Origin: Rubritalea marina DSM 17716
Lineage (GTDB): Bacteria; Verrucomicrobiota; Verrucomicrobiia; Verrucomicrobiales; Akkermansiaceae
DNA: 64,000 nt
Assembly: GCF_000378105.1 (NCBI RefSeq)
Contig: NZ_KB899247.1
Span: 62,001 to 126,000, forward strand
Direction of reading: 5' to 3'
Shown here one piece after another: positions 1 to 64,000 of this stretch (position 1 is the first letter of the stretch; the number at the start of each line of letters is the position of its first letter). A program made the translations under genes and the position numbers. The notes under the pieces are model-generated. The model did no database searches, was not told where the DNA came from, and saw nothing but the letters and a program-made list of their open reading frames with translations.

Positions 1-588
1 TAAAATGGCGATAATATCGCCATTGATGTCGGCCTTGAATCGGCCGCGGTGCATGTAGGATCCTCCGTAAATCCATGGCGCAGGTGGCATGGTTGCTCCT
101 GAGCCGTCAGTGTGGAGGAACAATTCTTCTAGAGGAAAGTTGACGGTGTCGCCATCGCTTTCCCAGCTCACGTTCACGGTGAAGCGAGAATGGCGTTTTT
201 CGTCTTCAGTCGCTTCGTGTAATTTATTGGTAGCCACGAAATTCTTATCGAGTACTGGGAAGAGTTCCTTGGACGCTTGAAAGCTGAGGAGTTTGAGGAC
301 CACGTTGAGGTTGAACGGCTTGATGTCAGTGAGAAAGAGAGTCTCATGCACTTTACCCATTTCAGTAGTCAGAACGTATTCAATAATGACTTTGTCGTGC
401 TTCAAGACACAGGGTATGTAGATCTCTTTCTTGGCACTGTTGAATTGAATCTTACCCATTTGGTAAAGCGACTCACTGAGCTGTTCGACTTTCGGCGGTG
501 TATCAGCTTTGCTGTCTTCAGCTAGGGCAGGTAAATACCATAGCGTCGAGATAGCGCCAGCGTAGACGCAACGAGTGAGGAAATTCAT
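1..588 (-). CDS. Secreted YdjY-domain protein (3' end outside window)
   Basis: The first 196 codons are present and the gene runs off the left edge. The N-terminus is a signal peptide (hydrophobic stretch, then ALA-ED near residue 23), so the product is exported. After a short linker, residues about 50-105 read like the YdjY domain common in Planctomycetes and Verrucomicrobia, with a GKVHETLF core (residues 78-85) followed by KPFNLNVVLKLL. The domain has no established function. The ATG at 588 is the only start that gives a complete signal peptide. The gene lies 45 bp upstream of the stop of the phosphatase gene on the same strand. Confidence 0.7.
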   Translation of the reverse strand, partial: MNFLTRCVYAGAISTLWYLPALAEDSKADTPPKVEQLSESLYQMGKIQFNSAKKEIYIPCVLKHDKVIIEYVLTTEMGKVHETLFLTDIKPFNLNVVLKLLSFQASKELFPVLDKNFVATNKLHEATEDEKRHSRFTVNVSWESDGDTVNFPLEELFLHTDGSGATMPPAPWIYGGSYMHRGRFKADINGDIIAIL

Positions 589-633
589 ACTACCATTCAT
601 GAGACCTATGCTACGATGTGGCAAGGGGGAAAC

Positions 634-1119
634 TTATTCCTGCGAATCTTTGGCAATAGGAGAATAGCGTCTGATGATCTCGCGGCAGCCGTCCTCTAGC
701 ATGTCAGCCACGAGATTGAAACCTTCTTGACCGCCATAGTATGGATCGGGAACTTGAGCATGTTGGTGCTCGGTACAGAAGCTGGTAAACTTCTTTACTT
801 TATCCGAGTATTTTCCCTTTTGATCCATGAAAGTGACTGCTGAGTAATTATCATCATCCATGGTAAGAATGAGATCGAATGCCTGAAAGTCATCTTTAGA
901 AAACTGTCTAGCGGATCCAGTCACAGGGACTTGGCGCTCAGTTAAGGTGGCACTCATCCGTGAGTCTGGGCTTTTCCCCTTATGCCAACCTGCGGTGCCA
1001 GCAGAGTCAATTTCGAACGACTGAGCGCAGTCAAGTTCATGTGTTAAGTGACGCAGAATGTTTTCGGCGGCAGGGGATCGGCAAATATTACCGAGACAAA
1101 CGAAGAGAATGCGGGTCAT
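634..1119 (-). CDS. Low-molecular-weight protein-tyrosine phosphatase
   Basis: A 161-residue cytoplasmic phosphatase that removes phosphate from tyrosine (or arginine) residues through a cysteinyl-phosphate intermediate. The signature loop CLGNICRS lies at residues 8-15, with C8 the expected nucleophile and R14 the phosphate-binding arginine. The general-acid aspartate is in the C-terminal VPDPYYGG motif. Length matches the family (about 155-165). An open frame continues upstream to 1326, but the family N-terminus MTRILFVCLGN begins at 1119, so that ATG is chosen. The gene starts 10 bp after the RlmD-like gene, probably co-transcribed. The physiological substrate cannot be told from sequence. 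Confidence 0.93.
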   Translation of the reverse strand: MTRILFVCLGNICRSPAAENILRHLTHELDCAQSFEIDSAGTAGWHKGKSPDSRMSATLTERQVPVTGSARQFSKDDFQAFDLILTMDDDNYSAVTFMDQKGKYSDKVKKFTSFCTEHQHAQVPDPYYGGQEGFNLVADMLEDGCREIIRRYSPIAKDSQE

Positions 1120-1129
1120 GGTGTTGGGT

Positions 1130-2386
1130 CTAGGAACCTTTACTGAGAACAGCGACACATTCGAGGTGACGCGTTTGAGGAAAGAGGTCGAATGGTTGCA
1201 CTTCTTCCAGTATGTATCCAGCATCAATAAAGTGCTGAAGGTCGCGCATCTGGGTTGAGGGGTTACAGGATACGTAGACGCAGCGGGACGGACCAAAAGC
1301 GAAGAGCTGTCTGAGGAATTCTTCATTACAGCCCTTGCGTGGGGGGTCGATGACTACGGCAGTTTCGTCGGCTGGGAAGTTGATGTCGGCGAAAATTGCT
1401 TCAGCGCTAGAGGCTAAAAAGCTCACATTTTCGATGTTGTTTTGGCGCGCATTGGCACGTGCCCAATCGGCGGCAGTCTCGCTGACTTCGACACCCGCAA
1501 CTTGCTTGAAGCTCGACGCGAGTGTGAGGGCAAAGAGCCCAGAGCCGCAGTAGGCGTCTACGAGGTATTGTGCGTTATGCTTAGAGGCTTGCTTGGCGAC
1601 GTACTCGGTAAATGCTGGAAGGATGAATGGGTTGTTTTGGAAGAAATCTCCTGCAAGGAAGTTGAAGGCGAGGTCACCGACATGCTCTGTAGCGATCGCG
1701 CGGTTATTTGTTTCTACGCGTCCTTCCGTGGCGCGCATGAGCATGGTGACACCCTTTTTATACTGTTTGGCATTTTGGTGAGCCTGTTGGCGAAGCTCGG
1801 GCATGGCATCATTGATCAGGTCCATGGCGATGGGGCACTTTGGCACATCGAGAATTGAGTTTCTGCGCCCGTTGCGTAGGAAACCGATTGCTTCAATCTT
1901 CCCATTCTTCGGTTTACTGAAGTGAGGGGTGAGTTTGGAACGGTAGTTCCATTGTTGGGGGGAGGCGATGGCAGCTTGGACGGGGTGGTCGATCTTTGCC
2001 ATGTGTTGGAGTAGTTCCCCAACTTGGCGGGTTTTCCACTCCAATTGCGTCGAGTAGTCTAAGTGTTGGTATTGACAACCACCGCATTCCCCGAAGAGTG
2101 GGCATTTCGGTTCGATACGGTGAGGTGATGGCTCGATGATTTCGATCAAATCACCTTGAGAGCAATTGTTATCATTACGGAAAATGCGTACTTTGACCGT
2201 TTCTTGAGGGAGTGCAAAAGGCACAAACACAACCCACTTGGCATCTGAATCAAGTTCTTTACGCTGTGCCTCTGGTAGATCTACCTTGGCGACACCGACA
2301 CCTAGATTGGTGAGGGATTCGACCGTGACTTCGATTTCTTGGTGGTATTCGAATGGGAAAGGGACAAATTTTTTATGTGGTCGCAT
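1130..2386 (-). CDS. rlmD: RlmD/TrmA-family 23S rRNA (uracil-C5)-methyltransferase
   Basis: A 418-residue SAM-dependent RNA methyltransferase. An N-terminal TRAM-like RNA-binding domain (about 14-75) is followed by the iron-sulfur cysteines C95, C101 and C104, with a later cysteine in VPKCPIAMD. The C-terminal Rossmann domain carries VDAYCGSGLFALTLA for SAM, VIDPPRKGC, and the catalytic YVSCNPST motif whose cysteine attacks C6 of uracil. This layout is that of RlmD/RlmCD/TrmA enzymes. The exact target (U1939, U747 or tRNA U54) is not decided by these motifs, so the symbol is by family resemblance. The gene is divergent from the small secreted protein at 2439, leaving about 52 bp for both promoters. 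Confidence 0.88.
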   Translation of the reverse strand: MRPHKKFVPFPFEYHQEIEVTVESLTNLGVGVAKVDLPEAQRKELDSDAKWVVFVPFALPQETVKVRIFRNDNNCSQGDLIEIIEPSPHRIEPKCPLFGECGGCQYQHLDYSTQLEWKTRQVGELLQHMAKIDHPVQAAIASPQQWNYRSKLTPHFSKPKNGKIEAIGFLRNGRRNSILDVPKCPIAMDLINDAMPELRQQAHQNAKQYKKGVTMLMRATEGRVETNNRAIATEHVGDLAFNFLAGDFFQNNPFILPAFTEYVAKQASKHNAQYLVDAYCGSGLFALTLASSFKQVAGVEVSETAADWARANARQNNIENVSFLASSAEAIFADINFPADETAVVIDPPRKGCNEEFLRQLFAFGPSRCVYVSCNPSTQMRDLQHFIDAGYILEEVQPFDLFPQTRHLECVAVLSKGS

Positions 2387-2438
2387 GGTGTGAGAATCTG
2401 TTTCAGCTTGCGCATTGTTTGGTGTATCTTGGGGCAGA

Positions 2439-2801
2439 ATGAAAGCCTTTTATCCCATCGTTTTCTCTATCTTGGCAGGCCTCGCTGTGGCTGATGAAGC
2501 CCCATGGTATGATGCCCATGGAAATGTGGTCAAGTTTGCGAATGGGCTGGAAGAGTCAGATCAGGAAAAACAGCAGACTAAGGCGACGGCTCGGCAAGAG
2601 ACAGCATTGGTTTTTCCTGTGCGTGCCAGCTGGGGGAAGCGTCGTTTTTATCAGCGCCGAGGAAGGACTTCTACATCGGGGTACTATCCAGACTGGTGGT
2701 ACGATTGTGATTATTATCCCAGCCCCTATTGGAGGACGGGAGGATATTATTATGGTTATTCCCACTGGAGTGGCACTCGCTTACGCATTAGGGTTCGCTA
2801 G
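2439..2801 (+). CDS. Small secreted Tyr/Trp/Gly-rich protein of unknown function
   Basis: A 120-residue protein not recognised as any named family. The start is placed at the ATG at 2439 because it opens a clean signal peptide (KAFYPIVFSILAGLAVADEA). The mature part has a polar middle and an aromatic C-terminal third with repeated Tyr, Trp and Gly (GYYPDWWYDCDYYPSPYW), ending in basic residues. Such tails occur in small envelope proteins, but no function can be assigned. The codons are ordinary for the region and the gene sits between two well-supported genes. Confidence 0.6.
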   Translation: MKAFYPIVFSILAGLAVADEAPWYDAHGNVVKFANGLEESDQEKQQTKATARQETALVFPVRASWGKRRFYQRRGRTSTSGYYPDWWYDCDYYPSPYWRTGGYYYGYSHWSGTRLRIRVR

Positions 2802-2861
2802 CTAGGTCCTGTAGTGCTCAATCTTTATTGGAAAATCTTCTATTTTGGGGCATAGTAGAGC

Positions 2862-3458
2862 ATGGTCGTTGAAGCTCAGTATCTCAAAGCTGGCGCAATC
2901 TTGTTGCCCGGCGTTTCAGTATTTCCCAACAATGCGATGCCTTTGCATATCTTTGAGGCAGGTTATCGAGAGATGCTCAAGGATGCCCTAGCTAGTACTG
3001 GGAAGTTCATCGTTGGGGTATTACCAGTTGTAGATGGTCGGCTCTCGGAGGCTCCGACCCGAACAGCGGTGGTGGTGGAAGTAGTGATCAATCAGGCTCT
3101 GCCAGATGGTCGATCGGCCCTCATTGTGGCAGCTCGAGAACGCATCCGAATTGTGTCGTGGGAGCAATCTCCGTCATACCCACGTGCGGTGTATCACAAA
3201 ATGACTCGTGAGACTCCCGATGATGCTAAGGTGATCATTTCACTCCTCAAAGACAGTTTTGAGTCAAAGATTACGCAGTTTGTGAAGAACGACCGTAGAG
3301 AGATTTTGAAACAATTAGATTCGATTGACAGCCTGGAGGGGGTGATCAATGTGATAGCACATTACTCAGTGGGGGATGAACGCATGCGGCGCTATTTCCT
3401 GGAGGAAGATTCTGATAGTGAGCGTGCGAAACGTTTATTATTGATGCTTGAAGGATAA
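2862..3458 (+). CDS. Free-standing Lon N-terminal (substrate-binding) domain protein
   Basis: A 198-residue protein matching the N-terminal LAN/LonB domain of ATP-dependent protease Lon. It has the typical opening LPGVSVFPNNAMPLHIFE and later a helical region rich in acidic and arginine residues (VINVIAHYSVGDERMRR). There is no AAA ATPase and no serine-lysine protease domain, so this is a stand-alone domain protein. Such proteins are common in bacteria; a role in binding peptides or as an adaptor is presumed, not shown. It converges with lysS and shares the terminator region between them. Confidence 0.85.
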   Translation: MVVEAQYLKAGAILLPGVSVFPNNAMPLHIFEAGYREMLKDALASTGKFIVGVLPVVDGRLSEAPTRTAVVVEVVINQALPDGRSALIVAARERIRIVSWEQSPSYPRAVYHKMTRETPDDAKVIISLLKDSFESKITQFVKNDRREILKQLDSIDSLEGVINVIAHYSVGDERMRRYFLEEDSDSERAKRLLLMLEG

Positions 3459-3491
3459 AAAAATCCCCACCGATGCCTCATCGATGGGGAT
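3457..3491 (-). terminator. Intrinsic terminator of lysS
   Basis: A 12-bp stem (3463-3474 with 3480-3491, one G-U type mismatch) around a 5-nt loop, followed on the minus strand by seven T (A-run 3457-3463). It lies 26 bp beyond the lysS stop. Its T-run touches the stop codon of the convergent Lon-domain gene. Confidence 0.85.
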
Positions 3492-3516
3492 CCTACAAGT
3501 TTGATGAAATGCTTGA

Positions 3517-4989
3517 TTATTTTTTCTTCAACTGAGGGAAGAGTACAACGTCACGGATCGTAGGTGCACCGGTCAGCATCATGACCAATCGATCGATCCC
3601 GATCCCGATGCCGCCTGCTGGAGGCATGCCTGACTCCATCGTCTCGACAAAGTCGTTGTCTACGTTTTGGGTTTCACCGCCGGCCTGTTCCTCGAAGCGC
3701 TGACGCTGGAGGATAGGGTCATTGAGTTCGGAGTATCCGGGTGAGATTTCTTGACCGTTGATGATGAGTTCGTAGACGTCTATCACTTCAGGGTTCTCAG
3801 GGTTGATCTTAGCAAGTGGTATGAGCTCTTTAGAAACGTGAGTGACAAAGCATGGATCGAAGCTGTGCTCTTCGACGAGCTTTTCGAAGACCTGTTGGGT
3901 GATTTCATAGTCCTCCATGTTATCGGATATCTCGATACCAAGTTCCTGGCACTTTGCGCGGTGTTGTTCTTCAGAGAGGTCAAACCAATCATCGCCGGCG
4001 ACCCCTTTGATGAGCTCGTGGTACGGCGCGCGCTTCCATGGACGCTCGAGGTTGATGGTGCGTACGACTTCACCTTCCTCATTCTTGTGTTCGATTTGAA
4101 GGCCGCCGCAGAATTTTTCAGCGAGGTGGCAAGTGAGTTCCTCCACGAGGTCAGCCATCTGCTCGAAATCTGAGAATGCCCAATAAGCTTCGAGCATGGT
4201 GAATTCAGGGTTGTGGCGGCGGGAAATACCTTCGTTGCGGAAGTTGCGGTTCAATTCGAAAATCTTGGTGAAGCCACCACAGAGAAGGCGCTTGAGGTGG
4301 AGCTCAGGAGCGATTCGCATGGTGAGTGGCATGTCGAGCGCGTTGTGGTGAGTCTCGAATGGGCGAGCAGCAGCACCGCCGGCAACATCATGGAGCATCG
4401 GAGTTTCGACTTCGAGGAATCCGCGCTCGTGCAAGAAGTTACGAATTTCAGCAATCATCTGAGAACGCTTCACGAATAGGTCTGCACTCTCTTGATTGGA
4501 CATGAGGTCGAGGTGGCGCTTGCGGTATTTGGTTTCACGGTCGCTCACTCCGTGCCATTTGTCAGGCATTGGGCGGAGAGCTTTGGAAAGCACCGTAAGT
4601 TTGGATACATTGACAGAAGGTTCACCTTTCCCTGTGGTGAAGGTTTCACCGTCGATACCAATCCAGTCACCCATGTCCATGAGCTTCCAAGCAGCCCATT
4701 CTGTTTCGTTGAGACTTTTCTTGTTGAGATAAATCTGAATGCGGCCGTGAACGTCGCCAATGGTGGCGAAAACGGATTTACCCATATCACGGATAGCGAG
4801 AAGGCGACCAGCAATCGTGACCTGCTTGCCGTCCTCGAAGTTTGCTTTGAGATCACCTGGAGTGATGGTGATGTCAAATTTACCACCGAATGGATCGATG
4901 CCCAGTTCGCGGAGTTTTTCGAGTTTCTCGGTGCGGACTGCGATGAGTTCTGCTTCGGTCGATTGTGGCTGTGCGTTTTGCTCGCTCAT
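3517..4989 (-). CDS. lysS: Lysyl-tRNA synthetase, class II
   Basis: A 490-residue enzyme charging tRNA-Lys with lysine. The N-terminal OB-fold anticodon-binding domain (about 55-165, including GRLLAIRDMGKSVFATI) precedes the class II catalytic core. Motif 2 is recognisable in FRNEGISRRHNPEFTMLE and motif 3 in GIGIGIDRLVMMLTG near the C-terminus. Length and layout agree with bacterial LysS. The start at 4989 gives the usual polar N-terminal leader before the OB fold. It is transcribed alone, with its own terminator and a 237-bp divergent gap to the glucosylglycerate genes. Confidence 0.97.
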   Translation of the reverse strand: MSEQNAQPQSTEAELIAVRTEKLEKLRELGIDPFGGKFDITITPGDLKANFEDGKQVTIAGRLLAIRDMGKSVFATIGDVHGRIQIYLNKKSLNETEWAAWKLMDMGDWIGIDGETFTTGKGEPSVNVSKLTVLSKALRPMPDKWHGVSDRETKYRKRHLDLMSNQESADLFVKRSQMIAEIRNFLHERGFLEVETPMLHDVAGGAAARPFETHHNALDMPLTMRIAPELHLKRLLCGGFTKIFELNRNFRNEGISRRHNPEFTMLEAYWAFSDFEQMADLVEELTCHLAEKFCGGLQIEHKNEEGEVVRTINLERPWKRAPYHELIKGVAGDDWFDLSEEQHRAKCQELGIEISDNMEDYEITQQVFEKLVEEHSFDPCFVTHVSKELIPLAKINPENPEVIDVYELIINGQEISPGYSELNDPILQRQRFEEQAGGETQNVDNDFVETMESGMPPAGGIGIGIDRLVMMLTGAPTIRDVVLFPQLKKK

Positions 4990-5226
4990 AGGGCGGGCAG
5001 ATTACGTGGAGATCCTTGATTTGCAAGCCGCAATTGATGTGGAGGTTCAAGGGTCTTTGAATCACGATGTCACAGCACAGCGTGCTCTGTTCATTTACTT
5101 GTAGATGGAGCAAAATAAGCCAATCTTGTGGCAAATTTGTTTTTATGTTAGTACGAGTTGGTATGCTAGTTGCTGATAGCCTATAAGTGGTCTGGTTGAT
5201 AGAAACTGGAAACACACAATCGTTCT

Positions 5227-6048
5227 ATGGGGACAAAGCAAAATACTCGATACTTGGTAGTAACAGATCTAGATAGTTCACTTCTAGATGAGGATTATAG
5301 TTATTCGGGAGCGGAAGGCGCTCTTACTACCATGCGTCAGATGGGCGTCCCACTGGTGATGAATTCCAGTAAAACTTATGCGGAGCTTCGGGCCTTAGCT
5401 TCCGAGTTAGATGAATGCCAGGCTCTTGTAGCTGAAAATGGTGGTTTGATTGCTCTAGAGGGGAGGTCCGCCATGGTGCATGAAGGTGATCCACTCGATT
5501 CCTTCGGGTATGCCTATCAAAATTTAGGAAAGTCACGCGATGAGATATTACAGGTCGCGCACAAGCTACGTGATACCCATGGCTACAAATTTGAAGGGTT
5601 TGCTGATTGGCAGGTGTGTGATGTGGTCGAACATACCGGATTGAGCTCCGAAGCTGCTGCTCTTGCAATGGATCGCATGGCTACTGAGCCGATCCATTGG
5701 CATGGGGACGAGGCCGAGTGGGACACCTTTACCAAGGCTCTGACGTCTGAGAGCATTCGTGCCATCCGTGGGGGGCGGTTCATCCACTTGATGGGCATGA
5801 GTGATAAGGTAGTAGGTATGCAGGCTGTCGTGCAGCGAATTCAAGCCGCAGATCTAGATGTAGAATGGAAGGTGATAGCCGTTGGTGATAGCCAGAATGA
5901 TCTAGCCATGTTGGAAGCTGCTGATGTAGCACTTGTGATCCCGCATGCGGATGGACCACACATCAAACCGAATAATCCAAATACGATTTACGCCAGATTT
6001 GTCGGCTCGACAGGCTGGGGACAGGGGATCATAGAGATCTTGAAATAA
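5227..6048 (+). CDS. HAD-family glucosyl/mannosyl-3-phosphoglycerate phosphatase
   Basis: A 273-residue HAD phosphatase of the mannosyl-3-phosphoglycerate phosphatase (MpgP/GpgP, Cof-like) family. Motif I is DLDSS (D14 and D16), motif II is in MNSSKT, and motif IV is GDSQNDLAML; the cap sequence has VAENGG typical of this subfamily. By family it removes phosphate from glucosyl- or mannosyl-3-phosphoglycerate to give the compatible solute. It lies 38 bp upstream of the GpgS-phosphorylase fusion, and both end in a single terminator, so they form an operon. Because the partner synthase looks like GpgS, glucosyl-3-phosphoglycerate is the likelier substrate (inference). Confidence 0.88.
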   Translation: MGTKQNTRYLVVTDLDSSLLDEDYSYSGAEGALTTMRQMGVPLVMNSSKTYAELRALASELDECQALVAENGGLIALEGRSAMVHEGDPLDSFGYAYQNLGKSRDEILQVAHKLRDTHGYKFEGFADWQVCDVVEHTGLSSEAAALAMDRMATEPIHWHGDEAEWDTFTKALTSESIRAIRGGRFIHLMGMSDKVVGMQAVVQRIQAADLDVEWKVIAVGDSQNDLAMLEAADVALVIPHADGPHIKPNNPNTIYARFVGSTGWGQGIIEILK

Positions 6049-6086
6049 CATTTATAAAACAAAAAATCTAACTAGATAGAGACACA

Positions 6087-9083
6087 ATGGGAGACTTTCA
6101 TCAACACGGTATCATCACGACACTTCATCAGCTAAACTCCCGCCCTCTAGAGGAGTTAGAGCAAGAACTCGTGCAGTTCGCCAAGCGTAAGCCGATGGCC
6201 TTGGTGTTGCCATCACTCTTTTCTGAACTTGAAGGGCCTGCGCTATCGAAGATCATCGATGAGATTGCACAGGTGCCATACCTTGAGCAGGTAATCATCG
6301 GTCTAGACCGCGCAGATCAAGATCAATACAAGTTTGCTTTAGAGTTTTTTAGCCGACTACCCCAGCAAGCCAAGGTGATTTGGAATGATGGGCCACGCAT
6401 GCGAAAGATCGATGCGATGCTGCAGGAGAAAGGTCTTGCACCCGAGGAACCCGGTAAGGGGCGCAATGTTTGGTACATGTTCGGTTATTTGTTAGCATCA
6501 AACAAGGCAGACGCTGTGGCTCTCCATGATTGTGACATTACGACGTATTCACGTGATATGCTGGCACGCTTGATTTACCCTGTGGCCAATCCATCTTTCA
6601 GTTACAAATTTTGTAAAGGCTACTACGCACGCGTGGCCAATAACGCGATGAATGGGCGCGTTTGCCGACTTTTGGTTACTCCATTGTTGCGAGCCTTAAA
6701 GAAGGTATGTGGGGCCAATGACTATCTCAATTATTTGGATAGTTTCCGATATCCGCTGGCGGGTGAGTTCTCGCTTACCAAGGATGTGATTGAAGACATC
6801 CGCATCCCCTCAGACTGGGGCTTGGAAATGGGCACACTTTCGGAGATGCACCGCAACTACGCCAACAATCAAATTTGCCAGGTAGACATTGCTGATATTT
6901 ATGATCACAAGCACCAAGACTTGTCATTAGAAGATAAGACTCGTGGGCTTTCGAAGATGAGTAACGACATTGCAAAGTCCTTATACCGCAAGATGGCGAC
7001 ACAAGGGGAGGTCTTTTCTCCTGAGCGCATTCGAACGATCAAGGCTGCGTATTACCGTATTGCCTTAGATATGGTGGATAGCTACCACAATGATGCCGTC
7101 ATCAATGGCTTGAAGTATGACCGCCACACTGAAGGGCTTGCGGTAGAGAACTTTGCCGAGACCGTGATGCAGGCTGGTCATGATTTCCTGAATCCTGAGA
7201 AATCGATGGAGACTCCGTTCATGCCCAGCTGGAACCGCGTTCAGTCAGCCTTCCCAGATATTATGGAGCAGATTATTGATGCGGTTGACGCGGATATGGA
7301 GGAATTTGGTTCTTCAAGCTACGATCAAAGCAATCATCCGAAAGTGCAGCAGGTGCGCCAGAAGGTGAAGCGCCATATTCAGCGCGTTTATTCTGACCAC
7401 AATGTCGACGATCTTACTGATGAGGTAATGGACATCGCTGGCTTAAAGAAAGCAGCATTAGAATCTCACTCGATAGGCGATAAATGGGATCAGGGTGATG
7501 TTTACACAATTACTTATGCTGATTCGATTGTGCGCGAAGGTGAAATGCCACTAGAGACCTTGAAGAAGGTTTTTAAAGAGCATCTACGTGGGGTTACCAG
7601 TGGGGTTCATATCCTACCATTTTGCCCATTCACATCCGATTACGGATTCTCGGTGGTGGACTACACCAAGGTAAAAAAGGAATTCGGGCAATGGTCTGAC
7701 ATTAAAGACTTGAGCAGTGATTTCAAGGTGATGGCAGACTTGGTGATCAATCATTGTTCTAGTGAGTCACCATGGTTCCAAAACTTCCTCAAAGGGGAGA
7801 ACCCTGGCAAAGATTACTTTGTCATGGGAGATGATTATGATGACATTTCCAATGTGGTAAGGCCTCGACCGCATCCATTGCTCACCACTTACGAAACCAA
7901 TGAGGGTGAGAAAGAAGTGTGGTGTACCTTTAGCCCTGATCAGGTGGATCTTAATTTCAAGAATCCCAATTTGTTGATGGAGTTCATCAAGATCATCAGA
8001 CTTTATTTGGATCAAGGGGTGAAGGTGTTCCGACTGGATGCCATCGCGTTTCTTTGGAAAGAATCAGGTACGACTTGTGTGCACCTAGAGCAAACTCATG
8101 AAATCATTAAGTTGCTCCGCGTGGTGCTTGAGACGCTGGAACCTGAAGCTATTGTGATCACTGAGACCAATGTGCCTAATAAGGAGAATCTTTCCTACTT
8201 TGGCAATGATAACGAGGCTCATATGATCTATAATTTCTCACTTCCGCCATTGTTAGTGAACACATTGCTCAGTGGGGATTGTCGTCATTTGAAGACCTGG
8301 ATGATGTCGATGCCGCCGGCTCGACGCGGTCGCTCTTACTTTAATTTCATCGCTTCACATGATGGCATCGGGTTGAGACCAGCAGAAGGTTTGTTAAGTG
8401 AGAAGGAGCTGAAGGGTCTTACCGACACACTTTGCTCGTTTGGTGGTGAGATTTCGATGCGTAAGATGCCAGATGGTACGCTAAAACCGTATGAGGCAAA
8501 CATTTCACTATTCAGCGCAATGGCAGGGAAGATAGGTGGCGCTCGAGATCAATGGCAGGTGCAGCGCTACCTTTGTGCGCATACTATCATGCTAGCTCTC
8601 GAAGGCGTGCCAGCTTTCTACATTCACAGCCTCGTAGGTACTGAAAACGACCTCCAAGGCGTTGCCAATACTGGTGAACTGCGTTCCATCAATCGCCACA
8701 ATTGGCGAGCTGATGAATTGGAGGAGAAACTGGATGCTGGTGAGACTCACCATCGAGAGGTTTTTGATGCGCTGAAGCACATGATTAAAGTGCGCCGTAG
8801 GCAGCCAGCCTTCCACCCAAATGCAACTCAATATACCTTGCATTTCGGAAAGGGTGTCTTGGCATTCTGGAGGGAGAGCCTTGACCGTACTCAGTCAGTC
8901 TTCGCTGTGCATAATATTTCAGATAGAAAACAGTCCATCCCGGTAGTAGAACTCAATCTCATTCTTACCGAGACATGGGTCGACCTTCTGACTGGTAATG
9001 AAGTAGTTGAAGGCACCGAGTTCATTGAGCTCGATCCATACCAGGCGGTGTGGATCAGTAATATTGATGGGCCAGGAATCTAA
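6087..9083 (+). CDS. Fusion: glucosyl-3-phosphoglycerate synthase (GT81-like) + GH13_18 glucosylglycerate phosphorylase
   Basis: A 998-residue two-domain enzyme. Residues 1 to about 400 resemble GpgS-type GT81 glycosyltransferases, with ALHDCDITTY carrying the metal-binding D148/D150 pair, GKGYYAR, DWGLEMG and YDHKHQ. After a helical linker, residues about 460-998 form a GH13 subfamily 18 phosphorylase close in motifs to E. coli YcjM: ITYADS, GTTCVHLEQTHEIIKLLR and TETNVPNKENLSYFG. Expected nucleophile is D651 (VFRLDA), acid/base E693 and transition-state aspartate D759 (SHDGIG); all are present. Known roles: the synthase joins glucose from an NDP-sugar to 3-phosphoglycerate; the phosphorylase splits glucosylglycerate to glucose-1-phosphate and glycerate. 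One chain would therefore carry both synthesis and breakdown. No frameshift lies between the domains. Confidence 0.87.
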   Translation: MGDFHQHGIITTLHQLNSRPLEELEQELVQFAKRKPMALVLPSLFSELEGPALSKIIDEIAQVPYLEQVIIGLDRADQDQYKFALEFFSRLPQQAKVIWNDGPRMRKIDAMLQEKGLAPEEPGKGRNVWYMFGYLLASNKADAVALHDCDITTYSRDMLARLIYPVANPSFSYKFCKGYYARVANNAMNGRVCRLLVTPLLRALKKVCGANDYLNYLDSFRYPLAGEFSLTKDVIEDIRIPSDWGLEMGTLSEMHRNYANNQICQVDIADIYDHKHQDLSLEDKTRGLSKMSNDIAKSLYRKMATQGEVFSPERIRTIKAAYYRIALDMVDSYHNDAVINGLKYDRHTEGLAVENFAETVMQAGHDFLNPEKSMETPFMPSWNRVQSAFPDIMEQIIDAVDADMEEFGSSSYDQSNHPKVQQVRQKVKRHIQRVYSDHNVDDLTDEVMDIAGLKKAALESHSIGDKWDQGDVYTITYADSIVREGEMPLETLKKVFKEHLRGVTSGVHILPFCPFTSDYGFSVVDYTKVKKEFGQWSDIKDLSSDFKVMADLVINHCSSESPWFQNFLKGENPGKDYFVMGDDYDDISNVVRPRPHPLLTTYETNEGEKEVWCTFSPDQVDLNFKNPNLLMEFIKIIRLYLDQGVKVFRLDAIAFLWKESGTTCVHLEQTHEIIKLLRVVLETLEPEAIVITETNVPNKENLSYFGNDNEAHMIYNFSLPPLLVNTLLSGDCRHLKTWMMSMPPARRGRSYFNFIASHDGIGLRPAEGLLSEKELKGLTDTLCSFGGEISMRKMPDGTLKPYEANISLFSAMAGKIGGARDQWQVQRYLCAHTIMLALEGVPAFYIHSLVGTENDLQGVANTGELRSINRHNWRADELEEKLDAGETHHREVFDALKHMIKVRRRQPAFHPNATQYTLHFGKGVLAFWRESLDRTQSVFAVHNISDRKQSIPVVELNLILTETWVDLLTGNEVVEGTEFIELDPYQAVWISNIDGPGI

Positions 9084-9111
9084 GCTAATTCCTAAGCTCT
9101 GAGAACGCTGT

Positions 9112-9144
9112 ACCAACCTCGCTTGATGTGAGGTTGGTTTTTTT
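9112..9144 (+). terminator. Intrinsic terminator of the glucosylglycerate operon
   Basis: A perfect 9-bp stem (9112-9120 with 9130-9138), 9-nt loop, then a run of seven T. It lies 29 bp after the stop of the fusion gene and closes the two-gene operon. Confidence 0.9.
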
Positions 9145-9248
9145 ATTCATGAGAAAGACGGACTCGATGTGATGCAATGATAGTGGATTTAGGGTGGATT
9201 CTGTTATTTATTGTGTTTAGAGTTTTCTAAAGTTTTATTCACATCCTT

Positions 9249-10004
9249 ATGTTGCCATTTCGATCTACTTTCCCTGGCTTGATAACGTCTTTATTCATGG
9301 TGGGTTCTCAGTTGTGTGCTGATGAGCCTGACACGATCAAACCTGTGGGTTATGAGCTAAGCGGCAGTTCCTTTGAAGGTGAGGCGGTATTGGCGTGGGA
9401 TAGCCATTATTGGTCTGAAGGCCGAGACGCCTTAGACGGCGATTCACTAGCCATGGCTGAGTTTGCTTTGGGCTGGAATCATTTGTTCACTGGAATTTGG
9501 TACGGATGGTCTCCTGATAGTGACTACGATGAATTGCAGCTTAGCCTTGGTTATGCCGGAGAGTATGAACAATTAGAGTATTATTTTGCATACACGCGTT
9601 TCCAATTTCCCTTCGCCTCAGAGTCAGACAATGAACTTGGGCTTGGGCTAGCTCTTGTAGATTTGCCTCTGGAGCTAACTGTAGCAGCAGATGCGTATTA
9701 CTCGTTTTTAGCCGAAGGTAGCTTCATTGAGTTGGCTGTTGAGAAAGATATTGAGTTGGGAGAAAAGGTCGCAGGGAATATAGCCGCGTTTATGGGGGTG
9801 AACCAGGGGTATATTCCTGAAGGACATGATGGTGCAAACCATCTAGCTCTGCGTGCGACTGTGGAGTACGACCTCAGGGATGGCTGGGCGGTGTTTGGCC
9901 ATGTGACTTCAAACTGGCAAGTTGGGCGCAACGAAGACTTAGATGGTGACGCCTTATTGAAGGATTTTGTACACGGTGGTGTCGGAGTCCGCTGGGGTTT
10001 TTGA
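9249..10004 (+). CDS. Predicted outer-membrane beta-barrel protein
   Basis: A 251-residue exported protein, not assigned to a named family. The signal peptide covers about residues 1-24 (ends QLCADE). The mature part is a succession of alternating hydrophobic/polar strands with aromatic girdles (WYGWSPDSDYDELQLSLGYAG, YYFAYTRF, GWAVFGHVTSNW) and ends with a phenylalanine (GVRWGF), as is usual for outer-membrane barrels. About eight to ten strands seem possible. It has its own upstream gap after the operon terminator. A small porin-like or adhesion role is possible, but nothing in sequence decides it. Confidence 0.65.
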   Translation: MLPFRSTFPGLITSLFMVGSQLCADEPDTIKPVGYELSGSSFEGEAVLAWDSHYWSEGRDALDGDSLAMAEFALGWNHLFTGIWYGWSPDSDYDELQLSLGYAGEYEQLEYYFAYTRFQFPFASESDNELGLGLALVDLPLELTVAADAYYSFLAEGSFIELAVEKDIELGEKVAGNIAAFMGVNQGYIPEGHDGANHLALRATVEYDLRDGWAVFGHVTSNWQVGRNEDLDGDALLKDFVHGGVGVRWGF

Positions 10005-10055
10005 GTTGCGAACCTGGTTCTACTTGGCTAGTTCTTGGCTTCAAAATTGACAGCT

Positions 10056-10514
10056 ATGGCTGAATGTATCCAATGTAGTTTTCCGATGGGAGACGCTTCT
10101 CAGTGCCCGAAGTGCGGCACACCACGTGAGGTTCAAGGACGGGGAGCAATCCACGAGATTGATGTTGCTCACCATGGAGAGACCTGGGATCAGGCTGAAC
10201 AGTTTATTATTCTGGGTTTACGCACAGCGATTGAAATGCGCTGTAAGGCGTTGCGGGTGATTCATGGTTATGGTGCAAGCTCTGGGGTTTCGGTGATTGC
10301 GCCGCGTGCCATTTCTCTCATGCGTCATCTAGCGGAGACTCATGATGCGCGCTTTGCCAAGGATCAATCAAATCCTGGGGTGAGTTTGATCTGGCTGAAT
10401 AAGGGACGTAGTAAAAAGTTGGCGAATGAAGTGTATTTTAAGCATGAATCACTCAGTAGCTCAAAATCACCCAGTGAGAATTGGTTTGATTTAGCCCAGC
10501 AGAAAAAGCACTAG
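10056..10514 (+). CDS. Smr-domain protein with N-terminal zinc ribbon
   Basis: A 152-residue protein. Residues 4-20 form a four-cysteine zinc ribbon (CIQCSFP, then CPKCGTP). From about residue 30 an Smr domain follows, with IDVAHHGETWDQAEQFI and the glycine-rich VIHGYGASSG loop. Smr domains are found in MutS2 and in small proteins that nick DNA or cut RNA. The usual first motif (LDLHG) is altered to IDVAHHG. The ATG at 10056 starts right before the zinc ribbon; a TTG 21 bp upstream in frame is less likely. It converges with the next gene with only 3 bp between stops. Confidence 0.8.
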   Translation: MAECIQCSFPMGDASQCPKCGTPREVQGRGAIHEIDVAHHGETWDQAEQFIILGLRTAIEMRCKALRVIHGYGASSGVSVIAPRAISLMRHLAETHDARFAKDQSNPGVSLIWLNKGRSKKLANEVYFKHESLSSSKSPSENWFDLAQQKKH

Positions 10515-10517
10515 ATG

Positions 10518-10781
10518 TTAAGGCTTTTTCGGAGGAGTGCGATGCTGTCCAAAGTATTTCTCGCTGCGGTAGCGTAGCCAGACTCTGAGCACCTGCGGGA
10601 CTCTCTCTTTCTCTTCTGCGCTGAGCGTTTCATAGAGAGCGATAGCGCGATCTCTTTCTCTGCGGCAGGCTTTATTGTTGTGTGCGTCCCAATGCGCGCG
10701 AGCCAAGCGAATTCTGCGGTTCACCTCCTTAATGAGCGCTTTACCAACGAGAATTGTATGTTTTTTCTTCTTTGCTGGCAC
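10518..10781 (-). CDS. Small basic helical protein, unknown function
   Basis: No family recognised. The frame continues upstream to 10904 but would then overlap the thioredoxin gene and run through its terminator, so a start inside or after the terminator is likelier. The GTG at 10781 gives 87 residues and the GTG at 10799 gives 93; there is no ATG and no clear ribosome-binding site. The protein begins PAKKKKHT and is rich in Arg, Lys and Glu with helical periodicity (VNRRIRLARAHWDAH, RERDRAIALYETLSAEEKERV), ending in a proline-rich basic tail. The strong charge patterning suggests a real gene, possibly nucleic-acid or ribosome associated (inference only). Confidence 0.5.
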   Translation of the reverse strand: MPAKKKKHTILVGKALIKEVNRRIRLARAHWDAHNNKACRRERDRAIALYETLSAEEKERVPQVLRVWLRYRSEKYFGQHRTPPKKP

Positions 10782-10787
10782 AATGTA

Positions 10788-10826
10788 AATAAAAAGCACG
10801 CCTAGACATTCGTCAATAGGCGTGCT
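10788..10826 (-). terminator. Intrinsic terminator of the TlpA-like gene
   Basis: A perfect 10-bp stem (10795-10804 with 10817-10826) with a 12-nt loop, followed on the minus strand by T-rich sequence (A-run 10788-10795). It lies 29 bp past the stop of the thioredoxin gene. Confidence 0.85.
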
Positions 10827-10854
10827 CTGAGAATTCTGGCATAGGCCGCAGTTG

Positions 10855-12012
10855 CTATTGTCCCAGCTGTTTGCTGAGTTCCATGAAGCTTGGGAACTTA
10901 CCACCTGAAAGTGCTTCTTTGGCGAGTGGAAGTATGGTGCCGAGTTGTTGTTTCATTTGTGGGTGCTCGACTTCAGCGAGTAACGCGATCGTTGCGTCGA
11001 TTTGTTTTTGTGCCGTTTCGAGGTTACCTGCAAGGTAGTTGAGTCTAGAACTAACAAGTGTGAGGTGTAGTTTTTCTTCGAGGCTTTCAGCATCTTCTGG
11101 GAGCTTAAGGTCTTTAAGTGCGAGTGCAGCGTAGGGTTTGGCGTCCTCACTGTCAGGCATCATTAGTGCGGAGCTTTGGTCGAGCTCTGAGACATTGAGT
11201 TTAGGGTCATTTAGTTTTACTATCTCACTGCGTAAGTCCGTTAGGGCCTTCCAGTCTCCCTTTTGTGAAATCGCCGTGATCTTGAGTTGCAGCTTAGCTG
11301 GGTTTGAGTCCTCTAAGGAATCAGCGATGGCTAGAACACCATCCCAATCTTCTTTTTGGAAGAGTGGCATGACTTCAGCGCGAAGTTCTTCCGCTGCTTT
11401 CTGTTGCGCTTGCAACTCAGATTCTGCCTTCTTTGGGTCGTATGAGCCATCGAGCATGGATTCAATCATCGCATGGTTGATGCCTCCTGGGTGACCCTTG
11501 AAAATAATTTTCCCATCTTTCATAATCAAGGCGTGGGGGATTCCTTGAACTCCTGCTGGCTTGAGCCACGTGCTGGCAAAGTCACTATTGCTGCCGCCTG
11601 AGAAGGCAACACGGTAGGACATTTTATCACCTTGGTCTGCTAGAAACTTTTTTGGAGTATTGATATCGTCCTCCCAGACGTTCATTCCAACGATTACGAG
11701 TCCTTTGTCTGCATACTTTTGGTGTAGTTCGTTGACGTGAGGGATAATTTGTACACATGGACCACACCAGGTAGCCCAGAGTTCCAGCATGTAGACTTTG
11801 CCAGCCTCATCAAATGTTGCTACCGGGTCTCCTTGAAGCCAGGTGATGCCTTTCAGCTCGGGTACTTGAGATCCAACATCCAGACTGGCAACTTTCTGCT
11901 TGGCTTCTTTTTTGTCAGTATCCTGTGCTGATGCTTCAGGTGTGAGAGTGGTAGCAGTGGTTAAAATACCGGCTGCAAATAGGGTGCCCATGCGAGCTAA
12001 TTGCAATTTCAT
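10855..12012 (-). CDS. TlpA-like periplasmic thioredoxin with long helical C-terminal region
   Basis: A 385-residue exported protein. Residues 1-30 are a signal peptide (ASAQ at the cleavage region). Residues about 45-185 form a TlpA/ResA thioredoxin fold with the redox motif WATWCGPC (C83, C86) and the cis-proline region GIPHALIMKDGKI. After that, about 190 residues are alpha-helical and acidic, with TPR-like periodicity, and no family is recognised for them. TlpA-type proteins reduce disulfides in apo-proteins such as cytochrome c. The C-terminal extension may be a protein-binding arm (inference). It is transcribed alone with its own terminator. Confidence 0.88.
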   Translation of the reverse strand: MKLQLARMGTLFAAGILTTATTLTPEASAQDTDKKEAKQKVASLDVGSQVPELKGITWLQGDPVATFDEAGKVYMLELWATWCGPCVQIIPHVNELHQKYADKGLVIVGMNVWEDDINTPKKFLADQGDKMSYRVAFSGGSNSDFASTWLKPAGVQGIPHALIMKDGKIIFKGHPGGINHAMIESMLDGSYDPKKAESELQAQQKAAEELRAEVMPLFQKEDWDGVLAIADSLEDSNPAKLQLKITAISQKGDWKALTDLRSEIVKLNDPKLNVSELDQSSALMMPDSEDAKPYAALALKDLKLPEDAESLEEKLHLTLVSSRLNYLAGNLETAQKQIDATIALLAEVEHPQMKQQLGTILPLAKEALSGGKFPSFMELSKQLGQ

Positions 12013-12086
12013 AGGCTACTAACTTGTACCTGCTAACAAACATCTGCAACTTCTTTTTTGTACCATCATGAAGATGTTTTGGTGTG

Positions 12087-12689
12087 TTAGAATGTGGCTT
12101 CGAGTGCTTGTCCAATAAAGTTTAGGATGTCTTTCTTTCCTTGTGCTTTGGTAGCGGAAGTTACGTAAGTTCTGGGAAGTCCATCACACCATTCGCTCAT
12201 GGCATCATGGAAGGCATCGATGTTGCGTTGGACTGCACCGGGCTTCATTTTATCAGCTTTAGTGAAGAGCAGTACGAAAGGTATTTCAGACTCCATCAAC
12301 CACCGTGTGAATTCGAGGTCAAGCGTCTGCGGGCTGAGTCGTGAATCTACCAAAATGAAGACGCAGGTAAGCTTTTCACGATTTAGGAGGTAGTCGGATA
12401 CGAACTCATTGAAGCGATTGCGCTTTTGTCCGGATACTTTGGCATAACCATAGCCAGGAAGATCTACCAAACTCCACTTATCATTGATGGTGAAAAAATT
12501 GATCAATTGCGTTCTCCCGGGTGTTTTTGAGACATCAGCGAGTGGTTTGCGTTGATTGGTCAACATGTTGATCAATGAAGACTTACCGACATTAGAGCGA
12601 CCGATAAATGCAAATTCTCTAAGCTCAGAATCTGGGCAAGATTCGAGGTCAGGAGCACTGGTGTTGAAAACCGCTTTGTGTATTTGCAT
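12087..12689 (-). CDS. engB: Ribosome-biogenesis GTPase EngB (YihA/YsxC)
   Basis: A 200-residue TrmE-Era-type GTPase needed for assembly of the large ribosomal subunit. G1 is GRSNVGKSS (residues 30-38), G2 lies in KTPGRTQLINFF, G3 is DLPGYG, and G4 is TKAD. The open frame extends upstream to 12830, but the family N-terminus (MQIHKAVFNTSAPD) begins at 12689 and the length of 200 matches EngB, so this ATG is used. The gene follows the CobW-type gene on the same strand after 79 bp. Confidence 0.95.
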   Translation of the reverse strand: MQIHKAVFNTSAPDLESCPDSELREFAFIGRSNVGKSSLINMLTNQRKPLADVSKTPGRTQLINFFTINDKWSLVDLPGYGYAKVSGQKRNRFNEFVSDYLLNREKLTCVFILVDSRLSPQTLDLEFTRWLMESEIPFVLLFTKADKMKPGAVQRNIDAFHDAMSEWCDGLPRTYVTSATKAQGKKDILNFIGQALEATF

Positions 12690-12768
12690 GGGGGGAGTGT
12701 GAGCTTGTATCGCTGTGCTGTGAAGCGGAAATTGGCAGCCTTCGGGAAATTTGAAGAAACTCAGAAGG

Positions 12769-13767
12769 TTACAGGACGAGTTCGCATGCATCACCCACCA
12801 TTGACCTAGCAGACTGGGCGAGTGCTTCAAGGTCTAGGTCCGGACCAATGAGTACCGCAGAGCTGGGGACCTTGTAGCGCATCGAGACGGTGTAAGGTTT
12901 GGGGGGCATTTGCATGCCGATCCTTTCATAGAGTAGTCGTCTATCACCAGGCTGCGTGGGAGTGATCAGAGCCTTGGCGCGCATGACTGATTCAGGGAGG
13001 CTCTTGAACCAAGCTTCGATCAATTTTGGATCGATGGGTTCAGGTAACCGGAATTGGCAGGCTGTAAACTCGTGGGCTAGTTGATGATCTGGGCGATGCT
13101 TTGCTTTCGCTGTGGATGCTGCGTCTGGACTCGAAGCCATGCAGCGTTTCTTGCGGCTGGCCATCTCAATGACCGATTGACTGAAATGTTTGAAATCAAT
13201 TTCTTCGGCACTTGGGTTGCGTTCCTGTACTTTAGCTCTAACTTTTGCGAGGCGAGCATCATCTACTGCATCGTGATGGGAAATGAAGTAATGGCTGGCG
13301 GTTTCCAGCTGAATGAGCTCGAGCCGGTTGTGGTGAGACCGTCTGCCGTAACTACGGGCGTCTATCACACAGACGTGCCAGCGTGGATGAAGCTTGAAGC
13401 GATCTTCCAAAAGTGTGAGTGACTCAAGAATCGGCAAAGGGTCAGCCGTTCCGTTGAGTTCGACGAGTAGAATGTCATGATCTGAGTTCGCCACCTCGAC
13501 TACCATGTCATTGAGGAACTCCATTCCTTCACAGCAGGCGCAAGAGGCTGCGAGTGCCTTGACGGAAGAGCTATGGTCTCTCAGGGTTTCGCTATCGATT
13601 TCGGCATTTGAGTAATCATTGAGAATGACGTCTGCTTCAATCTTGGCTTCGACAAGCGACTTCAGAGTATTGCGAAGGAAGGTGGTTTTACCTGCACCAA
13701 GGAATCCTGAGATCAGGACGCAGGGACGCATCTTAATCATCTTAGCAAGTTGTTTCATCGCCAACAT
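12769..13767 (-). CDS. CobW/ZNG-family GTP-binding metal chaperone
   Basis: A 332-residue G3E GTPase of the COG0523 (CobW) family, linked to insertion or distribution of zinc, cobalt or other metals. The P-loop is GFLGAGKTT (residues 21-29) and the metal-binding CxCC is SCACCEG (C76, C78, C79). The usual NKxD guanine-specificity motif reads SHHD here, an unusual change. The C-terminal domain has a short His-poor tail. ATG codons at 13767, 13758 and 13740 are possible starts; the first is used. The MerC gene ends only 6 bp upstream, so the two form an operon. A zinc-responsive promoter would be expected, but no confident Zur box is seen. Confidence 0.85.
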   Translation of the reverse strand: MLAMKQLAKMIKMRPCVLISGFLGAGKTTFLRNTLKSLVEAKIEADVILNDYSNAEIDSETLRDHSSSVKALAASCACCEGMEFLNDMVVEVANSDHDILLVELNGTADPLPILESLTLLEDRFKLHPRWHVCVIDARSYGRRSHHNRLELIQLETASHYFISHHDAVDDARLAKVRAKVQERNPSAEEIDFKHFSQSVIEMASRKKRCMASSPDAASTAKAKHRPDHQLAHEFTACQFRLPEPIDPKLIEAWFKSLPESVMRAKALITPTQPGDRRLLYERIGMQMPPKPYTVSMRYKVPSSAVLIGPDLDLEALAQSARSMVGDACELVL

Positions 13768-13773
13768 GGATCA

Positions 13774-14325
13774 TTATGTTGATGCTTTTGTGTTGCAACA
13801 CTTGCAGGCGCAGAGATTGCCAATATGTGTTGCGATTAAAGCAATGCCTCCCAGTGTGGTAATGATGCTGGCGAGAGGGATCGCTAGAGTTTTGATATTG
13901 CTGTCATCCACATGCATTGATGGGCAGCATTGGTCCACACATGCTGAGATTTCTGCTGGCACATAGCCTAAGTGGACAGTGAATGCTTCCGTGAGTGCTA
14001 GACTCAATCCTGGAATACTGGACTCAAAGTATGGGGCTAGTGCACCAAGAATGATGAGAGTGACCCCGATGACGCTAGTTGCAACAACCCATTTACGCCC
14101 GTGCTTGTTGAAGTTTTTAATGGTCATTGAGAGCACCAGAGGGATGACGATCAGAGCCATTCCCCAATGGGATGCCGGGTGAGACCAAATCTTACCAAAG
14201 TGAGGCATTGCGATCAGCAGAACAGGGGTGAGGGCACAGTGAATCGCACACAGTACTGAGGCAAAAGCCCCCCAGTGATCACCGTTCCAGTGTTTTGACT
14301 TCGTTGTTGCTACCAGCTCGCTCAC
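13774..14325 (-). CDS. MerC-domain membrane protein
   Basis: About 183 residues, with four to five membrane segments and the MerC opening WGAFASVLCAIHCALTPVLL, whose cysteine and histidine sit in the first membrane helix. The C-terminus has a cysteine-rich end (LCACKCCN). MerC proteins carry Hg(II) inward in mercury operons, but MerC-domain relatives next to CobW genes are usually tied to zinc or other metal supply. There is no ATG near the start: GTG at 14325 is used, and a TTG at 14346 is the alternative. A short inverted repeat (TTGCA at 14330-14334, TGCAA at 14342-14346) lies just upstream and could be an operator, weakly supported. Confidence 0.8.
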   Translation of the reverse strand: MSELVATTKSKHWNGDHWGAFASVLCAIHCALTPVLLIAMPHFGKIWSHPASHWGMALIVIPLVLSMTIKNFNKHGRKWVVATSVIGVTLIILGALAPYFESSIPGLSLALTEAFTVHLGYVPAEISACVDQCCPSMHVDDSNIKTLAIPLASIITTLGGIALIATHIGNLCACKCCNTKAST

Positions 14326-14395
14326 AATGTTGCAATTAACCTGCAAGCATCAGCATCGCAAGTGTAAATGCATAATTGTTGCGTTTATCTTCGTG

Positions 14396-15118
14396 CTAAT
14401 TTGCAAAGCCTTTGTGTCGAATGGTCATCACACGATTGTAGCCGTCCACCAGTGTGTAATCGGACTCTTCAATGAGTACTTCATACCCTTCAGTGATGAA
14501 GTTGAGCAAGACACCTTCGATATAGGGTGAGACGTTCAGCATTAATGTGGTGAGGGGGAAAATTCTGACTTCTCGGGCCACGCGTAGCATTTCATTGATG
14601 GCGTCGATATGGAATTGGAAGCTGAGTTGGTCTGAGTAAAAGAACAAAAAGTGAGAGCACACAGCGATATCGAACTGCGCAGTATTCACTGGTAGTTGAG
14701 GGAGTTCTCCCACCTTGTAACGATCAGTCGAGCTTGGAAGCTTAAAGTCATCTACAAATGAACGAGTGGCACACGTGCGCCTAGTTTGCATGAGCCCTGG
14801 GGCTGGCTGAAAGGACCAGTCCCAATCCTGAGGGTTGGGAGTGAGTCGCTGTCTTACTGGGTCGAATGAGGATTGAAACTGGGATTCAATTTCTTCGCCA
14901 GTGTAGGCGTAGATAGGATCTATTGAGGTGACTTGGCCGCCTGCTGCTGTCAGTTCGGCATTGAAGCTAGATGGGCCATCGGCGACACCCAAAAGTTTCT
15001 TATTGAGGTCGTCCTCAGTCAGTTTGAACATTCGCTGGTATTGCCCAAGTGAGTGCCCGAGAGGAACTACTTGTTCTAATTGTGTGTGCATGGGTGGGAG
15101 GTGGGTTTGTTTGTGCAT
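14396..15118 (-). CDS. SAM-dependent methyltransferase-like protein
   Basis: A 240-residue cytoplasmic protein with a degenerate class I methyltransferase fold. Motif I reads LGVADGPSSFNAELTAAGG, followed by an acidic VTSIDPIY; the middle has FDIAVCSHFLFFYSD, and motif VI-like REVRIFPLTTL comes later. Proteins of this type are annotated as SAM-dependent methyltransferases in many bacteria, but the substrate is unknown. Both an ATG at 15118 and one at 15091 are possible; the first is given. It is followed downstream by MerC and preceded by the GrpB gene on the same strand; 18 bp separates it from GrpB. Confidence 0.7.
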   Translation of the reverse strand: MHKQTHLPPMHTQLEQVVPLGHSLGQYQRMFKLTEDDLNKKLLGVADGPSSFNAELTAAGGQVTSIDPIYAYTGEEIESQFQSSFDPVRQRLTPNPQDWDWSFQPAPGLMQTRRTCATRSFVDDFKLPSSTDRYKVGELPQLPVNTAQFDIAVCSHFLFFYSDQLSFQFHIDAINEMLRVAREVRIFPLTTLMLNVSPYIEGVLLNFITEGYEVLIEESDYTLVDGYNRVMTIRHKGFAN

Positions 15119-15136
15119 GGGAGGAGTGAAGAGGTG

Positions 15137-15646
15137 TCAGGATTGGTACCACTTCAGCGCCAATTTTTCATGGTGCTGGATGAAGTCATGTTTCCCGCCA
15201 CCATAATGCTCGTTGCTTCGAGTGTTCTTGTGCGTGGCCCTCGTTTTAATGCTTTTGTATGAATCACGCACTTTGGGGTGCTGGCGTAAGTAGTCGCGAA
15301 ACGCGATGTTTTTGACGATCTGAGGGTTTCCTGATTGGAAGGCGTGAATATGAATGCTCAAACTTTTTCCGATCTTGCGGTAGTAGCGCCTACCTTGGAC
15401 TCCGAATTCTCCGAGGGCCTCGTAGCCGAGTGCACTGAAGTCTTTGTGATGGAGCTCGAGCAATTCTAGGGCACGAACTTCTAATAAAATGTCGATGACC
15501 GGTTTGGCTGTGATGCCGGGAACAGCTGTGCTGCCGATGTGATGAATCGCGTCGAGTCCGAGTATATCTAGATCGATGAGACGTTGCTTTTCGCTTGCGA
15601 AAGCATGTGTCCAAGCTGGGTCGTAAGGGAGGGCTTTAATGTGCAT
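15137..15646 (-). CDS. GrpB-family (UPF0157) nucleotidyltransferase-like protein
   Basis: A 169-residue protein with the GrpB signature: YDPAWTHAFASEK at the N-terminus, HHIGSTAVPGITAKPVIDIL in the centre (the IGSTAVPG and PVIDIL elements correspond to a nucleotidyltransferase-like core) and RDYLRQHP near the C-terminus. The family is a minimal nucleotidyltransferase fold sometimes fused to CoaE; its reaction is not settled. The ATG at 15646 is preferred over an in-frame TTG at 15661. It probably heads a short operon with the methyltransferase-like gene. Confidence 0.88.
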   Translation of the reverse strand: MHIKALPYDPAWTHAFASEKQRLIDLDILGLDAIHHIGSTAVPGITAKPVIDILLEVRALELLELHHKDFSALGYEALGEFGVQGRRYYRKIGKSLSIHIHAFQSGNPQIVKNIAFRDYLRQHPKVRDSYKSIKTRATHKNTRSNEHYGGGKHDFIQHHEKLALKWYQS

Positions 15647-15926
15647 GGGAGGTTCAAACAATTGATAACGTGTACTATGCAGAAAATTGATTTAAAAATC
15701 AAGAATGTAAGTTATTTAATCACATATCAATCTGCTAGATTTTGGTTCAAACGTTGGTTTATCAAGGATTTACTCCGAAATGAATTAAGTAATAAGATAG
15801 TCAATGAGGCTTATATTTATTGAAAATGAGCCTATTTCTAGGGGCACGGCTGATCACACAGAGGGACCAGCTGGGAGGTGATGCGCACTACCGTCAATGG
15901 GGGTGACTGAGCTTGAACTAATCTTG
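15647..15926. other. A+T-rich intergenic region
   Basis: About 280 bp between the divergent start of the GrpB gene and the stop of the YhaM-like gene. The first half is clearly more A+T-rich than its surroundings. It contains an open frame on the plus strand (ATG 15677 to stop 15823, 48 residues, basic and aromatic: ARFWFKRWFIKDLL). The frame has no ribosome-binding site and no recognised relatives, so it is not called as a gene. The rest holds no evident feature. Confidence 0.4.
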
Positions 15927-17177
15927 TTAGAACAGTAGTCCGTCGAAGGGCTTGTGGTTGAGGTCATCTTCATCTAGGTCCTCATCCTCAGGGGCGTGAC
16001 CAGAAGCTGCGTCATTGATTGGTGTAGGTTGCTGAGCGATCGGGGCTGGATCGGCTTCGATCGTGTGGGCGTGTTCAGGAGCTGTTGCGTCGTTGGTATT
16101 GTCCTCGAGAGGGGGGGATACAGCTGAATCATTTGTGTCGCTTGCCTGATTCTGGTTATGAGGGAACTGCGCCAGAGGTTGCACAAGATTGGCAGGAAGA
16201 GGGAATTGCTTCTGTTGGATATTGGGAGCTAGTTCGGGGGCAACTTCGTAGGCTTGTTTGAACATTTCAAATTTGGCATCGATGTTGTCGATGTGGTGCA
16301 GCACGATAGCCTCTGGGGTTCGAGGTAGTGTGGGGCTACCAAATTCATAGGTGCCGTGGTGGCTAGCGATGAGGTGAAGTAAGTGGATGCGAACTTCTGA
16401 GTTAAGCGGGTAGAGTTCACTCCATTGTGCTGCATGCTGTTGTTCAAGGTCAGTCCAAAGCCTGCTGGCTAAGTCAATCCCCAAGGGAATGTGGCCGAGC
16501 ATCTCACCTTGAAGATCGTAGGGTTGAGCAAAGCCGTTTTCGGGGTAGGTATTTTCCCACATTTTTCCGCAGTCATGAAAAAGAATGCCTGTGATCAGGA
16601 GGTCGAGGTTGAGGTCTTGGTAGACCGTGGAGAGAGCCTGAGCGCTGCGCATCATTTGCGCGACGTGCTCGACTAGCCCCCCACGACGGGCGTGGTGGTT
16701 TTTACGAGCTGCAGCGGTGCGGCGGAATTGGACTGCATAACGCTCGATGAATTGTTGGGTGAGAGCATGTAATCGAGGATCGGCAATGGCGTCACAGAAT
16801 GCTACGATGGCATCCCAGTCAACTTGCTGGCGGAGACTTGTTTCTGGGTCGCCTGTGAGTAGGTCGGCCGTCTCGCTATCATTGAGTGGCCGAAAATCCC
16901 ACCGTTGCGCATCCAATCCGTATTGATTCTGTGTCCAGTCACCAGACAGGCGCAGAAAGGATTCGGCAGGGAGGTCTTGAGCACTATGGAATTGTGGAAG
17001 GTTTTCCCAGATTTTGAGGGTGAATTGGTCTGTGGCATCAGCGAGTGTGATCTCCAAATATGGCTTACCCGATTTGGTGGTCTTAGTCACACAAGATTGA
17101 AGCTGCGCATCCACACTAGCCGCAATGGGGGAGTCGCCAGCGTTTTGTTTGAGTTGGGTAATGGTAAGTAAGTCCAC
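15927..17177 (-). CDS. YhaM-like 3'-5' exoribonuclease (OB fold + HD domain)
   Basis: A 416-residue protein. Residues 1-115 form an OB-fold nucleic-acid-binding domain (KSGKPYLEITLADATDQF, then LKIW). Residues about 140-300 form an HD phosphohydrolase domain, with GGLVEHV, the metal-binding FHDCGK, and IASHHGTYEFGSP. This pairing defines YhaM/CBF1-type exoribonucleases, which trim RNA or DNA 3' ends. The last about 85 residues are a Pro/Ala/Asp-rich, acidic low-complexity tail ending KPFDGLLF. The start is a GTG at 17177, giving MDLLTITQL; no in-frame ATG competes. Confidence 0.85.
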   Translation of the reverse strand: MDLLTITQLKQNAGDSPIAASVDAQLQSCVTKTTKSGKPYLEITLADATDQFTLKIWENLPQFHSAQDLPAESFLRLSGDWTQNQYGLDAQRWDFRPLNDSETADLLTGDPETSLRQQVDWDAIVAFCDAIADPRLHALTQQFIERYAVQFRRTAAARKNHHARRGGLVEHVAQMMRSAQALSTVYQDLNLDLLITGILFHDCGKMWENTYPENGFAQPYDLQGEMLGHIPLGIDLASRLWTDLEQQHAAQWSELYPLNSEVRIHLLHLIASHHGTYEFGSPTLPRTPEAIVLHHIDNIDAKFEMFKQAYEVAPELAPNIQQKQFPLPANLVQPLAQFPHNQNQASDTNDSAVSPPLEDNTNDATAPEHAHTIEADPAPIAQQPTPINDAASGHAPEDEDLDEDDLNHKPFDGLLF

Positions 17178-17242
17178 AGCTGCATTGTAGCCATGAAACC
17201 CCTATTGGCGGCAACCCAAACTTGTTCTCTAGCCTCGTTTTT

Positions 17243-18409
17243 TTAGAAGCTGTTGAGGGCGAGTATGACACGTTCGATGAGCCAGTAGCCACTGATCGCG
17301 GCGATCGCGAGCGAGGCGCCTTTACGAAGCCAAAGGTAGGCTGTTCTGTTGCGGATGGCGAAGCACAGGAGAAAGATACTAGCGATCACCGCGACTTGCC
17401 CGAGCTCTACTCCAAGGTTGGCTGCAATGAGAGGAAGAACAACGGAGTTTGAGTTGCGAATACCAGCGCTGAGTACCGACGCAAAACCAAGGCCGTGAAT
17501 GAGACCAAAGAGGAATACGGTGAGTAGCCGGTGCAGTTGCACCTTGGTAGAGCGAAGGTTTTCAATGGCCACATAACATATGGTAGCGGCGATACAGGCT
17601 TCAATCCATGGGCCAGTGATGGCGTTAGGTGCTGGAATCCAATCGATGATTACCAGAGCCAATGTGATGCTGTGACCGAGGGTGAAGATGAGAGATTGTG
17701 CCAGAAGTGGTCGCCATTGCAGCGCGATGAAGCATAGCGCTGCGATGAAAAGAACGTGGTCTAGGCCATCTGGTATGACGTGTCGAAAACCATACAGAAC
17801 GAAGTGATAGAAGCTGTCCTGTATCGGGGGAACTGAGGCCTCGTGGTTCCATATCAGAATTGACTGTCCAGGGAAGGTGGTGAGTACGCGGTCTTCGCCC
17901 ATTAGGTCATAGCCCAGGACGAAGTCTGGGTGATCACCATCTGCGATGCTTAGAATAAGCCCACCAGGTTCATCTGGTAGCACTCCCTTAAGGATCACAC
18001 TGTAGTAAGCATAGCCAACATCGGTGAAACGTTGCTCAAAGGTAGGCGGCGTTGTGGCCCAAGCTGGGTACTTTGTGCTGAAGGGCTGCACGAGGGGCGG
18101 CTGGTCGGGATTTGTTTCCCATCCAAAAGACAAACATTCACGAATGTACTTTTCGGTTTCCTGTTTGAGGCGTTCGAGTGCTGCTGGCGATTGTGCCTCG
18201 AGCCATTCATATTTTGGTTGAAGTGCTTGCTGGTTGGCTCGCATTTCAGGCAGGGCATAGCCTGCGTCAAAGCGCAGCTCGATCTCCCAGCGTTCTGCAT
18301 CAGCTTGGAAATCTAGGAATAGCTGTTCTACCACATGTGCGTGCGTGGGGAGGATGAGCGCGCAGTAGCTAACAAATGCTAGGATAAACCGTTTCAATGG
18401 TGAATGCAT
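17243..18409 (-). CDS. HupE/UreJ-family membrane protein with periplasmic N-terminal domain
   Basis: A 388-residue protein. A signal peptide (to PTHAHVVEQ) is followed by a roughly 180-residue periplasmic domain and then six to seven membrane segments. The membrane part has the HupE/UreJ-type histidines in GLDHVLFIAALCF, TLGHSITLAL and FGLIHGLGFASVL. HupE and UreJ are tied to nickel or cobalt handling; this long form with an extracellular domain is usually annotated HupE/UreJ family without a known metal. It sits just downstream of the arsenate-export genes in a stretch rich in metal genes, but is separated by 93 bp and need not be part of that operon. Confidence 0.8.
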   Translation of the reverse strand: MHSPLKRFILAFVSYCALILPTHAHVVEQLFLDFQADAERWEIELRFDAGYALPEMRANQQALQPKYEWLEAQSPAALERLKQETEKYIRECLSFGWETNPDQPPLVQPFSTKYPAWATTPPTFEQRFTDVGYAYYSVILKGVLPDEPGGLILSIADGDHPDFVLGYDLMGEDRVLTTFPGQSILIWNHEASVPPIQDSFYHFVLYGFRHVIPDGLDHVLFIAALCFIALQWRPLLAQSLIFTLGHSITLALVIIDWIPAPNAITGPWIEACIAATICYVAIENLRSTKVQLHRLLTVFLFGLIHGLGFASVLSAGIRNSNSVVLPLIAANLGVELGQVAVIASIFLLCFAIRNRTAYLWLRKGASLAIAAISGYWLIERVILALNSF

Positions 18410-18502
18410 GATGGTGGGGGCATGCTGAGCCCCGCAACCACAGATGGCAACTAAGAATAGAGCCCCGAGCGTTGAACCATGACCACCACCAGGGAGCCGA
18501 AC

Positions 18503-19726
18503 TTATGAGTTAAGCTTGGCTGGTAGTCGTAGTGAACTGACCGCTGCCACAAGGGTGAGTCCCGCAGCTGTCCAGAGGCAGGCCGGCAGTCCTGCTAGGA
18601 GATACATGGCACCCGATAGCAAAGTGCCGAGTAGACGACCGCAAGCATTGGCCATGTAATAGAAACCAACGTTTAGTGACACATCATCACTGTCTGTGTA
18701 GGCGAGGATCAAATAGGAGTGGATTGAGGAATTGATTGCAAAGATAAAACCAAAAATGCAGAGGCCTCCGATCAAAGTCACGGTGAGGTGAAAATCGTAG
18801 CTAACGGCCAGAGCCATCAATGCGCAGATACCGCAGAGAGCAAAAATCCATACTTTTGCGGCATGCACAGTATGTGAAAGGGTCAGCGCATTTTTCGATC
18901 GGCTCTTGGTGATCTTCGGAGCAAAGGCCTGCACGAAACCATATCCGATCACCCAAAATGCCATGAATCCACCAACTTGCCAGAAATCCCAACCAAGAAC
19001 ATCGTGCAGGAAAATCGGCAAGCCCACGACAAACCAAACGTCTCTCGAGGCGAACAGGAAAGAACGGGCAAATGAAAGGCGGTTGATCGCCGAGCTCTTT
19101 GAAAAAAGCTGGGTGAATTTGGTTTTTTTCTTGGACTGGCCAAAGCTGCCTTTTACCCAAATCAGCGAGGCAGCAAGTACCGCGACTAGCATTGCAGCTA
19201 GGATGTAGAGTGCGCTATCGAAGCCCAAGCTTGTGAGCAATAAGCTGCCGACGAAGAAGCCCACGCCTTTGATGGCATTTTTTGAGCCAGTGAGTGCCGC
19301 AACCCACTTGAAGAGTTTTCCATCAGAGTCTTGCTCGTCATTGACGATGAGTTTCACGGCGCTCTTAGAGCTCATTTTGGTGAGGTCCTTGGCAACGCCT
19401 GCGAGTGCCTGCACGCCCATCACAAAGGCGACGGCGAGTGCTCCAGTCCAGCTAGAATCGACCACAGTGAGTGAACAAAGAGCCACAATTTGAAGTGCTA
19501 GGCCGATAAAGAGTGTGCGCCTGAGACCGTAGCGAGAGCCAACCCAGCCGCCGATCAAGTTGGTGACGATGCCTGCACATTCGTAAAGCAGGAAGAGAAA
19601 TGCCAATTGTACCGGCGAGTAGCCTAACGCGTGGAAATGCAGCAGCACCACCATGCGCAGAGCTCCATCGGTGAGCATGAAAACCCAATAGGCGAGGGTC
19701 ACCAAGGCGTAGGTCGACTTGTTCAT
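18503..19726 (-). CDS. arsJ: Organoarsenical efflux MFS transporter ArsJ
   Basis: A 407-residue major facilitator with about 12 membrane segments. The N-terminus (STYALVTLAYWVFMLTDGA) and the GGWVGSRYGLRRTLFIGL cytoplasmic loop are typical of ArsJ. Known role: exports 1-arseno-3-phosphoglycerate, the product of an associated glyceraldehyde-3-phosphate dehydrogenase, so arsenate is removed without reduction. The neighbouring upstream gene is such a dehydrogenase (44 bp away) and an ArsR repressor lies before that, which confirms the assignment through context. The gene is last in the operon. Confidence 0.9.
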   Translation of the reverse strand: MNKSTYALVTLAYWVFMLTDGALRMVVLLHFHALGYSPVQLAFLFLLYECAGIVTNLIGGWVGSRYGLRRTLFIGLALQIVALCSLTVVDSSWTGALAVAFVMGVQALAGVAKDLTKMSSKSAVKLIVNDEQDSDGKLFKWVAALTGSKNAIKGVGFFVGSLLLTSLGFDSALYILAAMLVAVLAASLIWVKGSFGQSKKKTKFTQLFSKSSAINRLSFARSFLFASRDVWFVVGLPIFLHDVLGWDFWQVGGFMAFWVIGYGFVQAFAPKITKSRSKNALTLSHTVHAAKVWIFALCGICALMALAVSYDFHLTVTLIGGLCIFGFIFAINSSIHSYLILAYTDSDDVSLNVGFYYMANACGRLLGTLLSGAMYLLAGLPACLWTAAGLTLVAAVSSLRLPAKLNS

Positions 19727-19770
19727 GGTGTATCGATTGGCTTATCTTTGATCGATTGTCTCGGACTTCT

Positions 19771-20772
19771 TTAGAGAGAATGGGCGACTTTCTCGACGAG
19801 TTCCATCATGCGGTTCGCGTAGCCCACTTCATTGTCGTACCAAACGTATAGTTTAAGCATGGTGCCATCGACGACCATGGTGGAAGGGGCATCAATGATC
19901 CCCGAGCGGGTGTCATTGGTGAAGTCCGCTGAGACAAGCGGTTTTTCCTCATAGCCTAAGATGCCTTTGAGTGGGCCTTCTGCAGCAGCTTTGAGGAGTC
20001 CGTTGATTTCTTCAACGGTGACTTCTCTGCTCAGCTCGAAGACGCAATCGGTGAGAGATGCGTTGAGGAGTGGCACACGTACCGCGTGGCCGTTGAGCTT
20101 ACCTTTGAGCTCAGGGTAGATCATGGTAATGGCGGTGGCAGACCCTGTTGTGGTAGGTACCAGTGAATTGACGGCTGAACGAGCACGCCTTAGGTCTTTG
20201 TGCGGGGCGTCGACAATCACCTGCGTGTTGGTGAGGTCATGGAGTGTGGTGATGGTGCCACGAACGATTCCGATGTTTTCGTGAACTACTTTGATTGCAG
20301 GCGCGATACAATTGGTGGTACAGGATGCTGCTGTCACGATCCGGTGCCTTGCCGCATCGTAGAGCTCGTCATTACACCCCATCACGACATTGAGTGCTTC
20401 TTCGTCTTTGACTGGAGCTGCGACAACAACCTTCTTCACCCCTTGTGCAAAGTAGGGTTCGAGGGATTTTACGGTGCGGTGTGCACCAGTGGAATCAATG
20501 ACGATATCACAAGCTGACCAATCGCCGTCTGCAACGGCTTTGTGTTGGCTAAATTGTACCTTTTGACCATCCACAATGATCTCGTTACCGCTGTGCGAGA
20601 TGTCGCGTTGGTAGCGACCGTGTACGGTATCGTACTCCAGCAAATGTGCCGATGTCTCTAGTGTGCCACCTATCTCGTTGACTTGAACAATTTGATAGTC
20701 GGAGTTGTCAAAGCCTGCGCGGAAGCCGAGGCGCCCCATGCGGCCGAAGCCATTGATGCCAATTTTTTTCAT
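19771..20772 (-). CDS. ArsJ-associated glyceraldehyde-3-phosphate dehydrogenase
   Basis: A 333-residue NAD-dependent dehydrogenase. The Rossmann motif is [13 protein letters not shown], and the catalytic cysteine is C151 in [12 protein letters not shown]. Family members beside arsJ use arsenate in place of phosphate to make the unstable 1-arseno-3-phosphoglycerate, which ArsJ exports. The frame extends to 20820, but the conserved [10 protein letters not shown] start is at 20772, 29 bp after the arsR stop. It is probably not the housekeeping glycolytic enzyme because it is locked into the arsenic operon; that is inference from context. Confidence 0.92.
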
Positions 20773-20801
20773 AGTATGATCGTGATTAATAGTTTGGAAA
20801 C

Positions 20802-21113
20802 TTAGTTTATGGGGTGACACATTTCTGGGTTACCTCCACAGCAATCCTCGGTGAGGTATGCTAATAAATCGCGCAGGCCTTGAGCCTTGATGCTGTAAAA
20901 GACGTGGCGCCCGTCGCGCTGTGATTGAATCATGCCAGCTGTGACTAATTCTTTTAAGTGGAAGGAAATCGTGTTGGCTGGGGTTTGCAGCGATTCTGCG
21001 ATGTCGCCTGCGGCCAACCCTGATTGGTTCTGGCGTGCCAGGAGCCTGAAGATTTCCAATCGAGTCTCCTGAGCTAAGGCTGCCAGCTGATTCACTGCAT
21101 CACACAATTCCAT
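20802..21113 (-). CDS. arsR: ArsR-family metalloid-responsive repressor
   Basis: A 103-residue winged-helix repressor: LRLARQ-like dimer helix region, then recognition region [16 protein letters not shown] and the wing [11 protein letters not shown]. The C-terminus carries a vicinal cysteine pair and a further cysteine ([12 protein letters not shown]), suitable for binding As(III) in a different place from E. coli ArsR but like several other ArsR types. The ATG at 21113 is used; a TTG at 21149 in frame is less likely. First gene of the arsR-GAPDH-arsJ operon, divergent from the CDF exporter with about 127 bp between starts. Confidence 0.9.
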
Positions 21114-21137
21114 GAACTTGGAATTATAGAATTCATG
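21111..21137. promoter_or_regulatory. Imperfect palindrome over the arsR start (candidate ArsR operator)
   Basis: Two 6-bp arms, CATGAA at 21111-21116 and TTCATG at 21132-21137, form an inverted repeat with a partly symmetrical A+T-rich centre. It covers the arsR start codon and its upstream bases, a usual place for autoregulation. No protein-binding data are available; symmetry and position are the only support. Confidence 0.4.
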
Positions 21138-21240
21138 CAACAATGTCAAGATGGGTAAGCGTGACAGAAGTGTCAGAATGCGTATTGGTGTGGGGGATTA
21201 GTTTTGAGCTTGGTGACATTGTGGGATACTTTAGAGGGTG

Positions 21241-22134
21241 ATGTCACACAGCCACCATCACCACGATGCTACTCAGAGTCTGAGGTTGGTGTTTTTTCTC
21301 AATTTGATCTTCACCTTGATTGAGGTCATTGGGGGATTATGGACCAATAGCATAGCGATCTTAGCAGATGCGGTGCATGACTTTGGTGATTGCGTTTCAC
21401 TGGGAGTTGCATGGTATTTGCAAAAACTTTCTACCAAGGGGGCGAATAATCAATTCACCTATGGATACAGGCGTTTTTCGATGCTGGGTTCATTGGTGAC
21501 TGGTGGGGTGTTGCTGACTGGTTTGGCATTCATTCTATTCAGCTCGCTGCAGCGGCTTGCGAACCCTGAGCCAGTCCACGCTTTAGGAATGCTAGGCATG
21601 GCAGTATTGGGGATTATATTCAATGGCCTAGCAGTATACAAGTTGAGTGGTGGTCAAACGATGAATGAAAAAATGGCGCGCTGGCATTTATTTGAAGATG
21701 TCCTTGGTTGGATTGCTGTGATGGTTGGGGCTGGGTTGTTGATGGTGTGGGATCGTCCTGAGATTGATCCCTTGTTGTCCATCATGCTCTCATTATTTAT
21801 TTTGTGGAATGTGGTACGCAATTTGAAGCAAAGTTTGGGGTATTTCTTGCAACGCGCGCCAGCAGGGTTTGATCTGGAATCCTTTACCGAGAAACTTCAA
21901 AAACTCAAGGGGGTGAAGGGATCTCATCACACACATTGCTGGACGCTTGAGGGGGAGCATCATGTGTTTTCGACGCATATTGTGATGGAGGAAGGTAGTA
22001 CCCGTGAGGAGATATACCGAACCAAATGCGCTGTGAGTGACTTACTCGAAGACCTAAAAATAGAGCATATCAATGTTGATATCGAGTTGGAGGGCGAACC
22101 GTGTTTGATCGAATACCGCCGAGGCGGTAAATAA
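21241..22134 (+). CDS. Cation diffusion facilitator (CzcD-like) metal exporter
   Basis: A 297-residue CDF transporter expelling Zn(II), Co(II), Cd(II) or similar in exchange for protons. It starts with a histidine cluster (HSHHHHD), has six membrane segments, and carries the metal-site residues in helix 2 (ADAVHDFGD) and helix 5 (HLFEDV). The cytoplasmic C-terminal domain (about 205-297) ends with the usual GVKGSHHTHCWTLEGEHHVFS segment. A GTG at 21238 precedes the ATG at 21241 in frame; the ATG is used and follows GAGGG. It is divergent from the arsenic operon and may share its control region. Confidence 0.93.
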   Translation: MSHSHHHHDATQSLRLVFFLNLIFTLIEVIGGLWTNSIAILADAVHDFGDCVSLGVAWYLQKLSTKGANNQFTYGYRRFSMLGSLVTGGVLLTGLAFILFSSLQRLANPEPVHALGMLGMAVLGIIFNGLAVYKLSGGQTMNEKMARWHLFEDVLGWIAVMVGAGLLMVWDRPEIDPLLSIMLSLFILWNVVRNLKQSLGYFLQRAPAGFDLESFTEKLQKLKGVKGSHHTHCWTLEGEHHVFSTHIVMEEGSTREEIYRTKCAVSDLLEDLKIEHINVDIELEGEPCLIEYRRGGK

Positions 22135-22233
22135 ACAATTATTTTGCTATCTATTGTTGGATCGATGCTTACTTTGGAAAGATGATAACAATGAGAAACG
22201 GTTCACCTCGATCTTTGAACGAGGTAGGCTTTG

Positions 22234-22743
22234 ATGAGTGAAGTTAAAAAGTTTGAGCACATTCGCCATAAGCCACCGGCTAAACTTCAGCAAGCTCGCC
22301 CGCTAATTATTGCTTTATCACCTCTGCGAACGCATGCGAACCTTTCAACGATTGTCCGCACGGCTGGTTGCTTGGGGCTTACCGAGGTCATTGCCACTGG
22401 CAATGCTAAAATCAATCCAAAGATAGCGCGTGATGGGGCCGAGAATGTCAACCTCACCACGAGGAGGACGCTCATTCCCAGTTTGAGAAAATTAAAGCAG
22501 GAAGGTTACAAGTTGGTGGGGCTTGAGCAAACTACGAATTCTCAGCCTTTACTGGGATTCCCATTCCCTCACAAGACGGTGCTGGTCGTGGGGTCTGAGC
22601 GCGAGGGGCTGAACCAAGAAACCTTAGATATCTTAGACCACGTGGTAGAGATACCAGTGTGGGGGCTTCCTTACAGTTACAATGTAGCGACGGCGACGAG
22701 TATCTGCCTACACGCCTATTGTGCCTGTTACCCGGATGGCTAG
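22234..22743 (+). CDS. SpoU/TrmH-family RNA 2'-O-methyltransferase
   Basis: A 169-residue SPOUT-fold methyltransferase. Motif 1 is NLSTIVRTAGCLGL, motif 2 is VVGSEREGLNQE, and motif 3 is YSYNVATATSICLHAY. These place it in the TrmH/SpoU group that methylates ribose in tRNA or rRNA. There is no N-terminal RNA-binding domain, so it resembles the compact TrmL/TrmH type. The ATG at 22234 is used instead of the TTG three bases earlier. The target nucleotide is unknown. Confidence 0.85.
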   Translation: MSEVKKFEHIRHKPPAKLQQARPLIIALSPLRTHANLSTIVRTAGCLGLTEVIATGNAKINPKIARDGAENVNLTTRRTLIPSLRKLKQEGYKLVGLEQTTNSQPLLGFPFPHKTVLVVGSEREGLNQETLDILDHVVEIPVWGLPYSYNVATATSICLHAYCACYPDG

Positions 22744-22869
22744 AGTTGAGGCGTGTTATATTAATTGGTTTACATGAGATGAGATTTGCTAGGTGGTTCC
22801 TTACTGTCGTAGCCTCATTGGTGGCATCCGCGAGATGCTTGGGTGAATATTCTTTCTATTGAGCATAGA

Positions 22870-23682
22870 ATGATGCCCAATGGTGGGGTGTTACGCATTC
22901 TATGGATTTGGTTGATTGGGCTTTGCATGAGTGAAGCTTTTGAATGCTACGACCAACTGGAGCTGGAGGAAAACACCTGTGGGATTGTGAGCTTGATGAA
23001 TGCGCAGCGTTTAAGTTCTGACGCGTGGCAGGAGCATTTTAAATCGATTCCCGCTGGGGTAGAGGAGAGGTTTCAGTGGCATTATCGAAAGTACTTTAAA
23101 CGTTTCTCTTCCTATTCTTATCGCAAGCGGCGCTGGGACATGAAGAATGGTATCCGCCCCGATGACCTCCGTGATGGAATCAACGAGCTTCACACTTCAC
23201 TGGGTCTACCGAAGCTGACCTTAATCTCGTTGTTTCGAAGCGAGGGAGATACTTATCAGGCATTGTCGGAGCACTTCTTCAAGGTGACTCATCAATCGCT
23301 AGAATTTGGCTACACTCCGATTTTGATATTTTCACGTTTCCAAAAGATCAGCCAACGTAGAGGTGGGTACCGTTGGGGTGTGGTTGCGAGCCATGTCGTG
23401 ACTCTGACGGCTGTGTCGGAAGGGGAACGTTCGCTTGGGTTTCAATACTGCGACCCTTGGGGTGGAAGAATGTGCGAAGGGCGACTGTGTGTGCCAACGC
23501 GTGACTATTGGGCGAATGATATTTGCTCGCGTGAAGACAAAGGGCTCAAGAAAAGTCCGTGCTTGGTGGTCGATGCTCAAGACAGTCCTGTGCATTCGTC
23601 TCGCTATGCCCCGCACGTGTCCAGCGTCGTAGTCGCTTCACATGTACTCGTGGTTAGCAGCCCATTGACTGAACACAAATAG
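22870..23682 (+). CDS. Exported papain-like (C39-like) protein
   Basis: About 270 residues, not in a family I can name with certainty. A short signal-type N-terminus (GVLRILWIWLIGLCMSEAF) is followed by ENTCGIVSLMNA, with C37 in the position of a papain-fold nucleophile, later SHVVTLTAV (H175) and YCDPWGG (D195). That Cys...His...Asp order fits clan CA peptidases such as C39-like domains. The middle is basic and aromatic. The ATG at 22870 begins the signal peptide; a GTG lies 27 bp upstream. Just before it is an out-of-phase signal-peptide-like stretch (22779-22862), discussed as a finding. It converges with miaA with 7 bp between stops. Confidence 0.55.
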   Translation: MMPNGGVLRILWIWLIGLCMSEAFECYDQLELEENTCGIVSLMNAQRLSSDAWQEHFKSIPAGVEERFQWHYRKYFKRFSSYSYRKRRWDMKNGIRPDDLRDGINELHTSLGLPKLTLISLFRSEGDTYQALSEHFFKVTHQSLEFGYTPILIFSRFQKISQRRGGYRWGVVASHVVTLTAVSEGERSLGFQYCDPWGGRMCEGRLCVPTRDYWANDICSREDKGLKKSPCLVVDAQDSPVHSSRYAPHVSSVVVASHVLVVSSPLTEHK

Positions 23683-23689
23683 TCTATGT

Positions 23690-24583
23690 TCAATACTCTA
23701 TGAGGTCGGCGAGCTGGCCAGTGTGCACGTTGTCATCGCATGGGAGTGGCGTGAGCCAGTGTTCTTTTTTAAACCAAGTGCGTTGGCGTTTGGCGTACTG
23801 GCAGGTGGCATAAAAAACCTGGTCTTCGCATTCTTGTAGGCTGATTTCGCCGTTGAGGTAGCCTCGAATCTGGCGGATGCCGATGGCTTTCTCACATGTG
23901 AGCGACGGCTCGATGAGTTGTCTAACCTCTTCAATAGCGCCTGAGTCTAGCATGATCTTTGTGCGTTGGCGGATGCGTTGACGCAGTGCTTCAGCGTCCC
24001 ATTGCAGAAGCGCCCCACGGAGAGTGGCATTGATGGCGTCGCTTTCTGCGTTCCAATCATTCTTGATCTCAGACATTTTCTTGCCTGAAAGTAGGCAGAT
24101 CTCCAGCGCTCGGATGACATAGCGACGGTTTTGAAGGTTGGTGGCAGCTGCGCCTTCCGGGTCGACTCGTTGTAATTCATCGATTAACGCGCTATCGCTT
24201 CTCGCCTCGAGCTCACTACGGAGTATGGGATCGCTAGGGGGCACAGGTGATGGGCCGTGGGTGATGAATTTTAGATACATACCAGAGCCGCCAACGACGA
24301 TCGGGGTTTTACCTCTATCCTGTACGTCCTTTATCACCGGAAGTGCGAGTTCTCGGTAGCGTTGGGCATCAAATTCTTCACCTGTGTCGATGACGGAGAA
24401 TAGGTGGTGCGGTACCTGAGTTAGTTCCTCTGCGCTAGGGGCGGCTGTGATGATTTCAAGGCCTTGATACACCTGATAGGCGTCGCCGTTGATGACTTCA
24501 CCATCGAGCCTCTTGGCAATCTCAATTGCGAGCGCAGACTTTCCACTGGCAGTCGATCCACAGATGTAAATGGGTTGATGCAT
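23690..24583 (-). CDS. miaA: tRNA dimethylallyltransferase
   Basis: A 297-residue enzyme that prenylates A37 in tRNAs reading codons starting with U. The P-loop is GSTASGKSALA, with GDAYQVYQGLEI and DAQRYRELALPVI as the substrate-binding motifs; RRYVIRALEI and the C-terminal ATCQYAKRQRTWFK region also agree with MiaA. Length is as usual. It starts 22 bp after the MntR-type gene, so the two may be co-transcribed. Confidence 0.96.
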   Translation of the reverse strand: MHQPIYICGSTASGKSALAIEIAKRLDGEVINGDAYQVYQGLEIITAAPSAEELTQVPHHLFSVIDTGEEFDAQRYRELALPVIKDVQDRGKTPIVVGGSGMYLKFITHGPSPVPPSDPILRSELEARSDSALIDELQRVDPEGAAATNLQNRRYVIRALEICLLSGKKMSEIKNDWNAESDAINATLRGALLQWDAEALRQRIRQRTKIMLDSGAIEEVRQLIEPSLTCEKAIGIRQIRGYLNGEISLQECEDQVFYATCQYAKRQRTWFKKEHWLTPLPCDDNVHTGQLADLIEY

Positions 24584-24605
24584 TGGTGGGCTAACTTTTG
24601 TTGCA

Positions 24606-25037
24606 CTAGGATGTTTGCTGAGCTCGTTTCAAGCGCTCTAGCAGATCTGGATTCTCCTTGAGCTCAGCGACGATGGAGGTGATCACGTTGAGGGTTGACT
24701 TTGAAACATGATGTTCCATTCCTTCCACATCGTTGTAGATGGTGCTTTCATCGATGTCGAATAGCCTGAGGAACTCAGTCAGTGCTGCGTGGCGGGTGAT
24801 GATTGCATCGGCAATCGTGCGGCCTTTCTCGGTTAGAATCGTACCTCGATACTTTTCATGGTTCACCAAGCCTTCTGAGTCGAGGCGGCGGAGCATGTTG
24901 GTCACGGAGGCTTGAGAGATCCCAAGGTTCTTGGAGATGTCGACCGGGCGCGCGTATCCCTTTTCCTCGATGAGGTGGAGGATTTGTTCGAGGTAGTCGT
25001 CCATTGCGACTGAGCCGGATGTGCGGTTAGACTTCAC
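24606..25037 (-). CDS. mntR: MntR/DtxR-family manganese-responsive regulator
   Basis: A 143-residue transcription factor with an N-terminal winged helix (ISKNLGISQASVTNMLRRLD) and a helical dimerisation domain. The residues that bind Mn(II) in B. subtilis MntR have counterparts: D and E in MDDYLEQ, H in TRHAAL, and E, E and H in NDVEGMEHH. It should therefore bind manganese and repress uptake genes or activate efflux genes. The start is uncertain: GTG at 25037 (given) or ATG at 25004, which begins exactly at MDDYLEQ. No transporter for manganese is seen next to it. Confidence 0.9.
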   Translation of the reverse strand: MKSNRTSGSVAMDDYLEQILHLIEEKGYARPVDISKNLGISQASVTNMLRRLDSEGLVNHEKYRGTILTEKGRTIADAIITRHAALTEFLRLFDIDESTIYNDVEGMEHHVSKSTLNVITSIVAELKENPDLLERLKRAQQTS

Positions 25038-25076
25038 TGAATTTTTGGATGGATGTTACGATGATCTGGAATGCGT

Positions 25077-26174
25077 TTAATAATCCTCTACCGGGCTGCG
25101 TGAGTTCGAGCGGGTGTCAGTTTCTTTGTGGGCATTCTCTTCGCCGAGGACTTCGATACGGAGATCCATGACCTCCTTTTTGAGGATGTCCCAACGACTT
25201 TGGCTGAATGGGTAGGTTTTGGGTATTTTCTTTTTGACTCTTTTGATCCGCTTGAAGGTGGCTTTGGTCATGTGGTATGGGAGTTCTTGGAGGGCTTCGA
25301 GTGCGCGCTCTGCAGTGTCTGTTTGGTGGCAGATCATGGCCATGTCATTGCCGGCTTCGATGGCCATTTTGACATCGGCACCACGGCCGTACGTGTTGAT
25401 GATCGCGCCCATATCGAGGTCATCGGTGATGACGAGGCCGTTGTAGCCGAGTTGCTCACGTAGGAGTTTGGTGACGACGTTGTAGGAGAGTGATCCCGGC
25501 AGGTCGGCTTGCTCAGGGTCAATGGCGGAAAAGTGTGTGTGCCCAGTCAGAATGCCATTCATTTCTGGCCAGAGTGCGGTGTACGGGATGAGGTCGCTAG
25601 CCAGCATCTCATCGATGGTCTTGTTTGAGATTGGTAGCTTGTGGTGTGGGTCAACATCAGCAACACCACAGGATGGGAAGTGCTTGCCGCAGGTGAGAGT
25701 TTTGGTGCGTCTGAGATTGCGGTTGTACACGCCTGCATTGTTGATGACCTCCTGTGCATCGAGGCCGTAGCATCGCCCAGCCAGCGCATTATCTGAGTCG
25801 GGCTCATAGCTGATGTCCAATACGGGAGCTAGATTCATATTGATCCCTAATTGTGAGAGGATCTGGCCAGTTTGGATACCATGCCACGCGATAGCATCAA
25901 TCTTGCCAGCGCGGCGCATTTCATCTGCAGACGGTGGGATGGGGGTGATGCCTTTGGTTCGGGTGACGCGGCCACCTTCTTGATCGATAGCGATGATCGG
26001 AGGGATGTCACAGATCTCTCTTAAGGAGTCGGTGAGTGATCGCACTTGCTCTGGAGATTCAATGTTTCTGCTGAACAAGACAAAACCCCCTGGCTGGATC
26101 TTGCTAAGGTAGTGGATTTCATTGGTGGTAAGTTCAAACCCTTTGATGCCAAGGAGGAGCATTTGACCGTGCAT
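25077..26174 (-). CDS. nagZ: GH3 beta-N-acetylhexosaminidase (NagZ-like)
   Basis: A 365-residue cytoplasmic glycosidase of family GH3 without the usual C-terminal domain, as in NagZ, which removes N-acetylglucosamine from recycled peptidoglycan fragments. IAIDQEGGRVTR, then KHFPSCGVADVDPHH (H165; the Asp-Pro-His of the general-acid loop present) and VITDDLDMGAI with D251 as expected nucleophile. In the canonical loop the second histidine of HFPGHG is replaced by cysteine. The TTG-led extension from 26195 is not used; ATG at 26174 is. It has no signal peptide. It is transcribed towards the MntR gene, 39 bp away, and is divergent from gpmI. Confidence 0.9.
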   Translation of the reverse strand: MHGQMLLLGIKGFELTTNEIHYLSKIQPGGFVLFSRNIESPEQVRSLTDSLREICDIPPIIAIDQEGGRVTRTKGITPIPPSADEMRRAGKIDAIAWHGIQTGQILSQLGINMNLAPVLDISYEPDSDNALAGRCYGLDAQEVINNAGVYNRNLRRTKTLTCGKHFPSCGVADVDPHHKLPISNKTIDEMLASDLIPYTALWPEMNGILTGHTHFSAIDPEQADLPGSLSYNVVTKLLREQLGYNGLVITDDLDMGAIINTYGRGADVKMAIEAGNDMAMICHQTDTAERALEALQELPYHMTKATFKRIKRVKKKIPKTYPFSQSRWDILKKEVMDLRIEVLGEENAHKETDTRSNSRSPVEDY

Positions 26175-26276
26175 AGGTGCAGGATTGGTCAGCAATCGGC
26201 AGAATGCAAGGATCTATCCCCTGAGGCAAGGATTCTGCTTTTCTACTCTGCATTCTAGTCCTATAAGCGCAGCAAC

Positions 26277-27815
26277 ATGGCTAAGAAACCAGTAGTACTC
26301 ATTATTCGCGATGGCTGGGGGGTGAACCCAGGTGGAACAGAAACCGCCGCCCGGGATGGGGATGCCACCATACTCGCTGACACACCATTCCACGACCAGT
26401 TGTTGGAACGCTACCCGAAGGCCTTCGTTAGTGCCTCAGGCATGGATGTGGGTTTGCCAGATGGGCAGATGGGGAACTCCGAAGTGGGTCACTTGAATTT
26501 AGGAGCAGGACGGATCGTTTATCAGAGCCTCACGCGCATCAATAAATCGATCAGTGATGGTGAAATGCCTGGATTGGATGCCGTGAAAGAAGCTTTTGCC
26601 AAAGCCAAAGGTAAGACCTTACATTTCATGGGCTTGGTCTCTGACGGAGGTGTGCACAGCCACCAAGAGCACTTAGTCGCCTTTGTGAAAGCGGCACATG
26701 AAGCGGGCGTTGAAAAGATTGCGATTCACGCGATCACCGATGGTCGTGACACATCGCCTACTGGTGGTGTTGGCTACATGCAGGCATTGGAGGAAGCGAT
26801 TGCCGGTACCAATGCCAAGATTGTCACCGTGGTAGGACGTTATTTTGCGATGGATCGTGACACGCGCTGGGAGCGCAACAAGTTAGCCTGGGATGCATTG
26901 GTGCTTGGGCGAGGTGAGAAGATTGATGTTCCAGCTAGCGAGGTGCTAGCTGCGAAGTACGAGGCTGGTGAGACTGACGAATTTATCAAGCCCTTGATCC
27001 TCGACGATGCTGACACCCAACGAGTCAATGACGGGGATGTGGTTTTCTGGTTCAACTTTCGTGCGGACCGAGCTCGTCAGCTATCTAATGCTTTTCTTGA
27101 CGGTGAGGCATTTGATCATTTTGACAAAGAGGTGCACCCGAAGGTGCATTTCGTAACTATGACGGAGTATGATGAATCATACGATTGCTCGGTGGTGTAT
27201 CCATCTAGCAGCATGAGCAATGTGCTCGGTGAGGTTGCTTCAGCGGCTGGGCTCAAGCAGCTCCGTATTGCTGAGACTGAAAAGTACCCACATGTGACAT
27301 ATTTCTTCAATGGTGGGGCTGAGGAACCATTCGAAGGTGAAGATCGTCAAATTGTGTCCTCCCCAGCAGTGGCAACTTATGATTTGCAGCCAGAAATGAG
27401 TGCTCCAGAAGTGACTGAAAAATTGGTAGCGCGTCTCAAAGACTATGACTTGGTAATCTTGAATTTTGCCAACCCAGACATGGTTGGACACACCGGTATC
27501 GTTGAGGCCTGTAAAAAAGCATGCAAGACGATTGATGAAGGTGTTGAGGCCGTGGTGAAGGAAACACTTCGACTTGGCGGCAAGCTTCTCATCACCGCTG
27601 ACCACGGCAACTGCGAAAAGCTGATCAATCCCGATGGTTCGCCGCATACTGCGCACACTACGAACCTCGTGCATGCGATATATGTTGCTGAAGATGCCGA
27701 TCAATTTGTGGTTAAGGATGGAATCCTTGCCGACGTCGCGCCGACTCTCTTGGATATGGCGGGAGTCGCCCAGCCCGAAGAGATGACTGGTTCGACACTT
27801 CTTAAAAAGGCATAA
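26277..27815 (+). CDS. gpmI: Phosphoglycerate mutase, 2,3-bisphosphoglycerate-independent
   Basis: A 512-residue alkaline-phosphatase-superfamily enzyme interconverting 3- and 2-phosphoglycerate in glycolysis. The metal-site IRDGWG opens the protein, the phosphoserine S68 lies in QMGNSEVGHLNLGAGR, and the second metal site is in LLITADHGNCEK and PHTAHTTNLVH. Length is normal. Transcribed alone: 61 bp of divergent space to nagZ... start region on one side and a strong terminator on the other. Confidence 0.97.
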   Translation: MAKKPVVLIIRDGWGVNPGGTETAARDGDATILADTPFHDQLLERYPKAFVSASGMDVGLPDGQMGNSEVGHLNLGAGRIVYQSLTRINKSISDGEMPGLDAVKEAFAKAKGKTLHFMGLVSDGGVHSHQEHLVAFVKAAHEAGVEKIAIHAITDGRDTSPTGGVGYMQALEEAIAGTNAKIVTVVGRYFAMDRDTRWERNKLAWDALVLGRGEKIDVPASEVLAAKYEAGETDEFIKPLILDDADTQRVNDGDVVFWFNFRADRARQLSNAFLDGEAFDHFDKEVHPKVHFVTMTEYDESYDCSVVYPSSSMSNVLGEVASAAGLKQLRIAETEKYPHVTYFFNGGAEEPFEGEDRQIVSSPAVATYDLQPEMSAPEVTEKLVARLKDYDLVILNFANPDMVGHTGIVEACKKACKTIDEGVEAVVKETLRLGGKLLITADHGNCEKLINPDGSPHTAHTTNLVHAIYVAEDADQFVVKDGILADVAPTLLDMAGVAQPEEMTGSTLLKKA

Positions 27816-27836
27816 TTCCTGAAGGGAATCAATGTG

Positions 27837-27877
27837 ACCGCCTGAGTGCTGTTTGGTGCTCAGGCGGTTTTGTTTTT
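27837..27877 (+). terminator. Intrinsic terminator of gpmI
   Basis: A perfect 10-bp G+C-rich stem (27837-27846 with 27859-27868), 12-nt loop, and a T-rich tail. It starts 22 bp after the gpmI stop. Confidence 0.92.
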
Positions 27878-28035
27878 CTGAGTCTAGAGAACTCATAAGG
27901 AATAGGGATACAAGGGAGTATTGAATTGTGGCATGGTTCGCCCGAATCAGGCTTTGCAGTGCATGCCTTGAATCCATCCTCAATTTATGTGAGATCCGAT
28001 GGATCCATCCATTGCTTGGCGTAAGTTAAGCTACC

Positions 28036-28761
28036 ATGCAGAAATTTTCACCATTGATAGGAGGCGTGCTTGCTTCGACTCTCGCAACTGCAGCCACCTT
28101 TACCCCGACCGATATGTTGTTCAATGACAACAAGACGAGAGACCCGGGCGATGGTAGGAACCAATTTAAATTGGTGAGACAGACCAACTATGGAAGTGGG
28201 AAGCTCACATTACATTATGCCTACACGGTCGACCTGAGTACGGTCGGAGGCCAGGGTTATGAAACGGCTCATTTCTCTGTGGATTTTGAGACCAAGGATG
28301 GCATTATTCCCAGCACCTTTTTGATCGGGGTGAGTGGTGATGACGATTCAACAGAAATCATCGATCCGGGTGAGACGCTTAAGGCGACATTAAATTTTCA
28401 GCCTCAATCGGTGTTTAAGGATGTCAAGATTGGGGTTGCTCAGATGTGGGGTGATGGTGATGCTCAGGTTGCTGGGGTCACCAAGGCTGATAAGGATCCC
28501 GTTTTTATCGTTCAGTCGAAGTCGTTCACTGTGGAAAATGTGGATCCTGATGATGAAGCCTTTGGGCTTGGTTTCCTTTCATTCACCATTGAGGTGGATG
28601 GCCAAACGGTCAATGCCAGCGCGCAGGCGCCTGTGCCAGCAACGGCACAAGTTGGAGCGTTTACCACAGAACCTGCAGAGCTGGCAGCAGAAGATAGCTC
28701 ACACAAGGTGAACCTCATTCGCGTGAGCGGGATGTCAGTGATGATGAATTTGGGCCGCTGA
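28036..28761 (+). CDS. Secreted protein of unknown function
   Basis: A 241-residue exported protein, not recognised. A signal peptide (to TLATAATFTP) is followed by a mostly beta-structured mature part with many Asp and Thr residues (FETKDGIIPSTFLIGVSGDDD, then DPGETLKATLNFQPQS), an arrangement seen in extracellular beta-sandwich domains. The last 50 residues are Ala/Pro-rich and end KVNLIRVSGMSVMMNLGR. Starts at the ATG at 28036. It is convergent with the next gene, which has its own terminator in the gap. Confidence 0.6.
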   Translation: MQKFSPLIGGVLASTLATAATFTPTDMLFNDNKTRDPGDGRNQFKLVRQTNYGSGKLTLHYAYTVDLSTVGGQGYETAHFSVDFETKDGIIPSTFLIGVSGDDDSTEIIDPGETLKATLNFQPQSVFKDVKIGVAQMWGDGDAQVAGVTKADKDPVFIVQSKSFTVENVDPDDEAFGLGFLSFTIEVDGQTVNASAQAPVPATAQVGAFTTEPAELAAEDSSHKVNLIRVSGMSVMMNLGR

Positions 28762-28850
28762 AGCACAGCAGCAGGGGACTCGATTCGGCTGCTTGTCGTT
28801 GCTGTACTTTGCTGGCGTGTCATGCCCCACGAGGTGGGAGCTTAGGAGCT

Positions 28851-28888
28851 AAAAAAAGCCTACCAGGATGTCAGCATCTCGGTAGGCT
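28851..28888 (-). terminator. Intrinsic terminator for the 28918-30159 gene
   Basis: An 8-bp outer stem (28857-28864 with 28881-28888) with a further short inner stem, followed on the minus strand by seven T (A-run 28851-28857). It begins 30 bp past the stop of the minus-strand gene. Confidence 0.85.
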
Positions 28889-28917
28889 CTGTGGAGTGAC
28901 TTTCGCCGTGGATACGT

Positions 28918-30159
28918 TTATTCGCTCTCCGCTTTCTGCGTCTCTTCGGTAGCCTCCGCTTCTTGGGAATGAAGCGCCTCGAGCTCTTTAAGATCTGAGA
29001 GTGCTTGGAGAAGTTGTTGGTCGGTGTTTTGCACATGGCGTTCTACAGTGAGGATGCCTTGTGCGTTGGTTACGACTGTGGAGGCAAAGCCGTGCTGCAC
29101 CTTAGAAAGTAGATCAGTGGCGCGCTTCAGTTGTGCTTGTGTGTTTGCGTCTGCGCCCTCGAACATACCACTGCTTTCAAAGGCGGCTAACATCTTGCTG
29201 ATGTAGTCGCAGCTATACTTTGAGAGGTAGGAGCTGATGATGCCGTTCTTCGGGATACCATCCATGGTTTCGAGATAGTCAGTACTCTCGGCCAGCGTAT
29301 TTTTGCCTGATGCACATGCTTTGTAGAATTCTGGAGTGCTTGAAATCCAGATGTGATCGTTGTTCTTGTCGACAACAATGATTGGGAGAAATCCCATAAA
29401 CTGTGGTGCCATCTCCGCGGGTATTGTGTAGCTGAGGACACCATCTTGTTCGTCGAGAGAGAATGGGAGACCAGAGCCACCGATGATTTGAGGGCCTAAC
29501 TTTTCCCAAATCCATGTGATACCGTCTAAGCGGATCATGAGCTTGGGCGTGTCAAAGGTTCCCATCGGGGTTGGTAGTTGTTTAGTCGGGTCCAAATCTA
29601 GCACCATGCTGAGACGGAGATCGATTTTAGCGAGCAACTCTTCGGTGGTCATGTCCATGCCAGGAACGGCTTCTTGCATGGAAGTTTTCACCTCCTGGAC
29701 GGTTTCTTCATCACTAAAAAGCTTTACCATGTCGAGGATCAGGGGCTCCACTTGAGCCATGTTGAGCGGGATTTGGAAGACGACGTCGCTCCCTGCAGGA
29801 GCTATTTTAGAAACTACCTGCTCTTGGTGTTTAGATTGAAACATCAAGGCCAAGATACCATTGTAGTTGTTGCCAATGTTCATTTGTGAGGCATTGATCC
29901 ACTCAGTGCCCTGAGGTGTGGACGATTGTGCGTAGCCAGTGCTCATTGGGATGCCAATCAAATCCATCAAGTTGTCGAGCGAGAACGCCTTAGCCGCTTC
30001 AGGGTGGTAGGCTTTTACTGAACGCTCGATATAGTCACGGTAGTCATCAAGTGTGCCTGTTTTGTAGTTGGCAGCCTTGGTGTTCACTCCAATGCTTTCA
30101 GCACCAAGGTGGCTGAGACTTAGAGAAAATGCGGCGAGGGCTGTGGTTTTTAATTTCAT
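28918..30159 (-). CDS. Large exported protein of unknown function
   Basis: A 413-residue protein not assigned to a named family. A signal peptide (to LGAESIG) precedes a mixed alpha/beta mature part that includes repeated acidic helices (DMVKLFSDEETVQEVKTSMQ; ALSDLKELEALHSQ) and a proposed beta-rich middle. The overall look (uncharacterised secreted protein with a Met-rich, substrate-loop-like middle) resembles DUF3352-type proteins, but this is weak. It ends with an acidic Glu/Ala-rich tail. Divergent from the DUF6941 gene over about 214 bp, and closed by its own terminator. Confidence 0.5.
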   Translation of the reverse strand: MKLKTTALAAFSLSLSHLGAESIGVNTKAANYKTGTLDDYRDYIERSVKAYHPEAAKAFSLDNLMDLIGIPMSTGYAQSSTPQGTEWINASQMNIGNNYNGILALMFQSKHQEQVVSKIAPAGSDVVFQIPLNMAQVEPLILDMVKLFSDEETVQEVKTSMQEAVPGMDMTTEELLAKIDLRLSMVLDLDPTKQLPTPMGTFDTPKLMIRLDGITWIWEKLGPQIIGGSGLPFSLDEQDGVLSYTIPAEMAPQFMGFLPIIVVDKNNDHIWISSTPEFYKACASGKNTLAESTDYLETMDGIPKNGIISSYLSKYSCDYISKMLAAFESSGMFEGADANTQAQLKRATDLLSKVQHGFASTVVTNAQGILTVERHVQNTDQQLLQALSDLKELEALHSQEAEATEETQKAESE

Positions 30160-30373
30160 AAATGATTGGGTAATAGGTATGTCTGATTAGCTGCTGATAG
30201 GCCATTCATCTTTATTTAGAAGATGTTAGGTAAAGCCAATTCACTCAAGGAAAAAGTCATCCTCCCATCGTCTCTGAAAATCTTAAAACTGATGCTTTAC
30301 CTTGGAGTGAAATCTGGCATAGCTACTTTGCTCTTATTTTATGGGGCATCAATCAATTTAGTAAAAACGTATT

Positions 30374-30796
30374 ATGGATATTCAAATTGCAACTCTCTGT
30401 GACTTCGCTGCTGACTACAACGGCAAGATGGTAATCAATGGAACATTTGACACTCTTGCAGCACCGCAAATGCCAGTAGTGCACCCACATTGCTGCCTTG
30501 CAATGCGTCTCTGCATCACCCCAGAAGATCGTGGCCAACACAAGTTCACCGTGAACATCATCGATGCTGATGGCCAGGGGATCGACGAAAAAATGCCAAT
30601 CGTGGCTGACATGCCAATCGACCTTCCAGATGACGTGCCATTCATGACACGCAACCTCATTCTTAACCTTCAGGGGCTTCAGTTCCCTGAGGACGGTATT
30701 TACTCCATCGATATCAGCGTGGATGAAGAGCTTATTACTCGCATCCCACTTCGCATTGTTGAAGTAGACCAAAATGCGCAGCAGCCATCTGCATAA
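30374..30796 (+). CDS. DUF6941 family protein
   Basis: A 140-residue cytoplasmic protein resembling DUF6941, a family frequent in Verrucomicrobia and relatives: the opening IQIATLCDFAADYNGKMVINGTFD, then CCLAMRLCI and the C-terminal ITRIPLRIVEV are its usual elements. It is compact and beta-rich, of unknown role. The SDR gene follows after 10 bp, so these two are probably co-transcribed. Confidence 0.75.
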   Translation: MDIQIATLCDFAADYNGKMVINGTFDTLAAPQMPVVHPHCCLAMRLCITPEDRGQHKFTVNIIDADGQGIDEKMPIVADMPIDLPDDVPFMTRNLILNLQGLQFPEDGIYSIDISVDEELITRIPLRIVEVDQNAQQPSA

Positions 30797-30806
30797 TTGG
30801 CTCTGA

Positions 30807-31655
30807 ATGACAGATTTGTCATCAAACGAATTCCCTCCAACAAGCATGCACGATAGACCCCATTATCGATCCGTCATGATTACTGGTGCCTCCGCCGGCA
30901 TCGGTGAGGAATTTGCCAAGCAATTGGTACATTCCTGCGACCAAATGATATTGATCGCGCGCCGCGAGGAACGCTTGCTTCAGCTAGCAAGCGACCTCAA
31001 AGCCATCAATCCACACTTGGATGTGCTTCACTTTACTGTGGATTTGGTGAATCGCGAACGCCGCGAGGAATTCATCCAGTTATTGCAAGATCATGGCGCC
31101 AGGCCTGATTTGTTAATCAACAATGCTGGGATGGGGGATTACGGCGAATTTGCCCAAGCTGATTGGCCTAAGATTGAGCGCATGATTGAGCTCAATGTCA
31201 CGGCATTATCGCACATCACTCGGGCAGTGCTTCCGGACATGATTGCTCATGGTGGAGGAGATGTGGTGAATGTGAGTTCATTGGCAAGCATTCTACCAAT
31301 TCCTGATTTCGCTGTTTATGCGGCCAGTAAAGCCTATGTTACGAGCTTTTCTGAAGCCTTGAGATTGGAGCTGAAAGGGCACGACATCAACGTGCTCGCT
31401 CTGTGTCCTGGGCCAGTGCACACCGAATTTGGGAAGGTCGCGATGCGAGGTGATCAATCCAACAAGATCCCTGGCAATGAATTCTTCTACACTCCTAAAG
31501 AGGTGGTGGTTTCAGAGGCGATTGAGGGGTTGTCCAAAGGGAAGGCACGAGTCTATCCTGGGGTGAAAATTGCTTTGGCAGCCTTAGCTATCTCCGCCTT
31601 GCCGATCGTGGCGACTCGTTTGATTATGGGGACACGCCCGCGCAAGGCAAAGTAG
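30807..31655 (+). CDS. Short-chain dehydrogenase/reductase
   Basis: A 282-residue SDR. The nucleotide-binding motif TGASAGIG is at residues 26-33, NNAGMG supports the central sheet, and the catalytic set is S158, Y171 and K175 (VSSLASILPIPDFAVYAASK). The C-terminal hydrophobic segment (KIALAALAISALPIVATRLIM) could anchor it to a membrane, as in several SDRs of the YqjQ/DltE type. The substrate cannot be told. Likely operon partner of the DUF6941 gene. Confidence 0.9.
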   Translation: MTDLSSNEFPPTSMHDRPHYRSVMITGASAGIGEEFAKQLVHSCDQMILIARREERLLQLASDLKAINPHLDVLHFTVDLVNRERREEFIQLLQDHGARPDLLINNAGMGDYGEFAQADWPKIERMIELNVTALSHITRAVLPDMIAHGGGDVVNVSSLASILPIPDFAVYAASKAYVTSFSEALRLELKGHDINVLALCPGPVHTEFGKVAMRGDQSNKIPGNEFFYTPKEVVVSEAIEGLSKGKARVYPGVKIALAALAISALPIVATRLIMGTRPRKAK

Positions 31656-31872
31656 GAGTCAAGTGCCCTTAGTTTTAAAGCGGGTGCAATCTATTGCGGC
31701 TAGTTTTATGGCCGAGGCATTCAAAAATTCATAAGTTTGGCTGAATTTCTGCGCTCACGGGTGCTGGAGCCAAAATAATGCGCGATTATTGTGCATCAAT
31801 GCTTGCATGCTGGAAATCTTTGCAGCATTTTGTGCGTCCTTAGCGAAACAAATCTAAGAGAATTTTTTTATT

Positions 31873-33618
31873 ATGTCACAGCAGAATTATATTCCTGATG
31901 ATGCACCCTTTAATGCTGAACAGCGCCAATGGCTCAATGGTTTGGTTGGGAACTTCATCAACGACCTAACTTCTGGGCGCGGACTCAATGGCCAGAGCTC
32001 AGCTCCGGCTGTACCCGTGACCATTCTTGTGGGGTCGCAAACTGGTAATTCCGAGGCTCTCGGCAAGAAGCTATTTAAGGCCATGGGTAAAATGAATTTC
32101 ACCCCGACGCTCAATGACCTTGGTTCGTATGATAAAGCGCAGCTAGCCCAGGAGCAGAATGTCCTTATTATCACTTCCACCTATGGTGATGGTGAGCCAC
32201 CGGACAATGCAGCAGATTTCCACGAGTGGATCCTCAGTGATGAAGCTCCTAGCCTAGAAGGCGTGAACTACTCAGTGCTGGCACTCGGTGATACTGAGTA
32301 CCCGGACTTCTGTAAGTGTGGTATCGAATTTGACGAGCGTTTTGCTCAGCTTGGTGCCACCTGTATTTTGCCACGTGTGGACTGTGATGTTGACTTTGAC
32401 GAACCGTACGACGCGTGGAAGAAGGGGGTGATGGATGCACTTGGTGCCTCAGCTGCTCCTGTGGCTGTTGAAGCCGATGACCTCTCTGAAGAAGGCTACA
32501 GCAAGAAGAACCCATTCCCGTCTGCCATTTTACACAATGAGAATCTCAACACGCCAAACACACCGCGTGAGACCCACCACATCGAGCTATCGCTCGAGGG
32601 TTCAGGGCTCGAGTACGAAGTGGGCGACGCCTTGGGTGTCTACCCACGCAATGATGAGGCATTGGTAGATGAGATTCTTGCGAATCTTCCGTTCAAGCCG
32701 ACAGATGAAGTGCCGCTTCCTGGTGGTGGCGAAGGCCCACTCCGCGATGCTCTCCTTCAAGGGTACGATATTCGCAATCTCAACAAGACATTCATCCAGA
32801 ATTGGCAGCAACGTAGTGGTTCTCCATTCTTGCGCGCTCTGGTTGAAGGCGATGATAAAGCTGCTTACGACGATTTCTGTTGGGGACGCGAGGTGATTGA
32901 TCTCATCACTGACCATCCCGCAGACTTCGAAGATGCTGAAGAATTTGTTGGAGCCCTCAAGAAGCTTCAACCAAGACTTTACTCAATTTCTTCAAGCCCG
33001 AACGCGCATCCTGATGAAGTGCACTTGACGGTGGGTATCGTACGATACCACAGTAAGTACCGCGACCGTGGTGGCGTGTGTTCTACGTTTCTTTCCGACC
33101 GCTCTGGTGGCGTGAAGCCAGGGGTGTTCTTGCACTCCAACAATGCTTTCCGTTTACCGGAAGATGGCACTAAGCCAGTCATCATGGTAGGGCCGGGTAC
33201 TGGTATTGCTCCATTCCGCGCCTTCCTCGAAGAGCGCCAAGTGAGTGAGGCTTCTGGTGCCAACTGGCTCTTCTTTGGCAACCCGCACGAAGCAGATGAC
33301 TTCCTCTACAAGGATGAGCTCACTGCAATGCAGGAAGCTGGCGTGCTCACCAAGCTCAGCACAGCATTCTCACGTGACCAGAAGGAAAAGATCTATGTCC
33401 AAGATCGCATGCTAGAAACTGGTGCAGAACTTTGGAAGTGGCTCAGTGAAGATGAAGCAAGTTTCTACGTCTGTGGTGATGCATCACGCATGGCTAAGGA
33501 TGTGGACGCGGCACTTCACACGATTGCTCAGCAACACGGTGGCCTCAGCGAGGATGCAGCAGTGGACTTCGTCAAGCAATTGAAGAAGGACAAACGCTAC
33601 TGCCGCGACGTCTATTAA
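31873..33618 (+). CDS. cysJ: CysJ-like diflavin reductase (sulfite reductase flavoprotein subunit type)
   Basis: A 581-residue protein with three parts in order: flavodoxin domain (about 50-190; GSQTGNSEALG and STYGDGEPPDNA), FAD-binding domain (RLYSISSSP; GGVCSTFLSDR), and NADPH-binding domain (MVGPGTGIAPFRAFLEERQ; LFFGNP) ending KRYCRDVY. This is the layout of NADPH-sulfite reductase alpha subunit CysJ and close diflavin reductases. It passes electrons from NADPH through FAD and FMN to a partner. No sulfite reductase haemoprotein gene is near it, so the partner is unknown here. It has its own terminator. Confidence 0.9.
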   Translation: MSQQNYIPDDAPFNAEQRQWLNGLVGNFINDLTSGRGLNGQSSAPAVPVTILVGSQTGNSEALGKKLFKAMGKMNFTPTLNDLGSYDKAQLAQEQNVLIITSTYGDGEPPDNAADFHEWILSDEAPSLEGVNYSVLALGDTEYPDFCKCGIEFDERFAQLGATCILPRVDCDVDFDEPYDAWKKGVMDALGASAAPVAVEADDLSEEGYSKKNPFPSAILHNENLNTPNTPRETHHIELSLEGSGLEYEVGDALGVYPRNDEALVDEILANLPFKPTDEVPLPGGGEGPLRDALLQGYDIRNLNKTFIQNWQQRSGSPFLRALVEGDDKAAYDDFCWGREVIDLITDHPADFEDAEEFVGALKKLQPRLYSISSSPNAHPDEVHLTVGIVRYHSKYRDRGGVCSTFLSDRSGGVKPGVFLHSNNAFRLPEDGTKPVIMVGPGTGIAPFRAFLEERQVSEASGANWLFFGNPHEADDFLYKDELTAMQEAGVLTKLSTAFSRDQKEKIYVQDRMLETGAELWKWLSEDEASFYVCGDASRMAKDVDAALHTIAQQHGGLSEDAAVDFVKQLKKDKRYCRDVY

Positions 33619-33642
33619 GCCCAGACTCACCACACATTTTGC

Positions 33643-33677
33643 AAAAGCCTGCATCATCATTGGTGCAGGCTTTTTTT
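33643..33677 (+). terminator. Intrinsic terminator of the cysJ-like gene
   Basis: An 11-bp stem (33643-33653 with 33664-33674), 10-nt loop, then a run of T to 33677. It lies 25 bp after the stop. Confidence 0.9.
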
Positions 33678-33695
33678 CGGCCAAGCTGCAACGAT

Positions 33696-33724
33696 AAAAA
33701 AAGCACGCAGTCAACTGCGTGCTT
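33696..33724 (-). terminator. Intrinsic terminator of the dnaX-ybaB operon
   Basis: A perfect 10-bp stem (33701-33710 with 33715-33724), 4-nt loop, and seven T on the minus strand (A-run 33696-33702). It faces the plus-strand terminator only 19 bp away, so the two convergent units are separated by tail-to-tail terminators. Confidence 0.9.
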
Positions 33725-33755
33725 CGTAGTGAGAGCTTGGGATTGCTAGGGGGTC

Positions 33756-34064
33756 TTAGCCAAGGCCTGGGATGTTCATGCCGCCAGTAAGTTTAGACAT
33801 CTCACCTTGAGCCATATCCTTGCCTTTGGTGATCGCTTCTTGCACGCCTTTGAGTACGAGGTCTTGAAGGAACTCTGTGTCATCAGGGTCAATGATGGCT
33901 GGGTCAATTTTGATATCTACGACATCGCCAGCACCAGTTGCGACGACGGTTACTTTTCCGCCCCCGACTTGTGCTTCTACTGTCTTCTGGGCGAGTTCTT
34001 CTTGTGCTTTTTGCATACCAGCCTGCATTTGCTGGGCCTGCTTCATGAGTTTATTGATATTCAT
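33756..34064 (-). CDS. ybaB: Nucleoid-associated protein, YbaB/EbfC family
   Basis: A 102-residue DNA-binding protein. It opens MNINKLMKQAQQMQAGMQKAQEEL-like helix material and has the central VEAQVGGGKVTVVATGAGDV-type beta hairpin and KIDPAIIDPDD. Usual length. The ATG directly follows the dnaX stop (the stop is at 34065-34067), a common and conserved dnaX-ybaB arrangement implying translational coupling. Confidence 0.96.
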   Translation of the reverse strand: MNINKLMKQAQQMQAGMQKAQEELAQKTVEAQVGGGKVTVVATGAGDVVDIKIDPAIIDPDDTEFLQDLVLKGVQEAITKGKDMAQGEMSKLTGGMNIPGLG

Positions 34065-35744
34065 TTACTTGATTGGTTTGATGGTTGCTTCGAAAATTTC
34101 AAGTGCATTTTTAATGAGTGGGTCACTGTAAAATGCATCCTCGTCAAATGTTGGGGATGATTCGTCTGCTGGGTCAGCCTTAGCTTCAGTCTTGGAAGAC
34201 GATTGGCTGGTGGCCTGCGGTGCAGGAGCAGATTGAGGCTCTGGCATGGGGGGCTGCTCTGAGACTTCGGGAGCGCTCTCGATGAGGTTATCGAATGCGG
34301 CAAAGGTTTCTTTGGTGGTGCGGCGTTTTGGTTGTTCGCTTGCTTGATCGGGCTCCGGTTTGGATTCGCTAGGTGCTGCTGCACGGTGCTCTGGAGCGGG
34401 GTCTTCCTGTGGTGGGAGCGCAGGTGCTTCCGTGGGTGATTCGGGAATTGCTTCAGTGGGTTTGGCTACCTCAGGAGTGGTGGCCGTTGTTGGCGCTTCC
34501 GGTTGGGGGGTAAGAGGTTCCGACTCTGACCTTTGCTCAGTAGTTGGTGCTTCGGCAGCTGCTTCGGTGTGCGCTACTGTTTCAGCCGTAGCTGAGGGGC
34601 TAGGTGGCTGCTCTGGGGCTCCTGCTAGAGCTTTGATCACATCGCTGATTTGGATGTTATTCAGCGATTGAACGGCTTTAATCACTCCCATCTCAAAGTG
34701 GAGCTTTTTGTTGGTGACCCACTTCATTCTCGCTTCGGTGTCGGCGAAAATATCGATGATTTGAAGGAGTTGCTCGGTCTTGCAATGCTTCGAGCTTTGT
34801 TGGAGTGTGTCCCAGAGTTGTTGGGGGATGCCTTCGTTGGTCGCATTGGCATCGACTTTAGCCACCAGTAGTGCGCGCAGGCAGCTGATCGTCTCGTCAA
34901 GTAGCTGATTCAGCGCTTTACCGGCCTTAGCTTGTTCGTTGAGAATTTGGAGTGCCCCGCTGGTGTTCTTGCCAAGGATGTGTTGGCAAAGCGTCGCGAC
35001 GGTCTCGCGCGAGGTGAAACCAAAGACATCGAGTACATTGGCTTCGTTGATGTCGTTGCCACAGAAGGCGACGAGTTGGTCAAACATCGATTGAGCATCA
35101 CGCATGCCGCCATCGGCTCCTTTGGCTACAGCCCATGCAGCGCCGTCGGAGAGGGTGACGCCCTCGTTCGAGGCGATGAATTGCAGCTGTTGCGCAATTG
35201 TTTCGGTGCCAATCGGGCGCAAATCAAAGCGCTGGCAGCGTGAGATGATGGTAGGTAGGATCTTGTTGGGTTCGGTGGTGGCAAAGATGAATTTGACGTG
35301 ATCTGGTGGTTCTTCCAGTGTCTTCAGGAGTGCGTTGAAGGCGGCATTTGAAAGCATGTGCACCTCATCAATGTAGTAAATCTTGAAGCGGCACTTGCTC
35401 GGGGCGAAGAGGACATTGTCGCGCAGTTCACGTACTTGTTCGACGCCATTGTTCGATGCACCATCAATTTCAATGACGTCGAGCGAGCGGCCTTCGGCGA
35501 TCTCTTGAGCGATTTCTGAATCTGGGTCGAAGCGAATGCTTGGGCCACCGGGAGCATTCAGTGCCTTGGAGAGGATTCGCGCAGTGGAGGTCTTGCCGGT
35601 GCCACGTGGCCCAACAAACAAGTAGGCATGAGCGAGTCGGTCTTGCTCGATTGCGTTGCGCAGTGTCTGGATCACATGATCCTGGCCGAGGACGTCTTCA
35701 AAGGTTTTGGGACGATACTTTCTAGCGAATACCTGATAGCTCAC
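34065..35744 (-). CDS. dnaX: DNA polymerase III gamma/tau subunit
   Basis: A 559-residue clamp-loader ATPase. The opening VFARKYRPKTFEDVLGQDHV, Walker A GPRGTGKTS (residues 45-53), and the IDEVHML Walker B are canonical. The four-cysteine zinc module that normally lies between Walker A and the EIAEGRSLDVIEIDGASN motif is missing: residues 61-80 have no cysteine (NAPGGPSIRFDPDSEIAQ). Residues about 375-540 are Pro/Ala/Glu/Thr-rich and the end is acidic. The start is a GTG at 35744, giving MSYQVFARK. Forms an operon with ybaB. Confidence 0.95.
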   Translation of the reverse strand: MSYQVFARKYRPKTFEDVLGQDHVIQTLRNAIEQDRLAHAYLFVGPRGTGKTSTARILSKALNAPGGPSIRFDPDSEIAQEIAEGRSLDVIEIDGASNNGVEQVRELRDNVLFAPSKCRFKIYYIDEVHMLSNAAFNALLKTLEEPPDHVKFIFATTEPNKILPTIISRCQRFDLRPIGTETIAQQLQFIASNEGVTLSDGAAWAVAKGADGGMRDAQSMFDQLVAFCGNDINEANVLDVFGFTSRETVATLCQHILGKNTSGALQILNEQAKAGKALNQLLDETISCLRALLVAKVDANATNEGIPQQLWDTLQQSSKHCKTEQLLQIIDIFADTEARMKWVTNKKLHFEMGVIKAVQSLNNIQISDVIKALAGAPEQPPSPSATAETVAHTEAAAEAPTTEQRSESEPLTPQPEAPTTATTPEVAKPTEAIPESPTEAPALPPQEDPAPEHRAAAPSESKPEPDQASEQPKRRTTKETFAAFDNLIESAPEVSEQPPMPEPQSAPAPQATSQSSSKTEAKADPADESSPTFDEDAFYSDPLIKNALEIFEATIKPIK

Positions 35745-35858
35745 AGATGAAAGAGTACTGGAGTGGGGGATCTTGCCAATGAGAAAAATGCTGAAAAGCT
35801 CCTTCTAACGAACGCCGAGCCGTCATGCTCCAGAATCCGCCGCGCATCGAGATAAATG

Positions 35859-35894
35859 AAAAAAAGCCCGGCAAACTCTGTGAGCTGCCGGGCT
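35859..35894 (-). terminator. Intrinsic terminator of dxs
   Basis: A perfect 9-bp stem (35865-35873 with 35886-35894), 12-nt loop, and seven T on the minus strand (A-run 35859-35865). It lies 24 bp past the dxs stop and upstream of dnaX. Confidence 0.9.
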
Positions 35895-35917
35895 GATGAA
35901 ATTGATAGCAATGTGTC

Positions 35918-37816
35918 TCAGACGTGCTTGAGCACTTTGTCGACTGCGTTTTCGACCGTGACACCGTGAAGCTTGCGCAGGATGTCGATCTTGCCGTGCT
36001 CGACAAATGCATCTGGCCAGCCGATGCGTTCGACTTGAGTGTCGATGTTTGAATCATGCAGTAGCTCGATCACGCTGGCTCCAAAACCATTGCCGAGGAC
36101 GTGGTCTTCGAAGGTGCAGACCACCTTGGCATTGGAAGCTTGCTCTGAGATGGTCTTAGCATCGAGTGGCTTGATCCAGCGTGGGTTAATGAGGGTGACT
36201 GAGTAGCCCTTGGCTTCGAGGATGTCGCGGGTCTGTTCTGCCATTTCAAACATGTTGCCAAGTCCGATAAGGCAGACGTCTGTCCCTTGTTGTACGAGCT
36301 CAGCTTCACCAATCGTGAGTAATTGTGGCTCAGCTTTCGGCTTGGCTCCCACGCCTGCACCACGGGGGTAGCGGATGGCGGTTGGGCCGTCGTCGTATTG
36401 TGCCATGGTCCAGAGCATGTCGACGAATTCTTCTTCATCCTTCGGCTGCATGTGGATGATACCTGGGATGTGACGAAGGTAGCCGATGTCAAAGAGTCCG
36501 TGGTGGGTGGGGCCGTCGTCACCGGATAGGCCAGCGCGGTCCATGCACATTCTCACGGGGAGTTCCTGTAGCGCGATGTCATGGATGATCATGTCGTAGG
36601 CGCGCTGCATGAAGGTGGAGTAGATGGTGAGGAATGGACGCAGCTTTTCACAGGCGTGGCCGCATGCGAAGAGTGCGGCGTGTTCCTCAGCAATGCCGAC
36701 ATCAAAGTAGCGCTCGTTGAGCTCCTTTTTGAAGATGTCGAGCTTTGTGCCGCCGGGCATAGCCGCTGTGATGGCGGTGATTTTCTCGTCAGCCTTGGCG
36801 AAGTCGGTGAGGGCTCGGCCGAATACCTCTGAGTAGGTCGGGAGCGAGGCTGCAGCGGTGGAGCCGTCTTCAATCTTGTAGGCACCGAGGCCGTGAAATT
36901 TCCCAGGGTTGTCTAGTGCTGGAGTGTAGCCTCGACCTTTTTCTGTAATAATGTGGAGAATGACAGGTTCTTCTTGGTCGCGTAAGTATTCGAAGGTGTC
37001 GACGAGTAGCTGCACATTGTGGCCGTCGATCGGCCCGAAGTAGCGGATGCCAAATTCCTCAAAGACGACACTTGGGGCGAGGAGGTTTTTGGCACCTTGT
37101 TCGATCTTGTGTGCAAATTTACGAGCACCTGAGCCGCCTAGTTTTTCTAGGATGTCGGCAGTCTTGACGCGTACAGAAGAATAGGTGGAGCTTGTTTGAA
37201 GATCGTTGAAATAGCGGGCCAGAGCGCCAACATTTTTATCGATAGACCATTCATTGTCGTTGAGTACACAGATGAACTTTTTGGTGGCGTCAGAGATGTT
37301 GTTGAGAGCCTCTAGGGTCGTGCCGCAGGTGAAGGCAGCATCACCTGCCACTGCGACCACATCAAAGTCTTTCCCAGCGAGGTCTCGAGCGGAAGCCATG
37401 CCGAGTGCGGATGATACGGCGGTACCAGCGTGTCCCGCACCGTAGCAGTCATGCTCAGACTCAGTGCGCAGTAAAAAGCCGTTGAGACCTTGATAGGTTC
37501 TGATGGTGTGGATTTCGCTGGCGCGGCCAGTGAGCATCTTGTGGACGTAGCCTTGATGGGAAACATCAAAGGTGAATTTGTCCTCTGGTGAATGGAATAC
37601 GTAGTGGAGTGCAATGCTCAATTCGACCACGCCGAGGTTTGGCCCGAGGTGGCCACCTGTGACTGATAGACGAGAGATGAGAACATCGCGGATTTCTTGA
37701 GCAAGCTCAGGGAGCTCATCGCGTTGGAGTTTTTTGAGGTCATCCGGACCTTGGATGCTAGCGAGTAAGCGCGGGAGCGCGTTGTCGGGGTTAGAAGAGT
37801 CTGATCTCGTCGTCAT
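35918..37816 (-). CDS. dxs: 1-deoxy-D-xylulose-5-phosphate synthase
   Basis: A 632-residue thiamine diphosphate enzyme joining pyruvate and glyceraldehyde-3-phosphate, first step of the MEP isoprenoid pathway. FDVSHQGYVHKMLTGR, the TPP region AGDAAFTCGTTLEALNN...LNDNEWSI, and the catalytic glutamate in VGIAEEHAALFACG agree with Dxs. The TPP motif reads GDA where most Dxs have GDG; the metal-binding Asp stays. The frame continues to 37900, but the usual N-terminus MTTRSDSSNP starts at 37816. It overlaps the xseB end by 26 bp. Confidence 0.95.
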   Translation of the reverse strand: MTTRSDSSNPDNALPRLLASIQGPDDLKKLQRDELPELAQEIRDVLISRLSVTGGHLGPNLGVVELSIALHYVFHSPEDKFTFDVSHQGYVHKMLTGRASEIHTIRTYQGLNGFLLRTESEHDCYGAGHAGTAVSSALGMASARDLAGKDFDVVAVAGDAAFTCGTTLEALNNISDATKKFICVLNDNEWSIDKNVGALARYFNDLQTSSTYSSVRVKTADILEKLGGSGARKFAHKIEQGAKNLLAPSVVFEEFGIRYFGPIDGHNVQLLVDTFEYLRDQEEPVILHIITEKGRGYTPALDNPGKFHGLGAYKIEDGSTAAASLPTYSEVFGRALTDFAKADEKITAITAAMPGGTKLDIFKKELNERYFDVGIAEEHAALFACGHACEKLRPFLTIYSTFMQRAYDMIIHDIALQELPVRMCMDRAGLSGDDGPTHHGLFDIGYLRHIPGIIHMQPKDEEEFVDMLWTMAQYDDGPTAIRYPRGAGVGAKPKAEPQLLTIGEAELVQQGTDVCLIGLGNMFEMAEQTRDILEAKGYSVTLINPRWIKPLDAKTISEQASNAKVVCTFEDHVLGNGFGASVIELLHDSNIDTQVERIGWPDAFVEHGKIDILRKLHGVTVENAVDKVLKHV

Positions 37817-38072
37817 CTTGGGATGCAAGTGTGGATTGGGTAGAAGGTTGCTGCTCGTTTGCTGCAGGGCTATTGCTGCCAGTATTTTGAATCGTTTCAA
37901 GCCGCATTTTTGCGGCTTTCAGGGTGGATTCACATTGTTTGATAAGTTCTGCACCACGTTCGTAGTGGCTGATGAGTTCCTCGAGAGGGAGTTGATCAGA
38001 TTCCATTTGTTCCACAAGCTGATCAAGCTCAGCGAGTGATGATTCAAAGGGTTTAGCAGCTTTTTTCGCCAT
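37791..38072 (-). CDS. xseB: Exodeoxyribonuclease VII small subunit
   Basis: A 93-residue helical protein matching XseB: FESSLAELDQLVEQMESDQLPLEE is split by LISHYERGAELIKQCESTL, the family's two-helix core. It regulates the large nuclease subunit XseA, which is not in this window. The ATG at 38072 is used. The last 26 bp overlap the dxs start, so the pair is translationally coupled, as in many bacteria. Confidence 0.93.
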   Translation of the reverse strand: MAKKAAKPFESSLAELDQLVEQMESDQLPLEELISHYERGAELIKQCESTLKAAKMRLETIQNTGSNSPAANEQQPSTQSTLASQDDDEIRLF

Positions 38073-38107
38073 GGCTGAAGGATGGATGATGCTCTTTGAT
38101 TGGTCAA

Positions 38108-39889
38108 TCAATTGCGGGAAACATCTTCACGTGCGTAATAAAATGAGGGTTCGAAACGCGCGCTGATGAGTGGGTAGACGTACTTGTAGCTACCTTGGCT
38201 TGGACCGATCAATGGTGCGATAGCTGGGTTGTTGGCGAGGAGTTGGTTTTGTCGAACCTGGGTGAAGTTAGCCATCCATGGCGCGATGCAAAGGGCCGTT
38301 AGGTCCCTGTTTTTGTAGAGTGTTTGGGTGATGTCGAGGCCGCGGTAGCTGACGCCAGTGACGTGGAGTCCTGAGATCAATGAACCACGGCTCTCGGCTA
38401 CGGTTTCAAGTGCGGTGAGGTTTTTTGAGTTGATCGGTGTCCAGATTGCGCTGCGGTTTGCGTACCAAGCCACTGCCCATGGTTGGTCTGAGACGATGAG
38501 GTCCGTTTCCTTTGTCACTGCTCGTAGTTGGCTATTCAAGCTGAAGGCATGGACACCATTGACGACGGGGCTTTCGTTGCGGCTGCGCACTTGGTTTTTT
38601 ACTTTTAAGAAGAGAGGGGTAGCCGCGAGGATGGCGATGATAATCAGGTGGGTGTTGCCAAGGACGCCACCTTGGGTGCTGAGTGGTGAGCGGCTCCAGA
38701 TGATGCTTACCATGGCGATCCCATATGCAGTCATCAATGGAGCGAAGAGACCGTAGAGTAAGTTAGGCTCCAGGGGGCTCTTGGATAGGCCGTAGATGGA
38801 CATGCCGATGACGGCGAATACCCAAAGCAAGAGGATGCCCCAGCGGAAGTCTGCGATGGTTGCCCTTCTGAATGGGTGAACCAGGCAGAGGAAAAAAGCG
38901 GGAGCTAGCACGAGACCGCCGAGGTAGGTGGCGAGTTCGGTCACTTGGCGTAATGCTTCGTGGAGTGTCGCCGATAGGAGGTTTTTCACGTTGAAGCTCA
39001 CGTTGTCAATCTGGCGCATGGCGACATCGGCAGCGCCCTGAGCACCATGGATTGCATGGAATGCGGTGCCGAGAGGTTCACCAGTTTGCATCGTGTAGTA
39101 GACGATCGGGGGGGCGATGAACACCATGAATAGTGTGGCGCACCCGAGAGCCACCGCACCGCGAGGCTGGAAATAGAAGATGGCGAAGATCAGGTAGCCG
39201 ATGAAAATCCAAATCGTGAGCCAGTGAGTGAGGGCGAGGAGGCCAAAGAAAAAGGCTGCAAGCGTGGCGGTGAAGGTGGGGTTTAGTTCTGCTTTCTGAC
39301 GCTCTACAGATTTCCACACCAAGTACATGGCTGTCGAAAATAGGGTGAGCATGAGCATCTGAGGTAAGCCGGACTGGGCGATGGCCCAGTAGTCGCTGGA
39401 GGTGAGCATGATCACCGCAGTGACTGTTGCAATTTTGGTATCAAAGATGCGACTAATCAGTAGGAAGTTGATGCCAATGGCGATTAGGAAGAAAATCGAG
39501 CAAGTGATGGCGATCGCTTGATCTGGGATGTAAAACTTATCGTTCGGACCGAGCAGGTAGTTTTCTATGTCGTCCGCGCCGATCATTTTAAGGATACCGG
39601 CATTTACTAGGATGTTGAGTGGTGAGTGGTAGGTCTCTGGCATTTGGTGGAAATTGATTTCCTTGCCGTGATCTTGCAGTTGTTTGACCTGTTGGGGGCG
39701 GATGAACTTGGTGGTGTAGCCTTGTCCCTGGGCTACCTCACGTGCTACTTGAGCTTGGTCGATACCCGTTGGGCTGGTCAGGCCGTTGAAGTTGAAGGTG
39801 ACGTGATAGAGCATGATAGAAAGTGCTGCGATCACGAAGATTGCGCGGCCTATCAATGCCTGAGAGTGGTTTTTTACTAGATTGTTCAT
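38108..39889 (-). CDS. GT-C type membrane glycosyltransferase-like protein
   Basis: A 593-residue integral membrane protein with about 11 to 13 hydrophobic segments. After the first membrane helix an acidic loop (TGIDQAQVAREVAQGQGY) lies where GT39/GT83 enzymes carry the catalytic Asp. The C-terminal 150 residues form a periplasmic domain with DPWAVAWYANR-like features. Such proteins move sugars from lipid-linked donors to lipid A, protein or polymers; the acceptor here is unknown. Divergent placement relative to others is absent: it lies between the NtrC-type regulator and xseB on the same strand. Confidence 0.75.
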   Translation of the reverse strand: MNNLVKNHSQALIGRAIFVIAALSIMLYHVTFNFNGLTSPTGIDQAQVAREVAQGQGYTTKFIRPQQVKQLQDHGKEINFHQMPETYHSPLNILVNAGILKMIGADDIENYLLGPNDKFYIPDQAIAITCSIFFLIAIGINFLLISRIFDTKIATVTAVIMLTSSDYWAIAQSGLPQMLMLTLFSTAMYLVWKSVERQKAELNPTFTATLAAFFFGLLALTHWLTIWIFIGYLIFAIFYFQPRGAVALGCATLFMVFIAPPIVYYTMQTGEPLGTAFHAIHGAQGAADVAMRQIDNVSFNVKNLLSATLHEALRQVTELATYLGGLVLAPAFFLCLVHPFRRATIADFRWGILLLWVFAVIGMSIYGLSKSPLEPNLLYGLFAPLMTAYGIAMVSIIWSRSPLSTQGGVLGNTHLIIIAILAATPLFLKVKNQVRSRNESPVVNGVHAFSLNSQLRAVTKETDLIVSDQPWAVAWYANRSAIWTPINSKNLTALETVAESRGSLISGLHVTGVSYRGLDITQTLYKNRDLTALCIAPWMANFTQVRQNQLLANNPAIAPLIGPSQGSYKYVYPLISARFEPSFYYAREDVSRN

Positions 39890-39907
39890 GTGTCGGGAAA
39901 TGGATGC

Positions 39908-41353
39908 TTAGAGCTGATGCTGTTTGATTTTTCGCTGGAGGGTGCGTCTGCTGATCCCTAGCAATTCAGCTGCTTCTGTGCGGTTGTTTTGGGTTTGGCG
40001 CAATGCCGCTTGAATGGTGCTTAATTCAATCTCATGCAAATTGAAAGTATTTGATGCTGCTAGAGGCGATTTCTCGACGCCTAGAGCGGGGGCTGGGTGA
40101 GCTTCCGAATGCTTTGTGTCGTCGTTGATGTCGATGACGGGTGCCGACTGTTGTGCAAATTGTTGGATCTGCCACGGCAAGTTTTGTCTGCTGATTGAGT
40201 TGGTATTGCACATTACAACCCCGTGCTCGATGGCGGCGCGTAGTTCGCGGACGTTGCCCGGCCATGGGTAGGCGATGAGCGCTAACATGGCATCTTCGTC
40301 GATACGGTCTATGGCTTTGTCATTCTCGTGGGCGAGTTGTTTGAGGAATGCGTGGGCCAGGAGGGGGACATCGTCGCGCCGTTCTCTGAGCGCTGGCAGC
40401 TGGATGGGTACGACGTTGAGGCGGAAGAATAGGTCTTCGCGGAAGCTTCCATCCTGCACTAATTGCGCTAAATTTTTATTGGTGGCGGTAATGACTCGCA
40501 CGTCGACTGGGATGGAGGTGCTTGAGCCGACGCGTTCGATGTTTCGTTCGGAGAGCACGCGCAAGAGCTTGACCTGAGTAGCGGCATCGATTTCGCCAAT
40601 TTCATCGAGGAAGATGGTGCCTCCATTGGCTTGTTCGAAGCGTCCAATACGTTTCGTGGTGGCGCCGGTGAAGGCGCCTTTCTCATGCCCGAAGAGCTCG
40701 CTTTCCAGTAGTTGTGGTGAGAGCGCGGCGCAGTTGACGGTGACGATTGTGTTTTTGGGTCGCTTGCTGAGGCGGTGGATTTCATTGGCCACGACTTCTT
40801 TACCTGTTCCCGATTCACCTTCAATCATGATGGTGGCTTTGCTGGGGGCGATCTGTTCGATCGAGCGTTTTACCGCCTGCATGACCATGGAATTGCCGAT
40901 GAGTTTTCCTTGTGGGTTCGAGTGTTTGAGGGCGTCTTTGAGTTGGTTGTTTTCTTGGCTTAGCGCCAGGTTTTGTGACTCGAGTTTGCGGGTGCGGAGC
41001 GCGCGCTTTATCATGAGCTCGACCTCATCAATGTTGAGTGGCTTGGTGATAAAATCCCAGGCGCCGCGGCGCATGGCTTCCACGGCAGTGTCGACTGACC
41101 CGTAGGCGGTCATCATGATGGCGATTGGGGGATTGGGTAATTTCAGGATCTCGTCGAGGAGGTCCATGCCATTATCGCTTCCCATGCGCAGGTCAGTGAG
41201 CACCACCTGCATTGGTTCTTGGTTGAGGAGGTTCATCGCCTCGCGGATGTCGGAGGCGACATAGCAATCAAAGCTATCCTCTAAGGCCATGCGCAGCCCG
41301 TCGCGAGTGGCGCGTTCATCATCTACGATCAGAAGTGTGGCGTCGGTTTGCAT
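39908..41353 (-). CDS. NtrC-family sigma-54 response regulator
   Basis: A 481-residue regulator with three domains. A receiver domain (about 5-115) has the phospho-acceptor D54 in LTDLRMG and IAIMMTAYG. The AAA domain carries Walker A GESGTGKE (179-186) and GAFTGA (226-231), which contacts sigma-54. The C-terminal Fis-type helix-turn-helix (AAELLGISRRTLQRKIKQHQ) binds enhancer DNA. It shares a TAATG junction with the sensor kinase gene, so the two are translated together and are the cognate pair. Target genes are not visible. Confidence 0.95.
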   Translation of the reverse strand: MQTDATLLIVDDERATRDGLRMALEDSFDCYVASDIREAMNLLNQEPMQVVLTDLRMGSDNGMDLLDEILKLPNPPIAIMMTAYGSVDTAVEAMRRGAWDFITKPLNIDEVELMIKRALRTRKLESQNLALSQENNQLKDALKHSNPQGKLIGNSMVMQAVKRSIEQIAPSKATIMIEGESGTGKEVVANEIHRLSKRPKNTIVTVNCAALSPQLLESELFGHEKGAFTGATTKRIGRFEQANGGTIFLDEIGEIDAATQVKLLRVLSERNIERVGSSTSIPVDVRVITATNKNLAQLVQDGSFREDLFFRLNVVPIQLPALRERRDDVPLLAHAFLKQLAHENDKAIDRIDEDAMLALIAYPWPGNVRELRAAIEHGVVMCNTNSISRQNLPWQIQQFAQQSAPVIDINDDTKHSEAHPAPALGVEKSPLAASNTFNLHEIELSTIQAALRQTQNNRTEAAELLGISRRTLQRKIKQHQL

Positions 41354-42546
41354 TAGTGTGAATGATCTAAGTCGATGATGGGGGTGTCGTCGTGGTCCGT
41401 GAGCAAGAGTGGTGTGCGGTCACGGCTGGGCAGGTGGATACTGACGGTTGTGCCGACGCCAAGCTCACTTTGGATTTCTAGATCGCCGCCATGTTCGCGA
41501 ATGATGCGGCGCACCACGAGGAGCCCGAGGCCGGTGCCGGAGCTTTTGGTTGTCTTATAGGGTTCGTACATTGAGCCCATGTGCTCTGGGGAGATCCCAG
41601 AGCCGTTGTCGCAGATGCTCAGAACCACCTCGCTATCGCTTGCGTGTGAGCGGATGGTGATGTCGCCACCTGAGGCGGGGAGTGCCTGTGCTGCATTGCG
41701 GATGAGGTTGTAGAATGCCTGTTGGATTTGGTTGGCATCGAGGTTGAGTAAGGGGAGCTTGTCTGCGAGATCCAAGGTGACCTTCGCTTTGCGGTCGGAA
41801 AGTTCTGCGGCAAGTGACTCGAGGGTGCGCTCAAGGATCTGGTGGAGCTGGCTGGGCTCGCGGACGGGCGTGGTCGGGCGCACGGCATTGAGGAATTGTT
41901 TCAAGATCCCATCGAGACGCTTGATTTCCTGTTGGGCGGTGTCGAGGAGTTGCTGCAATGTCTCGTCGTCGGCTGCTGCTGATTTGGCTAACTTGCGGCG
42001 CAGTAATTGCAGGTGGATGTCGAGCGAATTGAGTGGGTTGCCAATCTCGTGGGCAACGCCAGCAGCGAGCATGGTGAGGATGTTGAGCTTCTCCGACTCG
42101 ATCTTCTCCTCGGTCTCGAGGGTCGACTGGGTGATGTCTCGAATCAAAATCACAAATCCAATGTGCTCATCTTTGCCTTCGATGTTGCCAATGATGGGTG
42201 AGGTGTAGAGGTTGAGCGTGAGCTGCTCGGGGTAGAAGACCTGGAGGTCGCGTACCGTGGTGGATTCTGGGTTGGCGATGTTCTCCCACTTGAGCCCGCG
42301 AATCGCATGTTGGATGTGGCTGCCTTGTAGCTTGCTGTGATCGATCCCGAAGAATTGGCAGGCCGAGTCGTTGGCATAGGTGATGACGCCTTCGGTGGAG
42401 AGGATGAAAATCCCTTCGCGTAGCGACTCAAACACATTCTCTAAGAAGCCTTTTTCACGCACCAAACGTGAGACGAGGTTTTGTACCTCGCTCGGGGAAA
42501 ATCGGTCTAAGCGTGTGATAAGCTTGTCGAGAAAGCCGTCTTTCAT
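41353..42546 (-). CDS. PAS-containing sensor histidine kinase
   Basis: A 397-residue kinase with no transmembrane segment. A PAS domain (about 35-140: NVFESLREGIFILSTEGVITY) precedes the dimerisation domain with the phospho-accepting H166 in AAGVAHEIGNPLNS, then the ATPase domain with N box NLIRNAAQALP, G1 ICDNGSGISPE, and G2 SGTGLGLLVV. The PAS domain implies a cytoplasmic signal, as in NtrB. Its stop overlaps the NtrC-type gene's start by one base (TAATG). An upstream TTG/ATG alternative is not needed. Confidence 0.95.
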   Translation of the reverse strand: MKDGFLDKLITRLDRFSPSEVQNLVSRLVREKGFLENVFESLREGIFILSTEGVITYANDSACQFFGIDHSKLQGSHIQHAIRGLKWENIANPESTTVRDLQVFYPEQLTLNLYTSPIIGNIEGKDEHIGFVILIRDITQSTLETEEKIESEKLNILTMLAAGVAHEIGNPLNSLDIHLQLLRRKLAKSAAADDETLQQLLDTAQQEIKRLDGILKQFLNAVRPTTPVREPSQLHQILERTLESLAAELSDRKAKVTLDLADKLPLLNLDANQIQQAFYNLIRNAAQALPASGGDITIRSHASDSEVVLSICDNGSGISPEHMGSMYEPYKTTKSSGTGLGLLVVRRIIREHGGDLEIQSELGVGTTVSIHLPSRDRTPLLLTDHDDTPIIDLDHSH

Positions 42547-42675
42547 AGCGTTTGTTGTGCGTCAAATTGGCACAGCGCCTATACAAGGCGATCGAGCGGT
42601 TAGTGTCAACCTCATCTGAAAATATCATCTTATCCGAAGGATTATCCAATTAGCATTGGCGACGGCATTCGACCA

Positions 42676-42915
42676 ATGTTGAACCGCAATGGTAGGGGGG
42701 GTCATGCAGGGGTGAAGAAGGGCTTCTCCTATGGTGAGACCGATGAGCTTGGCTACCGCGTGGTCAAAGATCCAGTGCACACCTATGACTTGCATGCCAC
42801 CATCCTGCATCTATTAGGCTACGACCATCGCAAACTTTCCGTGCCATTCCAAGGCCTAGAGCAAAAGCTCACCGGGGTGCACAAGGCGCATGTGATTGGC
42901 GATATTTTGGCCTAG
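42676..42915 (+). pseudogene. C-terminal relic of a DUF1501 gene
   Basis: About 80 codons match the C-terminal end of DUF1501 (sulfatase-like) proteins: [14 protein letters not shown], then [17 protein letters not shown] and a terminal GDILA before the stop. DUF1501 proteins are normally about 400-500 residues, so most of the gene is missing. The open frame continues upstream to 42604, but that sequence does not read as DUF1501, and no start with a ribosome site is seen. It sits in a 402-bp space between the sensor kinase and cutA, otherwise empty. DUF1501 genes are abundant in Verrucomicrobia and Planctomycetes, usually paired with DUF1800 or PSD1 genes. Confidence 0.75.
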
Positions 42916-42948
42916 TCGCAGGCGCTGCCATCGTCTAGCTTGCTGGGC

Positions 42949-43269
42949 ATGGAGGTGCAGCTGGTATTGGTCAATTTTCCGAATCGTAATCTTGCGAGAG
43001 AGATTGCAGGCAAGCTTATCGAGGCGAAGCTCGCCGCCTGTGTCAACCTCCTGCCGGGGGTGGAGTCGATCTACCAATGGGAAGGAAAGATTGAACGCGA
43101 AGAAGAGGTCACTGCTGTGATTAAAACCACGCCGGCAGCCTATGCTGAGCTGGAGGCAATGGTGCTCGAACTACATCCTTACGAATGCCCAGAGGTGATT
43201 AAGCTGGCTCTGGATGGTGGAGCCGAGACCTACCTCCAGTGGGTGCGAGATTCTGTGCAAGGCGCCTAA
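42949..43269 (+). CDS. cutA: CutA-type divalent-cation tolerance protein
   Basis: A 106-residue protein of the trimeric CutA1 family: VQLVLVNFPNRNLAREIAGKL, then AACVNLLPGVESIYQWEGKIE and ELHPYECPEVI. E. coli cutA affects copper tolerance, but the molecular role is unsettled. An in-frame TTG at 42940 precedes the ATG at 42949, which is used. The YheT-type hydrolase starts 5 bp after its stop, suggesting a two-gene operon. Confidence 0.95.
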   Translation: MEVQLVLVNFPNRNLAREIAGKLIEAKLAACVNLLPGVESIYQWEGKIEREEEVTAVIKTTPAAYAELEAMVLELHPYECPEVIKLALDGGAETYLQWVRDSVQGA

Positions 43270-43274
43270 GATTG

Positions 43275-44258
43275 ATGACAGCTCTTCCACAGACACTTCT
43301 GAGCTCATTTCGGCCACCCTGGTGGGCGAGGAGCCCGCATGTGCAGACGATCTTGCCGACCTTACTTCCAGCCAGTGGGCCGGACTTGAGAAAGCAACGG
43401 ATCGAATTGGATGACGGAGATTTTATTGACCTCGGGTGGTGTGAGGTGCCCGGCGCCGAGCGGGTGCTCGTGTTATTGCACGGGCTAGAAGGGGGGGCAG
43501 ATTCACCCTACGTGATGCGCCTGATGCGGGCTTGCCAAGAGCTAGGAGTCACCACTGTCCTACACCACCATCGATCATGCTCGGGAGAGCCGAATCGCTT
43601 GGCGCGCAGCTACCACAGTGGCGAGAGCGCGGACTTTCGTGTCAGCCTCGCCGCGGTGCAGCAGGCGATGCCCGATGCCGAAGTGATGGCCGTCGGCTAC
43701 AGCCTCGGCGGCAATGTCCTCGCCAAGCATCTTGGTGAAACGGGGGAGGATTCAGGTATATCCAAAGCGGTGGTGGTATCAGCTCCGCTGCAGCTCAGAG
43801 CCTGTGCCAAGCGCCTCGAATATGGATTCTCCAAGGTCTACCAACGTCACCTGATCAAGCGCCTCGTGGCCAAGACGGAAGAAAAGATCCAGCGCCCGAG
43901 CCTGAAAGGCACGATGCCGCTCGACCGAGACGCGTTGCTCCAGCTCAAGACCTTTCATGCCTTCGACGATGCCGTGACCGCGCCACTGCATGGCTTCGAC
44001 GATGTCTACGATTACTATCGACGCTCTAGTGGACTCCAGTTCCTCAAAGCGATCAGCACACCCACCTTGATCATGCACGCGATCGACGATCCCTTCATGA
44101 CCGATGAAGTCGTCCCGCATGAGAAGGAGCTCAGCGATCAGATCACCTACGAACTCTACCCACGCGGCGGCCACGTCGGCTTCATCGATGGTGGCACCCC
44201 ATGGAAGCCACAATTCATGCTCGAAACACGCGTGCTAGGTTTCCTCGGCATCCACTAG
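43275..44258 (+). CDS. YheT-family alpha/beta hydrolase
   Basis: A 327-residue hydrolase of the YheT/ABHD1-3 type. HGLEGGADSPYV gives the oxyanion region, the nucleophile S143 is in AVGYSLGGNVLA, the acid is in HAIDDPFM, and the histidine is in RGGHVGF. The N-terminal PPWWARSPHVQTILPTL motif is typical of the family. Substrates are unknown (esters or lipids). ATG at 43275 is chosen because it starts immediately after cutA and begins the family's N-terminus; a GTG at 43239 would overlap cutA. Confidence 0.92.
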   Translation: MTALPQTLLSSFRPPWWARSPHVQTILPTLLPASGPDLRKQRIELDDGDFIDLGWCEVPGAERVLVLLHGLEGGADSPYVMRLMRACQELGVTTVLHHHRSCSGEPNRLARSYHSGESADFRVSLAAVQQAMPDAEVMAVGYSLGGNVLAKHLGETGEDSGISKAVVVSAPLQLRACAKRLEYGFSKVYQRHLIKRLVAKTEEKIQRPSLKGTMPLDRDALLQLKTFHAFDDAVTAPLHGFDDVYDYYRRSSGLQFLKAISTPTLIMHAIDDPFMTDEVVPHEKELSDQITYELYPRGGHVGFIDGGTPWKPQFMLETRVLGFLGIH

Positions 44259-44284
44259 TGGGGACCTGCATCAGGTAGGTAGGC

Positions 44285-45217
44285 TTAACTTGTGCATCTG
44301 CATTTTGGAAAGTTGGCGCAGCCCCAGAATTGTTTTCCGACATTAGCACCGCGTTTGGCTTCTCTGTGGAGCATGGGAATTTGGCATTTGGGGCAGAGTG
44401 GGGCAGCTGTCTGAGCGGTTGCTTCATCCTCAACTATCTGTAGATTGTCTGGCGGACGGTTGCTGCTCAGGGGCGTGCCTGCACGCTTGGCCTGTGAGAC
44501 GCCTTGTGTTTGTGATGACACATTCTGTTTGCGAGTAATACTCTTTGGCGATGCATGCCTCCTCTCGTGTAATTGTCGCTTATGGGATATCGCAAGCTGC
44601 TTTTTGTCTGAGCTGGCGACTAGCTCGTCGAGCTGCTTGAGCGACGCAGTTAGGGTGTCTGATCTGAGGGTTTTTTCTTGATGAGCTTTGATAAATGCTA
44701 GGAGCCCTCGCTTCATCACGTTGGCTGGGAGCTTGGTTTTGAAGGTGCAGTCGCCAGTGAAGTAAATGATGTTGTGGAAATGATTTCGTTCGAGGCCTAA
44801 AAAACATTCTAGCGCACGAATGTGCAGCTGGTTTTGGTGTAAGGGGTTCTGGAATTTCGATTTCTTGCGATAGATTTGCTGGGTCCATTGCCGATGCTTC
44901 TCATCACCAAAGATCCAACCTTGGTAGTTTTTGGTCTCAATCACAAACAAGCCAAATCGGGATACCACCAGGTGGTCTACTTGAGTGCTGCCTTCGCCAT
45001 CAGGCCTATCCAGATAGAGATCGTGATACACTTTGTAATCTGCTGTAGGCAATCTCTTCAAACTACGATTCACCAACCCCTCGCCTATACGACCTTTAAT
45101 AGTCGGAAGGCTAAAGATCTCCTTTAGCACGAAGATCACCACAGCCAGAATAAGCATCCAGCCAAAATTGTCCCATATCGATTGAATGGAATTCTGCGTG
45201 ATATTTCCGATATTCAT
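44285..45217 (-). CDS. NERD-domain protein with C-terminal topoisomerase zinc finger
   Basis: A 310-residue protein. An N-terminal membrane helix (WMLILAVVIFVLKEIF) is followed by a NERD domain (about 38-150): GRIGEGLVNRSLKRLP, QVDHLVVSRFGLFVIETKN and GWIFG, which belong to a nuclease-related fold with a PD-(D/E)xK-like ETK. The C-terminus is a four-cysteine topoisomerase-type zinc ribbon (CPKCQIPMLHREA, then CANFPKC). NERD proteins are linked to DNA processing and are frequent in defence islands, but its activity is not proven here. Divergent from the R-M controller gene. Confidence 0.88.
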   Translation of the reverse strand: MNIGNITQNSIQSIWDNFGWMLILAVVIFVLKEIFSLPTIKGRIGEGLVNRSLKRLPTADYKVYHDLYLDRPDGEGSTQVDHLVVSRFGLFVIETKNYQGWIFGDEKHRQWTQQIYRKKSKFQNPLHQNQLHIRALECFLGLERNHFHNIIYFTGDCTFKTKLPANVMKRGLLAFIKAHQEKTLRSDTLTASLKQLDELVASSDKKQLAISHKRQLHERRHASPKSITRKQNVSSQTQGVSQAKRAGTPLSSNRPPDNLQIVEDEATAQTAAPLCPKCQIPMLHREAKRGANVGKQFWGCANFPKCRCTS

Positions 45218-45238
45218 GAGTGAAATACTTGTAAAATG

Positions 45239-45266
45239 ATACTTATAGTCCGTGGTCTTATAGTCA
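45239..45266 (+). promoter_or_regulatory. Tandem C-box operators of the restriction-modification controller
   Basis: Two copies of a C-protein operator half site occur in a row: ACTTATAGT at 45241-45249 and CTTATAGTC at 45257-45265, with a CCGTG centre between. This matches the arrangement known for controller-type R-M systems such as Esp1396I, where the C protein activates or represses its own transcription from the left and right sites. It lies 27 bp before the C gene start. Confidence 0.8.
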
Positions 45267-45292
45267 TCATTTAGGTTAGTTTAGCATCCTTA

Positions 45293-45526
45293 ATGATGAA
45301 GGATAAAGAACCAGCTCTTGTTAGACTTGGCGAGAATATACGACTTATTCGAAAAGAAAAAGGCATCTCCCAAGAGGAATTAGCGCACCAAGCGTGTCTA
45401 GACCGTACCTATGTCAGTGGTGTAGAGCGTGGAGATAGAAATCCAACAGTTCTATCAAGCCTCAAGATAGCGAAGGCTCTTGATGTTGACCTAGCTGAAT
45501 TAGTTAAGGAGGTTACGAGTGCCTAA
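45293..45526 (+). CDS. Controller (C) protein of the R-M system
   Basis: A 77-residue XRE-type helix-turn-helix protein. The reading ENIRLIRKEKGISQEELAHQ, then LDRTYVSGVERGDRNP is the classical C.PvuII/C.AhdI-type fold. It delays expression of the restriction enzyme until host DNA has been methylated. The C-box lies directly upstream. Its last 8 bp overlap the start of the methylase gene. Two ATG codons in a row (45293, 45296) can start it; the first is used. Confidence 0.92.
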   Translation: MMKDKEPALVRLGENIRLIRKEKGISQEELAHQACLDRTYVSGVERGDRNPTVLSSLKIAKALDVDLAELVKEVTSA

Positions 45527-46760
45527 GTTCAAATATAGTAAAATTCTAGATCAACTTCTAGAATCTAAGGTGCTCGAAAACGCAGAAGAGAAACGAGCGA
45601 TCGTGACTCATTTCCTTGATCATCCCAATAGCAAGCCAGCGTTGCTTAGTAGTGATGGCCATGCAGATTTAAGATCACATGTGGGATTGCAAGCTGAACC
45701 AAGTTGTCGACTTTCCGAGGGCGATTTATTTCAATCTCAACTAGAACTAGAAGGGTTAGATATACCATTCCCTGCTCCTAAGAACCCTAGGTTTAAGTTT
45801 ATTGATCTGTTCGCGGGTATTGGAGGTTTCAGAATCTCTATGCAAGAATTGGGCGGGGAATGTGTGTTTTCTAGTGAATGGGATCCCTCGGCAAAGAAGA
45901 CTTACGAAGCAAATTATGGTGACTTTCCATATGGAGATATTACTAAAATTGATGAAAGGGAAATTCCTGATCATGACATTTTATGTGCAGGGTTTCCGTG
46001 TCAGGCATTCTCGATAGCTGGCAAGCGTGGAGGTTTTGAAGATACTAGGGGAACATTATTTTTTGATGTTGCTCGGATCATTAAGGAGAAGAAACCAAAG
46101 GCTTTTTTTCTAGAGAATGTTAAGGGCCTGATCAGCCACAAGAGAGGACAAACCTTAGCAACGATTCTACGGACCTTGCGTGAAGATTTAGGTTACTTTG
46201 TTCCTGATCCAGAAGTTCTCAACGCTAAGGATTATGGGGTGCCGCAAAACAGAGAGCGTATCTTTATAGTTGGTTTTAGAACTGATACAGGAGTTAAGAC
46301 GTTTGAATACCCTGAACGCATCGGTACTACGCCTAAGTTTGCTGACGTCAAAGAGAGCGATGAAGTTTCGGTGAAGTACTATATGTCCACTCAGTATCTT
46401 TCTACACTCAGGGCTCACAAAGAACGACATGCAGCAAAAGGTAATGGTTTCGGCTATGAAATCATTTCAGATAATGGCGTTGCTAATGCAGTTGTTTGCG
46501 GAGGAATGGGTAGAGAGAGGAATCTCGTTATCGACCACCGCCTTACAAATTTCACGCCAGTTACTAAAATCAAAGGTGAGGTGAATAGAGAAGGCATCCG
46601 TAGGATGACTCCACGCGAGTGGGCGCGTCTTCAGGGGTACCCAGATGAATTCAAGATAGTTGTCGCGGATGCAAGTGCATACAAACAGTTAGGTAATTCG
46701 GTGGCTGTGCCTGCTATCAAAGCCACCGCAAAAAACATTGTTGGAAGGGTGTTTTCATGA
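45519..46760 (+). CDS. DNA (cytosine-5)-methyltransferase of the R-M system
   Basis: A 413-residue m5C methyltransferase. Motif I FIDLFAGIGGFRIS (residues 94-107), motif IV GFPCQAFS with catalytic C161, motif VI ENVKGL, motif VIII QNRERIFIVGF and motif X YKQLGNSVAVPAI are all present and in order. The N-terminal about 90 residues lie before motif I and resemble a small helical extension. The GTG at 45519 is chosen: a strong AAGGAGG sits 6 bp upstream and the start overlaps the C gene, implying coupling. A short variable region precedes motif IX; the target is expected to be CCGG because of the partner restriction gene. Confidence 0.96.
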   Translation: MPKFKYSKILDQLLESKVLENAEEKRAIVTHFLDHPNSKPALLSSDGHADLRSHVGLQAEPSCRLSEGDLFQSQLELEGLDIPFPAPKNPRFKFIDLFAGIGGFRISMQELGGECVFSSEWDPSAKKTYEANYGDFPYGDITKIDEREIPDHDILCAGFPCQAFSIAGKRGGFEDTRGTLFFDVARIIKEKKPKAFFLENVKGLISHKRGQTLATILRTLREDLGYFVPDPEVLNAKDYGVPQNRERIFIVGFRTDTGVKTFEYPERIGTTPKFADVKESDEVSVKYYMSTQYLSTLRAHKERHAAKGNGFGYEIISDNGVANAVVCGGMGRERNLVIDHRLTNFTPVTKIKGEVNREGIRRMTPREWARLQGYPDEFKIVVADASAYKQLGNSVAVPAIKATAKNIVGRVFS

Positions 46761-47851
46761 GGGGCAACAAAGGAGAGTGGTCTGAACCATACGTCTTAAT
46801 TAAGTTATTGGCTGATGGAAGGTTAGTGCAAGGGGCTCACGATTTGTCTCCTTCTCATGATGAGCCCTATCGGGTGGTAGCTGTCTCACGCGGTGAAAAG
46901 GTGGGGGACGTATTATTTGAAAAGTTTTACTCTAGGGAGGGTGGTGTAATAGGTATTCATTCTGATGGTAAACATATTGCGAATAAAGCAATTGATGAAT
47001 TTTCTACGTGCTCGGCGCTTCTTCTCGAAGAAATCTTGCAACTTAAAGGCAAAGAGACCGTATCAAGTAATCTTTTGGAGAAGTTAAAAGCTCTTTCGAT
47101 AGATTCTGTTAAGGCGGACTCATCGAAAAAGGCTGATATTGATGTCACGATTCATGATCATCATACTGTTACCGACTTGAAGTTAGGTTTTAGTGTGAAG
47201 TCGCAGTTAGGCTCTCCAAGTACGCTAGTGAACGCCTCCAAGGATAACACCAACTTCCGCTACAGATTGAGTGGAGATCTTTCAGAAGAGACTGTGCTGA
47301 AGCTTAATGAGATTGATTCACGTTCAAAGGTGAGAGACAGATTACAGGCACTTAAGGAATGTGGAGTGACACTATATTTTGATAGAGTGATTGGAGACCA
47401 CTATCAAAATAACCTTTTATTGCTGGATCGAGATTTAACCCACATTCTCAGTGAAGCATTGCGCTACTATTATATGGGAGAGGGTACCCAGCTTGGTGAA
47501 ATTGTTTCCAGGTTAGATGTTGTAAATCCGCTGAATTATCCAGGTGATTGTAGTTCAGTTTCGTTCTATGCCTATAAGCTTAAGCGGTATTTAACCGAAT
47601 CTGCTCTAGGGATGATGACCGCAAAACAATGGGACGGAATTCACGAGGCCACTGGGGGGTATATTGTAGTAAAAAAAGATGGAGAGTTAGTTTCTTATCA
47701 CCTACTTCGAAAAAATCTTTTTGAGGATTATTTGCTGCATAATGTGAAGTTTGAGACCCCATCAACGACTAGACACAAATATGGTGAAATTTATGAGCAT
47801 GGAGGCTCCTTTTACATAAATCTAAATTTGCAATTACGTTTCACTTCGTAG
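46757..47851 (+). CDS. HpaII-type restriction endonuclease
   Basis: A 364-residue protein whose opening NKGEWSEPYVLIKLLADG and the GFSVKSQLGSPSTLVNAS centre match the HpaII restriction endonuclease family, which cuts CCGG. The TDLKLGFSVKSQ stretch follows a PD-(D/E)xK-like pattern. It overlaps the methylase stop by four bases (ATGA), so M and R are coupled. The codons are A+T-rich, like the other two R-M genes. Specificity is inferred from family resemblance, not tested. Confidence 0.85.
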   Translation: MRGNKGEWSEPYVLIKLLADGRLVQGAHDLSPSHDEPYRVVAVSRGEKVGDVLFEKFYSREGGVIGIHSDGKHIANKAIDEFSTCSALLLEEILQLKGKETVSSNLLEKLKALSIDSVKADSSKKADIDVTIHDHHTVTDLKLGFSVKSQLGSPSTLVNASKDNTNFRYRLSGDLSEETVLKLNEIDSRSKVRDRLQALKECGVTLYFDRVIGDHYQNNLLLLDRDLTHILSEALRYYYMGEGTQLGEIVSRLDVVNPLNYPGDCSSVSFYAYKLKRYLTESALGMMTAKQWDGIHEATGGYIVVKKDGELVSYHLLRKNLFEDYLLHNVKFETPSTTRHKYGEIYEHGGSFYINLNLQLRFTS

Positions 47852-47922
47852 CGTAACTAACGATCACTTATCACCTACTATTGTGCTCACACTTCAAACC
47901 TAGGTTTCCCCTAGGATGGGGG

Positions 47923-48183
47923 ATGGTAGATAAAAATGTAGAATGCACCCTAGGTTTGGATGAGTTGGAAATCCTATGTGAGGTTCTAGAGAGTCAGGTT
48001 CAGGAATGGGAAGCTTGGGGATGGAGAGCTGAGCATTGCTTCGGCTCAGAGGGCGAGCTGGATGGGTTTTTAAGGTGGTGGTCGGGCTGGGCCCGACAGT
48101 TGAAGTTGGGAGTTTTCGCGTATAAGGCCTGTGGCGCACGCGATCACAGTGACTACAGATTTCTGGGTTCGGAGTCCCGATGA
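47923..48183 (+). CDS. Small Trp/Glu-rich protein, unknown
   Basis: An 86-residue open frame with a consistent acidic and tryptophan-rich pattern (LGLDELEILCEVLESQVQEWEAWGWRAEHC) that would be unlikely in noncoding sequence, but no family is recognised. It may start at the ATG at 47923 or a little upstream at 47881. It lies between the restriction gene and the convergent winged-helix gene, with 10 bp to that stop. Treat as a tentative gene. Confidence 0.45.
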   Translation: MVDKNVECTLGLDELEILCEVLESQVQEWEAWGWRAEHCFGSEGELDGFLRWWSGWARQLKLGVFAYKACGARDHSDYRFLGSESR

Positions 48184-48193
48184 TTTGTTGGGG

Positions 48194-49177
48194 CTATTCA
48201 GTAATCTCTGTGATTGATCTGTGCCATTGAAGCCATTGCTCGATGTATTCTTCTGCTTTGAAGCTGGAGAGTGCGTTGTCTGAGAATTCTGGGAATTGTG
48301 TGGCTGTGGATTCTTGTGCACTCCGAATGACTGAGGATAGGACTAGAGTTTTCGGGGTGTCTACGTGGTGCAGCAAGGACCAGAGATGGCATTGCAGCGC
48401 GCCCCAGCTTGTGGAGTTTTTCCATTGAAGGTCTGCGGGGAGGAGTCCGGTCCAGGTGAGGGGATTGATTTGGAAGAGTTTTTTTCGTCCATCGGTGAAT
48501 GTCTTCATGCCGCCGCCTCGGGTCATTTGAGTGAGGATTTCTTGGATGCCTCGTTGTGAGAACCCTAGGTCTTTGGCGGCTTTGCTGGCGTGCACTTTTC
48601 GTCCGTCGGCGTAGTAGTTGAGGACTTCAGCATGAGCATTGATGCCGAAGAGCGATCTTAATTTGAGGACACTGGCGGCTGGTTCATGTGGGGTCCATTC
48701 TGCTGCCATCTTGCGATCATGGAATGGTGCTCTGAGTAGCCCTGCGTGTTCAAATTCTGGGTCGATATTTTCTGGGAGTGGGAGTGGCTTGGCGGGAGTG
48801 AGGTAGAAGAGTTTCGTGCGAGACGCATGATTAGCTTCTAATCGGGCCCATGCGCTGTGGTGTGGGGATGTCTTCACTGCAATAGCGCTGAGTACTTCTG
48901 GATAGGGAAATTTTTTGCTCAATCCCTGTAGTCGTTTGACATTGATGAGGTCTCCATTGAGGGCTAGCCACGACAGCATTTCATCAAAGAGTCGGGCATC
49001 CCAGCGGCCAAAGGTGTTGGTGATCAGTATGAGTGCTTCTGGGTCGATGATATGATCCACTGTGCCTTTGGGTGAGCTCGCTGTGTAGCCTGCGACTCCG
49101 AGCTTGGCCCAGTCGGTCCAAAGTGTCTGTAGAATGGATTCGAGCCATTGTTGTTTATATGTATTGAACTGCATCAT
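48194..49177 (-). CDS. Winged-helix protein paired with nucleotidyltransferase
   Basis: A 327-residue protein. Its central part (about 185-250) reads as a winged helix: HAEVLNYYADGRKVHASKAA, then KDLGFSQRGIQEILTQMTRG and a basic wing TDGRKKLFQINP. It resembles the AbiEi-type helix-turn-helix partners of nucleotidyltransferase toxins, though with an N-terminal half (about 1-180) that I do not recognise. It overlaps the upstream nucleotidyltransferase gene by 23 bp and has a good ribosome-binding sequence (GGAGG) before its two consecutive ATG codons. Role as antitoxin or repressor is inference from layout. Confidence 0.6.
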   Translation of the reverse strand: MMQFNTYKQQWLESILQTLWTDWAKLGVAGYTASSPKGTVDHIIDPEALILITNTFGRWDARLFDEMLSWLALNGDLINVKRLQGLSKKFPYPEVLSAIAVKTSPHHSAWARLEANHASRTKLFYLTPAKPLPLPENIDPEFEHAGLLRAPFHDRKMAAEWTPHEPAASVLKLRSLFGINAHAEVLNYYADGRKVHASKAAKDLGFSQRGIQEILTQMTRGGGMKTFTDGRKKLFQINPLTWTGLLPADLQWKNSTSWGALQCHLWSLLHHVDTPKTLVLSSVIRSAQESTATQFPEFSDNALSSFKAEEYIEQWLQWHRSITEITE

Positions 49178-49745
49178 CGTGACCTACCTCCATTAAATAT
49201 AGTTTGAGCATGCTCAGGAACCCCTCTGAGCTGTCTTGAGTCTTGACCCATGTGATCGCAAATTCGAGTTCAACGAGTGTTGGGTTTAGCTTTGCTAGAT
49301 CTTGGCCGTGGTAACTGCCCATTTGGTCTACCGCTGCATAAAGTTTGAAGCAGATTTGATCGAGGCGTCCTACGAAGGATACGTGCAGATTAGTTCCGTA
49401 GCTCTTCATCGTTAGGCGGTCTTCTAGCGCATCGGGGAGTCCTACCTGAAAGAGTCCGCCGGGCCCGCTACTTGGACCATTGTTTAGCCAGTCATCAGGG
49501 AGTCCCAGGTCAATAGCCACTCTATTTGCTGTACTGACTAGAGTTTCTGGCAACGGTGCGGGGTTACTCAATTTGCCATCTCTTATGAGCGCTAAAATAT
49601 CTATGTCTTTCGTGGTGCGGAGAACTAGTTCACATGCAATGAGAGCCGACCCACCGCAAACGACAATGTGGTACTCATTGACACCTTCTAAATGGAGAAG
49701 GTCCGAGAGATGTTGTAGACTTTGATCAAGCTCATGCTGATTCAT
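49155..49745 (-). CDS. DUF6036/AbiEii-like nucleotidyltransferase
   Basis: A 196-residue (from ATG 49745) nucleotidyltransferase of the DUF6036 type. The signature hG[GS]...DxD is present: GGSALIACELVL then TKDIDIL, with G31, G32, S33, D47 and D49. The rest is helical and contains DRLTMKSYGTNL and FAITWVKTQDSS. Fold family includes MNT-type antitoxins and AbiEii toxins. ATG at 49745 is chosen because a 17-bp palindrome sits directly upstream; ATG at 49775 would place it inside the gene. Its 3' end overlaps the winged-helix gene, forming a two-gene unit beside the R-M system. Confidence 0.75.
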   Translation of the reverse strand: MNQHELDQSLQHLSDLLHLEGVNEYHIVVCGGSALIACELVLRTTKDIDILALIRDGKLSNPAPLPETLVSTANRVAIDLGLPDDWLNNGPSSGPGGLFQVGLPDALEDRLTMKSYGTNLHVSFVGRLDQICFKLYAAVDQMGSYHGQDLAKLNPTLVELEFAITWVKTQDSSEGFLSMLKLYLMEVGHDDAVQYI

Positions 49746-49747
49746 AT

Positions 49748-49764
49748 TAGTGTTGTAAACACTA
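49748..49764. promoter_or_regulatory. Perfect 17-bp palindrome upstream of the nucleotidyltransferase gene (candidate operator)
   Basis: TAGTGTT at 49748-49754, GTA in the middle, and AACACTA at 49758-49764 form a perfect 7-bp inverted repeat. It ends 3 bp from the ATG at 49745 on the minus strand, a place where the winged-helix partner could bind to control its own operon. Support is symmetry and position only. Confidence 0.5.
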
Positions 49765-50289
49765 GTTGTTAGCATTTCAAGCGCTAATTAAGGGTTGTCG
49801 CGTATAGAGCCTTCGGGCCACGCGATTTGAAGGTTTGGTGCCCACATTTGCGCCCTATCATGTTAGCTGTTAATCAAGTGAGGCGGAATTATCGCACGTG
49901 ATTTCTGTCATGTTTTGATGTGACTTGAGTTCACGTGGCTAGAGGGTGGTATTTATGTCGCCCCTTCAGGGCTCTGTATGGTGGTGGGGAGGAAGCCTAG
50001 GGTTGCGGCTGCGCCTGACCCTAGGCTGGTATGGGGCGCCCCGTTGGGGCTGGCTCCGCACCGCGCGCGTTGAACCAAGTACCTCCACGCTGCGTTGTCG
50101 AGCCACCGCAGTCCGAGAGTGACTAGCGAAGCACGAGCGCTACGCGCAAAGTGAGAGGTGGCGATAGTTGAAGCCTTGGTAATTTGAGGGAATAGCAATA
50201 TTGCTGGAACTCAAGATTGACGCAGGTTGATTCAGCAAGTAGCAGTTCTTTAGCAAAATTTCGATTTTCAAGCATTACCATTCAAGAAA
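49765..50289. other. Gene-poor spacer holding a hairpin element
   Basis: About 520 bp between the palindrome and serC. It contains the three-hairpin element (49959-50051) and after it G+C-rich sequence with no open frame that I believe. The reverse-strand frame across the hairpins (49953-50198) is a product of the element, not a gene. The final 90 bp before serC contain A+T-rich sequence that could hold its promoter, but no clear -35/-10 pair is called. Confidence 0.5.
49959..50051. repeat. Three-hairpin intergenic element
   Basis: Three stem-loops follow one another: GCCC/GGGC around 49960-49972; a perfect 10-bp stem AGCCTAGGGT (49994-50003) with ACCCTAGGCT (50018-50027); and GCCCC/GGGGC around 50038-50050. 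Elements with the same pattern (GCCCC...CCTAGGGT...ACCCTAGG...GGGGC) recur between genes in several Verrucomicrobia and Planctomycetes genomes. This is from memory and there is only one copy in this window. It lies in a 544-bp gene-free space beside the defence genes. Confidence 0.55.
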
Positions 50290-51408
50290 ATGTCAAAACC
50301 AACGACCACACCAGATCGCCCGTATTTTTCATCAGGCCCATGCGCCAAGAGACCAGGCTATAGCTTGGCTAATCTGAAGACTGAGTGTCTCGGTCGTTCG
50401 CACCGCTCGGCCATTGGCAAGGCTGTGCTGCAGGAGGCAATCGACAAGACACGCAAGATTCTCAATGTGCCAGATGACTACCTCATCGGTATCGTGCCTG
50501 CTTCTGACACTGGTGCGGTGGAAATGATTCTTTGGCACACACTTGGCGGGCGTGCGGTGGACGTCTGCCACTGGGAGTCCTTCGGTAAGGGGTGGCTCAC
50601 TGACATCACTAAGCAGCTCAAGCTCCCTGAAGTGAATGAAATCACAGCGGACTACGGCGTGCTTCCAGACCTCACTCAGGTGAAGCCTGAGAACGATGTG
50701 GTCTTTACCTACAATGGTACGACCTCAGGGGTGCGCGTGGACAATGTCGACTGGATCTCGGACGAGCGTGAGGGCATCACGATCTGTGACGCGACCTCTG
50801 CAGCATTTGCGATGGACCTTCCATGGGAGAAGCTCGATGTGACTACGTATTCCTGGCAGAAGGTGCTTGGGGGTGAAGGTGGTCACGGGATGGTGATCCT
50901 CAGCCCGAAGGCAGTAGCGCGTATCGAGTCCTACAAGCCGGATCGTCCGCTTCCTAAAATTTTCCGTCTCCTCAAAGGCGACTCTATCAATGCGGGTATC
51001 TTCCGCGGTGAAACCATCAACACACCATCGATGCTCGCTGTGGTGGATTACATCGATGCGCTCGACTGGGCGGATTCCATCGGTGGTCTCACTGGCATGA
51101 TTGGCCGTGCGGATGCCAACAAGGCGGTGATCGACAAGTTCGTGGCTGAGCGCGACTGGGTCAGCAACCTTGCGGTGGATCCAGCCACTGCGTCCTCCAC
51201 TTCTGTCTGTCTCAGCCTCGATCTCGATGCCGATAAGGTGAAGGCGATGGTCAAGCTACTCGCTGCTGAGGATGCTGCCTATGACATCGGTGCCTACCGT
51301 GATGCGCCTGCAGGGCTTCGTATCTGGTGTGGTGCTACCGTGAATAGCGAGGACCTCGAGGCGCTTATCCCATGGCTCGACTGGGCCTACGCGGAAGTTC
51401 AGAAGTAG
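50290..51408 (+). CDS. serC: Phosphoserine aminotransferase
   Basis: A 372-residue PLP enzyme converting 3-phosphohydroxypyruvate and glutamate to phosphoserine (serine, and also pyridoxal biosynthesis). It belongs to the archaeal/alphaproteobacterial-type group of SerC (opening [15 protein letters not shown], with GRSHRS). The PLP lysine is K191 in [15 protein letters not shown]. The final region [20 protein letters not shown] is normal. The gene is transcribed alone, with its own terminator. Confidence 0.93.
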
Positions 51409-51438
51409 ATTGATTCACGCTTCTCTAGATTTTGATGC

Positions 51439-51470
51439 AAAAGCTTCGTCGGTTTCGGCGGAGCTTTTTT
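51439..51470 (+). terminator. Intrinsic terminator of serC
   Basis: A 13-bp stem with two G-T type mismatches (51439-51451 with 51456-51468), 4-nt loop, and T run to 51470. It lies 31 bp after the serC stop and faces the ilvC terminator. Confidence 0.88.
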
Positions 51471-51516
51471 GTTGGTGCAAGGGCAGGCAGAGCGAAGGGT
51501 GTCTCTGCGATGGAAT

Positions 51517-51549
51517 AAAAAAGGGCACCGCATTGCTGCGATGCCCTTT
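51517..51549 (-). terminator. Intrinsic terminator of ilvC
   Basis: An 8-bp stem (51520-51527 with 51542-51549) with a further inner hairpin, followed on the minus strand by six T (A-run 51517-51522). It lies 25 bp past the ilvC stop. Confidence 0.88.
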
Positions 51550-51573
51550 GGTAGAGAATGATGGGAAGGTCGA

Positions 51574-53046
51574 TTAAACGATCTTCTTCATGTTGGCCAT
51601 GCCTTCGCGGAGGAATTCGCCAGTCTCTTCCACTTCGTGGGTGCGGATGAGAGCGTTCACCTGAACGAGGAGGCTGTTGTCGACAGAGTTGTCTGAGGAC
51701 TCGAGGCCTTTGCCGATCACGTCGAGGCTGAGGTCTTCAACGAAGTCAGTGAGGAGTGGCACTGCAGCGTGTGAGAAGAGGTAGCAACCGTACTCAGCTG
51801 TGTCGGAAATGATGCGGTTCATTTCGAAGAGCTTCTTACGTGCGATGGTGTTGGCGATGAGTGGAGTTTCGTGGAGTGACTCGTAGTATGCAGACTCAGG
51901 CTGGATGCCAGAATCAACCATGGCTTCGAAAGCGAGCTCAACACCAGCCTTGACCATAGCCACCATGACGATGCCTTTGTCGAAGTAGTCTTGCTCAGAG
52001 ATGTCGCCGGATGCAGTGGACTTCTCGAATGCAGTTTCACCAGTCTCCTTACGCCATGTGAGGAGGTTGATGTCGTCGTTTGCCCAGTCAGCCATCATGG
52101 TGGAGGAGAACTCGCCGGAGATGATGTCGTCCATGTGCTTGTAGAAGAGTGGGCGCATGAGGCCTTTGAGCTCTTCAGAAAGTTGGAAAGCAACGATCTT
52201 TGCAGGGTTGGAGAGGCGGTCCATCATGTTGGTGATGCCACCGTGCTTGAGTGCTTCGGTGATGGTTTCCCAGCCGTACTGGATGAGCTTGGATGCGTAG
52301 CCTTCTTCGATGCCTTCTTTTACCATCTTGTCGAAGCAGAGGATGGAGCCAGCCTGGAGGAGACCACAGAGGATGGTCTGCTCGCCCATGAGGTCGGACT
52401 TCACTTCAGCAACGAAGGATGAGTTGAGTACACCTGCGTGGTGACCACCTTGTGCTACACAGAGAGCCTTAGCGATCTCGATGCCTTCGCCACTTGGGTC
52501 GTTTTCAACGTGGCAGGAGATGAGTGTTGGAACACCAAAGCCGCGCTTGTATTCTTCGCGTACTTCAGAACCAGGTGACTTAGGTGCCACCATGATCACG
52601 GTGAGGTCCTTACGGATCTGTGTGCCTTCTTCAACGATGTTGAAACCGTGAGCGTAGGAGAAAGTAGCGCCTTCCTTCATGTGTGGGACTACTGTCTCGA
52701 CTACGGATGTGTGTTGCTTGTCTGGAGCAAGGTTCATCACGATGTCAGCAGTCGGAAGCATTTCTTCGTAAGTGCCAACGGCGAAACCGTTTTCAGAGGC
52801 ATTGAGGAAAGACTGGCGCTTTTCAGCGATTGCTGCGTCGCGGAGTGCGTAGGACACGTCGAGACCGGAGTCGCGCATGTTGAGGCCTTGGTTGAGACCC
52901 TGAGCACCGCAACCAACGATTACGATTTTCTTGCCTTCAGCGGCTTTGGTGCCGTTAGCAAACTCAGATGCGTCCATGAAGTGACAGTCGCCAAGCTCAG
53001 AGAGCTTGCGGCGAAGCGGAAGTGTGTTGAAGTAATTTTCAGCCAT
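51574..53046 (-). CDS. ilvC: Ketol-acid reductoisomerase, class II
   Basis: A 490-residue NADPH enzyme of valine, leucine and isoleucine synthesis. The Rossmann motif is [18 protein letters not shown]; the [18 protein letters not shown] segment and the duplicated C-terminal knotted domain (two copies of the same fold from about residue 200) mark the long class II form, close to the 491-residue E. coli enzyme. The ATG at 53046 is used. It is transcribed alone with its own terminator; the partner genes ilvB, ilvN and ilvD are not in the window. Confidence 0.97.
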
Positions 53047-53182
53047 AATGTTGTTCAGTTGTTGGGGGGAGTTAGAATTGACCTGCGCATCTAAGACTAA
53101 AACCTTGGTTGCGTAAATTGAATTAATCGCGGAGTTTTATTGCGATGCGCGCAATGGTTGAGATGCTGTGTGCGAGCGGGTA

Positions 53183-53755
53183 TTAACCACGGGTGACTTT
53201 GGTGACTTTTCCATCTTTGACGTGGAAGTTGAGTCGATCTGGTCGGAGGTCGAGTGTCATGGGGCGTGGTTTGCCATCGACTTCGATGACTCGGCAACGA
53301 AGCTCATGTTTCTTGCTGAGTGCTTGAGCATCTTCGATGCTGAGTCCGATGAAGTCAGTGTCGTTTGGTTTTGCTTTGGATTGATGCACGAGGGTGGCGC
53401 CTTTGATGATCTCTGGAATTTGGGATTCGGTGATGACGGTGTAGCCTTCGCTGTCCTCCCAAGTTTGGCCGTAGACGTAGAGTTTGCGTGGGAGTTTGAG
53501 CAATTCCTGGGGAAGCTCGATTTGGTCAATGGCTTTGCCGACGATGCCAGCAGAGTTGCTGGTGTCGTTTGGTTGGGAGGTTTTGGCAATGAGGATGAGG
53601 GCATTTGCGGACTGGTACACTTCGATGATTTCTAGCTGCCAAATTGGGGCGGGTGTGGCGATTTCAATACTCAATGGTTTGAGTGTTGGGTTTTCATTGG
53701 CAAGTAATGGAGTACTTAAGCAAGTGAGGCCGAGAAGTGGTAGTAGGAGTTTCAT
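53183..53755 (-). CDS. Secreted protein with I78-inhibitor-like C-terminal domain
   Basis: A 190-residue exported protein. A signal peptide (LLLPLLGLTCLSTPLLANE) leads to a beta-rich domain of unknown family (about 25-130, with YGQTWEDSEGYTVI). The last 55 residues read like peptidase-inhibitor I78 family proteins: GLSIEDAQALSKKH, then RCRVIEVDGKPRPM and the characteristic RPDRLNFHVKDGKVTKVTRG end. Starting ATG is 53755 (TTG at 53761 is less likely). Whether it inhibits a peptidase is unknown. Confidence 0.65.
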   Translation of the reverse strand: MKLLLPLLGLTCLSTPLLANENPTLKPLSIEIATPAPIWQLEIIEVYQSANALILIAKTSQPNDTSNSAGIVGKAIDQIELPQELLKLPRKLYVYGQTWEDSEGYTVITESQIPEIIKGATLVHQSKAKPNDTDFIGLSIEDAQALSKKHELRCRVIEVDGKPRPMTLDLRPDRLNFHVKDGKVTKVTRG

Positions 53756-53828
53756 AATCAAAGAGCGCTACGCTGCGCATTTTTTGTTTACGAGAAGACT
53801 AATCCAAGGGGGCTATAGTCGAGGGAAG

Positions 53829-53856
53829 AAAGGTAGGGGAGGAAAGGTAGGGGAGG
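53829..53856. repeat. 14-bp tandem duplication beside tRNA-Leu
   Basis: Two adjacent identical copies of a purine-rich 14-bp unit (53829-53842 and 53843-53856), starting AAAGGTAGGGG. It lies 3 bp beyond the encoded CCA end of the tRNA. Meaning unknown; may be a chance slippage product. Confidence 0.6.
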
Positions 53857-53859
53857 AAA

Positions 53860-53944
53860 TGGTGCGCACGAGAGGAGTCGAACCTCCACGCCCTAGGGCA
53901 CTGCCGCCTGAAGACAGCGCGTCTACCAATTCCGCCACGTGCGC
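53860..53944 (-). tRNA. tRNA-Leu (CAG)
   Basis: Reading the minus strand: a 7-bp acceptor stem (GCGCACG with CGTGCGC), D-arm with GGTAGAC, anticodon stem CTGTC/GGCAG around the loop TTCAGGC, a long variable arm (TGCCCTAGGGCG) typical of leucine tRNA, and TPsiC arm GGAGGTTCGACTCC. The anticodon CAG is at 53908-53910 (plus strand shows CTG). The genome encodes CCA at 53860-53862. Length with CCA is 85 nt. Confidence 0.97.
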
Positions 53945-54069
53945 ACTTAGAAGTGGTGGGCGCAGCTTAGGTAAGGAGAGGATGGATGATCAAGAGTAAA
54001 AAATGCGAGACCATTTGAGAGGTCTCGCAAGTCTTTGTTGGCGAATGGATGAGCTCAGGTGCTGAATCC

Positions 54070-55749
54070 TTAGCGGTGGGTCAGGTGTACCTGCTGTGGG
54101 TGCAATTCGCTTTGGCCGTCCGGTGAGTTGATGACGACTTGGAGTATGTTGCGCCCTTTGATGAGGGGGATGCCGGTGAAGTGGACGTGGTCAGTGGAGG
54201 TGTCGATGACTTGGGTGTAGCTGGCATCGCGCAGGCTGAGAGTGGCTACCCATGACTTGAGGTCTGTGCCTTCGTGAGGCGGCAGGTCGAAGCTGATATC
54301 GACTCTGCTGGGGTGCTCGGCCTGGAGTTTCCAAAATCCGTCGGATGAGCTGGTGTTGCTAATGCGGGTGTCTGCCATCAGGATGAGCGGGTTTTCCTGA
54401 GGGCGGCTCACGAGGATAGGGGAAATGCCGCGATCGCGGATGCGGGTGTCGGCGACGTCGAGGAACCAAGCGTCGTAGAGGTCGAGGAGTTGTTTGACCT
54501 GGTCTTTATTCTCGCTTGCTAGGTTTTTGGATTCGGATGGATCGGTGCTGAGATTATAGAGTTCGTAGTTGCTGCTATTGCGTCGTGATTGTGATGGGTC
54601 ACTTGGGTTGAGCAGCTTCCATGGACCTTTGCGCAGCATGAAGTGATGGCGGCTGGCTACGGTGGCACCGAGGTGGTGTTGCTGAACGATGATTCGATCT
54701 AGTTCAATGGGGACGGCGGAGTTGATGGCGCCGATCAAGGATTGACCATCAAGTGCGAAGGCATCGAGGCTGCCGAACTGGCAGAATTCGAGGATCGTGG
54801 GTAGGATGTCGATCTGGGCACTGACGGTCTCGATTTGCTTGGGGCTGCGGCTCGATTGAGGTGGCTGGGGCAGCATGATCCAGAGTGGTGCGCGAACGCC
54901 GGCTTCGTATACGGAACCCTGGGTGCCGCGAAGCTCTGACTGACTGTCGGCATTGCTCAGACTGCGGGTCGTGGTGAAGACGATGACGGTGTTGGAGGTC
55001 ATCTTGAGCTCGTCGAGCTTTGCAAAGATGACTGAAAGGCTGCGGTCGAGCCCGCTGAGAAGCTGCTGCCTTGCTGGTGCTTGAGCTTCAGGGTCCACTG
55101 GGGTGTGGATGTTGAGGCTGAGGAAAAATGGGTAGTCGAGCTGATGGGTGCTCTCGATGAAGGACGCTGCCTGGGTCGTTAGGTGGTGTGGGGCATCGTC
55201 TCCAAGGGTGGCTTCAGCATTGTTGCGGAAGCCAAAGCTGAGATTCTCCGAGCCAGGAGCTTGAGAGTGCGGTGGGATGAAGTCGTTATATTGCACCAAG
55301 CTCTCGGTGTAGCCTTGATCTTTTGGTCGCATCGGGAAGTTGTTGCCGAGCCACCAGGTGCCAAAAAATCCAGACTTGTAGTCGGTGCCGGTAAAGATCT
55401 CTGCGATGGTGACTTCGTCACCGGCCATCATCGCACGGCCGTAGCCGTAGTCTACGGTCTTGGTGCGGATGTTGTAGCGGCCGGTGTGGATGGAGGCTTG
55501 GTTGAGTGGGACTGCTGGAGCGATGTAGTGGTTGAGGAATTGGTGGCTTTGTGAATGCAGCCGTGAGAGGTGTTGGAATGGCGAGAGAGTCTCTGCCGCA
55601 AAGGCGTCATGCCCCAATTGGTCACTGGTGATAAGAATCACATTGGGTGGTGTGGGTTCCTCGATGAGGACAGCATCCTCGGCGCTGGCTGGTGTGATCC
55701 AAGCGATGCTGATGCTGAGGACTGCGGCGATGTGGTTTCTACGGAGCAT
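54070..55749 (-). CDS. Exported sulfatase-family protein with lost catalytic residues (pseudoenzyme)
   Basis: A 559-residue exported protein of the type I sulfatase (alkaline phosphatase superfamily) fold. The ATG at 55749 begins a signal peptide (RNHIAAVLSISIAWITPASA); the upstream frame runs across a terminator. In place of the family's CxPSR signature the aligned region reads APAVPLNQASIHTGRY: C becomes V80 and R becomes Q84. The usual FTSDNG metal site is FTTTRS (T261, R262) and the LRGGKG lysine is Q277. Fold elements such as SVYEAGVRAPLWI remain. It should be inactive as a sulfatase. The C-terminal 70 residues form an extra beta domain. Gene codons look normal, so the protein is kept intact. 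Confidence 0.85.
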   Translation of the reverse strand: MLRRNHIAAVLSISIAWITPASAEDAVLIEEPTPPNVILITSDQLGHDAFAAETLSPFQHLSRLHSQSHQFLNHYIAPAVPLNQASIHTGRYNIRTKTVDYGYGRAMMAGDEVTIAEIFTGTDYKSGFFGTWWLGNNFPMRPKDQGYTESLVQYNDFIPPHSQAPGSENLSFGFRNNAEATLGDDAPHHLTTQAASFIESTHQLDYPFFLSLNIHTPVDPEAQAPARQQLLSGLDRSLSVIFAKLDELKMTSNTVIVFTTTRSLSNADSQSELRGTQGSVYEAGVRAPLWIMLPQPPQSSRSPKQIETVSAQIDILPTILEFCQFGSLDAFALDGQSLIGAINSAVPIELDRIIVQQHHLGATVASRHHFMLRKGPWKLLNPSDPSQSRRNSSNYELYNLSTDPSESKNLASENKDQVKQLLDLYDAWFLDVADTRIRDRGISPILVSRPQENPLILMADTRISNTSSSDGFWKLQAEHPSRVDISFDLPPHEGTDLKSWVATLSLRDASYTQVIDTSTDHVHFTGIPLIKGRNILQVVINSPDGQSELHPQQVHLTHR

Positions 55750-55812
55750 TGGTGCGACTCTATCGGATTGATTGGTGGATTGCCAGTGAGAAGTTGGGCT
55801 GGATGATGGCAT

Positions 55813-55853
55813 AAAAAAACGCTGCATGTGCGTGTAGTTCATGCAGCGTTTTT
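55813..55853 (-). terminator. Bidirectional intrinsic terminator, ending sdhB
   Basis: A perfect 14-bp stem (55815-55828 with 55840-55853), 11-nt loop, with A run on one side (55813-55819) and T run on the other (55849-55853), so it can act in both directions. It lies 25 bp beyond the sdhB stop and upstream of the sulfatase-like gene. Confidence 0.9.
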
Positions 55854-55877
55854 GAATAAAGTAGCTTTAAAATCTCT

Positions 55878-56639
55878 TTATGCAACTGTGTCTTTGGCGG
55901 TGGCCAAGAAGTAGTCACGATTGAGCTTCGCAATGTTGTCGACGCTGATTTCTTTCGGGCATACTGCTTCACACTCGTATTGGTTGGTGCAGTTGCCGAA
56001 TCCTTCGTCGTCCATTTGCTTGACCATGGCGAGGGTGCGCTTGGTCTTCTCTGCTTGGCCTTGAGGAAGCTTGTTGAGGTGTGCGGCTTTGGCAGAAACG
56101 AACAGCATGGCTGATGCGTTCTTACAAGCTGCGACGCAAGCGCCACAACCGATACATGCTGCAGCGTCGAATGCTTCATCAGCAAGCTTCTTCTCAATTG
56201 GCATGGAGTTTGCGTCCGGTGCCGCGCCTGTGCGCACATCGATGTAACCACCAGCGGCCATGATGCGGTCGAAGGCTGAGCGGTCGGTGATGAGGTCTTT
56301 CACCACAGGGAAGGCCTTGGCACGGAATGGCTCAATCCAGATGGTCTCGCCGTCCTTGAACTTGCGCATGTGAAGCTGGCAAGTGGTGATGCCCTGCTCC
56401 TTGGAGTGGGGGATACCATTGATGGTGAGTGAGCACATACCACAGATGCCTTCACGACAGTCGTGGTCGAAGTTGATTGGGTTGCCGCCATCGTTGATGA
56501 TTCGCTCATTGACGATGTCGAGCATCTCAAGGAAAGAAGCCTCTAGCGGGATGTCTTTGGCGTCGTAGGTGTCTACGTGGCCGCGGTCATTTGCGTTCTT
56601 TTGGCGCCAGACTTTGAGTGTGAGATTAAGCTTGGACAT
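55878..56639 (-). CDS. sdhB: Succinate dehydrogenase/fumarate reductase iron-sulfur subunit
   Basis: A 253-residue subunit with three Fe-S clusters passing electrons from flavin to quinone. The [2Fe-2S] ligands are in [15 protein letters not shown], the second and third clusters are in [13 protein letters not shown] and [15 protein letters not shown]. The style ([13 protein letters not shown] at the N-terminus) is that of the fumarate-reductase-like SdhB of Bacteroidetes, Chlamydiae and Verrucomicrobia. The other subunits (SdhA, SdhC) are not next to it; secA lies upstream instead. Confidence 0.94.
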
Positions 56640-56746
56640 GGTGTTTGTTTGGTAAACTGAAATAATTAGATTGAAAAGGACGAATCGGAATTAATCTATG
56701 AGTAATGCGATGTTTTAGCATTAGCAGATTAAATGCTGAGTCGAGT

Positions 56747-59700
56747 TTAAGCTTTGCTTTGCTTCTTAGGAAGTTTTTTTAGTTCGATGGGCTTGCGTTT
56801 TGGCAGCTCGACTTTGACTGGCTTTTTGTTTTTGAGTGGTGCGCCAGCGAGTTGCTGGGACGTGAGTGCTTGGCCGATGGCTGGCTGTTGCGCTGGGGGG
56901 GCGTCATCGTGGTTAAAGTCTTGCGGCAGGCTCTGCAGGAGTTGCTCAAATTGATCGAGGCTCGCGGTGGAGCGGAAGAGGTTGGTGAGCGCATCGGCTT
57001 TGATCGATCCCATGAGGGTCTCGAAGAGCGAGTATGCTTCGTTTTTATATTCTACAAGTGGGTCCTTCTGGCCTTGGGCACGAAGCTGGATGCCTTCACG
57101 GAGGGCATCCATGTTGTAGAGGTGTTCTTGCCAGAGGCGGTCGATCGCGGTGAGGATGATTTGGCGCTCGAGGTGGTCGAGGTATTCGGCTGGTTGGCCA
57201 GCGACTTTGTCTTTGTAGGCTGCCTTGACTTGCTCGATGAGCCATTCGCAGTTGGCTTCGGTGTCACGTGTCTGGAGGCCGCTTTCTTCCATGCTCAGTG
57301 CGAGTGGGAATGTGGTGTTGATCCAGCCGAGTAGCTCGTTGTAATCCGGCGAGCCTTCATCACGGTTTTCGAGGAAGTTGTAGACCTGGTCAGGCACCAT
57401 TTCTTCGATCACTTCGTTGAGTAGCTCGCTTGGGTCTTCGGAGGTGAGTACTTCGTTGCGGTAGCCATAGACGACTTCACGCTGCATGTTCATGACATCA
57501 TCGAAGTCAAGAACGCGCTTACGCCACTGGTAGTCACGTTGTTCGACGCGTTTTTGAGCGGTCTCGATGGAGCGGTTGAGCCATTTGTGTTCGAGGGCTT
57601 CACCTTCTTCCATTCCGAAGCGTTCCATCATGGTGGTCATGCGGTCTGCCGCGGCAAAGTTGCGCATGAGGTCGTCTTCAAAAGAAATAAAGAACTGCGA
57701 GAGACCAGGGTCGCCCTGACGTGCACAACGACCGCGGAGCTGGCGGTCGACGCGGCGTGATGGGTAGCGTTCGCAGCCGATCACGTAGAGTCCACCGAGT
57801 GCTTCGACTCCTTCACCTAGTTTGATGTCGGTGCCTCGGCCGGCCATGTTGGTGGAGACTGTGACGGCTCCTTGTTGGCCGGCTGCTGCGATGATTTCAG
57901 CCTCTTGTTCGTGGAACTTTGCGTTGAGGACTTTGTGTTTGATTTTGGCGCCTTTGAGGATGCGTGAGAGTGTCTCGGAGGCATCGACGGAAGCGGTGCC
58001 GACTAGGACGGGCTGGCCGCGCTCTTGGGCTTCAGCAATCTTCTTCACCACGGCGTTGTATTTCTCGCGGCGTGTTTTGAAGACTTGATCGTTGTCGTCT
58101 ACTCGAGTGTTCGGGCGATTGGTCGGAATTGGCAGCACGTCGAGACGATAGATGTCGTGGAATTCTGCGGCATCGGTTTCCGCGGTGCCAGTCATGCCGG
58201 CAAGTTTCTCGTAGAGGCGGAAGTAGTTTTGGATGGTGATGGTGGCGTAGGTTTGAGTCTCACGCTCGACGGTCACACCTTCTTTCGCTTCAATCGCTTG
58301 GTGGAGGCCATCAGACCAACGACGGCCAGCCATCTTGCGGCCAGTTTGTTCGTCGACGATGACCACTTTGTTTTCTTCCACGACGTACTCTACGTCTTTT
58401 TCGTAGATGCAGTAGGCTTTGAGAAGCTGGGAGATGGAGTGCATTTTCTCGCCTTGTTGGTCAAGTCGGGATTGGATCGCGTCCTTGGCCACGGCTTTGG
58501 CTTCATCGTTGAGCGAGCTATCGGCATCGATGTTGGCGTATTCTTCGCCGATGTCTGGGAGGACGAAGGCGTGCTCGTCGCTTGGGTCGAGGTAGCTGCG
58601 GCCGAGTTCCATGAGGTCGGCGTCGTGGCCTTTCTCATCGATGGTGTAGTAAAGTTCTTCCTTGATGGCGTAGAGGTCTTTTTTCTGCGCATCCTGGTAC
58701 ATCTCGAGCTCTGTCTTTTCAATCAGGCGGCGAGAGTCTGGCTCTTGCATGTAGCGTGCGAGTTGCTTGGAGCGTGGCTGCCCTAGCTTGATCTTGAAGA
58801 GGGCACGGCCCGCAGTGACTTCGTCGCCTTCAGCGAGTGCTTTTTTTGCTTCTTCTGCAAGCTCGTTACAAAGCACATTTTGCTTTTTCACCAAGTTCTC
58901 GATGTTGCCTTTGTAGGCATTGTATTGCTCGGTGTTGGAGATGGTGGATGGGCCAGAAATGATGAGCGGGGTGCGTGCTTCGTCGATAAGGATGGAGTCA
59001 ACCTCATCGATGATGGCGAAGTAGTGGTTGCGCTGCACTTGTTCCTCACGTGAGGATGACATGCCGTTGTCGCGGAGGTAGTCGAAGCCGAACTCAGCAT
59101 TGGTGCCGTAGGTGATGTCGCACTGGTACTGGGCGCCACGGACATGTGGGGCTTGTTGGTTCTGGATGCATCCAATGGTGAGGCCCAGGTAAGAATAAAG
59201 CGCGCCCATCCATTCGGAGTCACGTTGGGCGAGGTAGTCATTCACGGTCACGACGTGCACGCCTAGGCCGGTGAGTGCGTTGAGGAACACGGGGAGTGTG
59301 CCCACGAGTGTCTTACCTTCACCTGTTTGCATTTCGGCAATCATGCCATTGTGAAGAGCGATGCCGCCGACTAGCTGGACGTCAAAGTGCACCATGTTCC
59401 AGGCGACTTCATTGCCGCTGATGGTGATGTTGCGGCCACACATGCGACGCGCCCCGTTTTTGACGACGGCGTAGGCTTCTGGAAGAATCTGTTTGAGGTA
59501 TTTGGCGCGTTTTTCAGTGAATGAATCTTCGATGTCGCTGAAGGCTGCTTTTGCAGCTTCTATGGAATCGGTGGTTGATTCTACCGTTGGCAGGCTAGGG
59601 TACTCCTCGCGAAGTGCTGCGAATCGGGATTCAAGCTGAGTTGCAAGTTCTGCTAGTGCTTCAGGCTCAAGGGATTCGATAGTGCGCTTGGTGGGGGCGT

Positions 59701-59881
59701 TGAGCGGGAGGTAGCGGTGCAGGTGGTTCTGCCACGCGGTGACCTTGGCTAAGACATTGGCTTCGGGTTCGTTCTGTAGCGCTTCCTCGATCTCGTTGAT
59801 CTTAGCAACGAGTGGGTTCATGCGCTTGATCTCGCGTTGGTTTTTATTACCGACAATTTTCTGAAGAATCCACTTTAGCAT
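56747..59881 (-). CDS. secA: Preprotein translocase ATPase SecA
   Basis: A 1044-residue motor of Sec protein export, larger than E. coli SecA (901). Walker A is QTGEGKTLVG, Walker B lies in IDEVDSILIDEARTPLIISG, and the C-terminal motor motif is TNMAGRGTDIKLGEGVEALGG. An insertion of about 130 residues (about 320-450, Glu/Lys/Ala-rich) interrupts the preprotein cross-linking region, as in Bacteroidetes and Verrucomicrobia SecA. The C-terminus is basic and lacks the CxCx8CH zinc motif that contacts SecB. It stands alone, with 107 bp before sdhB. Confidence 0.97.
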   Translation of the reverse strand: MLKWILQKIVGNKNQREIKRMNPLVAKINEIEEALQNEPEANVLAKVTAWQNHLHRYLPLNAPTKRTIESLEPEALAELATQLESRFAALREEYPSLPTVESTTDSIEAAKAAFSDIEDSFTEKRAKYLKQILPEAYAVVKNGARRMCGRNITISGNEVAWNMVHFDVQLVGGIALHNGMIAEMQTGEGKTLVGTLPVFLNALTGLGVHVVTVNDYLAQRDSEWMGALYSYLGLTIGCIQNQQAPHVRGAQYQCDITYGTNAEFGFDYLRDNGMSSSREEQVQRNHYFAIIDEVDSILIDEARTPLIISGPSTISNTEQYNAYKGNIENLVKKQNVLCNELAEEAKKALAEGDEVTAGRALFKIKLGQPRSKQLARYMQEPDSRRLIEKTELEMYQDAQKKDLYAIKEELYYTIDEKGHDADLMELGRSYLDPSDEHAFVLPDIGEEYANIDADSSLNDEAKAVAKDAIQSRLDQQGEKMHSISQLLKAYCIYEKDVEYVVEENKVVIVDEQTGRKMAGRRWSDGLHQAIEAKEGVTVERETQTYATITIQNYFRLYEKLAGMTGTAETDAAEFHDIYRLDVLPIPTNRPNTRVDDNDQVFKTRREKYNAVVKKIAEAQERGQPVLVGTASVDASETLSRILKGAKIKHKVLNAKFHEQEAEIIAAAGQQGAVTVSTNMAGRGTDIKLGEGVEALGGLYVIGCERYPSRRVDRQLRGRCARQGDPGLSQFFISFEDDLMRNFAAADRMTTMMERFGMEEGEALEHKWLNRSIETAQKRVEQRDYQWRKRVLDFDDVMNMQREVVYGYRNEVLTSEDPSELLNEVIEEMVPDQVYNFLENRDEGSPDYNELLGWINTTFPLALSMEESGLQTRDTEANCEWLIEQVKAAYKDKVAGQPAEYLDHLERQIILTAIDRLWQEHLYNMDALREGIQLRAQGQKDPLVEYKNEAYSLFETLMGSIKADALTNLFRSTASLDQFEQLLQSLPQDFNHDDAPPAQQPAIGQALTSQQLAGAPLKNKKPVKVELPKRKPIELKKLPKKQSKA

Positions 59882-60181
59882 AGTAATGCGCCCGCTTTAT
59901 TCGAATGGGCAGGACGTGCTTACACCTGATCCCCTTAATAGGCAAGGGAGATAGTGAGCATGTCACAAATCTTTTTCACGTGAGCTGTCGAGCTGGATGG
60001 CGGCTGAAACGCACGTGGAGAAACGGCTAGATTTGGCACCTAAATCGGGGGCTGAATGTGCGTGCAATGAGAGGGTGATTGTTTGTTGGTAGATGGGTTT
60101 TTGCCGTTCCCCTTGACAGAATCTGCGTCATTTTACGTAGTGTGATGCATGGTGTTTGATCGTTCTCAATGGTGCTGCAGC
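59882..60181. other. Intergenic region between secA and the ThuA-like gene
   Basis: About 300 bp divergent spacer. A TTGACA hexamer (60113-60118) lies 31 bp upstream of the ATG at 60149; a clear -10 at 16-18 bp spacing is not seen (nearest is TACGTA), so only the -35 is suggested. No other repeat, hairpin or small gene is visible. Confidence 0.4.
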
Positions 60182-61135
60182 ATGCGGGTGCTGACCCTGT
60201 CAATCTGTGTGGTGTTGTTTGGTGCTCAGGGGCTTCTGGCACAGCACCGCTGGCAGCAACCAAAGAAGCCAATCCCTCTGGCTCAGGTGCAAGATATGAT
60301 TGGTCCGGTGGAGGTAGTTGAGCCTAGCTGTGATCTCAATATCTTATGGGTCTGGGGTTATGACCGGCCGCATGCGCCAGGAAATCACGATTACACACGC
60401 GTGCGGGATCTCATGAGTGGCTTGCTCGCTAGCGTTCCTCGTTGTTCAGTTGAAACGGTCTATGAGTTTCCTAGTGCGGAGCAATTTGAGGCTGCAGATG
60501 CCATTTGCTTTTACCTGCACCTGCCACCTTTGAGTGATGCGCAGTATCAACAGCTGCGTCAATTTATCAAAGATGGGGGGGCTGTGATGGCGATTCACGA
60601 ATCGATGATCATGCGCCCGACCAATGATGGGAAGCGTCTGTGTGAGTGTTTTGGGGCTGCATGGGATGAAGGGCGTTCGAAGTGGGGTGCCTTGTTCGCA
60701 GATGTGGAGGTGAAGAAGGAGCACCCCATTTTTCGAGGGTTTCCGGATACGATTCGCTTGGTGGATGAGTTTTACTGGGATCTGCATCAACAAAGCGAAG
60801 GCGTGGATGTGATAGGCGAGGTGCGGGCTGGGCCGACTGGGCACAGTCGCAAGCAGGTGGAGGCCTCGAAATTATCGGTGGATCGGCATCCTGTGTTTTG
60901 GACCTATTCTCTCGGTGAGGGAAGGGTGTTTGCTACCAGTGCGGGACACAACACGTTTTCTTATTACGATCCTGAGTTTCGATTGATTCTCTTTCGAGGC
61001 CTGGCGTGGGCGCTGCGGCAAAAGGCTGACCCATGGATGCCATTGGTGACTGAGGGGATTACCAAGGATGGGATGGTGGGCACAACGGACGACATGCGCG
61101 ATTGGGGCCAAAAACCCCGAGGACCTAAAAAATAA
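60182..61135 (+). CDS. Exported ThuA-like domain protein
   Basis: A 317-residue protein (from ATG 60182, which starts the signal peptide RVLTLSICVVLFGAQGLLAQ; ATG 60149 in frame is possible). It has the trehalose-utilisation (ThuA) glutamine-amidotransferase-like fold: HDYTRVRDLMSGLL, VYEFPSAEQFEAADAICFYL, FIKDGGAVMAIHESM, and SVDRHPVFWTYSLGEGRVF. ThuA-type domains in Planctomycetes and Verrucomicrobia are linked to extracellular sugar use, but the reaction is unknown. The C-terminus ends with a basic tail. Transcribed towards the thioesterase gene, 155 bp upstream. Confidence 0.8.
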   Translation: MRVLTLSICVVLFGAQGLLAQHRWQQPKKPIPLAQVQDMIGPVEVVEPSCDLNILWVWGYDRPHAPGNHDYTRVRDLMSGLLASVPRCSVETVYEFPSAEQFEAADAICFYLHLPPLSDAQYQQLRQFIKDGGAVMAIHESMIMRPTNDGKRLCECFGAAWDEGRSKWGALFADVEVKKEHPIFRGFPDTIRLVDEFYWDLHQQSEGVDVIGEVRAGPTGHSRKQVEASKLSVDRHPVFWTYSLGEGRVFATSAGHNTFSYYDPEFRLILFRGLAWALRQKADPWMPLVTEGITKDGMVGTTDDMRDWGQKPRGPKK

Positions 61136-61290
61136 TTTGAGGGGCTGAGGGCTGTGGTATCGTTATCGCAAGTGGGCGCTTGTGGAACGGGGGGGGCTAC
61201 GGGCAGTCCGACCAGATGTTCTAGCATCTGATAGATGACCCTGGATCTAACTGAAAATCGTGCTCGTCTGGATATCGTATTGTGCTATGC

Positions 61291-61692
61291 ATGGTGGTGA
61301 TGAGATCGTTTCCTGAGTACCGACGCGTTGCGTCATTTGCCGACACGGACATGGCCGGTGTGGTGCACTTTACCAACATTCTAAAGTATGTGGAGGAGGC
61401 TGAGCATGCGGGCTTTCGCATTCTAGGTTTTGAGGTGCTATCGTCTGAGTTCGGTTTTCCGCGGGTGAAGGTAGGATGTGATTACCTCAAGCCGGTGAGG
61501 TTTGGTGATGATTTGGTGGTGCAACTCAGTGTGGTGGAGGTTGGAGAGCGCAAGGTTAGCTGGGAGTTTGAGGTGCTGGCAGGCGAGCATTTGGCTGCCA
61601 AAGGACAGATGGTTACCGTCTGCGTTTCCCGCGCAGGCAAGGCACAAAAAATGCCCGCAGAGTATATGCGGGCATTGGCGGCGATGATTTGA
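61291..61692 (+). CDS. Acyl-CoA thioesterase, YbgC/4-hydroxybenzoyl-CoA type
   Basis: A 133-residue hot-dog-fold thioesterase. The catalytic region reads FADTDMAGVVHFTNILKYVEEA, with the DTDxxGVVH pattern typical of the family, and the remaining strands (VGCDYLKPVRFGDDLVV) also agree. Substrates are short acyl-CoA or aryl-CoA. Starts: GTG 61282, ATG 61291 (used), or ATG 61300. Its 3' end carries, on the opposite strand, the terminator of the molybdopterin gene. Confidence 0.88.
   Translation: MVVMRSFPEYRRVASFADTDMAGVVHFTNILKYVEEAEHAGFRILGFEVLSSEFGFPRVKVGCDYLKPVRFGDDLVVQLSVVEVGERKVSWEFEVLAGEHLAAKGQMVTVCVSRAGKAQKMPAEYMRALAAMI
61646..61676 (-). terminator. Terminator of the YdeP-type gene, embedded in the convergent thioesterase coding sequence
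   Basis: A perfect 10-bp stem (61650-61659 with 61667-61676), 7-nt loop, followed on the minus strand by six T (A-run 61646-61651). It lies 64 bp beyond the stop of the minus-strand gene but entirely inside the last codons of the thioesterase gene on the plus strand. Confidence 0.7.
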
Positions 61693-61739
61693 TCGCTCAG
61701 GTAGCAGCGTGGGTGGCTGCTGGCATAGGGAGACGATTC

Positions 61740-64000
61740 TTAAGCTTGTGGGGCTATGCTCACTTCGATGGCTTTCGATGTCGGTGTGTTTGAGATGTCT
61801 GCGGTGCTGCCAATCGGGATGAGTGGGTTGGCTTCTGGGAAATAGGCAGCAGCGGCGCCACGTGGCATGTCGTATGGGATGGCCTTGAATCCGCTAAGTG
61901 AGCGGTCGCCGTCATCCCAGTGGCTAGTGATTTGCACCAACTGCACTGGTTTGATTCCGCGCTCTTTCATATCTTCAGGGTTGAGGAAGACGATCATGCG
62001 TTCATTGCCGATACCACGGTAGCGGTCGTCGAGACCATAGACGGTGGTGTTGTACTGGTCGTGTGAACGCAGTGTCTGAAGTACGAGAGTGTCGGACTTG
62101 CTTTGTTGGAAGATGCTAAGCTCGGACTTATGGAAGTTGGCCTTCTTGGTTGCCGTGTTCCAGACGCGATCTTTCACATCATTCTGAAGGTAGAATCCGC
62201 CCGGTGTGCGCACGCGCTCGTTGAAGTTCTCAAAGCCAGGAATGCTGGCTTCGATGGCATCGCGAATGAGGTCGTAGTTAGCGCCTAGTTCCAGCCAGTT
62301 GACGTGTTCTGTATTCCCAACTGCTTTGTCTGCGAGGTGCGCTACGATGTTTGGCTCTGACATGAGTGTGTCGGAGATTGGCTTTAAGCGGCCCGTGGAC
62401 ATGTGCACGATTCCCATGGAATTTTCACAAGTGATGAACTGTGGGGCAGTCGCATTCCCAGTGAAGTCAAGCTCTGTGCGGCCGATGCATGGTAGGATGA
62501 GGCCGGTCTTGCCTGTCACGAGGAGTGAACGGTTGAGCTTGGTGACCACGTGTGCAGTTAGGTCACAATTTTGCAGCGCCTCGGCGGTGAAATCTGTGTC
62601 AGGGGCTGCTTGCAGGAAGTTTCCACCCATGGCGAAGAAGAATTTCGCTTCCTTCTTGTGCATGGCTTCGATGGCTTCGACCACATCGTAGCCATGTTTG
62701 CGTGGGGACTCAAAGTGGAAGGCTTTCTCAAGAAGCAGGTGTTGCTCTTCTGGTAGCTTTTCGTAGATGCCCATGGTGCGGTCGCCCTGGACATTGGAGT
62801 GGCCACGTACTGGACAGAGGCCCGCTCCATGGCGGCCGATGGCTCCGAGAAGAAGGTGGACGTTGACGATCTCACGTATGGTGTCGACCGCATTTTTCTG
62901 CTGTGTGACGCCCATGGCCCAGCAGGTGATGAGTTTCTTGTCCTTGGCGATGATTTTGCTAGCGAGGCGCTCGAGTTCGCTTTTCTCAATACCGGAATCT
63001 TCGAGAATTTGTTCCCAACTTGTGGCTTCAACGGCACCGAGGTAGGACTCGAAGCCTGTAGTGTGCTCAGCGATGAATTGGTGGTCGATGACCTGACCTT
63101 CCGTTTTCTTATCTTCGGCGACGATACACTTTGCGAGGGCGCGAAAGATTGCCATGTCACCATTCATTTTCACTTGCAGGTATTGATCGGCAAGTGGGGT
63201 CGCGCGGTTCATCATGCCTTTTGGACGCTGTGGGTGCGCAAAGCCTAAAAGGCCAGCTTCTTTGAGTGGGTTGATCGCCACTACTTCACCACCGTTTTCG
63301 ATGCACTCTTCGAGTGAGCCTAGCATGCGTGGGTGGTTGGTGCCCGGGTTTTGGCCTACACTAATAATGACGTCGGCATGATGCATGTCATCCAGGGTGA
63401 CGGTGCCTTTGCCGATGCCTACGGATGGCACGAGGGCTGAGCCACTGGATTCGTGGCACATGTTGGAGCAATCAGGTAGATTGTTGGTGCCGAAGTGGCG
63501 CACAAAGAGTTGGTAAATGAAGGCGGCTTCGTTGCTGGTGCGGCCAGATGTGTAGAAGATCGCCTCGTCTGGATGATTGAGTGACTTGAGTTCTTTTGCC
63601 ATCAGGGAGAATGCATCATCCCATGAGATCGGCTTGTAGTGAGTTGCGCCTTCTTCCAGTACCATCGGGTGCGTGAGGCGGCCTTGTTGGTCGTGCCAGT
63701 AGTCGCTCTTCTCCATGAGTTCAGCAACAGAGTATTTCTCAAAAAATGCAGGATCCACGGTGAACGAGGTGGCTTCTGACGCAATCGATTTTGCTCCATT
63801 TTCGCAGAACTCGGTCATGGCGCGGTGGTCATCTGGGTCAGGCCAAGCGCAAGATGGGCAATCAAAACCAGCAGTCTGGTTGAGGTCGAGTAGAGCTTTG
63901 GTGCCGCGCACTGGACCAGCGGTGCTCATCACGTGCTTGAGGGATGAAATGACGGCTGGGCTTCCTGCCGCCCACGTTTTAGCCTTCTTGAGTTTCAAAT
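61740..64000 (-). CDS. YdeP-type molybdopterin oxidoreductase alpha subunit (5' end outside window)
   Basis: More than 750 residues of a FdhF/YdeP-family enzyme with the molybdopterin guanine dinucleotide-binding domains. Present here: GFDCPSCAWPDPDDHR, YTSGRTSNEAAFIYQLF, PDCSNMCHESSGS, GQNPGTNHPRMLG, GHSNVQGDRTMGI and YNTTVYGLDDRYRG. The sequence matches E. coli YdeP along its length. The first residues seen are KLKKAKTWAAG, similar to YdeP after its first about ten, so the gene probably starts slightly beyond the right edge. It contains no complete N-terminal [4Fe-4S] motif. YdeP is linked to acid resistance; the substrate is unknown. Confidence 0.93.
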   Translation of the reverse strand, partial: LKLKKAKTWAAGSPAVISSLKHVMSTAGPVRGTKALLDLNQTAGFDCPSCAWPDPDDHRAMTEFCENGAKSIASEATSFTVDPAFFEKYSVAELMEKSDYWHDQQGRLTHPMVLEEGATHYKPISWDDAFSLMAKELKSLNHPDEAIFYTSGRTSNEAAFIYQLFVRHFGTNNLPDCSNMCHESSGSALVPSVGIGKGTVTLDDMHHADVIISVGQNPGTNHPRMLGSLEECIENGGEVVAINPLKEAGLLGFAHPQRPKGMMNRATPLADQYLQVKMNGDMAIFRALAKCIVAEDKKTEGQVIDHQFIAEHTTGFESYLGAVEATSWEQILEDSGIEKSELERLASKIIAKDKKLITCWAMGVTQQKNAVDTIREIVNVHLLLGAIGRHGAGLCPVRGHSNVQGDRTMGIYEKLPEEQHLLLEKAFHFESPRKHGYDVVEAIEAMHKKEAKFFFAMGGNFLQAAPDTDFTAEALQNCDLTAHVVTKLNRSLLVTGKTGLILPCIGRTELDFTGNATAPQFITCENSMGIVHMSTGRLKPISDTLMSEPNIVAHLADKAVGNTEHVNWLELGANYDLIRDAIEASIPGFENFNERVRTPGGFYLQNDVKDRVWNTATKKANFHKSELSIFQQSKSDTLVLQTLRSHDQYNTTVYGLDDRYRGIGNERMIVFLNPEDMKERGIKPVQLVQITSHWDDGDRSLSGFKAIPYDMPRGAAAAYFPEANPLIPIGSTADISNTPTSKAIEVSIAPQA

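Follow-up and report, generated by a model that had tools for sequence, protein, structure and literature searches.

The closest precedent for the gene reported here is the periplasmic domain of PbgA / YejM (LapC), a sulfatase-fold domain that lacks the Cys/Ser and for which, in the sections of the structural study drawn on here, neither activity nor bound metal was found (PMC4973235). At the places that correspond to sulfatase active-site residues the same sections give D268, G269, T302, G450 and R451, and they describe the absence of the helices and loops that gate the active site of sulfatases (PMC4973235). A later paper, as excerpted, describes YejM as a metalloenzyme (PMC7576196). Within the S1 family, the relevant section of the SulfAtlas paper lists as sequences that "may be inactive" nine from Lentisphaerae and Planctomycetes, with Leu or Ile for the catalytic Arg (PMC5066984). 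A dead sulfatase fold is already known, and S1 sulfatases lacking the catalytic Arg have been noted before. In the literature searched, outside which most subscription journals fall, no bacterial S1 pseudosulfatase was evident from a title or the start of an abstract, and the literature on inactive sulfatases gave no near-complete erasure in a secreted S1 sulfatase that has an intact orthologue at the same locus. Sulfatase genes number in the dozens to hundreds in some aquatic bacteria and are usually tallied as degradative capacity; a maintained member that cannot cut would mean that sulfatase counts are not all enzymes.

The window, by which we mean the whole 64,000-nucleotide stretch of Rubritalea marina DSM 17716 DNA that was analysed, contains such a candidate, P0001. 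Its coding strand is the minus strand: read from 55749 to 54070, the DNA translates to 559 amino acids and a single terminal stop, and the plus-strand frame over 54070-55749 is not open, with many stops. An earlier, sequence-only reading had recognized a real gene in this interval and had stated no strand. The ATG at 55749 is the favoured start because a signal peptide comes right after it, and a strong hairpin with T7 at 55813-55848, just 3' of sdhB, overlaps the first possible start of a 590-codon version of the frame, which also favours the later start. The signal peptide was identified by eye from the sequence.

54070..55749, minus strand: candidate pseudosulfatase gene P0001, 559 codons plus stop (translation, PF00884)
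55681..55749, minus strand: putative signal peptide, residues 1-23 (MLRRNH-IAAVLSISIAWI-TPASA), by-eye reading, helix 5-17 in the model
54760..55650, minus strand: sulfatase core, residues 34-330 (PF00884, predicted model, structure matches)
55618..55623, minus strand: D43-Q44, the first metal Asp and a Gln where the second was (alignment with intact relatives)
55498..55512, minus strand: V80-P-L-N-Q84 in place of CxPTR, the formylglycine site (alignment with intact relatives)
55351..55359, minus strand: T131-W-W133 in place of K-W-H (alignment with intact relatives)
55048..55122, minus strand: shortened loop, residues 210-234, with V218 at the place of the catalytic His (alignment, loop lengths)
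54964..54969, minus strand: T261-R262 where the metal ligands D-N were; the Asn position has Arg here and Lys in G032 (alignment)
54919..54921, minus strand: Q277 in place of the active-site Lys (alignment with intact relatives)
54439..54759, minus strand: C-terminal subdomain, residues 331-437, the best-kept part (identity and invariant-residue counts)
54073..54438, minus strand: predicted C-terminal beta-sandwich, residues 438-559, weakly CBM35/CBM6-like (domain model, structure search)
54004..54029, minus strand: terminator-like hairpin and T run, 3' of P0001
55813..55848, minus strand: hairpin with T7 between sdhB and P0001, by-eye reading
53860..53944, minus strand: tRNA-Leu (CAG), directly 3' of P0001 and likewise 3' of the intact orthologue in G066

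The sulfatase architecture of P0001 is recognizable by several routes. PF00884 (Sulfatase) is recognized over residues 35-321 with a score of 50.5 bits, where the cut-off is 25, SGSH_C (PF16347) scores slightly over its cut-off, and solved S1 sulfatase structures match by sequence in 39 distinct chain sequences at E<=0.001 (best 1.4e-20). The AlphaFold2 model (pLDDT 87.4, pTM 0.89) was built from 66 sequences, P0001 and 65 relatives from named contigs, which are ordinary sulfatases and bias the model toward the sulfatase fold; its lowest confidence falls at residues 159-165, near the former GGGxGQP motif. An alignment for P0001 gave 80 named relatives at 25-32% identity, none of them close. 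The nearest solved folds are S1_19/S1_16 carrageenan sulfatases (6psm/6prm, PsS1_19B; 6b0j/6bia, an iota-carrageenan sulfatase; 9fo1) at Z 39-40, with 6b0j (Z 40.4, 3.0 A over 395) and 6psm and 6prm (40.1) as the top VIA-align matches. PsS1_19B has a maturable Cys and a calcium ion, according to the part of PMC6923384 cited here, whereas P0001 keeps one of the ten canonical positions. By sequence, P0001 matches 6psm at 1e-18 and the intact G066 protein matches 6bia at 4e-58. On the evidence of the model, the sulfatase (alkaline-phosphatase superfamily) fold is kept in P0001.

The active site within this fold has been almost completely erased. We compared ten aligned positions, which we take to be the catalytic and metal residues of S1 sulfatases, with nine intact relatives: eight proteins from seven other genomes of the genus (G066, G058, G050, G041, G080 twice, G022 and G009) and one from G052, of another genus in the same family. 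Portions of PMC5066984 and PMC4973235 supplied part of the residue assignment. All ten residues (D, D, C, R, K, H, H, D, N, K) are invariant across the nine relatives, and P0001 has D43, Q44, V80, Q84, T131, W133, V218, T261, R262 and Q277 in their places, leaving nine replaced and D43 as the sole survivor; phmmer against 6psm, using gaps, aligns H215 with the His of that enzyme and gives a lower bound of eight lost. There is no Cys or Ser at the CxPxR site (V80-P-L-N-Q84), the metal ligands D, D, D, N read D43, Q44, T261 and R262, and R, K, H, H and K, the residues for sulfate binding and acid function, are replaced by Q84, T131, W133, V218 and Q277, with H215 as a possible displaced His. Also gone are the GGGxGQP, YT and GYCTD motifs of the family. 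Between an FF pair and the next conserved Asp lie 25 residues in P0001, 29 in a second degenerate protein of the genus (in genome G032) and 48-57 in ten intact relatives.

This loss is greater than chance. Of 166 columns invariant in the nine intact relatives P0001 retains 94, and retention is 1/10 at catalytic positions against 93/156 at the others (Fisher P 0.0026). P0001 is also the weakest of the PF00884 proteins above cut-off in its own genome, the next scoring 90.5 bits. Alignment with the intact relatives reproduced the V-P-L-N-Q at 80-84, the FTTTRS and the Q277 that the sequence-only reading had picked out, and added Q44, T131, W133 and V218, which it had overlooked; its picture of an erased active site in a sulfatase fold, over 559 codons and behind a signal peptide, is borne out by the PF00884 match, the alignment and the model. 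From these residues, P0001 would be unable to be matured or to hydrolyse sulfate esters.

The likeness to PbgA, judged by alignment and by reading, extends to the metal site. Like PbgA, as described in the sections cited (PMC4973235), P0001 keeps the first Asp (D268 in PbgA), has lost the second (G269) and carries a cation at the Asn metal position (R451). Whereas PbgA sits in the inner membrane of proteobacteria, P0001 is a secreted S1-type derivative with no predicted membrane anchor beyond its signal peptide, and the YejM family model scores it at 19.2 bits, far below the cut-off of 825. The SulfAtlas group, in the section that describes it, loses the Arg (PMC5066984); P0001 shares the suspected inactivity. 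Unlike PbgA/YejM, P0001 has an intact gene in a sister species.

That gene, in G066, retains all ten canonical residues and lies in the same orientation directly beside tRNA-Leu(CAG), as at the P0001 locus. Two genes that read from their sequence as a response regulator and a sensor kinase (72% and 70% identity) are found on one and the same side of the gene in each genome, some 7 kb off in G066 and 11 kb off in the window. A SecA tree places the genome of P0001 (G000) and G066 as sisters (100/100), with G032 apart, and the gene tree computed without G032 makes P0001 and G066 neighbours at 100/98; this grouping and the tRNA-Leu beside both genes indicate that P0001 descends from a sulfatase with an intact active site. 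Because the intact sister gene stands at the same tRNA-Leu, catalysis was lost in the lineage of P0001, unless there was a hidden duplication. Branch lengths, in changes per column, are 2.3-4.4 for P0001 over three trees and 0.28-0.5 for G066, but 0.16 and 0.13 for the two genomes in SecA, so the increase in rate is specific to the gene. The P0001/G066 pair, dead versus intact at one locus, makes the transition directly testable.

The G032 protein (L062:8685-10388, minus strand) is a second dead relative, 34% identical to P0001. At the ten places it has D, G, S, R, S, Q, E, D, K and R, the second His place being a gap in two other alignments; its SAPSR retains the Arg and has Ser at the Cys position, which could in principle be a Ser-type formylglycine site, and the Lys, both His, the second Asp, the Asn and the last Lys are lost. 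Like P0001 it has an open frame, carries a cationic residue where the metal-binding Asn was and has its loop shortened. The G032 copy adjoins a ThuA-domain gene and lies near a YkuD gene, with no tRNA-Leu beside it.

Both proteins are rare exceptions. Among 221 non-redundant relatives, 147 score at least 400 bits against a family profile that includes both dead proteins, and 143 of these carry all ten canonical residues, counting Ser as allowed for Cys and Gln or His for Asn. Two more, L026 (a partial frame) and L043, have gaps at one or more of these places but no substitution, which leaves P0001 and the G032 protein as the only degenerate members at that score. The 74 relatives below 400 bits are aligned less securely; 46 of them keep the complete set, and the others have fewer or are gapped. 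A profile of the two dead proteins was run over 386 genomes of the order, and the top candidates of each genome (three among those listed) were scored. The pair itself scored 1122 and 1083 bits and the next protein, the intact one of G066, 494 bits, so that among these candidates no third dead member came near the two. P0001 alone as query gave no close homologues in the genome contigs.

Gene trees pair P0001 with the G032 protein weakly (82/57 in one, 63/50 in another), and topology tests reject neither P0001 with G066 (p 0.438) nor G032 with G066 (p 0.104). Where both dead copies differ from all nine intact relatives they have the same residue in 24 of 130 columns, with 8.7 expected by composition; comparable counts with the intact protein are 16/82 for P0001 and G066 and 17/81 for G032 and G066, so this excess gives no clear sign that the dead copies form a pair. 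The sisterhood of the two genomes in SecA, together with the shared tRNA-Leu, favours two separate losses, though there may have been a hidden duplication or transfer of a dead copy. It is tempting to see here one secreted sulfatase of the genus turned into a metal-free binder, perhaps twice independently and by the same route, in which the formylglycine site would be erased, the gate loop trimmed and a cation placed at the calcium-ligand Asn, as in the unrelated PbgA. We regard this only as a tentative and rather doubtful extension of our results; if true, sulfatases would have a route to binding proteins that can be taken more than once, and the intact sister gene beside the same tRNA would serve as its control.

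What P0001 does instead is a separate question from whether it cuts. That it is non-catalytic and selected at the protein level is very probable. Our best explanation goes further, to a secreted pseudosulfatase under continuing selection that acts as an extracytoplasmic binder through its C-terminal half, and we give this fuller account about an even chance. Computation shows that P0001 has lost its formylglycine residue, almost every metal ligand, the residues that bind sulfate and a large part of the substrate (gate) loop, while the reading frame, the predicted fold and the C-terminal half are retained. Without maturation there would be no hydrolysis of sulfate esters, and a cationic side chain (R262; Lys in G032) would fill the calcium site, facing or pairing with the kept D43. 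The protein would then act by binding, most likely to carbohydrate or to a partner outside the cytoplasm, and would touch its ligand with residues 331-437 (the C-terminal subdomain) and 438-559 (the CBM-like sandwich), away from the pocket that once held sulfate.

The weak part of this explanation is the binding and where it takes place. Identity between P0001 and G066 is 36% in residues 34-225, where G066 and three other intact relatives share 62-71%, and 55% in residues 331-437, where the same intact pairs share 40-50%; P0001 retains 20/24 invariant residues in the C-subdomain against 45/87 in the N-core (P 0.005), and in the G032 protein the same bias is not significant (16/24 against 48/87, P 0.36). 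Modelled alone, the C-terminal domain (130 residues, pLDDT 86.0) finds CBM35/CBM6-bearing chains weakly in Foldseek (4e-4 to 1.8e-3; 6ueh 4.0e-4, CBM35 2w87 7.0e-4). VIA-align gives Z 7-9.1, mixed with unrelated sandwiches and with Cry-toxin and enterotoxin domains scoring alike, and Z 7-9 is the band that the tool calls a possibly common arrangement. Both dead copies have lost W459 and W465, two tryptophans that all nine intact relatives share. Binding through the C-terminal half is possible.

The preserved C-subdomain would also fit a prozyme-like, non-catalytic partner that forms mixed dimers with an active sulfatase of the same cell and modulates or localises it. Potential partners abound, with 35 other PF00884 proteins above cut-off in the genome, most with recognisable active-site motifs, and an S1_19 sulfatase is dimeric in crystal and solution, according to the section of PMC6923384 cited here. 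No intact copy of the P0001 family was found in either G000 or G032, however, where the next matches are 26% identical to P0001 in its own genome and 27% for the second match in G032. No neighbour gene is common to the loci of the two dead copies, so none is suggested as a partner, and we consider the prozyme reading unlikely.

If P0001 were instead an unneeded relic, drifting with stops yet to appear, its long branch, the intact gene in the closest species and the low identity of its active-site half would all be understandable. The coding sequence itself argues otherwise. There are zero stops across the 559 codons, whereas 300 neutral simulations run to nine lost catalytic residues gave a mean of 19 stops and a minimum of 7, and runs to 50% identity gave a mean of 12 and a minimum of five; these start from the G066 gene as ancestor stand-in and ignore indels, which would make decay more visible. 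GC at codon positions 1/2/3 is normal (0.586, 0.425, 0.695), as is codon usage: the RSCU of P0001 correlates with that of eight neighbouring genes at 0.907, against 0.36 and 0.22 for the other two forward frames. Compared with the G066 gene, P0001 differs by 0.494, 0.407 and 0.637 at the three codon positions. The dead copy in G032 likewise has an open frame, and invariant columns kept by both number 74 where 55 are expected (P 1e-9), the pattern expected if the fold is under selection. With no stops, normal codon usage and 94/166 invariant positions kept, P0001 does not look like recent decay, and the chance that it is a relic is slim. The sequence-only reading had proposed that orthologues retaining the residues would mark this copy as recently decayed; all nine intact relatives do retain them, but the recent decay does not follow, with P0001 free of stops and a second dead relative in G032.

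The same reading favoured a sulfated-glycan receptor that uses the old sulfatase pocket. A sulfatase-rich genome, a kept fold and a signal peptide speak for this, but the pocket is not what was preserved: the sulfate-binding Arg, Lys, His, His and Lys are replaced, GGGxGQP, YT and GYCTD are lost and the loop that follows the catalytic His is shortened, which makes such a receptor improbable. The broader claim of a fold-retaining pseudoenzyme in a sulfatase-rich genome is supported by the model and its Z of 40, by the intact frame and by the PF00884 count given below. Acquisition of a different catalytic activity by the scaffold would suit fast, gene-specific evolution with the frame kept, but no newly conserved residues are apparent (both dead copies depart from 49 invariant columns, and in 3 of these they have the same new residue, with 2.5 expected), and we think it very improbable. 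An assembly or alignment error is hardly credible, for although a single assembly of the species was used, the frame is intact on a 311 kb contig beside the same tRNA-Leu as in G066, the alignment is full-length and the motifs are lost at separate places.

As to expression, a promoter match exceeding chance was not found for P0001. The hairpin at 55813..55848 suggests that P0001 is transcribed separately from sdhB, and hairpins flanking it on both sides argue for a single-gene transcription unit. Between ilvC and the tRNA-Leu, at 53186-53761 on the minus strand of the window, lies a 192-aa secreted-looking protein in which no Pfam family was found.

The genome holds 36 PF00884 proteins over cut-off, P0001 included, and four matches to PF03781, the formylglycine-generating-enzyme-like family, so that active sulfatases are expected in this organism. 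Three other sulfatase-like proteins, separate from P0001, namely L220, L221 and L225 (G000:C7:63371-64201, C6:66534-67415 and C3:132104-133018), read CCPSL, CCPSL and CRPSL and have a changed KWH; with Leu for the catalytic Arg, they resemble in sequence the suspected-inactive group of SulfAtlas. A further gene, L240 (G000:C13:48000-51500), encodes a membrane protein that carries a PF00884 domain; a pattern search found no CxPxR site in it, and it may be akin to lipoteichoic-acid synthases.
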